Source: Sulfolobus sp. S-194 (GTDB lineage Archaea; Thermoproteota; Thermoprotei_A; Sulfolobales; Sulfolobaceae). Taken from it: a stretch of 64,000 nucleotides of DNA. Both the position numbers and the translations under genes were made by a program. The DNA is taken from positions 1,054,001 to 1,118,000 of the forward strand of contig NZ_CP035730.1 of NCBI RefSeq assembly GCF_012222305.1, given 5' to 3'. Below, piece after piece: positions 1-64,000 of the stretch; position 1 is the stretch's first letter, and each line of letters starts with the position of its first letter. A model generated the notes under the pieces. The model was given only the letters and a program-made list of their open reading frames with translations. It was not told where the DNA came from and searched no databases.

Positions 1-1193
1 TTAAGAACAAGTGTTATATTCCGGCAACTAGGATTCTTCTTGAAGAGATTGAGAATGGAGAAAGTGAAGGTTATGATTTCAAATTCTTCTTTTCCCTATC
101 TGGAACTTTCATAGAACAAGCTGAAAAGTGGGGTAAAGATGTCTTAGAGTTATTTCAACAATTATCTTACACGCATAAAGTTGAATTCTTATCTCAAACG
201 TATTATCATTCTGTTACGTCTCTTTGGGAAGATCTAACTGAATGGAAAGAACAAGTTCAAATGCATAAAAGCCTAATTAGGGACTATTTTGGGCAAGAAC
301 CTGTTACCTTTGAAAACACAGAATTACTTTTAACACCTAGGATAATAAAGGAAATTGAAAAGTTAGGGTTTAAAGCTGTAATAACTGAAGGTAAAGAAAG
401 CTTATTAAAGGGAAAAAGTCCCAATAGAGTATATAGAATAAGAGATACAAAACTTTCTATATTTTTGAGGAATTATACGTTAAGTGATGATATAGCCTTC
501 AGATTTTCTAATCCAAATTGGGATCAATATCCGTTAACAGCTTCAAAATTCGCCGATTGGGTATCATGGTCTGAAGGAGAAATAGGATTGATCTTTGTGG
601 ATTATGAAACTTTTGGTGAACATCATTGGCCGGAAAGTGGTATCCTTGATTTCTTAAGATGGTTACCAAGAGAACTTCATAGAAGAGGGATTGAATTTAA
701 ACTGCCAAGAGAAGTTTATAAAGAATATTATGATGAGATCATTATTGATTCTACAGTTTCTTGGGCTGACATTAACAAGGATGAAAGCAGTTGGTTGGGA
801 AATATAATGCAATGGGCTTACGATGAAATGGTAAGAAGAACTGAAATGCTAGCAAAAGAAGCTGGCGGAGAATATCTTAAAGCATGGAGATATTTTACAA
901 CTAGTGATCATTATTATTATATGTTTTTAGGAAGTGGTGGTCCGGCTGAAGTTCACTCTTACTTCAGTTCTTTTAACTCTCCCATAGATGCATTCATTAA
1001 TGAGTTTTACGCAATTACAATGTTTCAAGACGAACTCCTTAAACTTTTAAACATTAATAACGAACCGTTCATATTTTATAAAAATGGGAAAAGAAGTAGT
1101 GAAGCATGGAATGAAAATCAGTTTAAGGAAATTATAAATAGGGCTCAAGAGTTTAAAGGTTATGAAAAATATTTAAAAGAGTGGCTGAAATGA
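1..1193 (+). CDS. Glycoside hydrolase family 57, alpha-amylase type (5' end outside window)
   Basis: The reading frame is open from the first bases, so the gene begins upstream of the window and the ATG at 261 is internal. The early translated part contains SGTF and FLSQTYYHS, typical of the GH57 barrel. NTELL followed by VITEGKE resembles the conserved region with the nucleophile glutamate. VDYETFGEHHW (around 600) matches the region with the catalytic aspartate. GH57 enzymes cleave or transfer alpha-1,4-glucan in storage polysaccharide. The stop overlaps the next gene (ATGA), which is a glycogen synthase, so the pair likely handles glycogen turnover. Exact specificity (amylase or glucanotransferase) cannot be read from this piece. 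Confidence 0.88.
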   Translation, partial: KNKCYIPATRILLEEIENGESEGYDFKFFFSLSGTFIEQAEKWGKDVLELFQQLSYTHKVEFLSQTYYHSVTSLWEDLTEWKEQVQMHKSLIRDYFGQEPVTFENTELLLTPRIIKEIEKLGFKAVITEGKESLLKGKSPNRVYRIRDTKLSIFLRNYTLSDDIAFRFSNPNWDQYPLTASKFADWVSWSEGEIGLIFVDYETFGEHHWPESGILDFLRWLPRELHRRGIEFKLPREVYKEYYDEIIIDSTVSWADINKDESSWLGNIMQWAYDEMVRRTEMLAKEAGGEYLKAWRYFTTSDHYYYMFLGSGGPAEVHSYFSSFNSPIDAFINEFYAITMFQDELLKLLNINNEPFIFYKNGKRSSEAWNENQFKEIINRAQEFKGYEKYLKEWLK

Positions 1194-2899
1194 AAAGAAT
1201 AGAAGCAATTTGGTTTCCAGAAGAAATAAAAAGTGTTTGGATGATAACAGTAGAATTATCAAATGTTGCTAGTGTTGGCGGATTAGGAAATGCAGTTTAT
1301 AATATGGCTAAAGGACTAGCAGAACAAGGGATAAACGTAACTGTAATAATGCCTAGCCATGGTCGTCACTTAAATGACCAATATAGATCAGCGTTAAAGC
1401 TAAGGGAGCTTTCTTTAACAGCTTATGGAGATAGAATTGGAATGGATGGAAAGCGATATCCTTACGCCTTAGGTTTTGAAGAAGGGAGATTAGACGGATT
1501 TAATGTGATTTTAGTTAAAGGACTTGATTATAATACTGGAGTATTAATTGATAACTGGAACGTTTATAATAATATCATGGAAAAATCAGCATTATTAGCT
1601 AGAGGAGTTCAAACGTATTCTGTCTTTTCTATACCGGGTAATATACCTTCGGTAATTCACGCTCATGACTGGCATACTGTACTAGCAGGAGTAATGGCAA
1701 AACAAACTTTTGAGACTAGGAAAATTGTAGTTCCATTAGTGTTTACAATACACTTACTCAACAAAGTTGGAGCTCCTTGGCATTATGCTTCAGAAGATTG
1801 GGCTGGATTAAGTAATTGTCCTCATTACATATGGCAAGTTGTTTCTCATAAATTATATACTACAAGACAAGTATGGGATGAATTGTCACAAGGGTTAATA
1901 GAGAAATTTGGAGCTTGGGAAGCTGATGTAGTAACTACAGTAAGTAAAAGTTATCTTACATACGATGTTTATAATTTTATAGGAAACTGGATAGAGAACA
2001 AAAGTTGTGTAACTTATAACGGAACCGATTGGAGCATTGATGAAGTTAAAAATTACGCAAGAAGGATTTTCACTACAGAAAATAGAGTTGAGGTAAGGAG
2101 AGGATTATATAATATGCTTGAGAATTTGAGATTAATTCCAGAGGATTATACTACTGGAAACATTTTATGGAATAACAGATTTAGGATTGGAATAAAGGAT
2201 GATTGGACCTACACAAGATTAGATGACGGTCCTCTTGTTCTGTTTGCTGGAAGGCTTGTATACCAAAAAGGAGTTGATTTACTTATAAGGGCTTTTAGAG
2301 AGGTAGTTAATAAAATACCAAATGCTAGATTAGTAATTTTGGGCCTACCTTCGGGTGATTATGGCTTACTCTATGATTTAATAAATAAAGCTTCTGAGAT
2401 GGGTGGTAACGTTAGAATAATAGCATCTTATTCCATGCCTAAGGATATCTACAAACTATTTTATTATGCTGCATCAGTATTCGTAGTTTCTTCAAGATGG
2501 GAACCTTTTGGAATAGTAGCTCTTGAAGCTATGGCTGTTGGTACTCCAGTTGTTGCCTATGCAGTTGGTGGTCTTAGAGAGTCTATTATAGATTTAAGGA
2601 ATGACATAAATAATGGAACAGGATTCATTGTAGAACCAGAAAACATCTGGGAGTTATATAGGGGTATACTTACATCCTTAGCTCTATCTATGAGTAGTGA
2701 GACGAAAAATAAGAATTATTTATATATGGATGACCTTATTTTAAGGACGGATGATATAGATTTATGGAATAAAGTTAGACAAAACGGAATTAGAAGGGTT
2801 GAGGAGAATTTTAGATGGAGTGCTACTGCAAAGTATTTAATAAATTGTTATAGTAAAGCACAGACTATGGCTAAATATAGGGCTTCAGCGTCGTTCTAA
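1190..2899 (+). CDS. glgA: Glycogen synthase, GT5 family
   Basis: About 569 residues. It transfers glucose from a nucleotide sugar to the end of an alpha-1,4-glucan. The N-terminal Rossmann half has the SVGGLG motif (the family's KxGGL loop), followed by HAHDWHT. The C-terminal half has LFAGRLVYQKGVDLL and RWEPFGIVALEAMAVGTPV, the GT-B nucleotide-sugar site. I chose the ATG at 1190 because it forms an ATGA overlap with the amylase stop; an in-frame GTG lies nine bases earlier. Co-transcription with the GH57 gene is likely. The glucose donor (UDP or ADP) is not evident from sequence. Confidence 0.93.
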   Translation: MKRIEAIWFPEEIKSVWMITVELSNVASVGGLGNAVYNMAKGLAEQGINVTVIMPSHGRHLNDQYRSALKLRELSLTAYGDRIGMDGKRYPYALGFEEGRLDGFNVILVKGLDYNTGVLIDNWNVYNNIMEKSALLARGVQTYSVFSIPGNIPSVIHAHDWHTVLAGVMAKQTFETRKIVVPLVFTIHLLNKVGAPWHYASEDWAGLSNCPHYIWQVVSHKLYTTRQVWDELSQGLIEKFGAWEADVVTTVSKSYLTYDVYNFIGNWIENKSCVTYNGTDWSIDEVKNYARRIFTTENRVEVRRGLYNMLENLRLIPEDYTTGNILWNNRFRIGIKDDWTYTRLDDGPLVLFAGRLVYQKGVDLLIRAFREVVNKIPNARLVILGLPSGDYGLLYDLINKASEMGGNVRIIASYSMPKDIYKLFYYAASVFVVSSRWEPFGIVALEAMAVGTPVVAYAVGGLRESIIDLRNDINNGTGFIVEPENIWELYRGILTSLALSMSSETKNKNYLYMDDLILRTDDIDLWNKVRQNGIRRVEENFRWSATAKYLINCYSKAQTMAKYRASASF

Positions 2900-2943
2900 T
2901 TTTTCTAATATTTCTTTAAATACTGTTAAAGATAACTAATCTT

Positions 2944-3546
2944 ATGCAAAGACAGTCCCCTCCAAATCAACATTATGTAAAAAAGTTTATTTATTATGCA
3001 GCGCTTGGAGTTCCTCATGTTGATATTCAGAAATATAGGCTTAAAATTTCTGGGTTAGTTGAGAATCCAATAGAATTTACATATGAGCAGCTACTTAACA
3101 TGATTGATACTAAGTATACTAAAGATTTTCACTGTGTAACTGGTTGGAGTGTTGCGGATGTTGAATGGGAAGGAATTAAACTAAAGAGATTAGCCGAAAT
3201 GGCTAAAGTTAACAACGATGCGAAATGGGTAATTTTCTATTCATTAGATGGATATACAGCTACTATTCCTATTGAAGATGCATTACATGAAGATACTATA
3301 ATAGCTTTAAAAATGAATGGAAAACCATTAGATATCAAAGCCGGATTTCCAGCAAGACCATTTATTCCTCATTTATATGGTTGGAAGAGCGCTAAATGGT
3401 TAACTGAAGTAGAGTTTGTAAAGGATTACGTAGATGGATTTTGGGAAGAAAGAGGATATCATGAGCGAGGAAACGTTTGGGAAGAAGAGAGATTTAAAGG
3501 CGAAGGATATTCTCATAAAGGATGGAAAAGAAATCCTATCTTTTAA
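2944..3546 (+). CDS. Sulfite oxidase-like molybdopterin oxidoreductase
   Basis: 200 residues spanning one oxidoreductase molybdopterin-binding domain of the sulfite oxidase/MsrP (YedY) superfamily. FHCVTGWSV carries the cysteine expected to bind the molybdenum, and [17 protein letters not shown] is the conserved C-terminal part of the domain. There is no Tat signal or transmembrane segment, so it is probably cytosolic, unlike bacterial MsrP. The substrate is unknown. CTTTAAATAC at 2913-2922 lies about 27 bases before the ATG, consistent with a leaderless transcript. The end overlaps the convergent thermosome gene by four bases. Confidence 0.85.
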
Positions 3547-5171
3547 CCCATCATTCCAGGCATCATTCCGCCGCCTTCTCCGCCTTGCTGTTGTTGCGGT
3601 TTTGCTGGAGCCGCTGCAATATAATCATCAATTTTTAAGATTGCTGTTGCTGCTTCGGTTGAACTCTTTATAACTTGCTCTTTTACTATTAATGGATCAA
3701 GAACACCAATTTTAGCCATATCCTCCTCAACTTTACCACTCTCAACATTAATTCCAGCATTTCTTAAACCTTTACTATGTAAATTCCTTAGTTGAACTAA
3801 GGCATCCACACTATCTAAACCAGCTGTTTCAGCTAATGTTATGGCAAATTCCTCTAATGCATCAGCATAGGCTTCAACAGCTAATTGTTCTTTACCTCCA
3901 ATTTTTCTTGCCTCTTCTCTCAGCTTTAATGACATTTCCATCTCGAATGCTCCTCCACCTGCCACTACATAAGGATATTGTAAAACATTCTTTACAGTAT
4001 TCAATGAATCTTGAAAACTTCTTTCTAACTCATCCATAACAATATCGCTAGACCCTCTAATCAATATGGTCACAGCATCTCCTTGCTTTGCACCTTCAAA
4101 GAATACTGCCTTTGAATTTCCCACTTTTCTTTCTTCAACTACTTCTGCATATCCTAAATCGTCTGGTGAAACATCTTTTACGGTTGTAATTATTTTTGCC
4201 CCCACAGATTTTGCTAGTTTCTCTAAATCACTTCTGCTCACATTCTTTATCCCTATAATTCTCTTCTTAGCCATAAAGTAAGAGGCTATATCATCCATAC
4301 CTTTTTGAGAAACAATTACGTTTGCTCCAGCATTTGCTAAAGCATCAACTAAGGACTTAACATATTTTGATTGTTCTTCTAACGCCTCTCTTATCTGGTC
4401 TGGTGATGTAAAACTCATTTTTGCAGAGATTTCTGGTTTTTCAACTTCTAATGCAAAATCAATTATTGCTATCTTAGCCTTTTCTATTCTTCTTGGCATA
4501 TTTTCATGAGCTACTTCTTTATCTAGAACAAATCCCCTTATAAGTTCTGTTTCATCTACGCTTTCTCCTCTTTTCTTTACAAATTTTATATCAGAAAGAT
4601 CTATGTTATATGACGAATCTTGTTTTTTAGCTATAGAAACTACAGCGTCTATTGAAATATCTATGATTTTGTTAAGTGTGGACTCACCAGAAAAGAATTT
4701 GCTTGATAATGAAGTATAAGTAACTTTTCTTAAATAATCTTTATCTGAGGTGTTTATTTTTATTGCAACTTCTTTACTATGGTTAAGGATTATATCTGAA
4801 GCTCTTTTATATCCTTCAATAATAATCGTTGGATGAACTTTTTGATCTAAAAGTTTCTCAGCTTGTTCAAGTAAGAAGCCTGTTAATACTACAGCTGATG
4901 TTGTTCCGTCTCCTACTTGAGTATCTTGTGCTTTTGCTGCTTCAACAACTAATTTTGCTGCTGGGTGCTGTACGTCCATTTCCTTAACTATTGTAACCCC
5001 ATCATTCGTTACTGTTACATCGTTAGTTGAGCTTATAAGCATTTTATCTAATCCTCTGGGACCTAAGCTACTTCTCAACATTTCTGATAGGGTTCTTACA
5101 GCTAATATATTAGATCTTAATACGTCTTCTCCACTTTCCTTTTGTGTACCTTGCCTAAACAAACTATACAT
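3543..5171 (-). CDS. Thermosome (group II chaperonin) subunit, possibly gamma
   Basis: 542 residues, full length for a TF55/thermosome subunit, which forms the double-ring ATP-driven protein-folding chamber. Visible family motifs: [29 protein letters not shown] with the catalytic aspartate, and [12 protein letters not shown] in the C-terminal equatorial part. The tail is Gly/Met-rich ([10 protein letters not shown]), as in other subunits. Sulfolobales have three subunits (alpha, beta, gamma). The short N-terminus before the conserved core fits alpha or gamma better than beta, and I lean to gamma from memory only. TATTTAAA at 5196-5203 is the TATA box, about 28 bases before the ATG. Confidence 0.95.
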
Positions 5172-5174
5172 GAA

Positions 5175-5203
5175 TTTAAAAGTAGAATCGGTTATATTTA
5201 AAT
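5175..5203. promoter_or_regulatory. Two opposed TATA boxes: thermosome (minus) and sRNA (plus)
   Basis: Bases 5196-5203 (TATTTAAA, read as TTTAAATA on the minus strand) sit about 28 bases before the thermosome ATG. Bases 5175-5181 (TTTAAAA, plus strand) are centred 27 bases before 5205, the first base of the C box of the predicted sRNA. The two promoters interleave, so transcription in one direction may affect the other. Placement rests on the normal TATA-to-start distance in Sulfolobales. Confidence 0.55.
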
Positions 5204-5204
5204 A

Positions 5205-5252
5205 ATGAGGAAACTCTGCGGGGCTGAATATTGATGACGAACCAGGGGCTGA
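5205..5252 (+). ncRNA. Candidate C/D box sRNA (2'-O-methylation guide)
   Basis: Order and spacing match an archaeal C/D box sRNA: C-like box ATGAGGA (5205-5211), 12-nt guide AACTCTGCGGGG, D' box CTGA (5224-5227), 4-nt spacer, C' box TGATGA (5232-5237), 11-nt guide CGAACCAGGGG, D box CTGA (5249-5252). Both guides are G+C-rich compared with the flanks. A plus-strand TATA box lies 27 bases upstream. By the box D plus five rule, the targets would be U in CCCCUGGUUCG and G in CCCCGCAGAGUU. I could not match these to an rRNA or tRNA. The C box has one departure from RUGAUGA. Confidence 0.6.
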
Positions 5253-5567
5253 TTAATCGAATTCCGCTTGTATCTTTTTCTTTCCCTCAAGCAATTTTTC
5301 TGGGAATGGTGGTTTATTTACCTCCTCGATCGTAATACCTATTTTTCTTAATTCGTTAACAGCCTTTACTAAATCATCTTCATGTGTAGCATACTTAATT
5401 TTTTCCTTTATTAAATTTAAATTTGAGTCATTCGTTCTAAATCTTTCTGCACTAATTGAAGTCCAATTATTTCCATTTTTATATACAAATACTACATCTT
5501 GAAAATAACCTGGTACAACGTGGCTTACTCCACTAAAATAGTAGTCCCCATATTTATAAACCTTCAT
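5253..5567 (-). CDS. Conserved-looking small protein, function unknown
   Basis: 104 residues, soluble, no signal or membrane segment. The N-terminal half is beta-rich and aromatic (VYKYGDYYFSGVSHVVPGYFQDVVFVYKN would be strand-like), the C-terminal half helical and charged, ending in GKKKIQAEFD. I do not recognise a family. The stop codon directly abuts the D box of the predicted sRNA on the other strand. No operon partner: the next gene on the minus strand is the thermosome, which has its own promoter. Confidence 0.7.
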   Translation of the reverse strand: MKVYKYGDYYFSGVSHVVPGYFQDVVFVYKNGNNWTSISAERFRTNDSNLNLIKEKIKYATHEDDLVKAVNELRKIGITIEEVNKPPFPEKLLEGKKKIQAEFD

Positions 5568-5718
5568 ATGATATAGTTAGAGTTGAAAATAAAAAACCTA
5601 GTGTTTGAGAGATATTACTTCTTCTCCTAAAGCAAACCTAATATAATTAATGGAGTATATACATTTAAACTATTTCAAAGTGATAAAAAATATTAATCTA
5701 CTGTAGTTATATTTTACC

Positions 5719-6441
5719 ATGATAATTGAACATGTAAGTAAAGCTATTTCATTGCTTTTAGAGGATGGAGAAAAAGCATATATAGGGTTAAATTCTATTC
5801 CAGCAATTCTTGGTGCTTTTTTAGCTAGAGATGTTTATAATAGAAAAATTAGGATTTTGGGAGTTGCAGAAGCTGATAATCCAAAAAGCGTTTCCATTTC
5901 CCCTTCTACTGGTAATCCATTTTATTCTGAAGAAGCCCCAGTAATGATAACTGCCGATTCGTTTGATTTATTTCAAAAAGGTTTATTAGACGTAATGTTT
6001 CTAGGACCAGTACAAATAGATGAAGAAACAAACGTAAATCTTTCAGTTATTGGAAGTTATGAAAAACCAAAAGTTAGACTTACTGGGGGTGCTGCAACAG
6101 CATATTTAATGCCTTTAGCAAAAAAAGTGATACTTTGGAATTTAAAACATTCAAAACGTTCGTTAGTAAAAAAAGTCGATTTTGTTACAGGTACGGCTAA
6201 ATATTCAAATAACAATGTCTTTCTAGTAACTAACTTAGGTGTAATGAGATATGAGAGAGAGTGGAAAAAATGGATTGTAACTCACGTATATCCGTGGAGC
6301 AATTGTAATGTAATAAGAGAAAATACTGATTTCGATACTATATGCGAAAATGTAGGGAAAATTGAGGTTACTCAAGAGGATTTGAATTTTATAAATAAGT
6401 TAGATCCTTATAATCTTAGGTCAGCCTTAGAGGGGTTCTGA
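5719..6441 (+). CDS. CoA-transferase family I, beta-subunit-like
   Basis: 240 residues, resembling the beta subunit of glutaconate/3-oxoacid-type CoA-transferases (LTGGAATAYLMPLAKKVILW, DFVTGTAKY). The usual SENG-type catalytic glutamate motif is not obvious; GVAEADN around residue 51 could be its equivalent or the activity may be different, as in the IpdAB ring hydrolases that share this fold. The presumed alpha subunit is the next gene but lies on the opposite strand, tail to tail. AAATATTAATC (5685-5697) gives a TATA box about 28 bases before the ATG. Substrate unknown. Confidence 0.75.
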   Translation: MIIEHVSKAISLLLEDGEKAYIGLNSIPAILGAFLARDVYNRKIRILGVAEADNPKSVSISPSTGNPFYSEEAPVMITADSFDLFQKGLLDVMFLGPVQIDEETNVNLSVIGSYEKPKVRLTGGAATAYLMPLAKKVILWNLKHSKRSLVKKVDFVTGTAKYSNNNVFLVTNLGVMRYEREWKKWIVTHVYPWSNCNVIRENTDFDTICENVGKIEVTQEDLNFINKLDPYNLRSALEGF

Positions 6442-6469
6442 GTTCATAAAGACAAAGCTTTTCATTCTC

Positions 6470-7228
6470 TTAACCTATTGGCTGTAATTCTTCGATAATC
6501 TTACCCCAATCAACATCATATAATCCAAACATACTTGTTGGTTCCGCACCTCTAGGTAAATGAATTACTGCCGAAACATATTCAGCGTTTATTGTTGGCC
6601 TTTTTCCGTAAAAATAAGATTTAGGTACTATTTCTTCGGCAGTTATTATTACTTTCTTTGAAGCTTTAGCCTTATATTCATCCTCATATAAAGGACCTAA
6701 AATTTCAGCATTTCCTTCTTCATCAGCTTTATGAACATGAATTATGGCAACATCTGGAGTTATTGCTTTAACTAGGACAATTTTCTCGTTAGTAAATGGG
6801 TCTTCAATTACTCTCCAACTACCAGCATTTTCATGTAATTTTACTAAATCTGAACCTATTATTCCTTTAACCGGCATGAAGGGAACTCCAAAAGCTCCTG
6901 CCCTTATTCCAGCTATAAATGCTCCACAAGTATCTTCTAAATACTCAATCTCTCCTTGTTCGACTTTCCTTCTAAAGTAGGGAGGTATTCCAAACCATTC
7001 TAAAGTGACCATTGGAGCCCTAACTCTCTTTACTACTCCATATTTAAGAAGTACTTCTAGACCAAAGCCTGGTTCTCTATCAACAAATCCCAAATTTTTA
7101 GTACCGCTTTTTATCAATTCATATATAAATCCCATAGGATTCCTATGAAATGACATACCGCTTATGGTAATAGTTTCTCCTTCTTTAACCAGTTTAATTC
7201 CTTCTTCAAGGCTCATTAGCTTATTCAT
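6470..7228 (-). CDS. CoA-transferase family I, alpha-subunit-like
   Basis: 252 residues. SLEEGIKLVKEGETITISGMSFHRNPMGFIYELI and GAFGVPFMPVKGIIGSDL fit the alpha subunit of glutaconate CoA-transferase-like enzymes, in which alpha and beta together move CoA between carboxylic acids (the related IpdA/IpdB pair instead hydrolyses a CoA-activated ring). HVHKADEEGNAEILGP is a further conserved part. It converges with the beta-like gene with only 28 bases between the stops, so the two subunits cannot share one transcript. Bacterial homologues are normally adjacent in one operon. Confidence 0.8.
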   Translation of the reverse strand: MNKLMSLEEGIKLVKEGETITISGMSFHRNPMGFIYELIKSGTKNLGFVDREPGFGLEVLLKYGVVKRVRAPMVTLEWFGIPPYFRRKVEQGEIEYLEDTCGAFIAGIRAGAFGVPFMPVKGIIGSDLVKLHENAGSWRVIEDPFTNEKIVLVKAITPDVAIIHVHKADEEGNAEILGPLYEDEYKAKASKKVIITAEEIVPKSYFYGKRPTINAEYVSAVIHLPRGAEPTSMFGLYDVDWGKIIEELQPIG

Positions 7229-7251
7229 AAGTTGATATAGTTATTTTCGTA

Positions 7252-7860
7252 TTAATTCTTTTTTGTACCCTCAATTATCCAAAATCCTTCAAATTCTTTT
7301 GCAAATTTAATATTAAACTTGATTGAAAGAACCTTGATAGCTTCTACGGGTCTAACTCCATTAAAGGCATTAATAATTAAATAGCCTTTACCAATATTCT
7401 TTAAGACTCTTGATGCTTCTCTAATGATATCATAATCTAAGATCTCAGAAATAATTACATTATCGAAGGAATTGTCCCTAAAGGGAAGAGGGTAAACAGA
7501 ATTCACTAGGTTATCAACATAAAAATATGCTACATCATTACTAACTGTAACTGTGGAATTTGTTAACGGAGAACCTATTTGAAGGGTTTTTCCCTTTAGG
7601 TTCAAATTTAATTTTTTATTTCTCATGTATCTGAAAAACCTTGTATCGAGGATTAGAAAGTCAGTGATGTTCTTTAAAATTAAAGCCTCACCATCAAGTA
7701 ATTTATGAGAAAAAACGAAATCATAATTATCGTTTATTATTTGGGAAATTTTACTATAACTTAAATCTATTTCTTCTTTTCTTCCATCATTATGGCACAC
7801 TGCCTTAAGGCTTTGTTTTAATGTTTTTGCATCGCTAGGCAATAACTCTAAATATTTCAC
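7252..7860 (-). CDS. Class I methyltransferase-like protein
   Basis: 202 residues. The middle region PLPFRDNSFDNVIISEILDYDIIREASRVLKNIGKGYLII matches the motif IV to VI part of class I SAM-dependent methyltransferases (family knowledge), but the usual glycine-rich motif I is replaced by GKTLQIGSPL, so SAM binding is uncertain. No membrane segment. TATAAATATA about 27 bases upstream of the ATG suggests a leaderless transcript. It is 23 bases behind the CoA-transferase alpha-like gene and 48 bases before the CBS gene. The substrate is unknown and it may be an inactive family member. Confidence 0.6.
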   Translation of the reverse strand: MKYLELLPSDAKTLKQSLKAVCHNDGRKEEIDLSYSKISQIINDNYDFVFSHKLLDGEALILKNITDFLILDTRFFRYMRNKKLNLNLKGKTLQIGSPLTNSTVTVSNDVAYFYVDNLVNSVYPLPFRDNSFDNVIISEILDYDIIREASRVLKNIGKGYLIINAFNGVRPVEAIKVLSIKFNIKFAKEFEGFWIIEGTKKN

Positions 7861-7908
7861 ATGAAAAAAATAATTCTACTACTATATATTTATATCCCTA
7901 TATATTTC

Positions 7909-8292
7909 TCACGGGAATACATCATGAAGTGCTTTAGAGATATCAGTTATTGCAAACATGCCTATAATCTTCCCTTCTCTATCTTTTACTGGTAAGTGCC
8001 TAATCTTATTTTTAGTCATTATATCTATCGCTACAAAAACATCAGTATCTTCATCCACAGTTATTAAATTTCCCAAAGTAGAGGCTAACCTAACCTCATC
8101 TGTAGGACTCAAACCCATTGAAAACGCTTTTACAGCATCTCTATCTGTAAAAATACCTTTAGGTTCACCATTTTCAGTGACTATTACCGAACCTACTCCT
8201 CTTTCAACCATTAATTTACATACTTCTTGTATAGATGTATTTGCCTCGACTTGAAATACTGGACTTGACATGTAGTTTTTTACAGCTTTCAT
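7909..8292 (-). CDS. CBS-domain pair protein
   Basis: 127 residues made of two CBS domains (about 1-60 and 65-127), each with the typical pattern: VKNYMSSPVFQVEANTSI followed by GVGSVIVTENGEPKGIFTDRDAV, then KNKIRHLPVKDREGKIIGMFAITDI. CBS pairs bind adenosine nucleotides or SAM and act as sensors; standalone ones are common in Sulfolobales. It starts ten bases after the stop of the DsbA/FrnE-like gene, so the two are probably co-transcribed. The regulated partner is not evident. Confidence 0.92.
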   Translation of the reverse strand: MKAVKNYMSSPVFQVEANTSIQEVCKLMVERGVGSVIVTENGEPKGIFTDRDAVKAFSMGLSPTDEVRLASTLGNLITVDEDTDVFVAIDIMTKNKIRHLPVKDREGKIIGMFAITDISKALHDVFP

Positions 8293-8302
8293 ATGTAATA
8301 CT

Positions 8303-8974
8303 TTATTCTCTTTCCCAAAAAGCTTTTAGCTTAACATTTTTCGGTTCACCGTGTTCTAAGATGTCTTCAATTGTTTGTCTTAAGAAATCTTCTGATTGAA
8401 CACCTCTCAAAAGCCAGACATCATTAATTAAAATAGCTGGAACACCATGAATACCCATCGCTTTAGCTTCTTCTTCATCCTCTATTACAGCTAGCTTGGC
8501 TTTTTTAGATTTGAAATCCTTCTTGAACTGTTCCACATCTAATCCAACTTCTTCTGCAATTTTAATAAGAACTTCGTCCTGTGTAACATCTTCTCCCTCT
8601 AAGAAGAACTTGTCTTGGGCTCTATCAAAGTATTCCCAATGACCATCATCACCTTTTTGAAATTCTGCTGCTTTACATGCCATCAAAGGTGGGATTGACC
8701 ACACATAGCCTATTTTACCCTTACTAATAACCTTCTCTGGATCGTAATCTGGAAAATATTTTTTCACTATTTGAAATTCATTAAGAAATACTTTTCTAGC
8801 ATCTTCTATTGTAGGAGCTATTTCCTTCAAGTCCTCTAACGATGAAATGATAGAGAATGCCTTATGCTTAACAATAACTTCTCCCTTAAATTCTCTTACT
8901 ACATTTTTAAGTCTTTTAGACATAACGAAACAGAAAGGACAAATCACATCATGAAAGAACGTTAATTTGATCAT
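8303..8974 (-). CDS. DsbA/FrnE-like thioredoxin-fold oxidoreductase
   Basis: About 223 residues. FFHDVICPFCFVMSKRL near the N-terminus is a CxxC site in a DSBA-type thioredoxin fold. GIHGVPAILINDVWLLRGVQ carries the cis-proline typical of the fold, followed by a terminal helix. Family members are disulfide oxidoreductases (FrnE) or glutathione-dependent isomerases. No signal peptide is seen, so it probably acts in the cytosol, where Sulfolobales proteins often have disulfides. I prefer the ATG at 8974; a TTG at 8983 is also in frame. Likely co-transcribed with the CBS gene. Confidence 0.85.
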   Translation of the reverse strand: MIKLTFFHDVICPFCFVMSKRLKNVVREFKGEVIVKHKAFSIISSLEDLKEIAPTIEDARKVFLNEFQIVKKYFPDYDPEKVISKGKIGYVWSIPPLMACKAAEFQKGDDGHWEYFDRAQDKFFLEGEDVTQDEVLIKIAEEVGLDVEQFKKDFKSKKAKLAVIEDEEEAKAMGIHGVPAILINDVWLLRGVQSEDFLRQTIEDILEHGEPKNVKLKAFWERE

Positions 8975-9002
8975 ACCACACAAAAATCAAACACATTTCC
9001 TT

Positions 9003-10085
9003 TTAACTTTTTCTCATAGTTCTCGTAACTTCAGATAAATCTGTCTTTGAATCACCAGTGAGCCTTCTAGTTTCTTCTATTAAATCTTCCCTTCTTGTTT
9101 GCTCAGCTGCTACTCTGAGTTCTTGTGCTATTACTGTAGCATCTTTACTTCCGCTTGTTATAGCGTTACTGTATTGCTTAAGCAGACTATAGTATCTGAC
9201 TTCAGATAAAATACCTTGATTTACACCTTGCACAACTTGAACCTCATTACCTCTTTGTAAAACTAATTGCTCATTGATAGTAACGTTAACTCTCTTTGCT
9301 GGATCGTAATAACTTCCAGTAAATATTAGCTGAACAGGCTGAGTTCCGGGAGGTATTGTACCAATTGCATAAATTGATATAGTTCTATCAATTATTGGAA
9401 TATTTACTGGAACCTCATAGTTAATAACCTCAAAACCTGGCGGAACATTTAAGACAAAATTATAGCCAGCAACTTCACTAATCTTTTGTTGAGCAAATAC
9501 TGACGGTAATTGAGTAGGATCTTCTATATGATAATATACTCCAGAACCTTTATCCGCCATTCTCTTCAATATAAGTTCATTATAGTCTCTTCCGATTCCG
9601 ACCGAAATAATCTGAACGTTTGGGGGTACTTGAAGTCCTTCATACTCCTTTACATTTCTCTTATCAGTAGGTTTACCATCAGATAATATAATCAATTTAA
9701 CTGGTAATTGAACGTAAGCTAACTGTTGTAAAATTTTACTTAAGGCTTTATGTAAATTAGTAGTATATCCTTTCTTAACATTTTGCAACGCTATAGGATT
9801 ACCCGATGGTCCTTCATAAATTTTCTCTAAATCATTAGAGAAAAGATAAATTGAAATATAGTTTCCTGGTGGAATCTCATAAGAAAGTTTATTTGCAGCA
9901 GCTATAGCAACATCTAATTTATTGTCTTTACGCATAGAAGGGCTATTATCAATAAGAATTACATAGTGAATACCAGTAAATTGAACAAAAGTCTCGGGAA
10001 CAATCCTAATTATAAGGCTGACTTGAGTAGATTTTTCAATACTAACATAGCTGTGTGAGGATTTAATTTTTAGACTTATAGTCAT
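9003..10085 (-). CDS. vWA-domain protein, ArnB paralogue
   Basis: About 360 residues. The von Willebrand A domain has the metal-binding DxSxS site (LIDNSPSMRKD) and LIILSDGKPTD. A beta-rich middle part follows, then a helical tail with repeated TRR/TRT motifs (QTRREDLIEETRRL, VTRTMRKS). It is paralogous to the vWA gene at 10822: both begin TIS, share the order, and end with Thr-Arg-rich tails. I chose the ATG at 10085; 16 codons upstream also read open but would run into the divergent promoter. It is divergent from the FHA gene. Probable role: phosphorylation-dependent signalling with the FHA protein (inference). Confidence 0.85.
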   Translation of the reverse strand: MTISLKIKSSHSYVSIEKSTQVSLIIRIVPETFVQFTGIHYVILIDNSPSMRKDNKLDVAIAAANKLSYEIPPGNYISIYLFSNDLEKIYEGPSGNPIALQNVKKGYTTNLHKALSKILQQLAYVQLPVKLIILSDGKPTDKRNVKEYEGLQVPPNVQIISVGIGRDYNELILKRMADKGSGVYYHIEDPTQLPSVFAQQKISEVAGYNFVLNVPPGFEVINYEVPVNIPIIDRTISIYAIGTIPPGTQPVQLIFTGSYYDPAKRVNVTINEQLVLQRGNEVQVVQGVNQGILSEVRYYSLLKQYSNAITSGSKDATVIAQELRVAAEQTRREDLIEETRRLTGDSKTDLSEVTRTMRKS

Positions 10086-10111
10086 TTCTACTATGAATAT
10101 TACGTGAGTAA

Positions 10112-10122
10112 AACTATAAATA
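10112..10122. promoter_or_regulatory. Shared TATA region between the divergent vWA and FHA genes
   Basis: CTATAAATA (10114-10122) is centred about 28 bases before the FHA gene's ATG at 10146. Read on the other strand (TATTTATAG) it is about 32 bases before the vWA ATG at 10085. One near-symmetrical TATA element may serve both directions, although TTTTATACA nearby is an alternative for the minus strand. Confidence 0.5.
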
Positions 10123-10145
10123 CTTTTATACAAAATACTTTATGT

Positions 10146-10805
10146 ATGCCATGGAAATGTCCCGTTTGTGGATATGAGAATACCGATGATGCTAATTTTT
10201 GTATTAGATGCGGTGCACAAAAACCTACAGAAGTTCAATCTACTCAGCCACTACAAATAACTCAAACACCTCCTCCACCACCAGAACAATCACCGCAACA
10301 AACTCCCTCCCCTCAAGTTGAAGCTCAACAACAAGCTGTTACACCACCTCCTCCACCACCAGCAGATGTAAATCAGGCTCCGCCATCTCCTCAACAAGCT
10401 GTTTCAACACCAGCTATTCAACAACAAGTCGTTACACCACCTCCTAACCAAATACCGCCATCTCCTCAACAAGTTACTCAAAAATATTATCTACTCTTCA
10501 TCCAAACACCTTATGCTGGATTAATTAATCAAAAGATACCCCTAAGCTTTGATATATTTCCATCTATTTCAGTTGGAAGAAGTCCAGAGAATGTAATTAT
10601 AGTTCCTGATCCAGAAGTATCAAGAAGACATGCAGTAATTTCACTTGAAGGAGGAGAACTTTATATTGAGGATCTTAATAGTACAAATGGAACTTATATT
10701 TATGATGGGAAACTGTTTCAACCAGTTAAAGGAAAACAAAAAATTAGTCCAAATACGATAATAAAACTTGGAAATCAGACTATTGTCAAAGTTGTAGCTG
10801 AATAA
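10146..10805 (+). CDS. arnA: Zinc-ribbon plus FHA-domain protein, ArnA-like regulator
   Basis: 219 residues. N-terminal four-cysteine zinc ribbon (CPVCGYENTDDANFCIRCG), a Pro/Gln-rich linker (about residues 32-115), and a C-terminal FHA domain with VGRSPENV, SRRHAVIS and NSTNGTY, the phosphothreonine-binding core. Zinc ribbon plus FHA next to a vWA gene matches Saci ArnA/ArnB, phosphoproteins that repress archaellum expression in Sulfolobus acidocaldarius (established there; here by homology). The ATG at 10146 starts just before the zinc ribbon and has a TATA box at the right distance; a GTG at 10104 would fall within the promoter. Confidence 0.88.
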   Translation: MPWKCPVCGYENTDDANFCIRCGAQKPTEVQSTQPLQITQTPPPPPEQSPQQTPSPQVEAQQQAVTPPPPPPADVNQAPPSPQQAVSTPAIQQQVVTPPPNQIPPSPQQVTQKYYLLFIQTPYAGLINQKIPLSFDIFPSISVGRSPENVIIVPDPEVSRRHAVISLEGGELYIEDLNSTNGTYIYDGKLFQPVKGKQKISPNTIIKLGNQTIVKVVAE

Positions 10806-10821
10806 AAGTTGGGTGATTTTT

Positions 10822-11958
10822 TTGACAATATCAGCTAGATTAGAGTTTAGTCATAAGTATTCTTTTACATCTCCAGTTAGGGGAGTTTTTAGATTAATTT
10901 TAGTTCCAGAACGAGTATCTGTTGCGACAGGTTTTCATTATATAATCTTATTAGATACCTCTGGATCTATGGCTGGAATTAAGATAGAGACGGCAAAACA
11001 AGGTGCCTTACAGTTATTAAATAAAATTCCTCCAGGAAATAAAATTACATTTATTACATTTTCTTCTACAGTAAATACTTTGATTGAATTCGCAGATACT
11101 TCTGGGTCTATAGGAGAGACTATTTCAAGTGTAACTGCTCAAGGTAACACTGTATTATATACTGCTTTGTCAACTGCTATTCAAATAGCTAAAAAGCATG
11201 AGATGCCAGGTTATATTATTTTATTAACAGATGGTAATCCAACCGATTTAACAAATACTGACGCATACGAAAAACTTCAATTCCCAGATGGGTTTAAGGT
11301 AATCTCATTTGGTATTGGTGATGATTATAATGAGCAGTTGCTCAAAATTTTAGTGGATAAAACTGGCGGTATTCTTAACCATATTCAAGATCCAATGGAA
11401 ATAGCTAATTCCTTGCCTCAAGCTGCTGTTACTCAGATAGGTGCTAAAAATGTTATAGTAGAAATAAACTCACCATCACCAGTTAAATTACTAAACTATT
11501 CTGGACCACCAGTTAAATTAGGAGCTATAGAAGGAGTTGTTAGAATATTTGGTGAAACGTCTATTCCACCAAACTTTAATGGAAATATATTAAATGTAAA
11601 AATAACTTATGAAGATCCAGCAACTAATAGAACGGAAAATATAATCGCAGTAAGTCAAGTGATGCCAGCTTCTAGTTCTCAAGCATTTTTAAGCGGTATT
11701 AATAACGATATTCTTAATGAATATCAATATTATGAATTAATGAATAAATTAGTTACTCAAGTAAATTCAAATAACTTGGCTGAGGCAACGAGAACTTTGC
11801 AGCAAATGAATCAAATAGCGGAACAGACTAGAAGAATTGAATTAATGGAAACTACAAGAAGACTTCAGCAGAGTATTGAAACAACGAGAAGATTAGGGAA
11901 TGTTGAACAAACTAAGAAGATTATTACCAGTGAGGCTACAAAGAAGTTAAGGTCGTAA
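10822..11958 (+). CDS. arnB: vWA-domain protein, ArnB-like
   Basis: About 378 residues. vWA domain with the complete DxSxS site (LLDTSGSMAG) and LLTDGNPTD. The last 70 residues are helical with repeated Thr-Arg/Lys pairs: EATRTL, EQTRRI, METTRRL, IETTRRL, EQTKKI, EATKKL. These look like stacked phosphothreonine sites for the neighbouring FHA protein (inference). I chose the TTG at 10822: the resulting N-terminus (MTISARLEFSHKY) aligns with that of the paralogue, and GGTGAT at 10812-10817 is a ribosome binding site. A GTG at 10813 is the alternative. It lies 16 bases after arnA, clearly one operon. Confidence 0.85.
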   Translation: MTISARLEFSHKYSFTSPVRGVFRLILVPERVSVATGFHYIILLDTSGSMAGIKIETAKQGALQLLNKIPPGNKITFITFSSTVNTLIEFADTSGSIGETISSVTAQGNTVLYTALSTAIQIAKKHEMPGYIILLTDGNPTDLTNTDAYEKLQFPDGFKVISFGIGDDYNEQLLKILVDKTGGILNHIQDPMEIANSLPQAAVTQIGAKNVIVEINSPSPVKLLNYSGPPVKLGAIEGVVRIFGETSIPPNFNGNILNVKITYEDPATNRTENIIAVSQVMPASSSQAFLSGINNDILNEYQYYELMNKLVTQVNSNNLAEATRTLQQMNQIAEQTRRIELMETTRRLQQSIETTRRLGNVEQTKKIITSEATKKLRS

Positions 11959-12043
11959 GAAAAAATAGAAGGAGCAAAGTTTCAGAATAATTATTATATA
12001 AAAGTTTTTTAACCAATAGATAATAATTTATCTGGAAGTAAAT

Positions 12044-12217
12044 ATGCCAGTTGAAGATATTGTAAAGGTCTCAAGAAATTTCCAAGTTACAATACCGGCT
12101 AGAATAAGGCAAAAAGTTAAAGTAAGAGAGGGAGATTTAGTTAGAGTGATATACGACGAGAATGAAAATGTTGTCAAAATTATTCCTATTAGCAGAGAAG
12201 AATTAGAAAAACTTTAA
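12044..12217 (+). CDS. AbrB/MazE-type swapped-hairpin DNA-binding protein
   Basis: 57 residues. [33 protein letters not shown] is the SpoVT/AbrB fold used by AbrB regulators and by VapB/MazE antitoxins. No toxin gene follows: the downstream gene is convergent and its stop overlaps this one by four bases. It may therefore be a stand-alone regulator or an orphan antitoxin. It starts 85 bases after arnB, and ATAATAATTTAT lies shortly upstream, so it may have its own promoter. Confidence 0.85.
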
Positions 12218-13452
12218 AGAATCTTTTTAACTTCTCCTATTATGATAAATATTTTTTTATACATTGTCTCTCCTATGATCTCTTTATTCTTATCTAATTC
12301 CTCTAAATCAATAATCCTAATCTCATCACCTACTTTAACAACATCGACCTCTAAATCAAGATACCTTAACTTACCTCTGAGTAATTCTGGTGGTGTGGAA
12401 ATATTAACGTAAATCCCCTTTAACTTTCCATCCTTATTATAATACCTATGAATCTGATACCATTTTCTCGAATCAAACTCAACAATATCGTAATCCCCTT
12501 CTTCCTTTTTGACGTTTAGTCCATCATAAATTCCTTCTCCTGTAAATACCCTCATTAACCTAATAATATAGTAGTCCGAATTAACCTCTTTGTATATAAC
12601 TTTGCCTTCTTTTAGCTCAAACTTTCTACCATCTGGCTTAACATGTTCAATTTTCATATATTCAGTAATCAGCTTATATAGCAATTCTTCATTATTCATA
12701 GAAGTTTGCTCGATCTCGTCAACCTCATTCGAAAAAGACATTTTTAACATATGATGAAATTTAATAGTATTGGGCAATACCTTTTTTCTTACTTCATCTA
12801 ACATGATTTTATCTTCTAAAGACATAGTCACTTTTATGAAATCTTCGCCTTGTTGCCTAAAATCATTATTATCAAACATCATTGCTAATTTTTCTAGTTC
12901 TTCTTTAAGAACAATATTACTTGCAAAAGGAGCATTACTCCTCCATTTTACATTATATCCTTTTTTATTAAAGGGAATACTTATAGATAGAAGTCTAGTT
13001 TTTTCCTCTCTATCTCTTATATGTTCTGAAAAGAATGTTTTACCATCTCCTCTCCAAACCATAGAATATTTACCTACTGCTTTTGGAGATGATAAAATAA
13101 TTCTCCCCTCAGTTGGAGGTTTAACCACTAATCCCTTATCTAAACAAGGTTCAACTTGATAGTTCATAAACTTACAGTTATTAGTTTCGATTACCGAATA
13201 GAGTTTAATCGGTGATTTCCATATAAAAGAATTCTGAAAAATTTTACGTAAAAATGAATAAATATCTTCTCCAATGCTAATTAGTTCTCCTTTATCATTC
13301 CCTTCTTTAATTGTAACATCTGAAGGCTCAGCCTTAATAGGAAGAGAAAAGCGATCAGAGATCTGCGGAGTGGCTTGAACAATTTCAAAACCATTATCTA
13401 AAAATAATTTTGTTAGGGCTGTAGCGTAAATACCTCTAATTCTAACTCTCAT
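12214..13452 (-). CDS. FAU-1-type RNA-binding protein / probable ribonuclease
   Basis: 412 residues. The N-terminus ([31 protein letters not shown]) matches the FAU-1 family, archaeal proteins with an RNase E/G-like S1 region that bind AU-rich RNA and are implicated in 5S rRNA maturation. The C-terminal third (about 290-400) resembles the DUF402 domain ([26 protein letters not shown]). Full length for the family. Its start overlaps the end of the aconitase gene by 11 bases, so the two are translationally or transcriptionally coupled, with no obvious functional link. Confidence 0.85.
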
Positions 13453-16009
13453 ATAATAATTTATTCATGACATACTTTAAAACCCCACCTTCACGTACGT
13501 ATTCCAATTCAACATTAGTATCAACTCTTACTAAACCTTCTACAACTTTCACTTCGCCGCTTGAAGATCTAAACTCAATCTTAACCTTCTTCTTTGGCGT
13601 TAAATCCTTCAAACCGTGAATATTTATAATTTCATCACCTTTTATACCCAATGATCTCCAGTCTGGTATCTGAATTGGCAAAACCCCCATAGCTACTAGG
13701 TTACTTCTGTGAATCCTTTCGAAACTTTCAGCTAAAACGGCCCTAATTCCTAATAGTGCTGTAACTTTAGCTGCCCAATCTCTTGAACTTCCACTTCCAT
13801 ACTGTTTACCAGCAACAACCACTAGAGGTACTCCTTCATTCTTATATAACTCAGAAGCCTCATAAACACTCATTACTTTCCCATCTGGGAAGTGCTTAGT
13901 ATATCCACCCTCCTTATCAACTAGGAGATTCTTAAGCTTAGGATTCGCGAATCCTCCTCTTAACATTACTTCATGGTTGCCTCTTCTAGCACCATAGGTA
14001 TTTAATTCCTTAACCCCCAATAGTCTTAAATATTTCCCGGCAACTGAATCTTCTAATATTGGTCCAGCTGGCGAAATATGATCAGTAGTTACTTTATCTC
14101 CAAGCAAAAGTAAAATTCTTGCGTTCAGTATATCATCAAGTTTAGAAGTTGGTATAACAAACCATGGAGGTTCTTTTATATATGTTGAGCTGGTATCCCA
14201 ACTGTAAGTCTCGCTCTCACTAACCTTTAGGGATTTCCAGTTCTCATCTCCTTCGAATATTTTTTCATATCTCTTCTTGTAAAGTTCTGGGTTAAAGGAA
14301 AGATTAATATATTCACTAATTTCATGAAGAGAAGGCCAGATATCTTTTAAGTAAACTGGTATACCGTTAGGGTCGTAACCAATTGGTTCATTATCAAAAT
14401 CTATATCAATTCTCCCTGCTAATGCATAAGCAACAACTAGGATTGGTGAAGCTAGATAAACTCCTTTGAGAAGGGGATTTACTCTTCCTTCAAAATTCCT
14501 ATTACCACTGATTACACCATAAACTTCTAGCCCATATTTCTTTACATCTTCTTCTACTACTTTAGGCAAGGGTCCTGCATTACCAATACATGTTGTACAA
14601 CCAAACCCGACAATATGAAAACCTAGGGCTTCAAGATATGGAAGTAAGCCAGATTCCTTAAGATATTCTACAACAATTGGTGATCCCGGTGCAGTGCTAG
14701 TCTTTACATAGGGTTTAACTCTTAAACCATGTTCTACAGCCTTCTTCGCTAATAATCCAGCCCCAATCATAACTGTTGGATTTGATGTATTTGTACAGCT
14801 AGTTATTGCGGTTAGGACGACATCATTATCGTTTACTACGTTTCCACTCTTTTTCTCCTTCTTCTCATTTCTCTTCTTCATTTCTTTTAATGGAACTCTC
14901 TCATCCGGATTTCTAGGACCTGCAACAGAAGGTTCAATTTTACTTAGATCTATCTCGACTATTTCTGTGTAACTAGGAACATCATCATAGAATAATCCTT
15001 GGGATTTCGCATATGTTTCAACTATCCTATAGTCTCTTCCAGTACCAGCTAAATATTTTAAAGTCTGTGAATCTATTGGGAAGTAACCTACAGTGGCACC
15101 ATACTCTGGTGCCATATTAGCTATGGTCGCCCTATCTGGCACAGAAAGTTTTGATAGTGAGGGACCAAAGAATTCAACAAATTTACCAACAACTCCTTTT
15201 TTCCTCAAAACCTCGGTAATATAAAGAACTATATCCGTTGGAGTTACACCCTCATTGATTTCACCAACTAATTTAACTCCAATAACTTCTGGGACTGTCA
15301 TTGTATAAGGTTCGCCTAAAAGTACGGCTTCAGCTTCTAAACCTCCAACACCCCATGATAATACACTAATACCATTAGCCATTGTAGTATGAGAGTCGGT
15401 CCCAATTACTATTTCTGGAAAAGCCGTCTGTACCCCTTTGACTTCTCTCACATCAATTACTTTACTTAAATACTCTAAGTTTACTTGATGAATTATACCC
15501 TTACCTGGAGGAATAACTCTTAAATTCCTAAAGCTTAATTGTGCCCATTTTAAAAACTGATATCTTTCTAAATTTCTTTCAAATTCTTTTTTCATATTCC
15601 AAGATAATGCATAAGAAGTACCATAATAGTCAACTTGAATAGAATGATCAATTATTAAATCTGCCGGAACAACCGGGTTAACAATTTTCGGATCTTTACC
15701 CTTTCTTTTCATTTCATCCCTCATTGCTGCCAAGTCAACAAGTAATGGTACACCAGTGTAATCTTGCATTACAACTCTAGTAGGGAAAAATGAAAATTCC
15801 ATTCCTACTTGCCATTTTAATATAGCTTCTAAATCATCCTCAGTTATTTTTTTCCCATCAAAATTCCTAATCACGTTTTCTATTAGAACTCTGATAGAGT
15901 AGGGATATTTACGAATATTTATACCATATTGTTCAAGTTGGCTTAATGGATAATAATGAACATTTTCTTCCAGCTTAGAAATCTGAAACTGCATGAATAA
16001 ATCTACCAC
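13442..16009 (-). CDS. acn: Aconitate hydratase (aconitase A type)
   Basis: 855 residues from the GTG at 16009, or 850 from an ATG at 15994. It isomerises citrate and isocitrate in the citric acid cycle. The three iron-sulfur cluster cysteines are visible in TSCTNTSNP and [13 protein letters not shown]. The C-terminal swivel domain contains [12 protein letters not shown] and [17 protein letters not shown]. It belongs to the AcnA/IRP1 group. An ATATTTAATA stretch near 16037 is about 28 bases before the GTG, favouring that start as leaderless. With the ATG, the message would have a 15-base leader. Divergent from the nucleotidyltransferase-like gene. Confidence 0.95.
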
Positions 16010-16043
16010 TTAAAGCTAAAAAGTACAGTTATTAAATATTTGT

Positions 16044-16766
16044 GTGAGTGAAAATTTAAAAGGGCTCTGCACAAGAGCTTCATATTTAGGCTATTTTGGA
16101 TCCTATGGAAAGAAAGATTATGTAGAAGGACTGTCAGATATAAATGTTGTCGCAATAAGTGAGGACAAAACTTTGCTCCTGGAACTAGCTTCTGAGGGTT
16201 TTTCACCAGTCGTATTGAGCAAAGAACAATTAGAAAAATTATGTAAAGAAGGAGATCCATTATGTTTATACATTATGAAATCGGAACCCATATGCGGAGA
16301 ACTACCTAATGTACACTTTGTGAAGACAGAAAAGAGTTGCGAAAGACTAGGTAAAGCAGTTATCCCTCTCTACGTAATCTCTCTTTTAGCATTTTTTAGA
16401 GGAGACGAGAAAAGTAGCTTAGAAAACTCTTACAGAACTCTGAGGACTCTAATACAGTGGAGAAGTTGTATTGAAAACTATGATATACCATTATCTGCAG
16501 AGGAAGTTGAGAAGAATTGTGAACTATTAGGACTTAATTTCTGCCAAACATTCAGAGATTTACTTTTACTTAGACGATTTAATGCTCCGTTGACTTTATG
16601 GAGCTTAGATAAAATAGCAGAAGCTATTTCAAATTTCATGAAAACAGTAAAGGCATCTAAAATTTATGAGGAAACTAAAGGAGATGTGTTCAAAATTTCT
16701 GTTGAAGATAATGGTTTTATTATAGAGAAAAGTAATAAGGAAAAGGTATTCATACCTTTTACTTAA
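16044..16766 (+). CDS. Nucleotidyltransferase-like protein (MNT fold)
   Basis: 240 residues. The N-terminal region YFGSYGKKDYVEGLSDINVVAIS resembles the GS...DxD core of polymerase-beta-like nucleotidyltransferases. The second acidic residue is Asn here (SDIN), so catalysis is uncertain. The remaining two thirds are helical and contain seven or more cysteines, unusually many. It starts with GTG, and the divergent aconitase start is only about 34 bases away. I do not recognise a specific family; such two-domain proteins are common and poorly characterised in Sulfolobales. Confidence 0.65.
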   Translation: MSENLKGLCTRASYLGYFGSYGKKDYVEGLSDINVVAISEDKTLLLELASEGFSPVVLSKEQLEKLCKEGDPLCLYIMKSEPICGELPNVHFVKTEKSCERLGKAVIPLYVISLLAFFRGDEKSSLENSYRTLRTLIQWRSCIENYDIPLSAEEVEKNCELLGLNFCQTFRDLLLLRRFNAPLTLWSLDKIAEAISNFMKTVKASKIYEETKGDVFKISVEDNGFIIEKSNKEKVFIPFT

Positions 16767-17212
16767 TAACTATTCTAATTTATTTCCATGATAAAATCAA
16801 CGACTATTTTAGCTTGGGTAAAGTAATTATGTTACCTTTAGACGAAGTGTAAGGGAGACATTTCTGGCGAGCTTACTAAAAAGCTGCCTTTAACGAATAT
16901 TCGGGAATCTTTGGGAAAGTTGAGGGATAGTCCTATAGAGAGAATAGGTATAACAAGCTAAAGGTCTATTTCTCGGTCATAATGAATTAAACATAACGAC
17001 TAAAGGTCGCTATCTATGCATTGACGATATCGAAATCTCTGATTTTCTATAAATAGGAAAACCATGAAAGCATAATCCTTGATAGTAACAATTGTTCTTT
17101 GATTAAATGCTACCTATATTTCTATTCATGATGTTACAAACCTTACGATATGTGCAAATTAAGTTTTCTCTTTAACGAAACGTTTTTATTTTTGAAAGGA
17201 GAATATATAACT
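16767..17212. other. Non-coding stretch with a possible decayed gene fragment
   Basis: No intact gene. ATG at 16829 reads MLPLDEV then a stop; shifting frame gives KGDISGELTKKLP followed by LTNIRESLGKLRDSPIERI up to the stop at 16959-16961, protein-like in composition. This looks like a frameshifted remnant, but I cannot assign a family. The rest shows no RNA gene or clear repeat. The promoter for the next gene should lie near 17186. Confidence 0.35.
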
Positions 17213-17710
17213 ATGCCAAAAGAAGATGAAACAAGAGATTTAGAGAGAGCAGAAGAATATGAGCAAACAATAGCTAGGGCTACGGCTATTGGAAAAAACA
17301 AGATGGAATTAAGCACTGGATTAATAATTGCAGCTAGATATGCTGATAAACTTAGAAGAGTTGCTTTAGTTGCATTTAGTAAAATGGTTCCAAAGGATAT
17401 TATTATACGAGATATTTCTGAACTTAATAAACAATTATACGATGTAATAGTTAATCAAATGAAAATTGATAAGTTAGATGTAGTAAGAATTCTTGTAGAT
17501 GCAGAATATGATGAGCAGAATCAAAAACTAGTTTTCAGTAATGTGAGAATAATTAGATATCTCACAGAAGAACAATGTAACAAAAAGTATGAGGAAGTGA
17601 GTAAACAGTTGGAAGAGTACAAGAAAAAGTATGAGGAATTAAGTAAGCAAGTAGAAGAATTTAAGGAAAAAATAAGACAAGTAGAAGAGGCTTTGAAAGC
17701 ATTAACTTAA
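17213..17710 (+). CDS. Conserved crenarchaeal protein, DUF2258-like, with C-terminal coiled coil
   Basis: 165 residues from the ATG at 17213; 21 further codons upstream are open but hydrophobic and probably untranslated. The core (ELSTGLIIAARYADKLRRVALVAFSKMVP, then NQMKIDKLDVVRILVDAEYD) resembles the DUF2258 family, from memory. The last 50 residues are a charged coiled coil with a repeated unit (KKYEEVSKQLEEYK, KKYEELSKQVEEFK), suggesting oligomerisation. CGTTTTTATTTTTG about 27 bases upstream may be the promoter. Function unknown. Confidence 0.7.
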   Translation: MPKEDETRDLERAEEYEQTIARATAIGKNKMELSTGLIIAARYADKLRRVALVAFSKMVPKDIIIRDISELNKQLYDVIVNQMKIDKLDVVRILVDAEYDEQNQKLVFSNVRIIRYLTEEQCNKKYEEVSKQLEEYKKKYEELSKQVEEFKEKIRQVEEALKALT

Positions 17711-17738
17711 TATTATTTTTTATTCTTAATCTTAGAGT

Positions 17739-18674
17739 GTGGAAATAGGTACTTCATTAAAAATTAATATAATTGTAGCATTATTTTTAACGATAGTTTC
17801 AGAGGGAATATTTTCCTTAATAATTATAAATTTTCTCAGAATTCCAGTTATCTTTTCTATGGTATTTCTACTCATATTATGGCTAGTACAATGGCTAATA
17901 TCTCCGTACTTAGTAGAAAGAAATTCAGTTGAGGTTACTAGAGATGATCCTAGTTACGGATGGGTTTATGATTTAGTTGAGAATGTAGCAAGGAGAGCTG
18001 GTATTAAAACTCCTAGAGTGTTTCTAGTTGATGAACCTTATCCTAACGCATTTGCTTATGGAAATTATGTTACTGGGAAGAGAATTGGAATAACTATTCC
18101 GCTACTTCAAATTCTCACTACAGAAGAGCTTGAGAGTGTGATAGGACATGAAATTGGGCATATTAAACATAATGATGTTGAAATAGGATTAGCTATAGGT
18201 TTAATACCATCAATTCTAGGTTTCATCAGTAATATATTACTTACTTTGGGATGGGCTACCCTAATATTTGCTGTTGATGAGTTTGATATACTAGTTGGCC
18301 TAACTATGCTGGCAATTGGCGGAGTCCTATTTGTTATAACTTTCTTCCTTCAACTATTTGTATTATGGTTTAATAGGCTAAGAGAAAGCTTCGCAGATTA
18401 CTTTTCTTATGAACTATTTAAAGAGAGAGCGTGGAGTTTGGCTAAAGCTTTGGCTAAAATAGAAATTTACATGCAAAACGTCAGGTTAGATCCCTTCAGA
18501 GGAATCATAGTTACTATTCCACCGACAAAAGTAAAGGAAACTGACCCAGATCTTCTTATTGAGGATCTACTAAGAGAAAAAACAAGTATCTTTTCCGATA
18601 TCCTATCTACTCATCCGCATCCAGCAAAAAGAATTAAGATGATTTACAAATTAACCAAACCTATGATTTTTTAA
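17739..18674 (+). CDS. htpX: HtpX-like M48 membrane metalloprotease
   Basis: 311 residues. Two N-terminal transmembrane helices, then the zinc site HEIGHIKHND (about residues 136-145; HExxH), two more membrane helices, and the third-ligand region ESFADYFSYEL. The end has STHPHPAKRI, typical of HtpX. It degrades misfolded membrane proteins at the cytoplasmic membrane. It starts with GTG, 28 bases after the preceding gene, possibly in the same transcript. The stop overlaps the convergent small membrane gene by four bases. Confidence 0.92.
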   Translation: MEIGTSLKINIIVALFLTIVSEGIFSLIIINFLRIPVIFSMVFLLILWLVQWLISPYLVERNSVEVTRDDPSYGWVYDLVENVARRAGIKTPRVFLVDEPYPNAFAYGNYVTGKRIGITIPLLQILTTEELESVIGHEIGHIKHNDVEIGLAIGLIPSILGFISNILLTLGWATLIFAVDEFDILVGLTMLAIGGVLFVITFFLQLFVLWFNRLRESFADYFSYELFKERAWSLAKALAKIEIYMQNVRLDPFRGIIVTIPPTKVKETDPDLLIEDLLREKTSIFSDILSTHPHPAKRIKMIYKLTKPMIF

Positions 18675-18958
18675 CCCTTAATTAAACCGATTATTAGCCC
18701 AATAATGAACAGTATTGAATTATAGGGTAGAATCGAAATTTCATTTTTAACAAACGACTCAGCTGTACTAGCATAAACGCCAAGACTTTCAATACCGTGT
18801 ATAACTGTAGAAGGTGATAAAGCTCCTACAGCTATTAGAATAATTATTATTGCAAGTATTATTAAACCAATTTGTATCACTTTCTTTATCAGTAAGCCTA
18901 TAAGTAAACCTAGAATGAATGCTACAACCATACTTATTATTGCAGACTCAGTTATCAT
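18671..18958 (-). CDS. Small membrane protein, unknown
   Basis: 95 residues with about three hydrophobic segments (6-28, 28-48, 78-93) and one short loop outside. The glycine pattern (FILGLLIGLLIKK; LFIIGLIIGLIKG) suggests close helix packing. No recognised family. TTTAAATAG about 28 bases upstream gives it its own leaderless promoter. Located between HtpX (convergent) and a winged-helix regulator (same strand, upstream). Confidence 0.65.
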   Translation of the reverse strand: MITESAIISMVVAFILGLLIGLLIKKVIQIGLIILAIIIILIAVGALSPSTVIHGIESLGVYASTAESFVKNEISILPYNSILFIIGLIIGLIKG

Positions 18959-18993
18959 ATGAGAAAAATAATATTGAAATGACTATTTAAAAA

Positions 18994-19365
18994 TTATTGT
19001 GGTATATGTTTTTCTAAGCCTTCTTTCATACTACTAGCTAATTTCTCTAAATCTTTCTCTAACTTATAGATTAATTTATCTTTGTCTACCCAATACACAT
19101 AACTGGGTCTTCCTTTTTTCTTCTCTGCACCTTCAGCCTTATCTCTCTCTATCAAACCCTTATCTAATAAATTATTTAATGATTTACTTACTGAGGCTTT
19201 TGTTACTTTTAACTTTTCAGCAATTTCATCTGCATCAAGTTTCTCTTTGCTTTCCATAAGCAAATGTAAGACTTCAACATCACTGGTTGATAAACCATAC
19301 ATAAATGCTATAAATTCGTGGAGATTAACCTCTCTCCCATCGGGGAATGTAATTTTTTCACTCAT
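18994..19365 (-). CDS. Winged-helix transcriptional regulator (Lrs14/TrmB-like)
   Basis: 123 residues from the ATG at 19365. The winged helix covers about 20-90: YGLSTSDVEVLHLLMESKEKLDADEIAEKL, KVTKASVSKSLNNLLDKGLIERDK, then the KKGRPSYVYWV wing. A C-terminal amphipathic helix (KLEKDLEKLASSMKEGLEKH) likely dimerises. This layout is shared with the Sulfolobales Lrs14-like regulators of biofilm and motility. A GTG at 19377 is in frame, but CTTTATTTAAAT lies about 28 bases before the ATG, favouring it. Targets unknown. Confidence 0.85.
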   Translation of the reverse strand: MSEKITFPDGREVNLHEFIAFMYGLSTSDVEVLHLLMESKEKLDADEIAEKLKVTKASVSKSLNNLLDKGLIERDKAEGAEKKKGRPSYVYWVDKDKLIYKLEKDLEKLASSMKEGLEKHIPQ

Positions 19366-19387
19366 AAGTATAAACACGCGTTTTTAA

Positions 19388-19398
19388 TTTAAATAAAG
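19388..19398 (-). promoter_or_regulatory. TATA box of the winged-helix regulator gene
   Basis: Read on the minus strand this is TTTATTTAAAT, centred about 28 bases before the ATG at 19365. It supports a leaderless transcript and argues against the GTG start at 19377. Confidence 0.5.
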
Positions 19399-19433
19399 TA
19401 TGCAAACAAATTTACATTTTTGTAGTCAAATAT

Positions 19434-20102
19434 TTACTTTTGTATGTTTTTTAACATAGTAGCAACTATTGACGCGTCAAGAGGTACTATATTACCGTCC
19501 TCTATTTTGAAGAAGTGCCAATTAGGGTCATGTTTTCTGTTTCTCATCCTCAGAACTCGTATGGACTTTATTGATATATCCTCTTCTATGTCTAATTGTA
19601 TAATTCCGTCAAACAAATACTCAACCATACTCATAACATAATCAGTATCATCATTTCCAGAATTGTATGTAATTAAGGCAATAGCGTTTGAAGCATATAC
19701 AGTTGCTATAATTGTTTTTATAAATAATATTAACTGATTAACATCAAGTTGAAGTGCGAATTCATTTATAGAATCTAATATGAGTAGTGATACGTCTTTC
19801 ATTATATTCTTTAAGTCACTAGTTATGTTAAGTCCTTGAATAATTCGTGGATCTCTAATAATATCTGAAAATAAATTTACTATTTTGAGTTTTTCGATAT
19901 TTATATCAGAGAAATATGATAATACTCTTCTAGGATCTTCCTCCACTGATAGGTAAAGCACACCCTTATCTAAAGACAAAAAGTACTTAGTAATAGTTCT
20001 CACTAGTTTACTTTTTCCACTTCCTATAGGGCCAAAAACTAGAGAGACTGAGCCTTCTGGAAAATCGACTACGTCATCTAAAATTTTGACCCCAACTTTC
20101 AT
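19434..20102 (-). CDS. KaiC/RadA-like P-loop ATPase
   Basis: 222 residues, one RecA-like domain. Walker A is GPIGSGKS (about 24-31), VLYLSVEEDPRRVL follows with the family's conserved acidic pair, and Walker B is VSLLILDSIN. This is the single-domain KaiC-like group widespread in Sulfolobales, several of which are phosphorylation or signalling related, but no partner is evident. GTATTTAATTAAG about 27 bases upstream serves as TATA box. It lies 68 bases upstream of the winged-helix regulator gene on the same strand but with a separate promoter between. Confidence 0.85.
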   Translation of the reverse strand: MKVGVKILDDVVDFPEGSVSLVFGPIGSGKSKLVRTITKYFLSLDKGVLYLSVEEDPRRVLSYFSDINIEKLKIVNLFSDIIRDPRIIQGLNITSDLKNIMKDVSLLILDSINEFALQLDVNQLILFIKTIIATVYASNAIALITYNSGNDDTDYVMSMVEYLFDGIIQLDIEEDISIKSIRVLRMRNRKHDPNWHFFKIEDGNIVPLDASIVATMLKNIQK

Positions 20103-20766
20103 AATCTTATAAAGGAAAGCCCTTAATTAAATACTTTAAAAGGAACTTCTGTGGTAGTTATAATGTTATAAGATGCTTTATAAGTAGCTTCAATTTTTAT
20201 CAAAGTTAAGATTAAACTTATTTTTGAATTAGCACTTGATTTTGAATTTAAGAAAAGTTAATGAGCTTAATATCCAGAAAACAACGATAATTCATAATTC
20301 TTAGTCACTAAACTTGATTAATAATCCAATAATTTTTTCTCTTTACTTAGCTTTATATTCTTTCTCTTTCTTTCTCTTAATGTCATCTAAGGATTAATTC
20401 TATATTATTTTTGTTCCTACTTTAATGCTAGATTTTAAAATAAGCCGATTATATAAAGAAGGAATAATAGGAGGTCTAGGAGTAAGAGACTTATTAGTTT
20501 TAATGCCGCTAGTATCCATGTTGACAACTTTCACTTTATGTCTTATTTTTAGCTAATGAATTATGTGTTCTATCATCATTAATTGTAATATAAGGAGTAA
20601 ACATGCTTTGTGGACTGGTTGAATTTTCTAAGGCTATAGACGCACTTCTTCACTAGAAATCAGTAGTAGAATTAAAAGTAAGTTAAACTTGACCTATGAG
20701 AAAAATTGAAACAATATACAAAGCAGAATAAACAATAAAATTTAAAAATATATTTATATAGCCAGC
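20103..20766. other. Gene-poor, probably decayed stretch
   Basis: Start of a degraded island that runs to about 22.6 kb. The only protein-like segment is a 43-codon frame at 20425-20556 (plus) reading KEGIIGGLGVRDLLVLMPLVSML, which looks like a membrane-protein N-terminus or remnant. No RNA gene, repeat or clear promoter seen otherwise. Confidence 0.35.
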
Positions 20767-21815
20767 CTATATTTTATCATAATCTACCTCTTTAAGAATA
20801 GGATCCACTATTTCGTAAACTCCTTCTTTCCTCTTTTCTATGAAATTGTTATTAACAAGGGATTCTAAGGCTAAACTTAATTCCTTATCGTCCACATTAC
20901 CCAATTTTATTTCAACTCTCCTCTTGATGTCTTTCCACGTATTTACTACCTTCAGCACATTCATTATTGTTGTGTAAATTCTCTTATTATTTTTGCCCTC
21001 AAGAAAATGTTTAAATTCGTCAATCATTATCTTCTTACCTTCTTCAATAGTGTAGGCCATTGAGGAATCAAAGTCCATTTTCCTTATAGCATAAAAATTT
21101 CCAAAGAGTGTTAGCCAACCTACAACACCGTCCAACTTTTTGACTACTTCATTCTCTTTATCAAAACGCACATTGAGTTCCTCCATCCCTTTTTTGAGGA
21201 AATTCCTAGAAGTGTCTTCATCAAATGGTTTTAAATTTAATAAGACAGGTGGCCTGCCGTGAAGAGGGGATGAAGATGAAGGGTTAGATAATGCCTTATT
21301 TACTCCTATGTAAGAACCTGAGAATATGAACCTTACTTTAGGATTAGAAGCAAAACGTTTCCCAAAACTTCAAGGAATTGTTTACTTGCTTGAGAAATTT
21401 CCTGAACTTCGTCAAGGCCTATTACTACATCTTCTTCTATAGAATTGAAAAGCTCTATCAAGCTGTTAACTACTTTAGCACCTCTTTTTAATTCTATTCC
21501 TGCAGAACCTATGACGAAATTAACCTTAACAGAAATCTTAAAACTAGGTTTACTGCTATTTATTTCTGACAGAATTGCCTTAAGTAAGGAATTCAAATTC
21601 CTAACTCCTCTAAGATTAACATAAATACCTTTAAATCCGTAATTTTTCTTCATTTCGTTTATTATAACTTTCATTAAACTAGTTTTGCCTATCTCTCTTT
21701 GACCTCCTATTATTAACCAATTCTTTGATAATAACTGTGATATCGAAAAGTCAATTTCTTTGTCTCTTCCGAATAATTCTTTCCTATCTTCTTTAGGATG
21801 AAGATCGAATAACAA
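20767..21815 (-). pseudogene. Archaeal ATPase (ATPase_2/MNS type), broken by one frameshift
   Basis: Two frames join into one about 349-residue protein. The N-terminal part (from a TTG at 21815) has ELFGRDKEID, Walker A GGQREIGKTSLMK and Walker B VVIGLDEVQEI. It shifts near 21358, after LEVLG. The other frame continues with KRFASNPKVRFIFSGSYIGV, then the winged-helix C-terminus ending IVDPILKEVDYDKI. One missing base explains it. The family is STAND-like P-loop ATPases, amplified and mobile in Sulfolobales genomes. Either a real inactivation or a sequence error; the decayed surroundings favour the former. Confidence 0.85.
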
Positions 21816-21886
21816 CTGTACTCACTACAGTTACTGGTGTGGGTACAGTAAAAAGCATTATTACAATATCAGCAAATTTTACTTAA
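21797..21886 (+). pseudogene. C-terminal scrap of a secreted/pilin-like protein
   Basis: A 29-codon frame without a start, reading ITTVLTTVTGVGTVKSIITI then SANFT and a stop. Thr/Val-rich beta-strand composition is like the end of a Sulfolobales surface or pilin-like protein. It overlaps the TTG start of the broken ATPase on the other strand, marking an old junction. Confidence 0.35.
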
Positions 21887-21921
21887 TTTAACATCTTAAA
21901 TTTCCTATTTCTTCCAATAAC

Positions 21922-22044
21922 TTATGCAATCGTGTATTTCCTTTCCTTTTTTACGAGAAAGGAGTACTCTAACAACTTATTTATTACGCTACTTACACTT
22001 CCATCGTTTATTTTCCTGCCTTCTAGAGCCTCCGGTCTGGACAT
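21922..22044 (-). pseudogene. C-terminal fragment of a second archaeal ATPase
   Basis: A 40-codon frame (RKINDGSVSSVINKLLEYSF followed by LVKKERKYTIA). This matches the end of ATPase_2-type proteins (winged helix, then a Y.I.DP motif) and parallels the end of the neighbouring broken ATPase. The N-terminal ATPase domain is absent. Its apparent start lies within the inverted repeat at 22038. Confidence 0.45.
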
Positions 22045-22174
22045 AGTATCGTCATTTGTATATTATTTCATTAATTAAGCTAATCTCTATTAGGAGAAGA
22101 TGTTAAGATAAAGTTATTCTACATTTTATTTTAAATATAGAAATATAAATAGCTTAATGACGATACTATGTCCA
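22038..22174. repeat. 137-bp segment bounded by a perfect 19-bp inverted repeat
   Basis: TGGACATAGTATCGTCATT (22038-22056) recurs as its exact reverse complement at 22156-22174, with 99 AT-rich bases between. This could be a MITE-like element, the product of an inversion, or a duplicated site of a lost element. No target-site duplication is clear in the flanks. Confidence 0.75.
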
Positions 22175-22180
22175 CACTCT

Positions 22181-22554
22181 AAGGTTTGATAAAGAACATA
22201 CTGAATTTAAGACGACTAGGAAAGGTTATTTAATGATATACAGAAATTTTTATCCGCCAAGAATAATTCTTCACGCAGATAAGGAGTGTACTGTGAGAGA
22301 ATTACTTTCAATGCTGAAGAACGAGGAGAGTAAATTTGTTCTATTCGTAGAACCAAAATAGGTACACTTACTAAACTTTACTAATATGAAAATTTATCCA
22401 GAAATATTAACGACAGTATAGGTAACATAACACATCTCTCAGGAAATTATAATTCGAGAAAAGCTTCCTCTAACCGCTTATAAGGATATGGTTATACTCT
22501 CTTACGCAATACGTGAAAAATTATCTTTTAGTTACTTTTGATAAAAACTTTTAA
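22181..22554 (+). pseudogene. Decayed PIN-like toxin gene
   Basis: No intact frame. Pieces read FYPPRIILHADKECTVRELL plus SMLKNEESKFVLFVEPK (about 22246-22362), then LTAYKDMVILSYAIREKL (about 22470-22525), and after a frameshift LLVTFDKNF (22525-22554). The last two join into the typical end of PIN/DUF5615-like proteins (acidic residue, LSYAI, VTFDKNF). No antitoxin gene is seen next to it. Confidence 0.5.
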
Positions 22555-22690
22555 GATAGAAAAAGTATGGTGTAACTATAATAAGTTAAGCCTAATTTTC
22601 ATGATTTGATCTAGTACTGAAAGGTTTTAAAATAACCAATTTTAAAACTAAATTACAAAAAAGTGGAAAAATCTGATTTAAAGTAAACTT
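22555..22690. other. Intergenic tail of the decayed island
   Basis: AT-rich stretch between the PIN-like remnant and the stop of the substrate-binding protein gene. I see no gene, repeat or RNA in it. Confidence 0.4.
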
Positions 22691-23680
22691 TTAAAAAATA
22701 GGTAGTTCAATTTTCAAGTTTTCTTTTATCCAAGACGCAGTAACGTACTTAGGTGCAGTAGAATTAATTATATCATGTATCATCAAAATTGCGTATACTG
22801 ATAATGGTCCTGGTTCATTTAATAAATCTGTAGCTAAATTACCTAGAATATATATACGACTCATATTAAAAGCCTTTACATTCTTAATCCCAGCTATTTG
22901 AGAAATTAGTGATTCTGTGTAAGAAAAGTTACTTACTTCTTGTGCTATGATTACTTGAGGATTAGAAACTAAGAGCTCATCGGGAGAGAGTAATGGATAA
23001 TCAGAGTAAGTAGAGAAAACATTTATCCCTCCACCTTGAACAATAATACTATTTATAAACACGTTACCACCAGAAGTATAGAAATCTAAGTTAGGACATA
23101 TGTAAAGCATGTAAGCTACTGTTGTATTTCCTGAGACCGAAAATTCGGCAATCTTTTCATTCATCCAATTAATTAACTCCTCTCCTTGTTGAGTAACGTT
23201 AAAATATTTAGCGATTTGCATTATATTCTCTTCTATTTGAGAGAAGGAAAATGCATAATCGCTATTAGTAACTAAGACGTTTAGTCCAGCCTTTTCCATT
23301 TGCGAGATATATGGAGCTTCTAAACCGTATTCAACAACTACTACTGTAGGATGTAGAAGTAATAAACCAGAGATATTAGGGGGATATATTTGTGTAAACA
23401 CTGTAACATTTTCTTGCATTTCATTCGTTAAATTAAGATATTTTAGCAGTGAATATGAATAATAGTCAATACCTACAATATACTTGCCTAATCCTAATGC
23501 TATCAATACTTGAGTATCACTAGGAGCTAAACTGATAATCCTAAGATGCTGAGAAGATGTCACACTTACATTAGTAGATGTTACGTTTGCACTGCTAGTC
23601 GTTCTCATATACGTATAGATAACACCAGCTAGCACAGCTATAATAATAACTACTGCTAAAATTACGCCCCAAATTTTCAT
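22691..23680 (-). CDS. ABC importer substrate-binding protein, BtuF/FepB type
   Basis: About 329 residues. One N-terminal hydrophobic anchor (WGVILAVVIIIAVLAGVIY), a Ser/Thr/Asn-rich linker likely to be glycosylated, then the periplasmic-binding domain PF01497 (RIISLAPSDTQVLIALGLGK, IVGIDYYS). It binds a chelated metal, corrinoid or heme outside the membrane; the ligand cannot be told. I chose the ATG at 23680, with GTATTTAATATA about 27 bases upstream; the upstream ATG at 23701 lies within that promoter. Divergent from its permease and ATPase genes. Confidence 0.88.
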   Translation of the reverse strand: MKIWGVILAVVIIIAVLAGVIYTYMRTTSSANVTSTNVSVTSSQHLRIISLAPSDTQVLIALGLGKYIVGIDYYSYSLLKYLNLTNEMQENVTVFTQIYPPNISGLLLLHPTVVVVEYGLEAPYISQMEKAGLNVLVTNSDYAFSFSQIEENIMQIAKYFNVTQQGEELINWMNEKIAEFSVSGNTTVAYMLYICPNLDFYTSGGNVFINSIIVQGGGINVFSTYSDYPLLSPDELLVSNPQVIIAQEVSNFSYTESLISQIAGIKNVKAFNMSRIYILGNLATDLLNEPGPLSVYAILMIHDIINSTAPKYVTASWIKENLKIELPIF

Positions 23681-23683
23681 GTA

Positions 23684-23762
23684 TATGGTTAAGCAATCCA
23701 TATATTAAATACTTTTTCGTATGATCAAAAGGAGAAAAACTTTTAATATGGTTAAGCTATCC
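23684..23762. promoter_or_regulatory. Direct repeat pair in the divergent importer promoter
   Basis: TATGGTTAAGCNATCC occurs at 23684-23699 (N=A) and 23747-23762 (N=T), 63 bases apart, on either side of the divergent TATA region. The copies flank the start of the binding-protein gene and lie at the start of the permease gene, where a repressor could block both. Candidate operator (inference). Confidence 0.45.
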
Positions 23763-24746
23763 TTATATGTGCTAAAATACCTATTTATCACGTTATTACC
23801 AATATCATTTTTTCTAGGATTACTCCTAGGAGAAGTTAGACTTAGTATAGGTGAAATTTTTCATCCGGAGGGTGTTTATTCTATAATCTTATTCGATATT
23901 AGATTGCCTACTGTTATTTCAGCAATGTTAATAGGTGTCCTAATCTCGCTTTGTGGTGCAATTCTTCAACACTTATTAAAAAACCCACTTATAGACCCTT
24001 ATATATCTGGAACGGCTTCTGGTGGGGCTTTTGGTGCAGTTCTAACTTATTTCCTTCTAGCATTTAATCTACCCCTTTCATGGCTAATATATGTACAACC
24101 GTTATTTGCTTTCATAACAGCAACATTAGCTACATTAATCACCTTAGGAATTGGAAGAAGAGGAGGAATTTACAGTATAGTTGTTGGAGGTGTCGTTGTT
24201 TCTTACATTTTTTCTTCCTTAACCACAATTCTTCTTGTTATTTATCAAGAGAAATACCCCCAAATCCCTCCATTAACATTTTGGCTTTTAGGTGAAATAA
24301 ATATAGTAGGTTGGAGAGATGTTATAATTCTCTCTATTACAACTTTTCTTCTTATCTTTCTTGTATTAAAATATTCCAGACAAATTGACTTAGTTTCTAT
24401 TAGTGATGAAATATCATTCACACAAGGAATAAACCCAGGGAGATTTAGACTATTTTGGTTGATAATTGTAAGTTTAATAACAGCGTACATCGTGTCTATT
24501 GCCGGAATAATTGGTTTCATAGGAATTATTGTCCCACATATTGCTAGAAGAATTAATGGTAGTATGAGAGGTCTTGGTATCTATTCTCCTTTAATAGGAG
24601 CTGTAATAATGGAATTTAGTAATATACTGTCTAGGGGAGTTTTCGGAACTATTATACCTGTAACTGCCATAACTGCTCTAGTTGCCTCTCCAATAATAGT
24701 CTCAATTCTGGTGAAGATAAATGCTGGTCAAGGGATTGAAAGTTAA
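23721..24746 (+). CDS. FecCD-family ABC importer permease
   Basis: 341 residues with about nine or ten membrane helices. RLPTVISAMLIGVLISLCGAILQHLLKNPLIDPYISG is the N-terminal FecCD signature, and GFIGIIVPHIARR holds the loop that contacts the ATPase. It forms the membrane channel with the ATPase gene that follows with a 26-base overlap. The start is uncertain: an ATG at 23748 (MVKLSLYV) coincides with the second operator-like repeat and is an alternative. Confidence 0.93.
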   Translation: MIKRRKTFNMVKLSLYVLKYLFITLLPISFFLGLLLGEVRLSIGEIFHPEGVYSIILFDIRLPTVISAMLIGVLISLCGAILQHLLKNPLIDPYISGTASGGAFGAVLTYFLLAFNLPLSWLIYVQPLFAFITATLATLITLGIGRRGGIYSIVVGGVVVSYIFSSLTTILLVIYQEKYPQIPPLTFWLLGEINIVGWRDVIILSITTFLLIFLVLKYSRQIDLVSISDEISFTQGINPGRFRLFWLIIVSLITAYIVSIAGIIGFIGIIVPHIARRINGSMRGLGIYSPLIGAVIMEFSNILSRGVFGTIIPVTAITALVASPIIVSILVKINAGQGIES

Positions 24747-25380
24747 ATTGGGTAACAAGATAATTTTAGATAACGTAACTATTAACTTAACAAATGGAAT
24801 TAATTTAATTTTTGGTCCAAATGGTTCCGGTAAAACCACACTATTAAGGACAATAATAGGAATGATAAAACCTCTTGAGGGAGAAGTTTTAAATGAGGAT
24901 ATGTTATCTTACTCTCCTTCAGAATTCTATTCACCAAGTATGAGGGTTATTGATGTACTTCTTGCCGGAAAAAAGAATGGTGAATATGAAAGGTTTATAA
25001 AACTACTAGGCCTTGAGAATTTATTGCAAAGAGACTTTTTTACCTTAAGTTCTGGTGAGAAAAGACTAATAATTATTGCTAAAGCACTTGCTGAGGGAGA
25101 TTTAGTAATTATGGATGAACCATTATCTAATCTAGATATAGCTAACAGAAAAAAGATAATTGACATATTAATTTCATTAAAAAATGAGAGAAAATTTCTA
25201 ATAACATCTCATGAACTTGATATGATAAATTTTGCTGACAATGTTATAGTTATGAAAAAAGGTAAAGTTATTTATCAAGGAAATAAAGAGGGTATTGATG
25301 AAAGTTTACTATCTTTTGTATATGAAGTACCAATAAAGAAAATTAACGTTAATAATTACACATTTTTTATAACATATTAA
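24721..25380 (+). CDS. ABC importer ATPase (iron/B12/heme type)
   Basis: 219 residues, short for the family. Walker A GPNGSGKTTLL (about 35-45), signature LSSGEKRL, Walker B LVIMDEPLSNLD and the switch histidine in TSHELDM are all present. It energises the FecCD permease upstream, which it overlaps by 26 bases. The C-terminus after the switch region is short. Confidence 0.93.
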   Translation: MLVKGLKVKLGNKIILDNVTINLTNGINLIFGPNGSGKTTLLRTIIGMIKPLEGEVLNEDMLSYSPSEFYSPSMRVIDVLLAGKKNGEYERFIKLLGLENLLQRDFFTLSSGEKRLIIIAKALAEGDLVIMDEPLSNLDIANRKKIIDILISLKNERKFLITSHELDMINFADNVIVMKKGKVIYQGNKEGIDESLLSFVYEVPIKKINVNNYTFFITY

Positions 25381-25449
25381 CAATGTTAATTAACTCTACG
25401 TCGAGCTTTTAAAAATAGCTGTTAATAGATATAGAGAGAAAATTATTAT

Positions 25450-25776
25450 ATGAAACTTGCAACCCCTTGTGAAGAAGCGTTTAGAATTGAGGTACCGATA
25501 TTAAGAATGGCAATTGCAAAGAGACTTGTAGAGAGAGGTATGCCAGTAGTTAAGGCTTCTAAGATATCTGGTATTTCTGCTACCACTTATGAGAAAAACA
25601 TAAAAGAAAAGAGGGAAGATATAGAGAAATTACTAAAGGATGAAGAAATAAGGGATATGATCGATGCATTAGTTGGAAGAATCTTAGCTAATCAAACAAT
25701 AGAGAGTACAAGCTTTTGTATTCTATGTTCAAGAGCAAGAAAATTATTTAATTTAAAACCTTGTCCACTCTACTAA
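25450..25776 (+). CDS. HTH regulator with C-terminal cysteine cluster (COG2522-like)
   Basis: 108 residues. A helix-turn-helix (AIAKRLVERGMPVVKASKISGISATTYEK) is followed by a helical linker and a C-terminal cysteine group, CILCSRARK plus KPCPLY, with another cysteine near the N-terminus (ATPCEEAF). CxxC...C in such regulators suggests metal or iron-sulfur sensing. It sits 69 bases after the importer ATPase, so it may control that importer and bind the repeats at 23684-23762 (inference). Confidence 0.7.
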   Translation: MKLATPCEEAFRIEVPILRMAIAKRLVERGMPVVKASKISGISATTYEKNIKEKREDIEKLLKDEEIRDMIDALVGRILANQTIESTSFCILCSRARKLFNLKPCPLY

Positions 25777-25813
25777 TAAAAAATTTTATTAACATTCTTT
25801 ACTTAACCCTTAT

Positions 25814-26722
25814 ATGAATCGACTAGTAACCCTTTTTATAATACTCTTTGTAGTAATTGGAGTTGCTGTTGGAACAACTGTAATATTATCAGCAGTACTT
25901 CATATTCCAGTCACAATAACTTCAGTAATCAATGCAATATTAATTGGCGTTGTTGGTGTAATTTCAATTAACATAATTTCTAGAATAATAAAATTAAGAG
26001 CCGGGAATGTAGTTGGAAAAACAACTGCTGAAAGCCTTAGTTTGGTAATCCAATTTATTGGTTATACTATAATAGTTATATTAGCATTAACAGCAGTCCA
26101 TGTTGCGGTAACTAGTGCACTAATTGGTGGTACAGTTTTTGGTCTTGTAATTGGTTTAGCATTACAGACGCCTTTATCAAATGTATTTTCTGGGATATTT
26201 CTGATTTTAAGTAGACCTTTTAATATAGGTGATAGAGTAACATTAACCACATGGCAATACGGTTTGTTGGCCCCAACTTATCCTCCGAAATTTTGGTCAA
26301 ACGATTTTTTAATACCAGGATATACTGGAATAATCCAAGATATTAATTTAATGTATACGACAATCCTAACAGATGAGAATGTTGTTATGAAAATTCCCAA
26401 TAATATTATGATTCAAGCAGCAATATTTGTGCACAACGAGGAATATAGGCTAGTTAGGACTAAATACGAAATTCCAAAAGACTTAGATCCCGATTATGTT
26501 ATACCAAAATTAAAGGAGAAAATTAGCGGATTAAGTTTCTTAGTGAAAGAACCTGAAATAAAAGTCCTTGATACTACATTAAACACTTATGTAATAGTGG
26601 TTGATGCTTATTGCAAAGGACAATATGAAGAACCACCAAGAAGTGAAATAATAAAAGTTATAATGAAGACCATAAAAGATATTCAATCAGTGAAAGTTAA
26701 TGAGAAAAATAGTTCTCACTAG
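25814..26722 (+). CDS. MscS-type mechanosensitive channel
   Basis: 302 residues. Membrane helices at about 4-27, 35-55 and 74-120, the last including the pore-like glycine/alanine helix GGTVFGLVIGLALQTPLSNVFSGIFL. The MscS beta domain follows (RPFNIGDRVTLTT, then GIIQDINLMYTTI and IPNNIMIQAAI). There is an insertion around residues 145-165 (QYGLLAPTYPPKFWSNDFLIPGY) in the beta domain. It releases solutes on hypo-osmotic shock. The stop overlaps the next gene by 23 bases. Confidence 0.92.
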   Translation: MNRLVTLFIILFVVIGVAVGTTVILSAVLHIPVTITSVINAILIGVVGVISINIISRIIKLRAGNVVGKTTAESLSLVIQFIGYTIIVILALTAVHVAVTSALIGGTVFGLVIGLALQTPLSNVFSGIFLILSRPFNIGDRVTLTTWQYGLLAPTYPPKFWSNDFLIPGYTGIIQDINLMYTTILTDENVVMKIPNNIMIQAAIFVHNEEYRLVRTKYEIPKDLDPDYVIPKLKEKISGLSFLVKEPEIKVLDTTLNTYVIVVDAYCKGQYEEPPRSEIIKVIMKTIKDIQSVKVNEKNSSH

Positions 26723-27137
26723 TATAGTTTTTCTTATAATAGGAGTAATTCTCATTCTTATTTACCACTTCCTATTCTCCTCATATTACATAAAGGGAGT
26801 TTATTTACTTCCCTCTTCTAAACAAGTGAGTATTAGTATTCCCTACTCCTCATTCATATTTGAATACAAAGATAATTCAACTTTACCTCTTAAAATTACA
26901 TTCAATAATTTGATAATAACTAAATATAACGAAAGTAATTTAATATTCTATTATTACGGAGAATCATTTAACGGAAATATTATGGTTGAAAATAATTACT
27001 CCTATCCTGTCTTAATGGGTTATGTGGTAATAGACGAAACTCCATTTTTTATATTTTTACCTACGCTATTTTACACGGGAATTATATTAATAATTTTAGC
27101 GGTAATTATTATAATATTGAGTTTTGTATTAAAGTAA
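26700..27137 (+). CDS. Membrane protein with outside domain, unknown
   Basis: 145 residues. Hydrophobic helices at about 5-27 and 118-143 bracket a beta-rich, Asn-rich middle of about 90 residues with N-glycosylation sites (NST, NES, NYS), likely outside the cell. I do not recognise a family. It overlaps the MscS gene by 23 bases and is probably co-transcribed and membrane-associated with it. The convergent proton-pump gene ends 9 bases away. Confidence 0.65.
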   Translation: MRKIVLTSIVFLIIGVILILIYHFLFSSYYIKGVYLLPSSKQVSISIPYSSFIFEYKDNSTLPLKITFNNLIITKYNESNLIFYYYGESFNGNIMVENNYSYPVLMGYVVIDETPFFIFLPTLFYTGIILIILAVIIIILSFVLK

Positions 27138-27146
27138 TAAAACAAG

Positions 27147-29525
27147 TCACCACTCTATCCTAGTTATTTTCTTAATCCATATCTTAATGAAATTATTAAT
27201 AATTAGATTAAATACTAATGCTAGTGCAAACACCAGAAACGTATATTTTATAGGCGCTGGCGTTAGTCCGGGTATACCAAAAGTTATTATGATAAACGAT
27301 ACTATAATATCAACTATCATTGAAATTAACATGATCTTACTAGGCATTCTTTTCCAGAAATTATCAGTTTCTCTGATATTTAACAGATTGAAGATATTTG
27401 AATATAAAAGATAAGCGAAAACTAAAGTTTGCATAACATTAAGGGATAATCCTATTATGAAAGAAAGCGTAATAAACGACTCTATAATCATCACACTACC
27501 TAAAATTGCTGAGACTATAACAAGCTGATTAATATTCCATACCGCAGGCTTTCTAGGCCAAGATACATTATCCGTAGACATTGTTAAGGTAACAAAATCA
27601 AACATAAAAAGTAATAGAACCATCCCGAAAGTTGAGATAATGAACTTCGCAAGTAGTATAAATGCTAAAGCTACAAAGATCACATTTTGAAAAGTTCTTG
27701 TTATCCTACTTAAAACCCAAATTCTTACTCTCTCATAAATTTGTCTACCAATCTTTACCATATCTACAATATTTCTAAGCCCCGGAGTAGTTAAGACTAC
27801 TGCAGCTGCAGCCTTAGCAACATCAGTAGCGTTACTAACTGCAATACCTACATCTGCCGCTCTTAATGCTGGGGCATCATTTACACCATCACCAGTCATA
27901 CCTACTACATATCCTTTTTTCTGAAGAACCTTTACGACAGTATATTTATCTTCTGGATATACCTCTGCTAATCCATCAATCTTTTCTACTAATTCCGGTT
28001 TTTCCTTAATATCTGAGACTTTTACCACATTTTCCCCGATACCTACTTCCTTAGCTATTTGCTTTGCTATAGGTTCACTATCACCTGTTAACATTATAAC
28101 CTTAATACCTAGATCGTAAAGCTCCTTTACCAGTTCAGCAGAATCCGGCCTCGGCGGATCCCTTAATGAAACTAAACCAACTAATTTCCATTTCTCACCT
28201 TCCTCTTTTTTTGCAACAGCCAAGACTCTACAGCCTATTTTAGCTTCTTCTTCAGCCTTCATATATATCTCTTGAATATTTTCCAAACCACAAAGTTTAC
28301 TTATAACGTCAATAGCACCCTTAGTTAACCTTAAGCTTTTTCCGTCTTTGGTAACTAAACTTTCAGTCCTTCTAGTAGAAGGATCAAAAGGAATAAATTC
28401 CTTAACACTCCAACTTGATAAGTCTAAATTCATCTCTTTAGCTTTATTTATAAACGCTAAATCTATGGGATCTTGATTAGCCTCCGTTGAAGCCAAAGCT
28501 CCATAAAGTATAACTTCTTTATCATTACCATTTATAGGAATAATTCTGTGAACAGAAAGCTTATTCATAGTAATAGTCCCCGTTTTATCGGAGCATAGAA
28601 CATTCATGGTAGAAGCCCCCTCAATAGCATCTAACCTTGTGACTAAAACACCAGCTTTTGATAACTCTTGGCTACCTAATGCTAAAGAAACGCTGAACAT
28701 TGCTGGTAATGCGATTGGGATAGCTGCAACAATTAACACTAATGCTAGTGGCAGAAATTCGAATATATTCTCCCCTTTGATTATTAATACTATTCCAGAG
28801 ATTGCTAAAAGCACAATAACAATCATCATCATCCAAAAGACAATCCTAGAGACAATTTTCTCTATTCTTAATCTGGGTTTTGCAATTTTAACGAGCTCAA
28901 CAGTTTTACCAAAATACGTGTTTTGCCCAGTCAATATCACGACTCCGGTAGCTTCGCCTCTCCTTATTATACTTCCAGAATAAACAACCTCATTATCTCT
29001 CCTAAACACAGTTAATGATTCTCCAGTCAATGCAGATTGATCAACTTCAACCTCGCCTTTTATTATCTTAACGTCTGCCGGGACAAAATCTCCCGCCCTA
29101 ATTCTAACGATGTCACCTGGTACCAAAAATTTTGCCGGAACTAATCTCCATTCTCCATTCCTTAATACTCTAGCTTGAATCTGTAATTTTTGCCTTAATA
29201 ATTCTAAGGCTCTATTCGCTCTTTGCTCTTCAGAAAAACTAATGAAAGCGTTAACAATTATTAACGCGACAATAATATAAAAATCTAAATATCTACCGAG
29301 AATAAAAGATAAGATCGCTGCAACCTCTAATACCCAAGCTGTTACATTCCAAAATTTTTTACCTAACTCCTTAAGAGGATTTCTTTTTTCTTCTTCAACC
29401 GCATTATAACCGTATTGTTTAAGTCTTTCTTCAACTTCCTTATCATTTAATCCCTTGTTAACATCAGTCTGAAGTAATTGAATTACCTTATTAACATCAC
29501 TTTTTATAAGTTCCTCTCTATTCAT
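27147..29525 (-). CDS. P3A-type plasma-membrane proton ATPase
   Basis: 792 residues. Cation-ATPase N-terminal domain (LLQTDVNKGLNDKEVEERLKQYG), an actuator domain with ALTGES (about 165), phosphorylation site DKTGTIT (about 315), and the hinge MTGDGVNDAPALRAADVGIAV. Ten membrane helices are expected. The short sequence and motifs match fungal/plant-type H+-ATPases and their archaeal relatives rather than Ca2+ or heavy-metal pumps (no CPx motif). It exports protons with ATP, relevant to acid tolerance. Confidence 0.93.
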   Translation of the reverse strand: MNREELIKSDVNKVIQLLQTDVNKGLNDKEVEERLKQYGYNAVEEEKRNPLKELGKKFWNVTAWVLEVAAILSFILGRYLDFYIIVALIIVNAFISFSEEQRANRALELLRQKLQIQARVLRNGEWRLVPAKFLVPGDIVRIRAGDFVPADVKIIKGEVEVDQSALTGESLTVFRRDNEVVYSGSIIRRGEATGVVILTGQNTYFGKTVELVKIAKPRLRIEKIVSRIVFWMMMIVIVLLAISGIVLIIKGENIFEFLPLALVLIVAAIPIALPAMFSVSLALGSQELSKAGVLVTRLDAIEGASTMNVLCSDKTGTITMNKLSVHRIIPINGNDKEVILYGALASTEANQDPIDLAFINKAKEMNLDLSSWSVKEFIPFDPSTRRTESLVTKDGKSLRLTKGAIDVISKLCGLENIQEIYMKAEEEAKIGCRVLAVAKKEEGEKWKLVGLVSLRDPPRPDSAELVKELYDLGIKVIMLTGDSEPIAKQIAKEVGIGENVVKVSDIKEKPELVEKIDGLAEVYPEDKYTVVKVLQKKGYVVGMTGDGVNDAPALRAADVGIAVSNATDVAKAAAAVVLTTPGLRNIVDMVKIGRQIYERVRIWVLSRITRTFQNVIFVALAFILLAKFIISTFGMVLLLFMFDFVTLTMSTDNVSWPRKPAVWNINQLVIVSAILGSVMIIESFITLSFIIGLSLNVMQTLVFAYLLYSNIFNLLNIRETDNFWKRMPSKIMLISMIVDIIVSFIIITFGIPGLTPAPIKYTFLVFALALVFNLIINNFIKIWIKKITRIEW

Positions 29526-30086
29526 AATGTATATAAAAGTCTACAAATTTTATAAACTTTAGTCTCACTCTATTCATAAAGAATTATATATTTACATCAA
29601 GGTCTTAATCCTAGCTTATGTAAGGCTGATAATCTCACAGCGGTTTGAGATAATTTTTTCCTATTTCGGCTATAAGCTTTTTTGGAAACTTATTAAGCTA
29701 TGAAATTTGGATTTTCATCTAGGCTAATGTATTGATTTAGTCTACTTTAGCTAATAGCGTACTTTATAAAAGTATTTGTAGTGCTAATAAGTTTTAAAGG
29801 ATATATATGAATTTTCGTTATATTGTTTCATCTTGAATGATAGTTTAAATTCTTTATTATCTTATTTATATTATTTAATAAAATTAATCATAAATTATCT
29901 TGACTTATAAAGAAAAGTAAGGGGTTTATAAAAATATTAAACAAGATAATTTTTGACAGGTGCTGTATCTATAATTACAAAATTACACTATAGAAAAAAT
30001 TATTCAAATAAAATTATTTTATTTATATAAGTAAACTACTAATCTGTGGATTAAGCTTAAATAAATCATTATAAATACTAAGTCGC
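29526..30086. other. Long AT-rich intergenic region
   Basis: 560 bases without a gene. A weak inverted repeat (ATCTCA...TGAGAT, about 29632-29653) is present. CTTAAATA near 30055-30062 is a likely TATA box for the next gene, about 28 bases before its ATG. I see no RNA gene or mobile element. Confidence 0.4.
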
Positions 30087-31127
30087 ATGATGAAAGGTCT
30101 TGATATTTTAAAGTTATTTATTTATCTTACTTTAATGAAGTTTATAGTATTTCTTTCAGTGTATTTTACTTCTGGCCAAAATTTCTTTTATTTAATAACT
30201 ACTAGATGGGATTCTAAACTTTTTGAGACAATAGCTCAATATGGTTATGTAAAGTCTTACTTATATGCTTTCCCTCCAATATATCCCTTTCTTATTAATC
30301 TCGTACATAATGTAACTAACAATTATTATATTAGTGCTTTCGTAGTTACAAATATATTCGGATATTTATTCCCGGTAATAATTTATAAGACCTTTGACTA
30401 CAACACTGCATTAATTGTGGAATTATTTCCTATTTATGTAATTTATTCAACATTACCTTATTCTGACGTAATTTACTTAACAGCAATAGCTTTAACTTTT
30501 TACTTTCTGAAGAGAGATAAAATTCTTATTGCATCAACTTTCATGGGATTCGCTATAGCAAATTTTTATAGTGTAGCCTTGACTCTACCATCGTTCATAG
30601 TAGAACTGAAAAAATCTTTCATAAAATTCATTATTATCCCATTATTTTCGGGTTTTTCCATATTCGCATGGTACTACATATCTACTGGTACTCCTTTCTA
30701 TTATTTCGAAATAGAAAAAAACACTTGGGGAGTAAAGTTTACCACACCAATATCTCAAGCTAATTGGTTACTTCATGGATGGTTTACTACTCAAGATTGG
30801 ACGATCTTATCCATAAAATTAACTCCAATAGATTGGTTAATTAGGAATCTATGCTTTGAAATCTTCTTCGTTATATTAACCATAAACCTAGTAAGACTTA
30901 AGGATAACAATAAATGGTTGTATTTTACTTACTCTATTCTGGTGATAATACCACTACTTTTTATCATAGGTACACCAGCAATTTCAATACCCAGAATATT
31001 ACTTTCAGCATTTCCAGCATTTTATTCGTTAAGAATAGAAGGTATTTGGATAATATTATATGTAGTAATTTCAATAATATTAACATCATTATTTACATTA
31101 TGGCAAATTTACGCATTTTTTGCTTAA
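30087..31127 (+). CDS. Membrane glycosyltransferase, PIG-V/Gpi18-like
   Basis: 346 residues with about eight membrane helices. TTRWDSKLFETIAQYGY followed by YAFPPIYPFLINL matches the WDxxxxxxIAxxGY...FPLYP signature of PIG-V-type mannosyltransferases (GT-C fold), which use a lipid-linked sugar on the outer face of the membrane. ISIPRILLSAFPAFYSL corresponds to the family's C-terminal RYxLxxFP region. Likely role in S-layer protein glycosylation or glycolipid synthesis (inference). No neighbouring glycosylation genes. Confidence 0.8.
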   Translation: MMKGLDILKLFIYLTLMKFIVFLSVYFTSGQNFFYLITTRWDSKLFETIAQYGYVKSYLYAFPPIYPFLINLVHNVTNNYYISAFVVTNIFGYLFPVIIYKTFDYNTALIVELFPIYVIYSTLPYSDVIYLTAIALTFYFLKRDKILIASTFMGFAIANFYSVALTLPSFIVELKKSFIKFIIIPLFSGFSIFAWYYISTGTPFYYFEIEKNTWGVKFTTPISQANWLLHGWFTTQDWTILSIKLTPIDWLIRNLCFEIFFVILTINLVRLKDNNKWLYFTYSILVIIPLLFIIGTPAISIPRILLSAFPAFYSLRIEGIWIILYVVISIILTSLFTLWQIYAFFA

Positions 31128-31488
31128 TTTTCTTTTTATTTCTATTTCAATATAAAGGAAGAATAAGGGAGACTCCACCTAGAATATTCCAGATCTTGTG
31201 AGAATTATAATGTTCTCTGTAATATATACAAATCAATAATAGTAAATAATGGTCAAGAGACTACATGAATTACTTAGATCACACTATACTATAATAGCCA
31301 TATTAATGTTAAATGAATAATATCAAGTAACTTGCTCGCATAAAAAGTGTTCTCTATACTCATTATTTATGCGAAGATTCTTATATAAGAAACTTTCCGC
31401 GTTATATCTTAAAAAAGTGATAAGATAGAATATATCTTGTTTAAAACTTACGAAAAAATTTTTAAATAATAGATGGAAAAACAAATAT
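31128..31488. other. Intergenic region with a small hairpin
   Basis: 360 AT-rich bases. CGCATAAA (31337-31344) and TTTATGCG (31376-31383) form an 8-bp stem with a 31-base loop. TTTTTAAATAATAG around 31457-31470 is the likely TATA box for the broken gene starting at 31489. Nothing else seen. Confidence 0.4.
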
Positions 31489-32218
31489 ATGACATGTACC
31501 GATAAATCTTGGTAGTATTGGATAAGAAGTTCTAATCCAGCAGATCAAGGCCAAAAAATATATGGTGGATTCATTACTGTTAGAACGCCTCCATCTTTAC
31601 CAGAAGATTTAGAATGTCTAATCGTAATCTGGGCATCCGTGTCTACAAAAAATATTTCTATCAAACTTCATTAGGTTATCATCCTAATTGGAAATGGCAT
31701 ATATCAGCAGGTACAACAAATCCTCAATTAAGTTGTGATTTGGCTTGTCCCCCATTCAAGATAAATGGTGTTGAATTTAAGCCAAAACCTAATTTACGGT
31801 TTATGAGCTCGGAATAAGGCTTATACCTCAAAATAATGGTACTAATAAGGTTTATCTTTATTTTGTTGATTGGAGTACAGCAACTCTCTATAATATATAC
31901 GTTCTAGAAGATGATACAGATGTAGCTACACCAGTGGGTGGTATATTAGAAGCTTATACTATCAACGAACAAGAACTTTTAGCATTAGGAGATGGGAATG
32001 CATTCAAAATAGAGGACGCTAACTGGTTAATAGAGCCGTGGACCTCAACTAGATGGCCAAATGCTTATGCATATGAAGGTATAAATGGTAATAGTTACTA
32101 TAATGTACCAAAGAGTATATGGGAGAATATGCAAATAAAACTAATTAGTCCTGGAAAATTATATATGGGCTATAAGATAGGAGGAAACCATTATTCCAAT
32201 GGGGAAAAGATTTGGTGA
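31489..32218 (+). pseudogene. Broken gene for a beta-rich, possibly exported protein
   Basis: ATG at 31489 reads MTCTDKSW, then an in-frame TAG (31513-31515), then YWIRSSNPADQGQKIYGGFI and a region ending IVIWASVSTKN. The frame changes near 31650 to YQTSLGYHPNWKWHISAGTT and again near 31803 to YELGIRLIPQNNGTNKVYLY and SYYNVPKSIWENMQIKLI. The three frames join into one protein of about 240 residues, rich in aromatic residues and beta-strand-like. The spacing of Trp and Gly recalls G1-type (eqolisin) peptidases or lectin-like domains, but I cannot confirm this. A TATA box remains 27 bases upstream. Confidence 0.7.
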
Positions 32219-32223
32219 GATCA

Positions 32224-32877
32224 ATGAATCTTAAGAACCTCTTCCTAATTCTTATTTTATTTATTATTATATTAATCATTTCTGCTAGCCTATATTTCAT
32301 ATTTAATCATAAACAATCTCAGCATAATCTAGGGAGTATTACTAGTAACTCAACTATTGGCCAAAACTCCACCGAACTAGATTATGCTAAGAAAATCTTA
32401 ATTGATGCAAAAGAAACTTATCTAAATGCTACAGAGGAAAATAAGACGGGGATTTATTTAATTTATGAACCATATTCTAACTTTTCTAAGGAGTTTATAT
32501 TAAATGCTACGTTTATAAACGGAAGTACAGTAGTTATAGGTCATACACTATATAAATACATTATCTTACATGTATACTATGAAAATTTTGACTACATTCC
32601 TCAGAAAATTCAAGTTAACGGTATAAAAGTTGAGCTTCTTCCGAATCCGAGCTCTATAACGTATACTGGTGGAGAGGCCTATCATTATCTGATAACTTAT
32701 GATAACAAGACTTATAATGTAACACTGTATTCTATAGGTTTCGTTGAAGCTTCGTACTATCTTACTGCATCGACCCAAAAAATAGGTAACTTATACATTG
32801 TTCAGATTACGACAACGAAAGAGTTAGATAATACAGCATATGTCAGTGAAATATGGTTAATACTTACAAGATCTTGA
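32224..32877 (+). CDS. Membrane-anchored extracellular protein, unknown
   Basis: About 217 residues from the ATG at 32224. One N-terminal anchor (NLFLILILFIIILIISASLYFIF) is followed by an outside domain with at least eight N-glycosylation sequons (NST, NSS-like, NAT, NKT, NFS). No recognised family. GGTGAG at 32211-32216 is a ribosome binding site, with spacing favouring this ATG over the GTG at 32212. It is directly behind the broken gene and was probably its operon partner. Confidence 0.7.
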   Translation: MNLKNLFLILILFIIILIISASLYFIFNHKQSQHNLGSITSNSTIGQNSTELDYAKKILIDAKETYLNATEENKTGIYLIYEPYSNFSKEFILNATFINGSTVVIGHTLYKYIILHVYYENFDYIPQKIQVNGIKVELLPNPSSITYTGGEAYHYLITYDNKTYNVTLYSIGFVEASYYLTASTQKIGNLYIVQITTTKELDNTAYVSEIWLILTRS

Positions 32878-33367
32878 TATAGTTGATATTACACTAATTA
32901 TGTTAATATCTTTATAGCTGATCTTTTGGGTGCAAGAGTTTTCACAAACGGATAAAGTTAAATTACAGGGTCAGAGATATCACTAACTAACATAAATTAA
33001 ATATAATTAACAATATCGGAAAATAGTTACGTTTTTATACTATTATATTATACTTAAATTATAATTTAAATGCATACACACTTGCGCCTTTAAAATCTTG
33101 AGTTTGCAAAAGTTGTAATGCGACAATAGTTTTTAAAGTCACGTAAAACCTTTGAGCGCGAATGATAGGAAAAGCCTTGCTTTTTAAAGTCTCAAGAAAT
33201 ATATACACGGTAAAGATTTGCTTATCACATTGACGTGCAGTCATCATTTATCAGCAAAGACCAATTCGTTCATCAACATATATTGTATACTTCTAACATT
33301 TTAAAACTTTATCAATAAGTTCTTTAACTTTTTTACTCTTAATGATGAAAAAATTTTAAAAGCGTTT
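32878..33367. other. Intergenic region with an unassigned minus-strand frame
   Basis: 490 bases. A 62-codon minus-strand frame at 33059-33247 (ARQCDKQIFTVYIFLETLKS and YVTLKTIVALQLLQTQDFKG) is more protein-like and G+C-richer than its surroundings. It may be a transposase scrap, but I recognise no family and see no terminal repeats. No RNA gene found. Confidence 0.3.
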
Positions 33368-34033
33368 ATGAGATTTAATTGCATGTTTTTAGGAATTATA
33401 AACCATCCAATTGAAAGATTAGGAAACATAAAGGATATCTTAGAGGAAAGAGGATATAAGATAAAAGAAACTCTTGCAACGGAAATAAAAGGAAATGAAG
33501 ATTTTGATGCTCTTATAATAATGGGTGGCCCAATGGGGGTTTATGAAAGCGATAAGTATCCCTTCTTAAAAGTTGAGAGTGAACTAATAAGAAAAGCTAT
33601 AAATACGAAGAAACCAATACTCGGAATATGTTTAGGCTCACAATTACTTTCCTCATCCCTCGGAGGAGTTGTGACTAGAGGGGCATTTGGTCAAGAAATT
33701 GGAATTTATACTGTTTATCTTTTAGATGAATTACAAGACTTATTGGGTGACAAAATAGAAGTCTTTCAATGGCATGGTGACACTTTTACATTACCTAATG
33801 GTGCTAGACTTTTAGCTTATAACGAAAGATATTTTCAAGCATTTAAATACAAGACAGCAATTGGTCTTCAATTCCATGTTGAAGTTAACAGTAAAATGGT
33901 TAGTGAGTGGGTAAAAGAGTATAATGGCGATCCAAGTTTAGTAGACCAATTGAAAGAAAAGGAAGAAGAATTTAGAAAAATAAGTGAAAAAATTATTTCC
34001 TTCTGGTTAGATTCAGTTCGGGGCTCTCAATGA
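33368..34033 (+). CDS. Class I glutamine amidotransferase domain protein
   Basis: 221 residues, one GATase1 domain. Oxyanion loop MGGPMGVYE, nucleophile elbow GICLGSQ with Cys88, and the His-Glu pair in LQFHVEVN make a full triad. EVFQWHGDTFTLPNGA resembles the GMP synthase-like subgroup of stand-alone amidotransferases. It hydrolyses glutamine or a gamma-glutamyl compound; the acceptor is unknown, as there is no synthase neighbour. Confidence 0.88.
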   Translation: MRFNCMFLGIINHPIERLGNIKDILEERGYKIKETLATEIKGNEDFDALIIMGGPMGVYESDKYPFLKVESELIRKAINTKKPILGICLGSQLLSSSLGGVVTRGAFGQEIGIYTVYLLDELQDLLGDKIEVFQWHGDTFTLPNGARLLAYNERYFQAFKYKTAIGLQFHVEVNSKMVSEWVKEYNGDPSLVDQLKEKEEEFRKISEKIISFWLDSVRGSQ

Positions 34034-34065
34034 TAAAAATCATCAATCTTTCATGGGCAGCTTCA

Positions 34066-35205
34066 TCATCCTTTGATTTCCTCTAATGACTTCCCTTTTG
34101 TTAATACACCAAAGTACAATATAAATAATGCTGAAATAACTGACATAATCCCAACAATAATATATGAAACGCTTATATTTTCTAGATAGAGTAAGGCCAT
34201 AACTATTGGTCCAACAGCTCCCCCTAAATGACCTATACCGTCTGCAATACCATACCCTATAGTTCTAATCTTAGTTGCAAAATTCTCCGAAGTATAAGCG
34301 TACATTACTGGAAATTTGAAACCTTGAAAGAACATGATCATAAACCCAATAACTAGAAATGAAAAACCTGTGAAGAAAGGCCATATTATAACTAGCCCAC
34401 CGGAAAGCAGATTAGCTAATGCGGATGAATATTTCCTTTCAAAATAATCATTTAGAATTGATGCAAAAATTACTCCTACTGGGTCACCGTAAAGTATATA
34501 TGTGAAGTACAGGCTAGAATTCTCAAACCCTTTTGAAGTTATTGTGTAAAAAATAGGTGTAGAAAACAATGAATATCCAGTGAAATAGCTAGTAAACCAA
34601 ATTAGAATGAAGATTATCACCATTTTATCCCATTTTAATTTCTCATACTTCCTCTCAATCCACATTTTTGATTCTGGAAGTTTAAATCTAGTGATTAAGG
34701 CCAGTATCGCTATAACAATGCTAGGAAGAAATAATAATCTCCAATATTTTTCCCCAAGAAAAACGGCCATAGGACCTACGACTAGACTCATTAGGAATCC
34801 GAACATTGAGGTAAATCCTACAGCTCTTCCTCTAAAATCTTTAGAAACCATTTCTGAAATGTAAGAAGGAACTATGGCTACCTCTCCTTCGATACCCATA
34901 CCAATAATTAACTCAGCAATCACCAATTGGATTGATGAGAACGAGAAGAAACCAATGAGAGAACCGAACGCTATTAAAAACATTGATAATAACAATCCAG
35001 GTTTCCTTCCAAATCTAGTTGCAAAAAATCCGTTAAACATACCACCTATAAAGTATCCTATCATCTCTGCTGATAATATTAGTACTGAAGATACTTCACC
35101 TAAATTTTTTGAGGCGAAGTCCTCTATATAGGGAACATTAAATATATCCCAAAAACTTAGTGATGTTCCTAGAGAGAGCAAGGCCAATTGTCTCTTATTT
35201 AACAC
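34066..35205 (-). CDS. MFS transporter (sugar/metabolite:H+ symporter group)
   Basis: 379 residues, about 11-12 membrane helices, slightly short. The loop 2-3 motif [18 protein letters not shown] and the helix-4 region [19 protein letters not shown] fit the metabolite:H+ symporter and sugar porter group. [17 protein letters not shown] is the central cytosolic loop. Start is GTG at 35205. Substrate unknown. It follows a small membrane protein gene with 24 bases between. Confidence 0.85.
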
Positions 35206-35229
35206 AAAGTATAGTCTTACTTATACTTT

Positions 35230-35673
35230 TTAAACTTTTTTATTAATTTCGTTTAATCTGAATGAAATTAACAGTCCAATTATTAAACTTATAGGTAATG
35301 TTTCTAACAGTGGGAAAATACCAAATAAAAAGCTAAGCAAAAGTACTATAACACCGCCAATAAGCCCTTTTATTATCCACGAAGGATATTTTTCCCATAA
35401 ATACGCTATAACTAAGCCAGCTAAGGCCCCACCAATAGTATATGCTAAGCCTGATATCACAAGTATCGTAACCGGTAAAATCGTAGGTAGTTCTTTTGCA
35501 GCTAAATTAGCTTCAGTTACATTTTTTGTCTCATTTAAAACTTGACTATAATACTCGCTTTGCAATTCTGACATGTGGGGGTAATAAGCTATACCATAAA
35601 TAATCCCAGAAGCAATTAACCCTATTAAGAGTCCAAAGGCTAAGCCCCATTTAAGTCCATTAGTAGCTTTCAT
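35230..35673 (-). CDS. Four-helix membrane protein, unknown
   Basis: 147 residues with about four membrane helices (10-30, 66-90, 97-115, 118-138). The loop between helices 1 and 2 (PHMSELQSEYYSQVLNETKNVTEANLAAKEL) is outside and has N-glycosylation sequons. I recognise no family. It lies between the APC permease (26 bases upstream) and the MFS gene (24 bases downstream), all on the minus strand, so a three-gene transport operon is plausible. Confidence 0.65.
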   Translation of the reverse strand: MKATNGLKWGLAFGLLIGLIASGIIYGIAYYPHMSELQSEYYSQVLNETKNVTEANLAAKELPTILPVTILVISGLAYTIGGALAGLVIAYLWEKYPSWIIKGLIGGVIVLLLSFLFGIFPLLETLPISLIIGLLISFRLNEINKKV

Positions 35674-35699
35674 ATCTTTAATTATCTCTGGATTAGTAT

Positions 35700-36998
35700 T
35701 TATTCATTAGAGCTAGCCTTAAAAATCTCTAAACCCTCTGCATATAGGAATCCTAAAATAATCCAACCAAAAAATATATAAACAATATATTTCTCGAAAG
35801 TTGGTAGTGAGTAGAAAAATACAAAAAGACTAATAAGAGTAGCTAAAATACCAATAATTATTTTATCTATATTTCTTTTACTTCTTTTAGACGATATTCT
35901 TATAAGAGATGTATTAGCTGATAAATGAACAAACAAATTATTTAAACCTGCTAGAGCTCCTAAAATTACAAATTCACCATATAATCCAATAAAATAAGCT
36001 AAAGAGACTAGAACACTGATAAAAATTGCCGAAGAAAATACTTCTGCGAAAATAGGTTTATCACCCCTTAATTTAGCTAAAAAAGTCGGAAAAAATGCAT
36101 CTTTGGCCATAGCTTCTAAGGTTCTTGAGTTAGCTAAAATATATGACACTCCACCCAGAGTTGCGTCATTGATAGCAATAAAACCCAGAAACGGAAGTCC
36201 AATTAGGCCAAAACGAGAAAGAAAATAATCAACTAAATTGCCAGTAAAACCCAATGCACCTAATGAGTAAAAGAAGAAAGTTGCTAATAGACCACCGAAA
36301 AGAAGCACAGCAATTGCTGCCTTACCAATATCCCTTGACTCGGCCTCTTCACCAAGAGGTGCAACAGAACCATAACCAGTAGGAATGCCTAAACCAAAAA
36401 CTACAGCCTCTAATAACAATGGTGATAGTTTTGTAGGAACGGGATTATAAAAATTCCACTTAGAGTCATAAAGAAAAAGAATAGATAATAAAATCAAAAC
36501 TATCATTTCAATTAGAGACATCATCATAGCATATTTAGCTGAAGCCCTAACACTAGCAATTACTAAACCAGAAGCTAAAGAACTTGCAACGATAGCATAA
36601 AACCATTGAGGTAAATAGGGTAAAAATGGTGATAATATGGTGTACAAAACGTATGCACCACCGGCTAATAAAGTTCCACCATAAGAAAGAGAATATAATA
36701 AATAATTCCAACCTGTGTTAAATCCTAAACGTGATGTTAACGCATATAAGGCGTAAATATAGTAACCGCCTCCTCGCTTAAACTTTTGAGAAAGATAATA
36801 AATGACCAGACCATTAAAGAATACTACGAAAGTAGCTATTAGCATGGCAAAAGCCCCTTCAGTACCAACCATAGCAATCATAACAGTACCGAAAGTCAAT
36901 AACGAAATAAATGGAGCTTGGCCACCAAAAGATAAGAAGAATAAGTCAGAGAAAGAAAGCACTTTCCTTTTACTCTTTGAAACATTACTTTTTTGCAT
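35700..36998 (-). CDS. APC-family amino-acid permease
   Basis: About 432 residues from the ATG at 36998, about 12 membrane helices. The helix-1 region LSFGGQAPFISLLTFGT and GLGIPTGYGSVAPLGEEAESRDIGKAAIAVLLFGG (helix 6 and following loop) fit APC amino acid transporters. 36 upstream codons are open, but the promoter (AAATAAAAAG about 26 bases before the ATG) falls inside them. Likely imports amino acids or amines with protons. First gene of a possible operon with the two membrane protein genes that follow. Confidence 0.85.
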   Translation of the reverse strand: MQKSNVSKSKRKVLSFSDLFFLSFGGQAPFISLLTFGTVMIAMVGTEGAFAMLIATFVVFFNGLVIYYLSQKFKRGGGYYIYALYALTSRLGFNTGWNYLLYSLSYGGTLLAGGAYVLYTILSPFLPYLPQWFYAIVASSLASGLVIASVRASAKYAMMMSLIEMIVLILLSILFLYDSKWNFYNPVPTKLSPLLLEAVVFGLGIPTGYGSVAPLGEEAESRDIGKAAIAVLLFGGLLATFFFYSLGALGFTGNLVDYFLSRFGLIGLPFLGFIAINDATLGGVSYILANSRTLEAMAKDAFFPTFLAKLRGDKPIFAEVFSSAIFISVLVSLAYFIGLYGEFVILGALAGLNNLFVHLSANTSLIRISSKRSKRNIDKIIIGILATLISLFVFFYSLPTFEKYIVYIFFGWIILGFLYAEGLEIFKASSNE

Positions 36999-37658
36999 AA
37001 CTATATAATAGCATATCTGCTTTTTATTTCTTTTAACGTTAATTAATCTAATAAGATCTGTGTACACACTTTTTATAAAAGCATATCTATATTTTAACCA
37101 ATACACCAGAGAAAAAGTAATGCCACAATAGTATCTCGTCTTTTAAGATTTTTATTAATAAAAATAAATCATTAGAAAGATTATAATAATATTTTACAAT
37201 AAATTTAATAACTTATAAATTTTTTCATATTTAATATGGAGTATTAAAAATCTAATTGAGTCTTCTATTCTTCATAGGGAATTTCCGCAATTAATATTCG
37301 GGCAATGATAATACAAATTAGAGATTTCAGAATAAAAGAAGAAATTAAAATAAATATGAATTGTAGACCAAAGCATTCTATATTGAATTAAATTTATGCC
37401 CAATACATCATTATATGGGTTGAGTGTTTACCCGTAGCGTAACTTCTCCCTACTTCTAATTCCGCTACGGGCACCTATATAGGTGTCCCATGGTAAATTA
37501 AAAGTAAGGAGAAGTTACAGCATAAGTAAATACATAAACTCTCGCTCAATTACAAATTAAAGAAAAAATTAAGATATACGGTCAGATTTTTGTGTTGTTT
37601 GCTAATAGTAGTTTCATTAAATAAATTAAATTAGAAAAAATAATACTTGACTAAAAAA
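36999..37658. other. Intergenic region containing a large hairpin element
   Basis: About 660 bases without a gene. The notable content is the nested inverted-repeat element at 37421-37545 (separate entry). Flanks are very AT-rich, with no other RNA or coding signal. Confidence 0.45.
37421..37545. repeat. Nested palindromic element, copy A
   Basis: Three nested or competing inverted repeats. (1) A 23-bp stem: 37439-37461 pairs with 37496-37518, with two mismatches that become G-U pairs if the minus strand is transcribed. (2) CCCGTAGCG (37431-37439) with CGCTACGGG (37463-37471). (3) The perfect palindrome CACCTATATAGGTG (37472-37485). The outermost bases (TTGAGTG.. and ..CTCGCTCAA) are also loosely inverted. 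A partial relative lies at 45536. It could be a miniature transposable element, an IS200/605-type end, or a structured RNA. Confidence 0.7.
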
Positions 37659-39851
37659 CTAACTGTTTACTTCACCAGATACTGGTATGTAATATGGTGG
37701 TATTACAGTACTTACTGTTATTCCGTACCCGTTAGGTTCAATAAATGTTAGATAGAGTTCAATATAATCTACTGTAAAGCTTTCTATTGCCTGATACTGT
37801 TGACTCGAAGATGATGGAAATATTTGTGATGATGAAAATACGCTATTTACTGGTATTGTTAAATATAAAGTAAAGTTAGACACATTTAGTGGTGTAACTA
37901 TTAATGCTTTATTTAGTTCATCTTCTACAGAACCATAAAGTGTTGCTGAAAATGGTTGTGCTGGTGTAGCACTTTGACCAATAAGCTGCAAGATCCCTTC
38001 AGCTTTCATTGCTACTTGAACTTTTGTAAATTCTAGTGTCACATTACTAGGATTACCTATTGCTACTTGAACTTTTATTACTAGTGGAGAGAGTACGTTA
38101 TAATAATATTTAGAAAATAATGAAAATGAATAAGCCGGTCCAACAGAAGCATTAGATTCAATTACAGATAGTGTTACTGGAGATAAAAATCCACCCAACA
38201 AATAATCGTAACCTCCACTAAATACACCCTTGATGTATCCGTCAAAATCAGATACGGCTATAACTGATAAAGTATATTGATTTTGTTGTGGGAAGATTAT
38301 TTCACCATTAAATTCTCCTATAGCATGATTATTACTTAGTGTTAAGTTTCCTACATAATCATTAACTGTAACATTAAATGGTGATGGAAATAACAGAAAT
38401 GCACTTTGTGTTGGCGAATTAGCCATAGCATTACTAAATACCGCATTCGTAAATGTTCCACTTATAACTGGAGCAGCTACTAATTGGCCTAATAGATTAG
38501 TAATGCCATTTGCACTTATATTTATTTGAACATTACTAACATTTATGTAGCCATTTACATATTGTTGTTGTGTAATTCCAAATTGTTGCACAGTTACATA
38601 ACCTGGAGTGAATGTAGCTGATATTATTTCTCCAGTTAAGGTACCATTATTAATCATGCCATTAATCACCTTATTATTTCCGTTAATATGCTTCTGTACT
38701 CCATTCACATATCCGTTAAACGTTCCGTTAAACGTTATTAATCCAGTGACATTAGCCATGTAATATGTTCCTCCTTTACCTTTTAGAGTTACACTTAATT
38801 GATTAGAAGTAGCAAGGAAATAGTTATTAATAGCGTCTCCAGGAATTATAATAGATCCGCTAAATACACCAGATATGCTACCTAAGATAAAGCTGTTATT
38901 AAACGTTGCAGACTCTGCTTTACCATCTGTAAAATAGATTGGATAACCTTGACTACTCCCTAAGCTTCCGGTAAAGTAACCATCATTAGCTCCAGCGAAT
39001 GTAAAGTTTGCTCCTACAAATATTCCTCTCATAATTCCTTTAAAAGAGGGTGGGCTTTGTGAGTTTTGAGATGAGAAAGGTGTTGGAGAACTTTGAGGCT
39101 GGTAAGCTATCGGACCAAACCAATAACCTTTATAAGAGAATGGCAAGCTCTTATTTCCAGTTAGATAATCTCCTAAGAATGTCATAGTATTAGAATACGG
39201 TCCATTTATGCTATGAATAAAATTCACTAATGGCACACAGTCACTAGTCTCTTCTACTTGCTGAAAACCTGGTTCTTCAATAATTGAGAAGTTGTAAGGA
39301 TTTATTGAAGCGATTCCCAACGGTTTAATTAATTTTGCTATTGGTAGTACATAAGGTGGTGATGCATATATTATGTTCCCGTATTGTGTTACTGCCGCAA
39401 CATAACCAGCTTGGTTATTATATGGAGCTTCTTTAAGTGCAATTTGTATTGCTGGATAACCAGCAAATGTATAATCCGCATTCTTAAGAGAAACTACAAT
39501 ATTTACTGGTTGTGTAACCCATGTTTTTCCATTAAATATCTCTAAAGCCTTTATTACTAAAGTTACCGGCGGATCTTGATTATTTACAAATACGAAATAT
39601 ACATTGCCACCTTGATATATGAAGTAAACTGGTGCTACAGCGAATCCACCGGCATTAAAAACAACAGGTTGAAAATCTCTGAACTGTTCTGTAGCTAGAT
39701 TCTTATAAGAGTTTGCACTTTCAGCAGATTGCGTTTGTATTGTTGGTTGTGAAAACATATAAATTCCTAGGGGAATTAAAACAGCTAATAAGATTATTAA
39801 TAAGATAAAAAATCCTACTACTTCAGACAAACCTTTTTTCTTTATAACCAT
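37659..39851 (-). CDS. Large secreted protein with class III (pilin-type) signal
   Basis: 730 residues. The N-terminus KKKGLSEVVGFFILLIILLA is a class III signal sequence: basic residues, Gly, then a hydrophobic pilin-like helix, expected to be cut after KKKG by a PibD-type peptidase. The rest is beta-rich, Asn/Gly/Thr-rich and full of N-glycosylation sequons, with repeating GxFxGxxNGYxNG-like stretches in the middle (INGNNKVINGMINNGTLTGE). Much longer than ordinary pilins, so a surface or filament-associated protein. It overlaps the upstream pilin-like gene by 10 bases. Confidence 0.7.
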   Translation of the reverse strand: MVIKKKGLSEVVGFFILLIILLAVLIPLGIYMFSQPTIQTQSAESANSYKNLATEQFRDFQPVVFNAGGFAVAPVYFIYQGGNVYFVFVNNQDPPVTLVIKALEIFNGKTWVTQPVNIVVSLKNADYTFAGYPAIQIALKEAPYNNQAGYVAAVTQYGNIIYASPPYVLPIAKLIKPLGIASINPYNFSIIEEPGFQQVEETSDCVPLVNFIHSINGPYSNTMTFLGDYLTGNKSLPFSYKGYWFGPIAYQPQSSPTPFSSQNSQSPPSFKGIMRGIFVGANFTFAGANDGYFTGSLGSSQGYPIYFTDGKAESATFNNSFILGSISGVFSGSIIIPGDAINNYFLATSNQLSVTLKGKGGTYYMANVTGLITFNGTFNGYVNGVQKHINGNNKVINGMINNGTLTGEIISATFTPGYVTVQQFGITQQQYVNGYINVSNVQINISANGITNLLGQLVAAPVISGTFTNAVFSNAMANSPTQSAFLLFPSPFNVTVNDYVGNLTLSNNHAIGEFNGEIIFPQQNQYTLSVIAVSDFDGYIKGVFSGGYDYLLGGFLSPVTLSVIESNASVGPAYSFSLFSKYYYNVLSPLVIKVQVAIGNPSNVTLEFTKVQVAMKAEGILQLIGQSATPAQPFSATLYGSVEDELNKALIVTPLNVSNFTLYLTIPVNSVFSSSQIFPSSSSQQYQAIESFTVDYIELYLTFIEPNGYGITVSTVIPPYYIPVSGEVNS

Positions 39852-40384
39852 TCATAACCCACCTCTATAAACTTATTTTGAATTTGAACAAAGAATAGAA
39901 CTACGGGAGCATATCCGGCGGGAGGAGAAAGACTAATAACTTGAGGTGCTCCAGTTATTGTCTTCCATAATTTCACTTCACCTTGATACATTATATTCAA
40001 ATTAGTGAAGTAAAGAGTTGTAGCTGGTATATTAGGGGCTGAGTCATTCACTGTTGCATAAACTATATTCCCATTCTGTGTATATGCAAATTGTGGCGTG
40101 ATCATTTGATTTCCTTTTAAAGAACTTGGAACATAAAACAGAGTGAGATAAATTGTACCATTATAGTTAAAGTCTTGAGGAACTAGAAATAATGAGATTG
40201 TCGAACCAGATGTTACATTGTTACTTATTGAAATGTATAAACCATTTGATATGCTTTCTGCTTGTTGCTGTAAGTTTACTCTAGTATACTGGTAAGTTGC
40301 GTAAATACTAGATAATGAGAATACTACTAAGCCTATAAGAATAGTTGCAATTATAAGTATAAATGCCACAACTGAACTTTCCAT
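39842..40384 (-). CDS. Pilin-like secreted protein
   Basis: 180 residues. A hydrophobic N-terminal helix (SSVVAFILIIATILIGLVVFSLSSIYATY) is followed by a beta-rich, glycosylation-site-rich outside domain. The helix begins at once, without the basic-Gly cleavage site, so it may stay uncleaved as an anchor or be like FlaF/FlaG-type stator proteins. AGGTGATA just before the ATG is a strong ribosome binding site, with TATATTTAAATAG further upstream. Overlaps the large class III protein gene, so a two-gene operon. Confidence 0.65.
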   Translation of the reverse strand: MESSVVAFILIIATILIGLVVFSLSSIYATYQYTRVNLQQQAESISNGLYISISNNVTSGSTISLFLVPQDFNYNGTIYLTLFYVPSSLKGNQMITPQFAYTQNGNIVYATVNDSAPNIPATTLYFTNLNIMYQGEVKLWKTITGAPQVISLSPPAGYAPVVLFFVQIQNKFIEVGYEWL

Positions 40385-40591
40385 ATTTTATCACCTATAC
40401 ATATTCATTTACATATTACTTCTATTTAAATATAACTATATGCACTAGTATTCAATTTTATTTAATAGATCCTAAGAATAATTTTAAACATTAACTTTCT
40501 TCAAAATATACTTAATTTATTACCTTAAAACATAGAAGGAAAATATAAAAATTAACTTGAATTTTTAAAGCCTCTATTATTTTAATTTAAC

Positions 40592-41458
40592 TTATGATGC
40601 CCTTATACCTAGTCTTTTAAGAATTAATTTGTATACTTTCTGATTAACGTTTAGCCATTTCATTTCTTCTTCTAAAATCTGTAGTCCTCTCTGATTAACA
40701 TCAACTAGTATCCTAGCTACTTTGTCTGAATTACTCTGAGAATCTATGATAGCTTTTTCTATTTCTTTTCCGTATTTTACTTCTAGGATAATATTTACTA
40801 TTTTATTAATCTCATCTGGGACTCCAACTATACTTCCTCTCAATGTTATTTTTACTGTCTTACATGGATATTTCTCAGCCAATTTCGAGGTAGCATACTT
40901 TAATCTTCTCCCTTTATCTACTATACCTCCAATAATAAATACGTCTGTTTTTCTTATAATTTCTTCATTAGCTATTATATCTCCATAAGGATCAAGAACA
41001 ACGCAGTTATCAGTTTCGATCTTGTCTATATTTCTAGCTTTACCTAGGGAAATATTTGGAGAATTAATTAGAGCTAAATTACCATCCCACAAGAATTTTC
41101 TTATTACGTGTAAGGTTAGATTAACTTGAAGTAATGTCTTTCTTTTTTCCTCCTCATCTAATTCATTAAAAAGACTCATATCTATTACGATTAATGGGTA
41201 CTTAGGTAGTTTAAGTGGTATTTTATCACCGCCTTTAGTAAATACAAGGTCAACTTTTTCATCTCCCTTTCCTTTATATAGAGATATCCCTTCAATCTCT
41301 CCTATTCTTCTACTACTAATTTCTCTTTTTACAAATCCGTAATTTTTAACTAACATTTTAACAGCTATGCTTTGCAAGGATGGCTTTTCATAACCTATAT
41401 AAATCTTGTAAATTCCCCTTTCCTTTAGTTCCTCTGCTAATAATTTTCCGAGTATCAC
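40592..41458 (-). CDS. trm10: tRNA (position 9) N1-methyltransferase, Trm10 type
   Basis: About 288 residues from a GTG at 41458. LLQVNLTLHVIRKFLWDGNLALINS, NCVVLDPYGDIIANEEII and VFIIGGIVDKGRRLKYATSKLAEKY match the SPOUT-class Trm10 domain; the Sulfolobus enzyme methylates A9 (m1A9) of tRNA. IGYEKPSLQSIAVKMLVKNYG is the N-terminal domain. The frame is open 22 codons further to an ATG at 41524, but that would overlap the divergent permease start, and the GTG aligns better with the start I recall for the Sulfolobus enzyme. GAAATAAAAGG lies about 25 bases upstream. Confidence 0.88.
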   Translation of the reverse strand: MILGKLLAEELKERGIYKIYIGYEKPSLQSIAVKMLVKNYGFVKREISSRRIGEIEGISLYKGKGDEKVDLVFTKGGDKIPLKLPKYPLIVIDMSLFNELDEEEKRKTLLQVNLTLHVIRKFLWDGNLALINSPNISLGKARNIDKIETDNCVVLDPYGDIIANEEIIRKTDVFIIGGIVDKGRRLKYATSKLAEKYPCKTVKITLRGSIVGVPDEINKIVNIILEVKYGKEIEKAIIDSQSNSDKVARILVDVNQRGLQILEEEMKWLNVNQKVYKLILKRLGIRAS

Positions 41459-41494
41459 TAAACTATTAATTCTTACTGTCCTTTTATTTCTTAA

Positions 41495-42772
41495 ATGGAG
41501 GAGAAAAAACTTTCTCTTTCTCAAGCATTAGCATTAGGTTTAGGGAATATTATTGGTGCCGGGATTTTTGTTATGGCTGGTGTTAGTATAACTGCAGCTG
41601 GTCCAGCAGCTTTGCTTGCTTTTTTAATTACTGCAGTTTATGCAATGACTGTAGGATTAAACAATGCAGAACTGGCTTCTGTTTTTCCTAAAGTTGAAGG
41701 AGGAGTATATAGTTTTGCTTTACTCTCTTTAGGAGAAACTATAGGATTTTTAGTTGGTTGGTTCAGAGTTATTGGTTACGCTATAAGTGGTGGGGCTACT
41801 GCCTTAGGTTTTTCTGGGTATCTAGTTACTACATTCTCTCTTCCTTCTTTTCTTTACTTTCCGTTAGCAATTTTACTTATAATTATTCTAATTATAATAG
41901 ATTATTTAGGATTAAAATTAGCTGCAGAAATTGAAAGTATATTGGTCATTTTGAACATTTTAGGCTTAGTAACCTTTTCTATAACCGCATTAATTCTTAG
42001 TGGTCTAAGGTTACAAAACTTTTCACCTTTCTTTCCTCATGGAATAACAGGAGTGCTAACAGCTTCAAACATAGCATTCTTTGCCTATTCTGGATTTAAT
42101 ACAATTGCAACACTAACTCCGTCTGTCAAAGAAGGAGAAAGAACTGTACCTAAAGCTATAGTTCTTTCCTTACTTATTAGTGCATTTCTTTACATGTTAG
42201 TAACTTTCTCGATGGTTAACGCTATAGGTTATAAAAACTTCAAAACTAATTCTGCCCCTCTACAACTAGTTTTGAGTACTATTCATGCCCCTTTTTATGT
42301 TTATTTCTTTGTTAATTTAACCGCAATTTTGGCTACGGTTACAGTTACGCTTTCAACTATTATAGCTACCGAAAGAACAATGGTTCAAATGGAATTGGAT
42401 AACCTTTTGCCTAAAGTAAAGGGTGGAAAATTTTCTATCCTGTTAATCATTGGATTAATCATGATCGCTTCTTTAGGTTTAGGAAATGTAGAAGTGATAG
42501 CTTTGGTTTCCAATTTTGGGGTTGTCTTTTCCTATATGTTATCTGGTATTGAAGTTGCTGTAGTTAGGCATAGAGGTTTGAGAGGAGTGTTTAAATCTCC
42601 AGGGTTTCCATTAGTTCAGATAATCTCCGTTATTCTATCTGGTGTTTTCATTTATTCACTAGGCTTTCAATCGTTACTTATAGGCTTTGTTACCCTTCTT
42701 ATTGGTTTAGTGATTCACTCAATACATAAGGAGATAATGAAAAAAGAAGGCATATTTACCAAGAGGAACTGA
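41495..42772 (+). CDS. APC-superfamily amino-acid permease
   Basis: 425 residues, 12 membrane helices. SLSQALALGLGNIIGAGIFVMAG is the classic helix-1 substrate-binding signature (GxIGAGIF). FFAYSGFNTIATLTPSVKEGERTVPKAI is the helix 6-7 region conserved in APC transporters. ACTATTAAT about 28 bases upstream may be the TATA box, so its promoter lies within the 36-base gap to, and the start of, divergent trm10. Probably imports amino acids with protons. Confidence 0.9.
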   Translation: MEEKKLSLSQALALGLGNIIGAGIFVMAGVSITAAGPAALLAFLITAVYAMTVGLNNAELASVFPKVEGGVYSFALLSLGETIGFLVGWFRVIGYAISGGATALGFSGYLVTTFSLPSFLYFPLAILLIIILIIIDYLGLKLAAEIESILVILNILGLVTFSITALILSGLRLQNFSPFFPHGITGVLTASNIAFFAYSGFNTIATLTPSVKEGERTVPKAIVLSLLISAFLYMLVTFSMVNAIGYKNFKTNSAPLQLVLSTIHAPFYVYFFVNLTAILATVTVTLSTIIATERTMVQMELDNLLPKVKGGKFSILLIIGLIMIASLGLGNVEVIALVSNFGVVFSYMLSGIEVAVVRHRGLRGVFKSPGFPLVQIISVILSGVFIYSLGFQSLLIGFVTLLIGLVIHSIHKEIMKKEGIFTKRN

Positions 42773-42917
42773 CTTCTTTTATGATAAAAATCATGAAGCA
42801 TATTTATTCAATCTTCATAGAAGATGTAACTCTCAATGACTTCTTCTCTCCCTCTTAGCTAATATTTGTTGGAAAATGATTAGTTAGTCCTTATATGAGT
42901 CGAGGCTTTATTTTATC

Positions 42918-43319
42918 TTACTTTTTTCCTTTTATCTTCTTCTTAATTAGCAGAAGTAATAAGACTCCTATTAAGTCATCAATTGGTATTCCGTAATAAA
43001 CTGGATAAAACCGTGCTCATGAATAAGGTACTCTAACATCAACTATCCAGTAAATTATGTCTTCAAGAGTAGAACCGTATATAAGATACCACAATGTTTC
43101 CCATGAAAAGAGTTTTCCAGAAGCCAAATAGGATGGATAAGTAAAGAGTATAGTGTATATTACTCTATAGAAATAAAGGGATACTGTAGGTGTGAAAAAT
43201 TCCTTCATCCAGGTTGGTGAGGTCGAGATGCGAGAAGGGTCCCATACCATTCCTAATTCTAACAAAGCGTAAACAAACGAGAATATCGTAAGTATCAAAA
43301 TCCCTCTTTTTGTTATCAT
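42918..43319 (-). pseudogene. Small membrane protein gene with an in-frame TGA
   Basis: From the ATG at 43319 the frame encodes 100 residues with three hydrophobic segments (GILILTIFSFVYALLELGMVW, YFYRVIYTILFTYPSYL, LEDIIYWIVD). A TGA at 43017-43019 follows PYS. The same frame goes on with ARFYPVYYGIPIDDLIGVLL and LLLLIKKKIKGKK to a TAA at 42918. A TGG to TGA change (S-W-A) would explain it; 133 residues were probably intended. Function unknown. It may still give a shortened product. Confidence 0.6.
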
Positions 43320-43374
43320 ATATGTTAAATCTTTTCCTTTCGTTAAATGTTTTTATTAAATCTTCTTCTTTTAT

Positions 43375-44709
43375 TTAAATAACTATTCCTAATCTATTTA
43401 ACATAGTTCTAACCAGCAGATCCCTTTCCTTTTCATCATTATCATCTACTATTTTCTTTATTGATAAATTACTTATGGGAATAACTATAAAATCGCTAAG
43501 GTTTACGTTATTTACATTAGTTACTATAAATTTTACGACTTTTTTATCCTTATAAGTCTGAACATTTTCCAATTTTTTAACATTTTTAATATTCTTAAGT
43601 TCCTTCTCGTTACTTAATTTTATATCACCCAAGTAAATTGTGTCCTCCGTTTCAAAATATATATCAACAGTTACGCCATATTCGTCCAGTTTTTTACCTC
43701 TTTCGTGAATGTACTTGATATTAGGTACGCGTTCTTTAATTTCAAGTAATTTCTCTCTTATTTTCTTTTCTAAAGCTGTTGAATAATCATCAAGTTTGCT
43801 CTCATCTATAGGATAGAACTTTTGTAAGTAATCCTTAATACATTCATCAACATAATAAGCCCCATTCTTTTTGCACTCATTTATCGCTTCTTCGTATTTG
43901 CCCCTAGCTTTATCTAGAAGTGCATTTAATGTTTCTGCATTTCTTACCTCGTCTATGGACAAAAGCTCCTTATAATATTTCTCACAATATGCTTTTAGAA
44001 TTTCCTCTTTATCTTTGTCATTTAGTTTTAACTCTATTTGATTTTCGGTCAACCTTCTTACAAGAGCCGCATTAGTTACCTTATTATATTCTTGTGGTAT
44101 GAGAGTTATTGCTATTGGTATCTCAACCTTATTTATAAGTTCATGAAGTTCGTTCAATATATCCTCTTTACTCTTAGTTTCATCAATTAATATCCCTACT
44201 TTGAAAAGCTGTGATTTTTTAAGATCATTAAGAAATTCTATTAGTCCTTCAATATCTTCTTTATATTTAAAGCAATAAAGTTTAATTCTAACATCATCAG
44301 AAATCTCACACTGGTGTCTTAACCAATTTTTAAAATCCTTGGAGATATATGTTAAAAATCCTTTATAACCAATCTCTTTCTTATGTAAAGATAAGTAATT
44401 AATAACCTTTGAACGGATATATTCCAATTTTCCCCTAATATAGTTCCATGCAGCTTTTGACAATCTCTCAGAAGCAGAGAGATCTAAATAGATAACAAAG
44501 ATATCATCACGATCCTTAAGATCTTTAACCACAGCATTTAATATGGTAGTCTTTCCCATACCAGGGGCTCCAATTATGGTTGTTACTATACCACTATCCT
44601 TAATAATGTTGTTTAATATAGATTTTCTTGCACTATCCCATACTTCACCAACCAAAATCACATTATCATCAAAATATCTCGCTACAGTATAAGAGGGAAA
44701 ATTGCACAT
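43375..44709 (-). CDS. P-loop ATPase with C-terminal PD-(D/E)XK-like nuclease domain
   Basis: 444 residues. N-terminal AAA/STAND-type ATPase: Walker A GAPGMGKT (47-54), Walker B-like VGILIDET, and a sensor-like VRRLTENQIELKL. The C-terminal 110 residues include VDIYF (Asp349), then YLGDIKLS (Asp362, Lys364) and VVKFIVTN, the beta-hairpin pattern D-x12-D-x-K of Mrr/Hjc-type nucleases (inference, no confirmed homology). It starts 8 bases after the winged-helix gene, forming a two-gene unit. It could be a defence, replication-restart or mobile-element module; I recognise no named system. Confidence 0.65.
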   Translation of the reverse strand: MCNFPSYTVARYFDDNVILVGEVWDSARKSILNNIIKDSGIVTTIIGAPGMGKTTILNAVVKDLKDRDDIFVIYLDLSASERLSKAAWNYIRGKLEYIRSKVINYLSLHKKEIGYKGFLTYISKDFKNWLRHQCEISDDVRIKLYCFKYKEDIEGLIEFLNDLKKSQLFKVGILIDETKSKEDILNELHELINKVEIPIAITLIPQEYNKVTNAALVRRLTENQIELKLNDKDKEEILKAYCEKYYKELLSIDEVRNAETLNALLDKARGKYEEAINECKKNGAYYVDECIKDYLQKFYPIDESKLDDYSTALEKKIREKLLEIKERVPNIKYIHERGKKLDEYGVTVDIYFETEDTIYLGDIKLSNEKELKNIKNVKKLENVQTYKDKKVVKFIVTNVNNVNLSDFIVIPISNLSIKKIVDDNDEKERDLLVRTMLNRLGIVI

Positions 44710-44717
44710 TTAGTTTT

Positions 44718-45326
44718 TCACCTCTTTCTCCTTATGATCCCATACATTACACCCCCTTTGATAAAGCCCTCTTCACCCCCTGGAATAAGCTCATAATTTT
44801 GTAAAATATATTCACGATAATATCTCATAAATTCCTCTAGTGAGAGACCTAGCTGAATCCTGAGATCTTTTATGGACGCATGGCCCAATGAGTTCTTTGC
44901 AAAATCGTAGACTCTATCTAAATCAACCGGGGTAGGGACATGATCTCTAAATATAATCTTTTTTAGATCTTCAATAAGCCTCTCATAGTATTTACCAAGA
45001 ACCATGTCCAAAGCACTTTGTAACGCTTTTATTTGATCTAAAGGTTCACTCTCTATATCTTCTGCCTTTTCGCTCAAACTCTCATCAACTTTTTTCTCTC
45101 CAATAAACATGAATTGTATTTCCTTATTATTTTTTCCTTGTTTAATTCTATTTATAAAACCCTCCTTAACTAAATCTTCAATAATGTTATCAATGTCTGT
45201 GTTACTTCTCTTCCTATTCAGCTTTTCAAGTAACTCTTGTTTACTAAAGATAGTTTTACCAGATTTTGCAAGTTCAGTAATTGCATCTTTTATGTCATTT
45301 TTACTGATATCTTTCGTAATACCCAT
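44718..45326 (-). CDS. Winged-helix protein, partner of the ATPase-nuclease
   Basis: 202 residues. The N-terminal part (DIKDAITELAKSGKTIFSKQELLEKLN, then DIDNIIEDLVKEGFINRIKQG) forms a winged helix. A charged linker follows (about 85-105), then a helical C-terminal domain (KYYERLIEDLKKIIFRDHVPTPVDLDRVYDF) ending KGGVMYGIIRRKR. No recognised family. GATTTAAATATA (minus strand) lies about 27 bases upstream, with an 8-bp inverted repeat next to it, suggesting self-regulation. First gene of the two-gene unit. Confidence 0.7.
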   Translation of the reverse strand: MGITKDISKNDIKDAITELAKSGKTIFSKQELLEKLNRKRSNTDIDNIIEDLVKEGFINRIKQGKNNKEIQFMFIGEKKVDESLSEKAEDIESEPLDQIKALQSALDMVLGKYYERLIEDLKKIIFRDHVPTPVDLDRVYDFAKNSLGHASIKDLRIQLGLSLEEFMRYYREYILQNYELIPGGEEGFIKGGVMYGIIRRKR

Positions 45327-45348
45327 AATTATTTTTTAAAAAAAGTTA

Positions 45349-45378
45349 TATTTAAATCTTAACAGTAATAGTTAAGAT
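45349..45378 (-). promoter_or_regulatory. TATA box and adjoining inverted repeat before the HTH/ATPase-nuclease unit
   Basis: Read on the minus strand, TATA box GATTTAAATATA (about 45349-45359) lies 27 bases before the ATG. ATCTTAAC (45356-45363) and GTTAAGAT (45371-45378) are a perfect 8-bp inverted repeat with a 7-base spacer, overlapping the BRE/TATA. A bound dimer there would repress the operon (inference). Confidence 0.55.
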
Positions 45379-45689
45379 AAGGCGAAATATAACAAGATGC
45401 TGAGAATCACCGAATTAATACTCACTTCCCATTTTTTGTATTTGTAGCTGGTGTGGTTTAAAGGCACCACATTCTATAATAATCCCTGATCTGGTAAACG
45501 TGGAAGAGCGACACTATTATAAACTCAAGTCCTTACCCGTGGCGTGACATATCCTTACTTTTAATCACTTTTAGTTCCGCCATGGATACCTATATCTTGA
45601 AAACTGAAATAAAACATACTCTTACTCTAACTTAGATATTAAGTTATACTCTATCAGATATGCGGAAAATCTAGCCTTCTACTTATTAA
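45379..45689. other. Intergenic region holding a second hairpin-element copy
   Basis: About 310 bases between the HTH gene promoter and the antitoxin-like gene. It contains the partial hairpin element at 45536-45598. No gene or toxin partner for the antitoxin-like gene is seen. Confidence 0.4.
45536..45598. repeat. Nested palindromic element, partial copy B
   Basis: TTACCCGTGGCGTGACATAT then CCTTACTTTTAATCA and AGTTCCGCCATGGATACCTA, following the same order as copy A at 37428-37480 (CCCGTAGCG, pyrimidine stretch, TTCCGCTACGGGCACCTATA). The inner CCCGTGGCG/CGCCATGG pairing survives with one changed base. The matching distal arm seen in copy A is not evident, so this copy is truncated or diverged. 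Confidence 0.55.
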
Positions 45690-45914
45690 TCAAGACATAT
45701 CATATATATTTGCCTTATCTTTAGCAAAATAAAGGAATTCGTCCACAGACATTCCAGCAATTCTAGCTGCTTCTCTAAAATTACCCGTTTCTATGTAGTA
45801 TTCTAGGGCTATTCTGAGTTTAGGAGGTAAACTTTTTATAAACTCCCAATTAGCAGTACTCCTCCTAACTTGCCTAGCCTCTTCTTGTGCTTTAATTATC
45901 TTTTTAATATCCAT
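45690..45914 (-). CDS. Antitoxin-like small HTH protein
   Basis: 74 residues. SLPPKLRIALEYYIETGNFREAARIAGMSVDEFLYFAKD looks like the helical DNA-binding antitoxins found before PIN toxins in Sulfolobales. The N-terminal IIKAQEEARQVRRSTANWEFI is a charged helix. No toxin gene follows on the minus strand, so it would be an orphan antitoxin or a lone regulator. Medium confidence in the gene, low in the family. Confidence 0.6.
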   Translation of the reverse strand: MDIKKIIKAQEEARQVRRSTANWEFIKSLPPKLRIALEYYIETGNFREAARIAGMSVDEFLYFAKDKANIYDMS

Positions 45915-46583
45915 AAATACTTATTCTGTAAAGGTATATTTATCCTTGACATATCATGAACAACTTATTTTTTGTTGTATTTTTAAGATTTTTAAGAGGA
46001 GTATTTTCTTATTTATTTACTAAAATTTTTGTTCGCTTCATAAAGATATCATTGACTTATACCGTCAAAATATTATCTTATTTAATTTTGAATATACCTA
46101 GAAATATATATAACGTAGTATTATACTATATCAAATTAAAAGTCTTATTTAATTTTAGATTGTCTCTTTTTTGCATGCTTCTAAATAATAGAGATAGTAT
46201 ATTATATATTAAGTATATTTTAAAGAATCGTGCCTTTCTAATAGTAGTCCAGCTTAGCTAGGTTAGCAAGGCTATTATAATGAGAGTAACAAAGAATATA
46301 TCATAAATAAACAGTAATGAAAACTCTCCTATGTAGAAATCTTACTTAATCTATATAGGTTTCTTTTAAAAATTCTTTATATATATTATAAACATCAAAT
46401 AGTATTAAATATAACATTTTACTCCCAATGTTCGAAATTTATATATTAGAATATATTATTTATATACTCGTAATTTAAGTCATATCGAAATAAAAACTAT
46501 AATAATGATTTGTATTATGTATAGTAAAATTTAAACACATCATGTAAGCATAAATTTTTTATATAATGGTATAGTAATGTTTA
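45915..46583. other. Very AT-rich intergenic region
   Basis: About 670 bases. A 101-codon plus-strand frame at 45956-46261 is made almost only of Phe, Leu, Ile, Tyr and Lys and is probably chance in AT-rich DNA. TTTTTTATATAAT (46555-46566) is the likely promoter of the sugar ABC operon. Otherwise nothing seen. Confidence 0.4.
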
Positions 46584-47942
46584 ATGATAATCATGAGAAA
46601 TAGATCTGTTTTAGGAATAGCTAAAAGTATCTTAGTAATAGGAATAATTGTAATAGTAGCCGCAGTAGCAGGAGGATTAGCATATTATTTTGTATCATCG
46701 CATCCGCCAACAACTCAAAAAGTTGTAACCATAACATACTATGATGATTTAGCCCCGTCAGAAGCAAAAGTCTTTGATGGTGTAATTATTCCAATGTTTG
46801 AGAAAGAATATCCTAACATAAAGATTAATCTAGTTAGTGAAAGTGCAACAGATATTGTAAGCAGTATTGAAGCACTTGAAAAAGCCCACGATGTGGGCCC
46901 AGTAGTTATAGCTGAAGATAACATGGTAATAGGTGAACTGCTTTATGCTGGAGATTTAATGAACTTGACTCCTTACTTGTCAAATATTTCAATTCCAGGC
47001 ATGATTCCTTCAATGACTAACTTAATGCATTACGAGCAAAAGGTATATGGAGGAATATATTTCATTCCATTTAGAGGCAATATACCGTTAGTTTGGTATA
47101 ATGAGACTACATTTAAGCAACTAGGTTTAACCCCACCACAAACATGGTCACAGTTATTAACAGATTCTAAAATTATTTATGAGAAAACAGGTTTAAAGCC
47201 TGTAATGTTTCAAGGTCACGGGGGAGCTAGTACTGCAACAGAGCTATATCAGTGGATGGTACAAGCTGGTGGTAATCCTTTTGTTTTTAATGACAGTGGT
47301 GATATATTAGCTTTTGAATATCTCTATAACCTTTCAACATACTTTGCTCCAGAATATATACACGGATACTGGGGAAGTTATAAAGGATTAGCGAGCGGTG
47401 AATATTACATTCTGGACTATCAATGGCCATACATATACTCTGTAATGGCTAGTGAAGGGATTAATGTTAGTAATATAGGTTTCTATCCAGGGCCTAGCGG
47501 ACCAGTTAATAATGATCATTTAGTTGGTGGAGATGTACTAGCAATTCCAAAAGGTGCTACAGACCTGAATGATCTATTATTATTCATTAAATTCTTATTA
47601 TCAACTACAGTACAAAGAGATATCATTACAATATTAGGAGAACCAGCAGTAAATGCACAAGCATATCAGAACTTACCATCAAACATATCCACATTATTCA
47701 AAGCTGAAGAAGAAGCTTTACAGAACGCATTCTTCAGAGAACCAGTACCTTGGATATCAGAATGGAATACAATTGCTGATCAAGTATTTGACGAAATTGT
47801 TGTTAATCATGCACCATATTCACAAATACCTCAAATATTGAGCCAGGCTAATGCTGAAATGTATAAATATCTAGAGACTACATACAATTCAACTGTTGCA
47901 CAAGAGTATGAAGAAGGCATGTTTGCACCATTATATGGGTGA
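46584..47942 (+). CDS. Sugar ABC transporter substrate-binding protein (CUT1)
   Basis: 452 residues. One N-terminal anchor (LVIGIIVIVAAVAGGLAYYF) precedes the extracellular binding domain (family 1 solute-binding: VVTITYYDDLAPSEAKVFDGVIIPMFEKEYPNIKI, FIPFRGNIPLVWYNETTFKQLGL, TWSQLLTDSKII). Binds a sugar or oligosaccharide, perhaps of the maltose/trehalose/glucose class; the ligand is not readable. Starts possible at 46584 or 46593. First gene of a four-gene operon; the stop overlaps the next start (GTGA). Confidence 0.92.
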   Translation: MIIMRNRSVLGIAKSILVIGIIVIVAAVAGGLAYYFVSSHPPTTQKVVTITYYDDLAPSEAKVFDGVIIPMFEKEYPNIKINLVSESATDIVSSIEALEKAHDVGPVVIAEDNMVIGELLYAGDLMNLTPYLSNISIPGMIPSMTNLMHYEQKVYGGIYFIPFRGNIPLVWYNETTFKQLGLTPPQTWSQLLTDSKIIYEKTGLKPVMFQGHGGASTATELYQWMVQAGGNPFVFNDSGDILAFEYLYNLSTYFAPEYIHGYWGSYKGLASGEYYILDYQWPYIYSVMASEGINVSNIGFYPGPSGPVNNDHLVGGDVLAIPKGATDLNDLLLFIKFLLSTTVQRDIITILGEPAVNAQAYQNLPSNISTLFKAEEEALQNAFFREPVPWISEWNTIADQVFDEIVVNHAPYSQIPQILSQANAEMYKYLETTYNSTVAQEYEEGMFAPLYG

Positions 47943-48778
47943 GGAAAAACGTGAGATCAGAAGTAAAATATTTTCTTTTTACTCTTCCTGCGATAGCCTA
48001 TGTAGCGTTTTTTGCATTTTATCCTTCTATTCAAGCTGTTATCTTAAGTTTTCAAACTACTAATGGTCAATTTACATTAAATAACTATGAAGAATTATTT
48101 TATTTCAATATATATGGTACAATTGAAAATACAATAATTGTGACCGTTGGTGCTTTACTTATTCAACTATTTTTAGCCTTAGGTATAGCCTCAATCTTAG
48201 CTAGAGAATTTAAAGGTAAAAATATCTTTTCAACAATATCTATAATACCGTTAGGAGTTGCAACTGTAGTAGCTGCAGTAACATTCTCATTTATATTTCA
48301 AAGTGTAGGAGGCTATGCAAATTCCCTTCTTCATTTATTTGGACTTAAAGGAATTAATTGGTACTCAAATGACTTAATCTCCTTATTAGTCGTAATGATA
48401 TCTGATAGTTGGAAAAACACACCGTTAGTTACTTTAATTTTACTGTCTGGAATGCTATCTATTCCTAAAGAGCTTTATTATGCAGCAGCTTTAGATGGAG
48501 CCGGTCCATTTAGAAGATTTATACATATAACTTTACCAAATTTAAAGAAATTTATAGCAATAGCGCTGATCATAAGAGGAGTAAGTGAATTTAACATATT
48601 CGCTTTACCATTAATTATTATCGGTTTTCATCCATTATTACTTACAACTTTAGCATATGAATTATACTCAACAACTACAATCAATTTATCAGCCGCTGCA
48701 GCTGTAATCTTACTCGTATTTATTTCGGCATTAATAGCAATAAATATAAAATATGCAGGTGGTGGTGGCAGAAGATGA
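47939..48778 (+). CDS. Sugar ABC transporter permease 1 (MalF-like)
   Basis: 279 residues, six membrane helices. FLFTLPAIAYVAFFAFYPSIQAVILSFQ is the typical CUT1 N-terminus. The EAA loop, which couples to the ATPase, is ELYYAAALDGAGPFRRFIHITLP. Start GTG overlaps the preceding stop by four bases; its own stop overlaps the next ATG by four. Forms the heterodimeric channel with permease 2. Confidence 0.93.
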   Translation: MRKNVRSEVKYFLFTLPAIAYVAFFAFYPSIQAVILSFQTTNGQFTLNNYEELFYFNIYGTIENTIIVTVGALLIQLFLALGIASILAREFKGKNIFSTISIIPLGVATVVAAVTFSFIFQSVGGYANSLLHLFGLKGINWYSNDLISLLVVMISDSWKNTPLVTLILLSGMLSIPKELYYAAALDGAGPFRRFIHITLPNLKKFIAIALIIRGVSEFNIFALPLIIIGFHPLLLTTLAYELYSTTTINLSAAAAVILLVFISALIAINIKYAGGGGRR

Positions 48779-49581
48779 GTAGTAAACTCGTCTATATTGG
48801 AGTCGCAGTATTTACAATTTATTTTCTAGCTCCACTGTATATTTTACTACTTTTAGCATTTAATTCACCAAAGTATACAATAGAGAGCATTTACCCTCCA
48901 CTTATCTTTAAATCACCAACACTCAATAATTTAATTTTTGCGTTCACGCAGTATGATTTTATTCACCCATTATTGAAGAGTTTAGCAGTTGCAACATTAG
49001 TAGGAATCTTGGCATTAATTGTAGGTATTCCTGCTGGCTACGGATTAAGTAAACTGCCCGGAAAGATAGCATATCCAATTATCGTATTATTACTTATCAC
49101 AAATATGATGCCAGGTTTAGTAGTTGCAATACCTATAAGTGCAGAGTTCATAAGGTTAGGTTTATTCGATACTATACCCGGCCTTGCTTTCGCACAAGAG
49201 TTAGTATCGTTACCACTTGCAGTATTTATATTACAAGGTACTTTCTCTTCAGTACCTAGAGAAATTGAATATCAAGCAAAAATAGATGGTGCATCAACTT
49301 TTTCATATATTCTCAGAGTATTAGTACCTACAGCCTCACCTGGTATTATTGCAGCATTCTTAATTTCATGGATGTTTTCATGGGACGAGTTTACTTATGC
49401 CGTAATATTATCACCTATTCATCCTACTTGGCCTGTAGAAATATACTTGAATATTACAAGAGGGAATATTTTAGCGGCTATAGCATTTTCGTTAGTATTC
49501 ACGATTCCTGTAATTATTTTAACTTTATTATTACAAAAATATTTAAGAGGCGAATATTTAACTGGAGGGATAAAATCATGA
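48775..49581 (+). CDS. Sugar ABC transporter permease 2 (MalG-like)
   Basis: 268 residues, six membrane helices. The EAA loop is EIEYQAKIDGASTFSYILRVLVPTASPG and the C-terminal region has FSWDEFTYAVIL, both typical of MalG-type subunits. Overlaps its neighbours by four bases on each side, showing tight translational coupling within the operon. Confidence 0.93.
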   Translation: MSSKLVYIGVAVFTIYFLAPLYILLLLAFNSPKYTIESIYPPLIFKSPTLNNLIFAFTQYDFIHPLLKSLAVATLVGILALIVGIPAGYGLSKLPGKIAYPIIVLLLITNMMPGLVVAIPISAEFIRLGLFDTIPGLAFAQELVSLPLAVFILQGTFSSVPREIEYQAKIDGASTFSYILRVLVPTASPGIIAAFLISWMFSWDEFTYAVILSPIHPTWPVEIYLNITRGNILAAIAFSLVFTIPVIILTLLLQKYLRGEYLTGGIKS

Positions 49582-50552
49582 TAGAATTACAAGAAATTAC
49601 AAAAAAATATGGAAATAAAGTAGTTCTTGATGGTATTTCGGAAAAAATTGAAACAGGTGAGTTCTTTGTAATTCTCGGCCCAAGCGGTGCTGGAAAATCA
49701 ACCTTATTGAAAATCTTAGCTGGGATTGAAAAAGCTGATAAAGGAAAAATAATTGTTGATGGAAAGGATATAACTAACTTACCTCCAGAAAAAAGGAATA
49801 TCGCAATGGTATTTCAGAATTATGCCTTATATCCCAACATGACCGTTTATGACAATATAGCCTTTCCTTTGAAAATGAAGCGTATGAAGAAAGAAGAAAT
49901 AGATAGAAAAGTAAGGAGGGTTGCAGAGTTATTAAAAATAAGTGATATATTAAATATGCCAGTTACACGAATAAGTGGAGGACAGCAACAAAGAGTTGCT
50001 CTAGCTAGAGCAATTGTAAGAGAACCTTCATTTTATTTATTAGATGAGCCTTTGTCAAATTTAGATGCAAGAGTAAGACTTATAGCAAGGGGTGAATTAA
50101 AAAGAATTCAAAAAGAGCTTAATGGAACTTTTATCTATGTAACACATGATCAGAAAGAAGCTATGAGCCTAGCGGATAGGATTGCCGTTCTTCATGAAGG
50201 AAAATTTGAACAAGTTGGAAAGCCAGATGAACTTTATGAGACTCCAAAAACTAAATGGGTAGCAGAATTTATTGGTGAATTTCCTATGAACTTTCTGCCT
50301 GGAGAATTTATTGGTGAAGACAGCTCTATTGAGATAGGCTTTAGACCAGAATGGACTAAAGTAGGAGGTGATTTAACCGCTATAGTTAATTCTGTAGAAG
50401 CCATAGGAGAAAATATTTATTTATTTTGCAAATTAAAGAATAAAGATTTACCAGTAGTAATTCTATCAGAAGAGAGATACGATGTAGGTGATGAAATTAC
50501 ATTTAAAATTGTGAAATACAAAAAATTTAGGGAAGGTAAGTTAGTCTCTTAA
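49578..50552 (+). CDS. Sugar ABC transporter ATPase (MalK/GlcV-like)
   Basis: 324 residues from the ATG at 49578, which overlaps the permease stop (ATGA). Walker A GPSGAGKSTLLK, Q-loop NYALYPNMTVYDN, signature ISGGQQQRVALARAI, Walker B FYLLDEPLSNLD and switch VTHDQKEAM are complete. The C-terminal part (about 235-324) is the OB-like domain of MalK-type ATPases (EIGFRPEWTK). The final gene of the operon; T-rich sequence follows after about 30 bases. Confidence 0.95.
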   Translation: MIELQEITKKYGNKVVLDGISEKIETGEFFVILGPSGAGKSTLLKILAGIEKADKGKIIVDGKDITNLPPEKRNIAMVFQNYALYPNMTVYDNIAFPLKMKRMKKEEIDRKVRRVAELLKISDILNMPVTRISGGQQQRVALARAIVREPSFYLLDEPLSNLDARVRLIARGELKRIQKELNGTFIYVTHDQKEAMSLADRIAVLHEGKFEQVGKPDELYETPKTKWVAEFIGEFPMNFLPGEFIGEDSSIEIGFRPEWTKVGGDLTAIVNSVEAIGENIYLFCKLKNKDLPVVILSEERYDVGDEITFKIVKYKKFREGKLVS

Positions 50553-50737
50553 CATGATACTGAGTACTATAACTTCTCCTTTTAATTATTCCAAAATATG
50601 TTTAAAAACTCTCTATTCGTTGTAGTATTTTATTATACCATTTCACTATATAGCCTCATTATATAATATTTGACTTAATCCATGTAGTTTTTAATCCCAA
50701 GAAAGGCTAATATTTTACGAAATGATTACTATAAGTA

Positions 50738-51253
50738 ATGAGTGAGAAAGTAGTTTGGGAAAGAGATGTTAGGAAATATGGAGAATTAAGAGTGGAGGAA
50801 AGTATCGACGAGGCTTTAATAGCTGTGGAGCTTCTAAAGCAGGGTAAATTCCGAAATTCTGCCGTGAAAGCATTTTTAGCATTTAAAGCGTTCATAAGTG
50901 GAATTATAAGTATTAATCACTTATCCTTTTCCTCAAAATTAGAAGAAAAAGAAAGAAAATTTTTCTATAGAATAGGTTTCACTGCTCCCTCAAATAGATT
51001 ACTCTACTATTCATCTCTCTTAGAGAAGGATTTCCCAAGTATTTCAGACTTAGCCAAACAAGCTATGTCTCTTCACGTATTTTCATATGTGGGTTATGAC
51101 AAAGCTGGAGAATATTCCCCAATAACCTCAAAGGAAGATGCTAAGAAATGGATTTTGGATTTTATTATATCTCTTGCTAACTTAATTATTAAAGTGAATG
51201 AAAGAGGGAAAGAAATACTAAGAGAGATAGAGGAAATAAAGAAAGAAAAGTGA
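50738..51253 (+). CDS. PaREP1-like helical protein (HEPN-type)
   Basis: 171 residues, all helical. SIDEALIAVELLKQGKFRNSAVKAFLAFKAFISGII resembles the core of PaREP1 proteins, a family expanded in hyperthermophilic crenarchaea and placed near HEPN domains. No RxxxxH ribonuclease motif is evident. TAATATTTTA is centred about 27 bases upstream. Function unknown; isolated between operons. Confidence 0.6.
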   Translation: MSEKVVWERDVRKYGELRVEESIDEALIAVELLKQGKFRNSAVKAFLAFKAFISGIISINHLSFSSKLEEKERKFFYRIGFTAPSNRLLYYSSLLEKDFPSISDLAKQAMSLHVFSYVGYDKAGEYSPITSKEDAKKWILDFIISLANLIIKVNERGKEILREIEEIKKEK

Positions 51254-51455
51254 AAATTTCAATTTATACTATTAAATTACAAATTAACATTAATATTCTC
51301 AATTTGCAAACAAACATAAATCGAATAGCCGTTTAGCTTATTTATGATATAAAAGATTTATGTTAGGTATTATATTATAATTACTGAATTAAAATATCGA
51401 TCAAATAAAATTTTAAAACAATTAATTCATATTTATTTTTAATTAAATCTTATAA

Positions 51456-52673
51456 TTATATGAAATATTTTATTAATTTTACAATCTCCTCATAATTACT
51501 TTTCTTACAGTTAATATTATTGAAGTTATTCTCATCGAGAACTGCAAAAAATCTACATCCTCCTATACACATAGGTAAGTAAGGACAATTATCACATCTT
51601 CCCTTCCAAATATATCTCGCTTTTATCCCAAGTAATTTATTGTTTATCCATTCTATGCTTCCATCTTCTTTTAATTTACCCTTAATATATAGAGGATTTC
51701 CAGTAAATGCCCAACAAGGATAAATATTCCCTAAAGGATCAACGACTATATCCTCATCAATATGTGCAACACAAATACCTAGCCTAAATACTTCTTGCGG
51801 AATTTCAAAGCCCAATTCTCTTGCAGTTTCCCAGAATTTTACTAACACTTTTCCTTCATTTTCTTTCGATAATGTGTTATGCCAATATTCATGCCTAAAC
51901 GTATTTTCATGCACTAAATGAGGATCTAATCTTACCTTTGTAATTCCTTCTTCCTTTAATATTTTCAAAAGTTTTCCTATCTCATCTAAGTTATTTACAT
52001 CTATGTTTATTCTCAAAACTACATTGGTTCTATCTTGTGCGTATTTTAAGTTTTCTACTATAATATCAAAAGACCCTCTACCATCAACGAAATATCTCCT
52101 TTTATCATGAACTTCCTTGGGACCATCTAGAGTAATTTGAACATGGGACAAGCCTAAATAAAGTAGTTTATCAAGCACATAAGGAGTTAGTAGTGATCCG
52201 TTAGTTACTACACTAAACGAATAATCTACTTCTCCTTTTAACTCCTTGGATATTTCTTCAATTCTCTTTAATTCTAAAAGTGGTTCACCGCCAAAATATG
52301 TTACTCTTACTTTTCTTCCGTTAGAATTCTTCTTTATATAGTTAATAAACCCCCTAACGACTTCATCTTTTACTCTATTTTTATTCCTAAATTTCTTCTG
52401 AAAACAATAAACGCAATCAAAATTACAATCATAGGTTAAGACAAGAGTAGGTTCTAAATACTTTTTATTTACAATAAACTTATCTATATCAAATTCTTGT
52501 TCAGAAAATCCTTCTTCAATTATTTCCTTCAATTCCTCAGGAATTTCTCCTTTAGAAAGTTTTCTCATCTGTTCATCGGTTACCTTAATTGCATAACCAG
52601 TTAGTGTATTAAAAATAATATTGTAATCATAAAGAAAAATATTGAATTTAGATAGCTTAGTTTTAGATTCCAT
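51456..52673 (-). CDS. Radical SAM/SPASM peptide-maturase-like enzyme
   Basis: 405 residues. N-terminal domain with [17 protein letters not shown], common in peptide-modifying radical SAM enzymes. Radical SAM core: CNFDCVYC (Cys83, 87, 90), [22 protein letters not shown]. The C-terminal SPASM domain has its full set: [30 protein letters not shown], and a last INC, enough for two auxiliary 4Fe-4S clusters. Such enzymes form thioether or C-C crosslinks, epimers or other changes in a peptide or protein substrate. The gene starts four bases after the stop of a 24-residue peptide gene, its probable substrate. Confidence 0.9.
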
Positions 52674-52677
52674 CTTT

Positions 52678-52752
52678 TTACTCGCCCCATGAAGGAGAGT
52701 AGTTACACCTACCCATTTTTCTTTCTATTTTTACAACTTTTACGGCCTTCAT
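52678..52752 (-). CDS. Candidate precursor peptide for the adjacent radical SAM enzyme
   Basis: 24 residues. The N-terminal half is basic-hydrophobic ([13 protein letters not shown]), leader-like; the C-terminal part is [11 protein letters not shown], with single Cys and Trp, a Tyr and two Ser, core-like. The TAA is followed by AAAG and then the ATG of the radical SAM gene. A TATA-like CTTAATAA is centred about 27 bases upstream, so it would be the first, leaderless gene of the operon. The position, spacing and composition are seen; that it is translated and modified is inference. It could also be an uORF-like leader. Confidence 0.6.
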
Positions 52753-52773
52753 ATGCGAAATTTCATATACCGA

Positions 52774-52785
52774 GTTATTAAGATT
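52774..52785 (-). promoter_or_regulatory. TATA box before the peptide/radical SAM operon
   Basis: Minus-strand AATCTTAATAAC, centred about 27 bases before the peptide ATG at 52752. It supports transcription starting at the small peptide gene rather than at the radical SAM gene. Confidence 0.45.
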
Positions 52786-52964
52786 CAAAAGAATAGTCTA
52801 ATTTGTATTATTTGAAACTCTGTTAATGAGAGAGTAGAACTATTAAAGTTATATTTCTTAAACTGTGATTTTCTCTACATAGATTATATTACAAGAGAAC
52901 AAAATAAGTAATTCTTTTATCCTCAAATTATTTATGAACAGATGGACTAGTGTTTATTAAGTTT

Positions 52965-53501
52965 TTAAGGGGATTTTTTCTTCATAGTAGAAATGAAAAT
53001 ACCTTGATCCATATATAACTCGATCTCATCAAAATAAATTAAAAAATCCTTTCTAATACTTCTCATTATATCAATATCAGCTAGGATTAATATCCCATCA
53101 CTCTTTAACACTCTATACATTTCTTCTATTTTATCTTTCCTATCTTTCTTAGGAACATTATAGAAGTAAAGAAAAGAATAAATACCGTCAAAGAAAGAAG
53201 ACCTAAATGGTAATGGAAATAAATTCTGTATAATAGTTACATTATCTTTTACGCTTTTAGTCCATTTATTAATATCTTCTCCCTTCCAATCATCTATGGC
53301 ATATATTTGTTTCGTAATTTTTCTAGCAAACATAGAAATTAAACAGTTACCGCAACCTATTTCTAAAACCTTATCAAGTTCAAAACGCGATAAAAAGTTC
53401 ATAAGCAACTTAGCATAATAAATTTCCTCATCTATTGTAACGCCCATTCTTTTGAAAGGTTTTATATCATAAGCGTTTATACTATCAAAAAGGGATGCCA
53501 T
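52965..53501 (-). CDS. Class I SAM-dependent methyltransferase
   Basis: 178 residues. Motif I is VLEIGCGNCLISMFA, motif II YAIDDWKGE, then LPFRSSFFDGIYSFLYFYNVP and EEMYRVLKSDGILILADID, a complete SAM-binding fold of the UbiE/Methyltransf_11 type. The substrate is unknown. It lies 43 bases after the WrbA-like gene and 212 bases before the peptide gene, all on the minus strand. It might act on the same product as the radical SAM enzyme, but the separate promoter makes this only a possibility. Confidence 0.85.
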   Translation of the reverse strand: MASLFDSINAYDIKPFKRMGVTIDEEIYYAKLLMNFLSRFELDKVLEIGCGNCLISMFARKITKQIYAIDDWKGEDINKWTKSVKDNVTIIQNLFPLPFRSSFFDGIYSFLYFYNVPKKDRKDKIEEMYRVLKSDGILILADIDIMRSIRKDFLIYFDEIELYMDQGIFISTMKKKSP

Positions 53502-53544
53502 AAGTGAAATTGAAAAAGGAGTGGTTATAACTATTACACCTAAT

Positions 53545-54144
53545 TTATTTGTTACAACACTTTATGAGTTTAGTAATTTCAGCAATTCTTTTTCCTTGGA
53601 ACCTAGCAATTTTCTTTTCCATCTCATCTAACTCTTCCTTCGAACCTAGATGTGTAGCACCGTAAGGACCCCCACCAGTAGTAGTTTGGAATAATTCAGG
53701 TATGCCATAGCCTATAGGAACTATTATCATTCCAAAATGATATGCGTATGTACTCATCGTTAATATTGTAGTCTCATGACCTCCGTGAACTGTTGAAGCC
53801 TCCGTGAAAAATGTTACTGGTTTACCATAAAGAACATTATCTCTCCAGAGTATTGCCGTAGTATCTAGAAACGTCTTTAGACCTCCAGCCATATTACCGT
53901 ATCTAGTTGGAGAACCAATTGCAAACCCATCTGCCCATCTCATATCATCTAAAGTAACTTCTGGTATATCTTTTACCTTATCAAACGGTAGCCTAGATTG
54001 GAATTCTGCTGGTAAGGTCTCTTTGACTCTTCTAATTTTTATTTCAGCACCAGCTTCTTCTGCACCTTTTCCTATTTCCTTAGCCAATTCAACTATTGAA
54101 CCATATCCATAAAAGAGGACTAAAATATTTGGTTTACAGGACAT
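53545..54144 (-). CDS. wrbA: WrbA-like NAD(P)H:quinone oxidoreductase (flavodoxin fold)
   Basis: 199 residues. LFYGYGSIVELAKEIGKGAEEAGAEI is the FMN-binding first strand-loop, GFAIGSPTRYGNMAGGLKTFLDTT and TEASTVHGGHETTILTM are the WrbA signature segments, and TGGGPYGATH is near the end. It reduces quinones by two electrons using FMN, protecting against redox stress. Length is typical. First of three or four minus-strand genes. Confidence 0.92.
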   Translation of the reverse strand: MSCKPNILVLFYGYGSIVELAKEIGKGAEEAGAEIKIRRVKETLPAEFQSRLPFDKVKDIPEVTLDDMRWADGFAIGSPTRYGNMAGGLKTFLDTTAILWRDNVLYGKPVTFFTEASTVHGGHETTILTMSTYAYHFGMIIVPIGYGIPELFQTTTGGGPYGATHLGSKEELDEMEKKIARFQGKRIAEITKLIKCCNK

Positions 54145-54349
54145 GAATGTAGATTCGCATTCTTTTTATAAAATTTAACTTTACTATAAGAAAGTTAATT
54201 TTTTACACATTTCCTAGAACTTAGAAAATCTCACTTAATATTAAAAAATTTTAATAATTACTTTTATATGTTTAAAGGTTCATAACCAAATTATTTAGTG
54301 TATGAAAGTTTAAATTTTAATAATCCAAATATAATTAGGTGATATCAAA

Positions 54350-55942
54350 ATCCCGTATGATGTAGTTTTAACTTCTGATAGAGGTACATTCACAGATTAT
54401 GGTGGAATTGCACCATTAGGTTATGTAGCTTGTTTACCATATCGTCTAGTTCCACGAATTTTTATGGACAAAATATTTACCCCACCAGAAAAAGTTGATA
54501 AGGATGGAAGAGCAATATTTGCACCTTATTCCTTAAGAAAAGTTGAGGCTGTATTGATTTCTCATGGTTTTAATGTAATAGTTACTCCACCAGAAAAGTT
54601 AGAGAAGGTCGTCAGTAAGGGGATTAAAGTTCTAGGTATTAATACTCACGATCCTCTTGGAATCGAACCAGTTAGTATGAAATTAAGTATAATTTTTGGT
54701 GGAGGTAAAACTTGGACCTCAAAATTTTTTGAGGAATTAGGTGAAAAAGTAAAGAAAATAAAAAGCAAATATGATATAAAAGTCGTAGTTGGCGGTGCTG
54801 GTGCTTGGCAATTAGAAAAAGAACCTCCAGAGTGGATTGATGTAATATTTATCGATCATGAAGAAATTGATTTCCCAGAAATAGTTAAAAAGTTGGAAGA
54901 AGGTGAAAAAGTACCTAGAGTAGTGAAAGCCAGATACCCTAAAAAAATAAGCGAAATCCCGACAATTATAAATCCAGCTAGAGGTGGAGAAGTTCAAATT
55001 ACCAGAGGCTGCCCTAGAGGTTGCTGGTTCTGCTCTATTACTCCAGACACTTTTATCTCGTTCCCAATTGATTATGTAATGAAAGAAGTAGAAGTTAATA
55101 TGAAGGCCGGGATTAAAGATGTTAGTCTAATCACAGACGATATGATGCTTTACGGGACTAAAAGTTTAAGAGAAGTAAATCATGATGCTATTATAAGATT
55201 ATATAAGGAGTTAAAGAAAGCTGGAGTAGATTATATTAACTTTGCTCATATATCAGCAGCTCCAGTGAAACTTAGTCGTAGAACTGTTAAAGAAATGAGT
55301 GAGATTGCAGGGTGGAATGAAGAAAAGGCTGTATCTCCAGTTGTTGGATTAGAGACAGGCAGCGAGAAAATATTTAATAAGTACATGAAAATGAAGGCTT
55401 TTCCGTGGGGATATAATAATTGGAAAGACCTAATTGTTGAAGCTACAGCAATAATGAATGACAATTATATTTACCCTTGTTATACAATGACTATTGGCTA
55501 TCCAGATGAGACTGATGAAGATGTAGAACAATCAATAAAGTTAGTTGAATATATAATAGATCATAAGCCAGTTGCTTGGATTTTCCCATTGCCAGTAATC
55601 CCAATGGGGACTTCAAAAATTAGGGATAATCCTTTGCCAGCAATAGAGAGACTTCCATCTAGATATTGGGATTTACTTTATATAACATGGAAATATGATC
55701 TCTAAATAACTAGAAGATTAGCAAGAACAATTACTGCAACTAGTAAAAATAAAGTAGTTAGAAGTTTAGCGATGTATTTAATCGATAAGGTATTTAATAA
55801 TGTTGAATGGTACTTTCAACAACTTAAAGAAAGTGAAGGGAAATCAGCACTCTCTTATAAAGATTTGAATCTTAATACAATTTATGGAGTAATATGGGCC
55901 ATAACCCAACTATTTAAGTTAGCTTTTTCTTCTTCTGGTTGA
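54350..55942 (+). pseudogene. B12-binding-type radical SAM protein, lacking a standard start and with an in-frame TAA
   Basis: The radical SAM core (ITRGCPRGCWFCSI, Cx3Cx2C) follows a Rossmann-like B12-type domain (GVKVLGINTHDPLGIEP-like, VVVGGAGAWQLEKEP). Protein-like sequence continues 38 codons upstream of the first ATG (54464): VVLTSDRGTFTDYGGIAPLG then YVACLPYRLVP. The only start there is ATC at 54350, six bases after GGTGAT. After a TAA at 55703-55705 the same frame stays open 78 codons (LAMYLIDKVFNNVEWYFQQL) to 55942. Either a decayed gene, sequence errors, or a still-active protein from 54464-55705. Homologues are modifying enzymes of unknown substrate. Confidence 0.7.
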
Positions 55943-55952
55943 ATTGATTAAT

Positions 55953-56573
55953 ATGCAAATAAAAGAAATACAATTACGATTTGTGAAAGCGTTTTTGATA
56001 GAGAATGATAAAGGAAATATTTTAATTGATACTGGCACGCCAGGTAGTGGGAAAATCTTGAAAAATTACTTAAAAGATGTTAAGTACGTTATATTTACAC
56101 ATTCTCATATAGATCATATTGGTGGAGCTAGTGAGATTAGAGGATCGACTAACGCAGAATTTTGTATTCATGATAAGGGGAAGGAATATTTGGAGAAAGG
56201 GTTAATAAGAAAGCCCGTTGTACACTCTCTCGGTCTAAAAATTGTTTTCCCTCTTTTCTCACTCTTCTCTAGAGGATTAAAACCAACTAAAGTTGATTGT
56301 ACTCTTAAAGATGAGGAGGAAATTGTAAATGGAGTAAGAATACTTTACACCCCTGGACATACTGATGATTCTATTTCAATTTATTTGGAACCAATAAATT
56401 CAGTTATTGTAGGTGATATGTTACAAGGAAGAGGTAATTATTTAACTTATCCTCAAATTTATGAAAATATGGAAGAAATGATAAAAAGTGTACAAAAAGT
56501 ATTAGATCTAAAGCCAAGTTTTATTTATGTTAGCCATGGCAAAAGTATGAGCACTAATTACGTGAAAATTTAG
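55953..56573 (+). CDS. Metallo-beta-lactamase-fold hydrolase
   Basis: About 206 residues. Metal site [10 protein letters not shown] (HxHxDH), then [15 protein letters not shown] and YVSHGK supply the other ligands. It belongs to the broad glyoxalase II-like group; the substrate is unknown. I chose the ATG at 55953; a TTG at 55944 is in frame, right after the broken radical SAM frame ends. The stop overlaps the convergent DoxD-like gene by four bases. Confidence 0.9.
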
Positions 56574-57103
56574 ACAAACAAAAGGTAAAATATTACACAT
56601 GCATATAAGATACTACCCGCAATGAACAATATTTTCGCATTTTCTACTTGCCTAAACTTTCTCCTGATTAGAGCATCTAATCCAAAGTCTTGTGAACCTT
56701 TGTAGATAAGATAAAGTTCTATAATCATCATAAGTAAGTTAATCCCGTATTCTTCCGTATCTACCCAATATGCTGAGAGGAAATAGATTAAGTTGGTATA
56801 AAATGCCACTGTGTTGGTAAATCTAGTCATTAGACCCAGAAGATTTAATATTCCAAACGATATTTCCCCAATCATTACTAGTTCTCCAACTAATAACACA
56901 TGGGGCAACACTACATATTCTAAAAATGGTTTCATAATAGGGCCTTGCATCAAAACTTCTATAGTTATTCCCACATAACTAGTAGAGCTAGGATTTAGAT
57001 AACCAGGATTAAGAAGTTTTTCAAATACACCAGCATAAATCCAGATAGTTGCTAAAGCTAATCTCATAAAATTTGGCCAAAATTCAATCTTTAATTGGCT
57101 CAT
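56570..57103 (-). CDS. DoxD-like membrane protein
   Basis: 177 residues, four membrane helices. [25 protein letters not shown] and [24 protein letters not shown] match the DoxD family, the small membrane subunit of thiosulfate:quinone oxidoreductase in Acidianus (DoxDA) and relatives. No DoxA-like gene is adjacent. The ATG overlaps the stop of the preceding membrane gene (ATGA). Last of a three-gene operon with that gene and the beta-propeller. Role in sulfur oxidation is inference. Confidence 0.8.
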
Positions 57104-57990
57104 AATCTCACCCTATTAGCTAAAGTATTAGATATCTTATATATCTCGTATACACCAACACCAATAAGTAAAAAACCCAGAATTGTAGGAGAAGCTAAAA
57201 ATATAGCTTGCAAAATTCCACCAGTCCATGTGCCAGCAATGAAGGTACCGTATTTCCACATTATACCCTTAGTTAGTGGAACATTAGATAGAAGAAATAA
57301 AAGGGAGTTCATTGCTGTAGGAGTTAAACAGCATATTCCAGCTATTGTACCTATTGAAGGAACAGAAGCAGAAAGAAAACCAGCTAATGTATTAAAAGAC
57401 GTTATTCTAAATGAACTTGGAACTTTCCAGTCATAGGCATGTAATGATACATAAATTAAGGACATAATGTAATAACCTAGGATTAAAGCTATAGTAAGTA
57501 CCACATCATTAATTACACCAAGAGATAGCAACCATGGATTAAACACGAAATTACCGTGAAGTGTAAGTCCGTAGCCTTGATATGAGATCTCGGTTAAAGG
57601 CAAAAAATAAGGGCTTACATTAACGTTAGGTAAAAGTAGTAAACCAGAAACTATCATGAATGATATAAAATATGAGATTACATAAGTGAAGACTAACCAT
57701 TTCCCAATACTGTCCTTTAAAGTCGCTTTTATTACGTTCCTTAATCTCATAGGCCCAGAAACTAAAATAAATCTACCTTTCTTCATTCTGTAAATAACAT
57801 AGCCTATGATTATACTTAGAGTGATATATACGATACAGATTAGAAGAAAAGGATCTAAAAATGATACTTGACCAGAAGTTGTAAAGGGATAATACCATAG
57901 GAAATAAACTTTTAAACCAGTTATTACTATAGGTAAGAATACAGTGGCATTAAAGAAAATGAAAACATAGAAAAAAGGGTTTATTTTCAT
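57100..57990 (-). CDS. Multi-spanning membrane protein with Cys-Cys motif, unknown
   Basis: 296 residues, about seven membrane helices. ASVPSIGTIAGICCLTPTAMNSLLF carries a Cys pair in a membrane segment; FIAGTWTGGILQAIFLASPTILGFLLI follows. I chose the ATG at 57990, as AGGTGA is placed just before it; a GTG at 57999 is the alternative. The beta-propeller gene ends directly upstream and the DoxD gene overlaps downstream, so all three products probably act together at the membrane, perhaps in sulfur or copper redox chemistry (inference). Confidence 0.7.
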   Translation of the reverse strand: MKINPFFYVFIFFNATVFLPIVITGLKVYFLWYYPFTTSGQVSFLDPFLLICIVYITLSIIIGYVIYRMKKGRFILVSGPMRLRNVIKATLKDSIGKWLVFTYVISYFISFMIVSGLLLLPNVNVSPYFLPLTEISYQGYGLTLHGNFVFNPWLLSLGVINDVVLTIALILGYYIMSLIYVSLHAYDWKVPSSFRITSFNTLAGFLSASVPSIGTIAGICCLTPTAMNSLLFLLSNVPLTKGIMWKYGTFIAGTWTGGILQAIFLASPTILGFLLIGVGVYEIYKISNTLANRVRL

Positions 57991-57999
57991 TAAGTTCAC

Positions 58000-59238
58000 C
58001 TAGCAGTGAAGCCCGGTTATTGGTGGTAATAACACATTATCAACTAGATATGTTGCAGTTGACACACTAACTGGCAGAATAAAAGCTGGTGCAGTAGTTA
58101 ATGGTACTTCATAAGCTACGCTTAGAGTTTGCAAGTTTATTAGAACTATCATTCCACCACTTGACACTGAACCATGTATAACAACGTAAGCATAACTATC
58201 ACCCGGAGTGATTCCGATAGCTGCTAATCCTTGTGGATTTATGCTAGGTAAGGATATATTTTGAACAATTTTGAAGTTTGAAGTGGAGATTACTACAACT
58301 TCATTTTTATTTGCTGGTGCCTCCAAGTAATATTGACCATTTGGAGTAAAGACTCCTCTTTGTGGAGTTACTCCAGAAGGCATCTGAACCATACCCATAT
58401 ATTGTAAGTTTGGAAGTGAATAAAATCCTACTGAATTATTCCCAGCATACTCAACTGCAACCATCGTACCTTGCATATTTGGAGATACCATATAAGGTTG
58501 CGAGCCTAAAGATGCTACTACTATTTTAACTACACTTCCGTTAGACGCTGAGATTAAATCAACAGTATTATTAAATCTCATAGGAACTATAAGATATTCA
58601 CCATTAGGAGTCCATCTAACATCACATGGATAATAAGTTTTTCCAGTAGGAGAAACGAAAGTATCTTTCCATACTACTTGTAAGTTTTTCAAGTTAACTA
58701 CCTCAACTATTCCAGATGGACCATCTGCAATAGCCGCATACTGCTGATTTGGTGAGTAAGCAACACCTATAAACCCAACACTTTTTCCAACGTTTAGTGT
58801 TTCAACAACCTTTAACGTTGTTGGATTTATTATGTAAACACTTCCGTTATTTACTGGAATAACAATGTAGCTCGCATTGAACATTTCCCCTGCAGGAACT
58901 TCATCCCAATAATAAACTTGTTGTGGCACACTAGTAGAGATATTTACAACATGCTGAAAACCAAGGAAGTTGGATGTTTGAGTAAACGGGTTTATTGCTT
59001 GAACTATCCCTTTCTGAGTAAATACAAGTAGATAGAAGTTGTTATTTGGAGCTGATGAGGAAGAGACAGCAGTTAGAGTTGAGGTAGAAGAAGGAGTAGT
59101 TGAAGTAGTAGAAGGAGTGGATGAGCTCTTCATCATTATATATGCTGCTCCTATTCCTATTAGAAGTATAACTACAATACCTACTAGTAATAGGATTTTA
59201 TATGACATTCCTCTCTCAAGTTTGCTTCTTTTCTTCAT
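58000..59238 (-). CDS. Membrane-anchored beta-propeller (YVTN-type)
   Basis: 412 residues. N-terminal anchor ([23 protein letters not shown]), a Ser/Thr/Pro linker, then repeats of about 40-45 residues typical of YVTN/lactonase-like propellers ([90 protein letters not shown]). It is expected outside the cell. The C-terminus ends LPPITGLHC, with a lone cysteine. First of the three-gene operon with the Cys-Cys membrane protein and DoxD. Confidence 0.82.
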
Positions 59239-59316
59239 ACATAATTATTGTAAGCAAAGTTAGTATTTAAAAATACTTGTTTTTTAAACCCTTTATTCAG
59301 AAATATCGCAACTAAG

Positions 59317-59623
<307 letters not shown>

Positions 59624-59649
<26 letters not shown>

Positions 59650-59968
59650 GTATAACACCTAAAAATTGTTCCATTATCTTTCTTGCTATATCGTTTAGCG
59701 TAAAACCTTTTATCGAGTTAAGGAATTCCATAGGATCTTTTTTATCTTCAAAGGCTTCACACAATGCCTCTAAAGTAATTATAGTGACAGGACACTCACT
59801 TGATTTATAAGTTATTTTCTCTCCATCAAAAAATAATTTAAACCATCTACTCTCATCAATCCTCACTGTCGCAATTTCTTTTCCCTTGGGTTTATTATAA
59901 ATTCTCTTTATTAAGAAATCAGAAGCATATTTTCTTGTAATAACGCATCCACATTCATCTTTTACCAT
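59624..59968 (-). CDS. Unknown protein of the sulfur-carrier operon
   Basis: 114 residues from the ATG at 59968, with AAGGTG six bases upstream. DECGCVITRKYASDFLIKRI gives a CxC near the N-terminus, and SSECPVTIITLEALCEAFED a third and fourth cysteine. Mixed alpha/beta, soluble. No recognised family. Between a TusA fusion (11 bases upstream) and a DsrE-like gene (overlapping), so it is probably part of the same sulfur-transfer pathway. Confidence 0.65.
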
Positions 59969-59979
59969 ATTATACACCT

Positions 59980-60945
59980 TTAATCGGTTCGTTCCTTGTG
60001 CTTTAAATAAAATATATTACACTCACCCTCAATAGGGAGATGTTTTAACGCATCCTCATTGTAGAATGAGTTATTCTCTATATCTAACCTTGCTGCAATT
60101 ATCTTATCACCATTCACTAAAGCTATAAATAGCCACCCTCTACCTATAGGTGCAGCCGATATGGCCGTATAACCTTGATATTTAACATCTTCTAGTTGCA
60201 ATTGCATAGCCTTTCTTTGCTCAACAATCTGATCAAAATAAGAATAAAGGAAAGCTCTGAAATCACTCTCTCTTATTAGTTCTTTTATCTCATCTTCCTT
60301 AACTTCTTCTATTACCTCAGTATATTTAGTGTAAGTTCTCGTATTGTCTAGTTTTATAAAAACAAATGAAGCGTAATCTCCCATGTTGTATATTTCGTAT
60401 CTACAATTAAATAATCTAGCAACCTCTGGTAATGTGTACTCGATAGCAGCTGGATTATCTATTAAAACCTCTAGAACCTTTCCTTTTTCCATCTTTAATA
60501 GCTTTTGTTTAGTCTTTATTTCTGGTACTGGGCAAGAATATCCTCTTAAATCTAATATCTCATCTGGTACAGTCTTAAATAAAACTGTTTTATTATCCTT
60601 AGAGCTCTGTATCCCAACGTATTTAACTATTGAAGCACCATATTTTTCTATATTTTTAGCAATTCTATTTATTATGCTGTTAGCAATTAGTTTCTCTCCC
60701 TGACCACTAATTTTAATTTTATCATTAGAGAACTCTATGAAAATCTTGAACTTGCCGTTTTTATCAAAAATATCAATTCTATTTATTTTTTTAACTATAA
60801 AACATGAAAATTTAAGAAAACGTAATAGTTCGATTTCTCCTTCATAACCCCAATCTAACTTTTTTATGGATTTTAAGCAATACAACTTGTAATATTTTTC
60901 TATGTCTATAAGCGTAATTGGGTTAGATAACTTTAATTCCATCAT
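59980..60945 (-). CDS. TusA-domain fusion protein
   Basis: 321 residues. The middle (about 130-200) is a TusA domain: ILDLRGYSCPVPEIKTKQKLLKMEKG with the CPxP sulfur-carrier cysteine. It is preceded by about 125 residues of unknown alpha/beta sequence and followed by about 120 residues, the last part containing AAPIGRGWLFIALVNGDKIIAARLDI. Ordinary TusA is about 75-85 residues. A TATA box (CTATATAAAT) lies about 26 bases upstream. First gene of the operon with the CxC protein and the DsrE-like protein; divergent from a short TusA-like gene. Confidence 0.75.
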   Translation of the reverse strand: MMELKLSNPITLIDIEKYYKLYCLKSIKKLDWGYEGEIELLRFLKFSCFIVKKINRIDIFDKNGKFKIFIEFSNDKIKISGQGEKLIANSIINRIAKNIEKYGASIVKYVGIQSSKDNKTVLFKTVPDEILDLRGYSCPVPEIKTKQKLLKMEKGKVLEVLIDNPAAIEYTLPEVARLFNCRYEIYNMGDYASFVFIKLDNTRTYTKYTEVIEEVKEDEIKELIRESDFRAFLYSYFDQIVEQRKAMQLQLEDVKYQGYTAISAAPIGRGWLFIALVNGDKIIAARLDIENNSFYNEDALKHLPIEGECNIFYLKHKERTD

Positions 60946-60986
60946 GATAAAAACCTTACTAACTACTATATAAATTTTATATAATT

Positions 60987-61003
60987 TTCATAATTTTTAT
61001 GAA
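60987..61003. promoter_or_regulatory. Perfect 7-bp inverted repeat between divergent sulfur-carrier genes
   Basis: TTCATAA-TTT-TTATGAA lies midway between the divergent TATA boxes (about 60971 for the minus gene, about 61019 for the plus gene). A candidate operator controlling both directions (inference). Confidence 0.45.
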
Positions 61004-61045
61004 TAATAGATAATTTTTATATTTCATGGTAAGATATAGTAACTT

Positions 61046-61258
61046 ATGGAATTAAATCTTATAGGATTATGTTGCTCACAGCCACACTTAACAGTTTATT
61101 CTAAGCTAAGAAAAATGAAGGACGGAGACAAGATAAAAATAATTACAGATGATTTTACGATTATAGAAAGAGATATTTTACCATTAGTAAATTTTTTTAA
61201 ATGCAAGTATTCAGTCGTGAAAGATGAAGATAAGTATATAATTTACGTGGAGAAATAA
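61046..61258 (+). CDS. Short TusA-like protein with CCSQP motif
   Basis: 70 residues. LNLIGLCCSQPHLTVYSKLRKMKDGDKIKII follows the TusA pattern (LDxRGLxCPxP...MxxGxxLxV), but the site is CCSQP, with two cysteines and the usual first proline replaced. A diverged TusA that may have lost or changed the sulfur-carrier role. TTTTATATTT about 27 bases upstream is its TATA box. Divergent from the TusA fusion. Confidence 0.7.
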   Translation: MELNLIGLCCSQPHLTVYSKLRKMKDGDKIKIITDDFTIIERDILPLVNFFKCKYSVVKDEDKYIIYVEK

Positions 61259-61321
61259 TAACTTTTAGTTAAAATTAGATTATTAATACAAAATTTAAAT
61301 AGAAGAGCAAACAATAAAAAT

Positions 61322-62020
61322 ATGATGAATATTGAAGAGAAATTGAAAAACGAAAAGCCTACAGAAATTTTAGATGTTAGAGGAGAAGAATGTCCTATAC
61401 CAGAAACTCTTGCAGCTAAAAAACTTAACAAAATGTCTGAAGGAGAAGTACTTGAAGTTTTAACTGATCACCAACCAGCAGTAGACGTAACATTACCTTA
61501 CCTTGCCAAGAGATTCGGTTACCCTTACATAATTATTAAAAAGGAAGATTATTACGTGGTAAGAATTCTTAAGCTTCATGAAGAAGAAAAAGGTGCTGTA
61601 CAGTTAAATGATGAAATTCAAGTTAATTTGCCTTTTAATAAAGTTACTGAGGCTTTTCTAGATCCTTCAATACTAATGAGCTTTGTCCCCCAAGTTAAAG
61701 GAGTTAAGCAAATTAATTATTCAGCTTACTCCATATCAATGAAATATATAATTCCTTTTGAGCTACCTTTATTTATAAAAATGGAAAAATATCCTAATAC
61801 AATAATTATAAAATATGAGAGTTATAATAAAATTGCATTTTTAAAAGCCACTTTGGGTTTCGATTTCTTCATTTATGATCATAAAAAATATACTGGAATT
61901 AGAGTTAGGGAGTGGTATGAAGGACCTTTAAAGTTCATGTGGAAAAATGAAATAAACAAACATATTACTCTTGCAAAAGATAAATTGCCCACTTATTTAA
62001 TCAAATTAATTTCAAATTAA
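61322..62020 (+). CDS. TusA domain fused to an SRPBCC-like domain
   Basis: 232 residues. Residues about 10-85 are a canonical TusA domain ([44 protein letters not shown]). From about 95 the sequence ([39 protein letters not shown]) resembles SRPBCC/START-type hydrophobic-pocket domains such as CoxG. The joint suggests sulfur delivery to, or sensing of, a bound hydrophobic or carbohydrate-like ligand (inference). AAATTTAAATAGA is centred 27 bases upstream. Confidence 0.78.
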
Positions 62021-62052
62021 TTAATATAAAGGTTTATAAAGAGGTATTTTTT

Positions 62053-62066
62053 AAAAACATGTTTTT
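62053..62066. promoter_or_regulatory. 14-bp perfect palindrome before tusA
   Basis: AAAAACATGTTTTT is fully self-complementary and lies between the TusA-SRPBCC gene and tusA, 24 bases before the latter's ATG, where the TATA box would be. Possible operator or hairpin. Confidence 0.4.
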
Positions 62067-62089
62067 CATTAATTATTTTGGGGATTAAA

Positions 62090-62341
62090 ATGAGTGAAGA
62101 TCTCAAATTACGAAACCCAGATCAGGTATTAGATGTAAGAGGTGAATCTTGTCCAGTGCCAGAAATGGGCGCAAGCAAAAAATTGAAGAAAATGAAAGTC
62201 GGTCAATTACTTGAAGTTTTAACTGATCACCAACCAGCGGTAGACGTAACATTACCTTCATTGGCAAAAAACTTAGGTTATCCGTACGCGATAATTAAAG
62301 ATGGTGAAATTTACCGTGTGAGAATCCTGAAGGTGAAATAA
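62090..62341 (+). CDS. tusA: TusA sulfur-carrier protein
   Basis: 83 residues, full Tus[45 protein letters not shown] with the CPxP cysteine. In Sulfolobales and relatives TusA carries persulfide or thiosulfate between DsrE proteins and an Hdr-like complex. The [16 protein letters not shown] segment is almost identical to the domain in the preceding fusion, implying recent duplication. ATG at 62090 is preferred (GGGGAT shortly upstream) over the TTG at 62078. The transporter gene starts four bases after its stop. Confidence 0.92.
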
Positions 62342-62344
62342 TCA

Positions 62345-63574
62345 ATGCCAAGTATGGTACTACAGCCAGTACTTCAAGAGAATTGGGCATTAGTTTATGG
62401 CCTTTTTGGTTTAAGTGGTTTCATCTTAGGTTGGGTTGCACAAAGGGGAAATTATTGTTTTGTAAACGCCATGACATCAATATTTACAACAAGAAGTTTT
62501 GAAAGATTTGGAGCCTTATTAATTCTATTCGGACTTTCAGCATTAGGTTGTGGTTTACTCGTAGCTTTTGGGGTAATTCCGGCTGTCGATCAATATTATT
62601 TTAACTATTTTGCGGGATGGTACATTCTCGTAGGTTCTCTTGTATTCGGCTTTGGAGCTGCATTAGCTGGAGGTTGTAATTTATCCATGCTTTATAGAGC
62701 TGCGAGCGGTTACGTTCAGAATTGGATAGAATTATTCGGCATGATGATAGGAACTTATATTTTTGCTATTGGTATTTGGCCTTTTCAACAATACACTATG
62801 GAAAAAGGAATATTCTCAACTACCTTAGGGGGTTATGTAGAGTACTTACCCTATGTTATATTCCATTCTGTGTCTCCAATGGCTGTATACATGACCACAA
62901 TAATCTTATCCTTACCTTTAATCATTCTGGGAATTTACCTTCAGCAATACACTAAAAAGAAATGGAGTATGAATTTTAGAATGAATACACCGGGAATTAT
63001 GGCATATAAACCACCGGCTCCAGTAAGTATTGGAAAAGAAGGTGAAGAGAAAAAGGATTGGAAAAAGGAAGCTCTGGACATGTTGTTGTTGAAGAAACCT
63101 TATGGTACCAACTTATCAACAGTAATATTAGCATTAGACATGATCTTTGTGTTCATTGTGGGTGCCGGTTATACTTTCAACTACCTAGTAATAACTTCTT
63201 CTGATGGTGGTAGATTCTTTGAATATCTGCTAATGATCCCTGGAATAAACTTATTCTTAAATACACCGTGGTTTAATGATTCGTTACCCATAGTAGATCC
63301 TAGCACATTAATGGTTGTTATGCTATGTATAGGAGCATTTGCCGCATCATTCCTAAGTGGCGATTTCAAAATTAGAATACCAAAAGAGAAAAAGAGACTG
63401 TTAATAGGATTTCTTGGTGGAATATTAGTGGGCATTGGAGTAAGAATGGCATTAGGATGCAATGTGGGATTAATGTGGACAAATTTTGCCCAATTAGGTT
63501 ATGATGGAATAATCTTCCTATTTGGAATGCTAGGAGGTGTGTGGCTAGCTGTAAAAGTTCAAGAGAGGTTATGA
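62345..63574 (+). CDS. YeeE/YedE-family sulfur-compound transporter
   Basis: 409 residues, about ten membrane helices in two repeats. The family cysteines are in AQRGNYCFVNAM, AGGCNLSML and ALGCNVGLMW, which line the thiosulfate path in TsuA (YeeE). A cytosolic linker of about 60 residues (residues 200-245) joins the halves. Directly behind tusA and before a two-helix membrane protein and a DsrE-like gene, so the operon likely imports a sulfur compound and hands it to TusA/DsrE. Substrate (thiosulfate or other) unproven. Confidence 0.9.
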   Translation: MPSMVLQPVLQENWALVYGLFGLSGFILGWVAQRGNYCFVNAMTSIFTTRSFERFGALLILFGLSALGCGLLVAFGVIPAVDQYYFNYFAGWYILVGSLVFGFGAALAGGCNLSMLYRAASGYVQNWIELFGMMIGTYIFAIGIWPFQQYTMEKGIFSTTLGGYVEYLPYVIFHSVSPMAVYMTTIILSLPLIILGIYLQQYTKKKWSMNFRMNTPGIMAYKPPAPVSIGKEGEEKKDWKKEALDMLLLKKPYGTNLSTVILALDMIFVFIVGAGYTFNYLVITSSDGGRFFEYLLMIPGINLFLNTPWFNDSLPIVDPSTLMVVMLCIGAFAASFLSGDFKIRIPKEKKRLLIGFLGGILVGIGVRMALGCNVGLMWTNFAQLGYDGIIFLFGMLGGVWLAVKVQERL

Positions 63575-63577
63575 GAA

Positions 63578-63850
63578 ATGGTGGAAAGCAAATATATTAG
63601 AAAAATAATTGCACCTTTAGTCTTATCACTTTTCGCTATTGGTTGGTATCAGTTTAGTAAGATCTATCTAACCCATGCTAATGACTTAGCATTATCTAAT
63701 GCTAATTTTGCAGTGTATGTACAAACACAGCAATTTGACGGATATTTAACAGCTACTAGATACATTTGCTATGCAATAGTTTATTTGGGTCTTATCCTCT
63801 TCTGGTATAATTTAGTAAAATTTGTGGAGGTGAAGGAGAAACATGGTTGA
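63578..63850 (+). CDS. Two-helix membrane protein of the sulfur operon
   Basis: 90 residues with membrane helices at about 9-27 and 60-82 and an outside loop between (FSKIYLTHANDLALSNANFAVYVQTQQFDG). No recognised family and no cysteine in the loop; one Cys lies in helix 2. It starts three bases after the transporter stop and its end overlaps the DsrE-like gene by eight bases, so it probably assists the transporter. Confidence 0.7.
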   Translation: MVESKYIRKIIAPLVLSLFAIGWYQFSKIYLTHANDLALSNANFAVYVQTQQFDGYLTATRYICYAIVYLGLILFWYNLVKFVEVKEKHG

Positions 63851-64000
63851 CTATGCTATAATGATGATATCTGGAGAAGAGGAAAAAATATATATGGGGA
63901 TAATAACTGCAATAGGCCTAGTCTCTGGTGGAAATAAAGTGTATATGTTCTTTACCATGGACGCATTAAAAGCATTAACTAAGGAAAATGAAAAAATTAT
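63843..64000 (+). CDS. DsrE/DsrF-like protein (3' end outside window)
   Basis: The first 52 codons are inside the window: VDYAIMMISGEEEKIYMGII then TAIGLVSGGNKVYMFFTMDA and LKALTKENEKI. This matches the start of DsrE-family proteins (first strand, a helix over the nucleotide-binding-like loop, VxxFFTxxAL). The active-site cysteine would be further on. It overlaps the small membrane protein gene by eight bases and extends the TusA/YeeE operon. Confidence 0.75.
   Translation, partial: MVDYAIMMISGEEEKIYMGIITAIGLVSGGNKVYMFFTMDALKALTKENEKI

Follow-up and report, generated by a model that had tools for sequence, protein, structure and literature searches.

A 24-codon gene of Sulfolobus sp. S-194 and the radical SAM/SPASM enzyme encoded directly behind it probably constitute the precursor and maturase of a ribosomally made, radical-SAM-modified peptide, on which further partners would act later and whose product is likelier a cofactor or carrier than an antimicrobial. 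Within the 64,000-nucleotide stretch of DNA that we analyzed (the window), both genes lie on the minus strand. The peptide gene occupies 52678 to 52752, stop codon included, and orthologous open reading frames (ORFs) occur in 14 further Sulfolobaceae and four Thermoplasmata genomes. The gene for the putative 405-residue peptide maturase occupies 51456 to 52673, and its assignment draws on Pfam, sub-cutoff NCBIfam scores, invariant residues, and an AlphaFold2 model compared by Foldseek. The peptide's stop codon (52680 to 52678) is followed by a 4-base gap (52677 to 52674) and then by the enzyme's ATG at 52673, confirming the original prediction of a 24-codon minus-strand ORF whose stop stands four bases ahead of a radical SAM start codon. 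The comparisons below also support its reading of the locus as a modified-peptide (RiPP) system; it had missed the recurrent U32-family and metallo-β-lactamase-fold (MBL) partners, as well as the core invariance that points to a cofactor-like product. An A+T-rich, TATA-like stretch at 52775 to 52785 (minus strand), about 24 to 33 bases before the peptide ATG, was recognized by consensus resemblance only. Averaged over 19 orthologous loci, A+T content peaks between about −33 and −27 relative to this ATG; this would suit a leaderless transcript driven from a TATA box, but the evidence is weak.

In the window, the 14 further Sulfolobaceae, and the four Thermoplasmata genomes, alignments and pattern searches found that the peptide's C terminus always reads R-C-[NG]-Y-S-P-S-W-G-[EQDN]-stop (residues 15 to 24; codons at 52681 to 52710, minus strand), and that the N-terminal half is variable, centering on the pattern K-x-[VLI]-x-[KRV]-[IVL]-[EDQ]-R-[KR]. 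This invariant part includes the C-Y-S-P-S-W segment that had been proposed as the modified core, which fits such a role. Peptides are 24 to 28 residues long and have one cysteine common to all, with two in the Thermoplasmata. It had been proposed to look for the small ORF upstream of orthologous enzymes and for coding selection on it. We found the ORF kept before every intact orthologue, that is, just upstream of all 14 others in Sulfolobaceae and of the enzyme in the four Thermoplasmata genomes, a count that leaves out G021 (enzyme truncated by the contig end) and G015 (a deletion, described below). Across these loci, the ORF has 24 to 28 codons, and its end lies −1 to 12 bases from the enzyme start. 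In codon comparison, pN/pS was 0.175 over the core codons and 0.33 over the leader; reading the core in the other two frames gave 1.9 and 2.3. Moreover, the serine before the tryptophan is encoded by a TCN codon in one clade and by AGY in another, a change for which one synonymous step is insufficient. Together, these comparisons indicate that the small reading frame is under coding selection. The same data bear on whether the ORF could instead be a regulatory leader peptide (uORF) governing translation of the enzyme: its proximity and stop-start coupling would suit that role, but selection on the C-terminal amino acids, including the switch of serine codon family, speaks against it, and its position before an enzyme of peptide-maturase type would be left unexplained. 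We consider this the least probable of the explanations weighed here.

The enzyme contains a radical SAM domain (PF04055, 75 bits in Pfam) with a Cx3Cx2C motif (C83, C87, C90), FGGEP at residues 127 to 131, and seven SPASM cysteines (C301-x18-C320...C360-x2-C363-x5-C369-x3-C373-x15-C389). All of these motifs, which had been read correctly from the window, are invariant in 18 orthologues. No NCBIfam model scores above its cutoff. The best sub-cutoff models describe CefB, the geopeptide maturase, TIGR04463, and the PapB, Clo7bot, and SCIFF maturases; scores against cutoffs are 237/600 bits for CefB (NF038107), 233/400 for the geopeptide maturase (TIGR04280), 151/340 for PapB (NF047865), and 103/425 for SCIFF (TIGR03974). 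CefB and the geopeptide maturase are thus the top-scoring known models and match over nearly the full length, with both cutoffs unmet. An AlphaFold2 model of the enzyme is modest in confidence overall (pLDDT 71.5, pTM 0.77) and poor at the N terminus and across the SPASM region. Sequence-profile comparison and Foldseek both give CteB (5wgg/5why) as the best solved relative. The modeled N terminus has three strands and three helices, and the region of about residues 1 to 70 may, at low confidence, be RRE-like.

By these measures, the enzyme stands closest to Cys-thioether maturases (CefB, geopeptide, PapB, and SCIFF/CteB). CteB and PapB form thioethers (PMC8172795), and because the nearest families and fold are those of thioether maturases, a Cys thioether in the peptide core would be the likeliest reaction; candidate acceptors are Tyr18, Ser19, Ser21, Trp22, and the acidic or amide last residue. 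Because the NCBIfam cutoffs are unmet, however, the type of crosslink is a guess from sub-cutoff similarity. SCIFF/CteB and PapB share with the archaeal system the order of radical SAM domain and seven-Cys SPASM domain (behind an RRE-like region that is tentative in the archaeal enzyme), the best PDB match, and a Cys-bearing peptide as substrate or candidate substrate. Nevertheless, the enzyme is only 22% identical to CteB, the SCIFF precursor has about six cysteines in 45 residues where the archaeal peptides share one, and the Cys-x3-Asp motif that marks a PapB-type precursor occurs in none of the precursors compared.

Relatives of the enzyme were found at 58 to 93% identity in 16 other Sulfolobaceae genomes and at about 49 to 57% identity in Thermoplasmata, in a genome set with one genome per species. 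The core codon pattern matches 15 of the 229 genomes of the class, once each and always at the maturase locus; this is far more than expected by chance, and a reversed control pattern had zero matches in the same 229 genomes. Outside Sulfolobaceae, no match was seen in 398 genomes drawn across the phylum. In a sample of 400 Thermoplasmata genomes, the core pattern occurs in four, all at the maturase, and the reversed control matches two. Whether the core carries N or G tracks the phylogeny of the enzyme and cuts across genus boundaries: G030 (g5) has the N type, whereas its congeners G016, G024, and G028 have the G type and group with other relatives. This distribution indicates that peptide and enzyme travel jointly and have been transferred between thermoacidophilic archaea. 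They are also lost jointly. In G015, one ∼0.9-kb deletion extends from the Cys codon of the core to about residue 286 of the enzyme, whereas G020 retains just 47 codons of the enzyme, surrounded by insertion sequences, and lacks the core pattern. Nitrospirae relatives, at about 30% identity, have CC[AI]GA-type candidate peptides, not the archaeal core, and we rejected them as orthologues. One Nitrospirae metagenome-assembled genome (MAG) has a small ORF (L044:4765-4866, plus strand; MKNRIVVLKKGVEKKQIVEGLCCIGAYVPYLWG) upstream of a 27%-identical maturase; its C..Y.P..WG recalls the archaeal core, and its ending, CCIGAYVPYLWG, is too little to call the peptide homologous.

We found a U32-family protein and an MBL-fold protein in all 16 Sulfolobaceae genomes with an intact or contig-cut maturase, compared to 9 (U32) and 7 (MBL) of the remaining 15 (Fisher P = 0.007 for U32 and 0.0008 for MBL, not corrected for phylogeny). 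The two genes adjoin the enzyme or one another. In five g10 genomes and at all four Thermoplasmata loci, where peptide, maturase, U32, and MBL are clustered, U32 is divergently adjacent to the peptide and is followed by MBL; in G016, G024, and G028, MBL lies 3′ of the maturase and U32 elsewhere, and in G030, MBL is divergent and lies directly 5′ of the peptide gene. MBL adjoins U32 in most genomes, including that of the window, whose U32-MBL operon lies some 0.78 Mb away (C1:1882101-1883898). This recurrent partnership with the precursor-maturase pair is new here. In G002, which lacks an intact maturase, MBL is broken. U32 occurs without maturase or MBL in G022 and G026, suggesting a possible separate role. 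The U32 partner matches PF01136 above cutoff, and its AlphaFold2 model (pLDDT 91) has 5d88 as its best Foldseek match. Characterized U32 oxidases are O2-independent Fe-S hydroxylases with the motif Cx6Cx15Cx3C (PMC11574389). The partner's invariant cysteines (C182, C186, C217, C329, C334, C337, and C340; Cx3Cx30C and Cx4Cx2Cx2C) do not match this motif, and since their spacing is unlike that of the characterized oxidases, hydroxylation is a lead, short of a finding. The MBL partner is a generic Lactamase_B member with intact metal-binding motifs.

Other neighbors proved less constant. A flavoprotein and a methyltransferase, which the original prediction had thought might belong, are adjacent only in the window and in its closest relative, the 93%-identical G003, and we dropped them as parts of the system. 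Behind U32-MBL in several genera are two radical SAM proteins, TIGR04053/AhbD-like and NirJ1/AhbC-like, which are present both with and without the maturase, and no such pair stands beside U32-MBL in the window's genus; this AhbC/AhbD/NirJ-related pair is accessory at best. The resulting four-gene cassette (for example, L126:4937-8904 on the minus strand, L137:6883-10831, L138:9126-12951, and L234:9534-13355) is distinct from the other AhbC/AhbD-like pair of the same genomes. A winged-helix-like "MCDY" protein beside several loci was rejected as a component, being multicopy in almost all Sulfolobaceae, and is probably a regulator. The wider family, whose members start with MC(D/Y) and often adjoin the maturase or U32 (L124:8667-9174, L126:10385-10924, and others), has a Cx2Cx5C motif and a winged-helix-like stretch, has no Pfam or NCBIfam match, and is perhaps a Fe-S or Zn regulator.

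Precursors of this enzyme class might also yield a conventional exported natural product of thermoacidophiles, since sactipeptide and ranthipeptide antimicrobials have maturases of the same class, and the patchy distribution with horizontal transfer would be in keeping with that. Antimicrobial cores diversify, however, whereas this core is nearly invariant across two archaeal phyla, and the neighborhoods, examined to about 10 kb from the pair, show no recurring transporter, protease-exporter, or immunity gene. We regard an exported antimicrobial as improbable; the invariance of the core and the absence of a recurrent transporter favor a cofactor-like product over a variable antimicrobial.

Known peptide-derived cofactors provide closer parallels. 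The mycofactocin system (MftA/MftC) likewise has a short precursor with an invariant C terminus adjoining a radical SAM/SPASM maturase, conservation in protein rather than DNA, a wide yet patchy spread, and no transporter or immunity gene (PMC3023750). The differences are that MftA ends in CGVY, unlike the archaeal core; that the archaeal partners are U32 and MBL, not proteins of the mycofactocin cluster; and that the archaeal maturase scores 59 bits against mycofact_rSAM (TIGR03962), far under the cutoff of 265. PQQ biosynthesis (PqqA, PqqD, PqqE, and PqqB) similarly combines a precursor of about 23 amino acids with a radical SAM/SPASM enzyme, and includes an RRE and an MBL-fold partner. Unlike PqqA, the archaeal peptide lacks a Glu-x3-Tyr motif and has an unrelated core, the archaeal MBL is a generic family member, and no PqqC was seen with the archaeal pair.

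We infer the peptide's role as substrate, the crosslink type, the order of steps, and the cofactor role in the following pathway. The 24-residue peptide would be translated just ahead of its maturase, and its basic N-terminal half (KxVxKIERK) would be bound by the RRE-like domain predicted at the enzyme's N terminus. Oxidation of the C-terminal RC[NG]YSPSWG[EQDN] by the radical SAM core and SPASM clusters would follow; the likeliest reaction removes two electrons (−2 Da) and forms a thioether from the shared cysteine to a downstream residue. The U32 protein, perhaps an O2-independent hydroxylase, and the MBL protein, whose genes adjoin the pair in some genomes and are remote from it in others, may act later in further oxidation or trimming. 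The product would be an intracellular cofactor or electron carrier, like PQQ and mycofactocin, although no client enzyme for it was found.

A special case of this pathway, which we consider possible but doubtful, is a quinone-type cofactor derived from Cys-Trp (or Tyr), like cysteine tryptophylquinone or PQQ. The radical enzyme would make the crosslink, and U32 (by O2-independent hydroxylation), MBL, or both would oxygenate the aromatic ring. It is equally tentative that the crosslinked core, oxygenated by U32 without O2, would serve as a redox cofactor in the form of a Cys-Trp or Cys-Tyr quinone-like carrier. The closest known parallel is QhpC/QhpD/QhpG, in which a radical SAM enzyme modifies a small polypeptide: QhpC is an 8.8-kDa subunit with three Cys-Asp/Glu thioethers, and its Cys37 and Trp43, which form cysteine tryptophylquinone, are six residues apart (PMC7876137), as are Cys16 and Trp22 of the archaeal core. 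QhpD-type maturases (TIGR03906) are also among the weak relatives of the archaeal enzyme, and the partners are of MBL fold and Fe-S hydroxylase-like. Spacing alone is weak evidence, however, and it is the only feature that the cysteine tryptophylquinone peptide shares with the archaeal peptide. Moreover, the radical enzyme forms the other thioethers of QhpC, not the Cys-Trp bond; the U32 cysteines depart from the characterized oxidase motif; and the client dehydrogenase is not known, with neither an amine dehydrogenase nor QhpG seen beside the archaeal pair.

The peptide might instead be a small stable subunit, or the cofactor-bearing part, of another enzyme. An operon encoding a sulfur/thiosulfate-reductase-like Mo-bisPGD complex (TAT-exported catalytic subunit, Fe-S protein, NrfD, polyferredoxin, and delta-type chaperone; L121:1262-8391, L230:11169-18329, and L131:795-4686) adjoins the peptide-maturase pair in G019 and U32-MBL in G001; in G016 and G028, 4 to 8 kb separate it from the maturase gene. 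This adjacency extends to three genera, and among solved structures the catalytic subunit matches thiosulfate reductase (2vpw) best. Against such a role, the complex was found in only 7 of the 16 genomes that retain an intact maturase and in 3 of the 15 that do not (one-sided P = 0.15), and is absent from all g10 genomes with the maturase. Subunit status is very improbable, and the operon was rejected as sole client because the co-occurrence is not significant. We also rejected the peptide as the origin of the caldariellaquinone head group: this quinone is regarded as general in the order, whereas the pair is missing from several Sulfolobaceae genomes that are nearly complete.

If the doubtful quinone-type reading is right, it would add to PQQ and mycofactocin a further redox cofactor derived from a ribosomal peptide, the first known mainly from archaea, and this quinone-like carrier would serve the metabolism of Sulfolobaceae and Thermoplasmata. 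Peptide-derived cofactors are very rare, and their precursor genes are so short that annotation easily overlooks them. Our search of the open-licence literature, which is incomplete, found neither the core motif nor a Sulfolobales system of this kind described. Action of U32 on the peptide would extend to peptides a family of anaerobic hydroxylases whose substrates known to date are quinones and RNA. An invariant core that two archaeal phyla share, its own maturase, and two recurring partners make the proposal directly testable, and some members of the family can be manipulated genetically.

Several other genes surround the pair in the window. A PaREP1 family protein (PF05942; 50738 to 51253, plus strand) converges on the 3′ end of the maturase gene, and DoxD (PF04173), the small subunit of thiosulfate:quinone oxidoreductase, is encoded at 56570 to 57103 (minus strand). 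A second radical SAM protein (PF04055; 413 amino acids, with a GCPRGCWFCS motif) is encoded at 54464 to 55705 (plus strand), divergently upstream of the flavoprotein; in G006 and G015, relatives of this protein lie ∼0.8 kb upstream of the maturase region.
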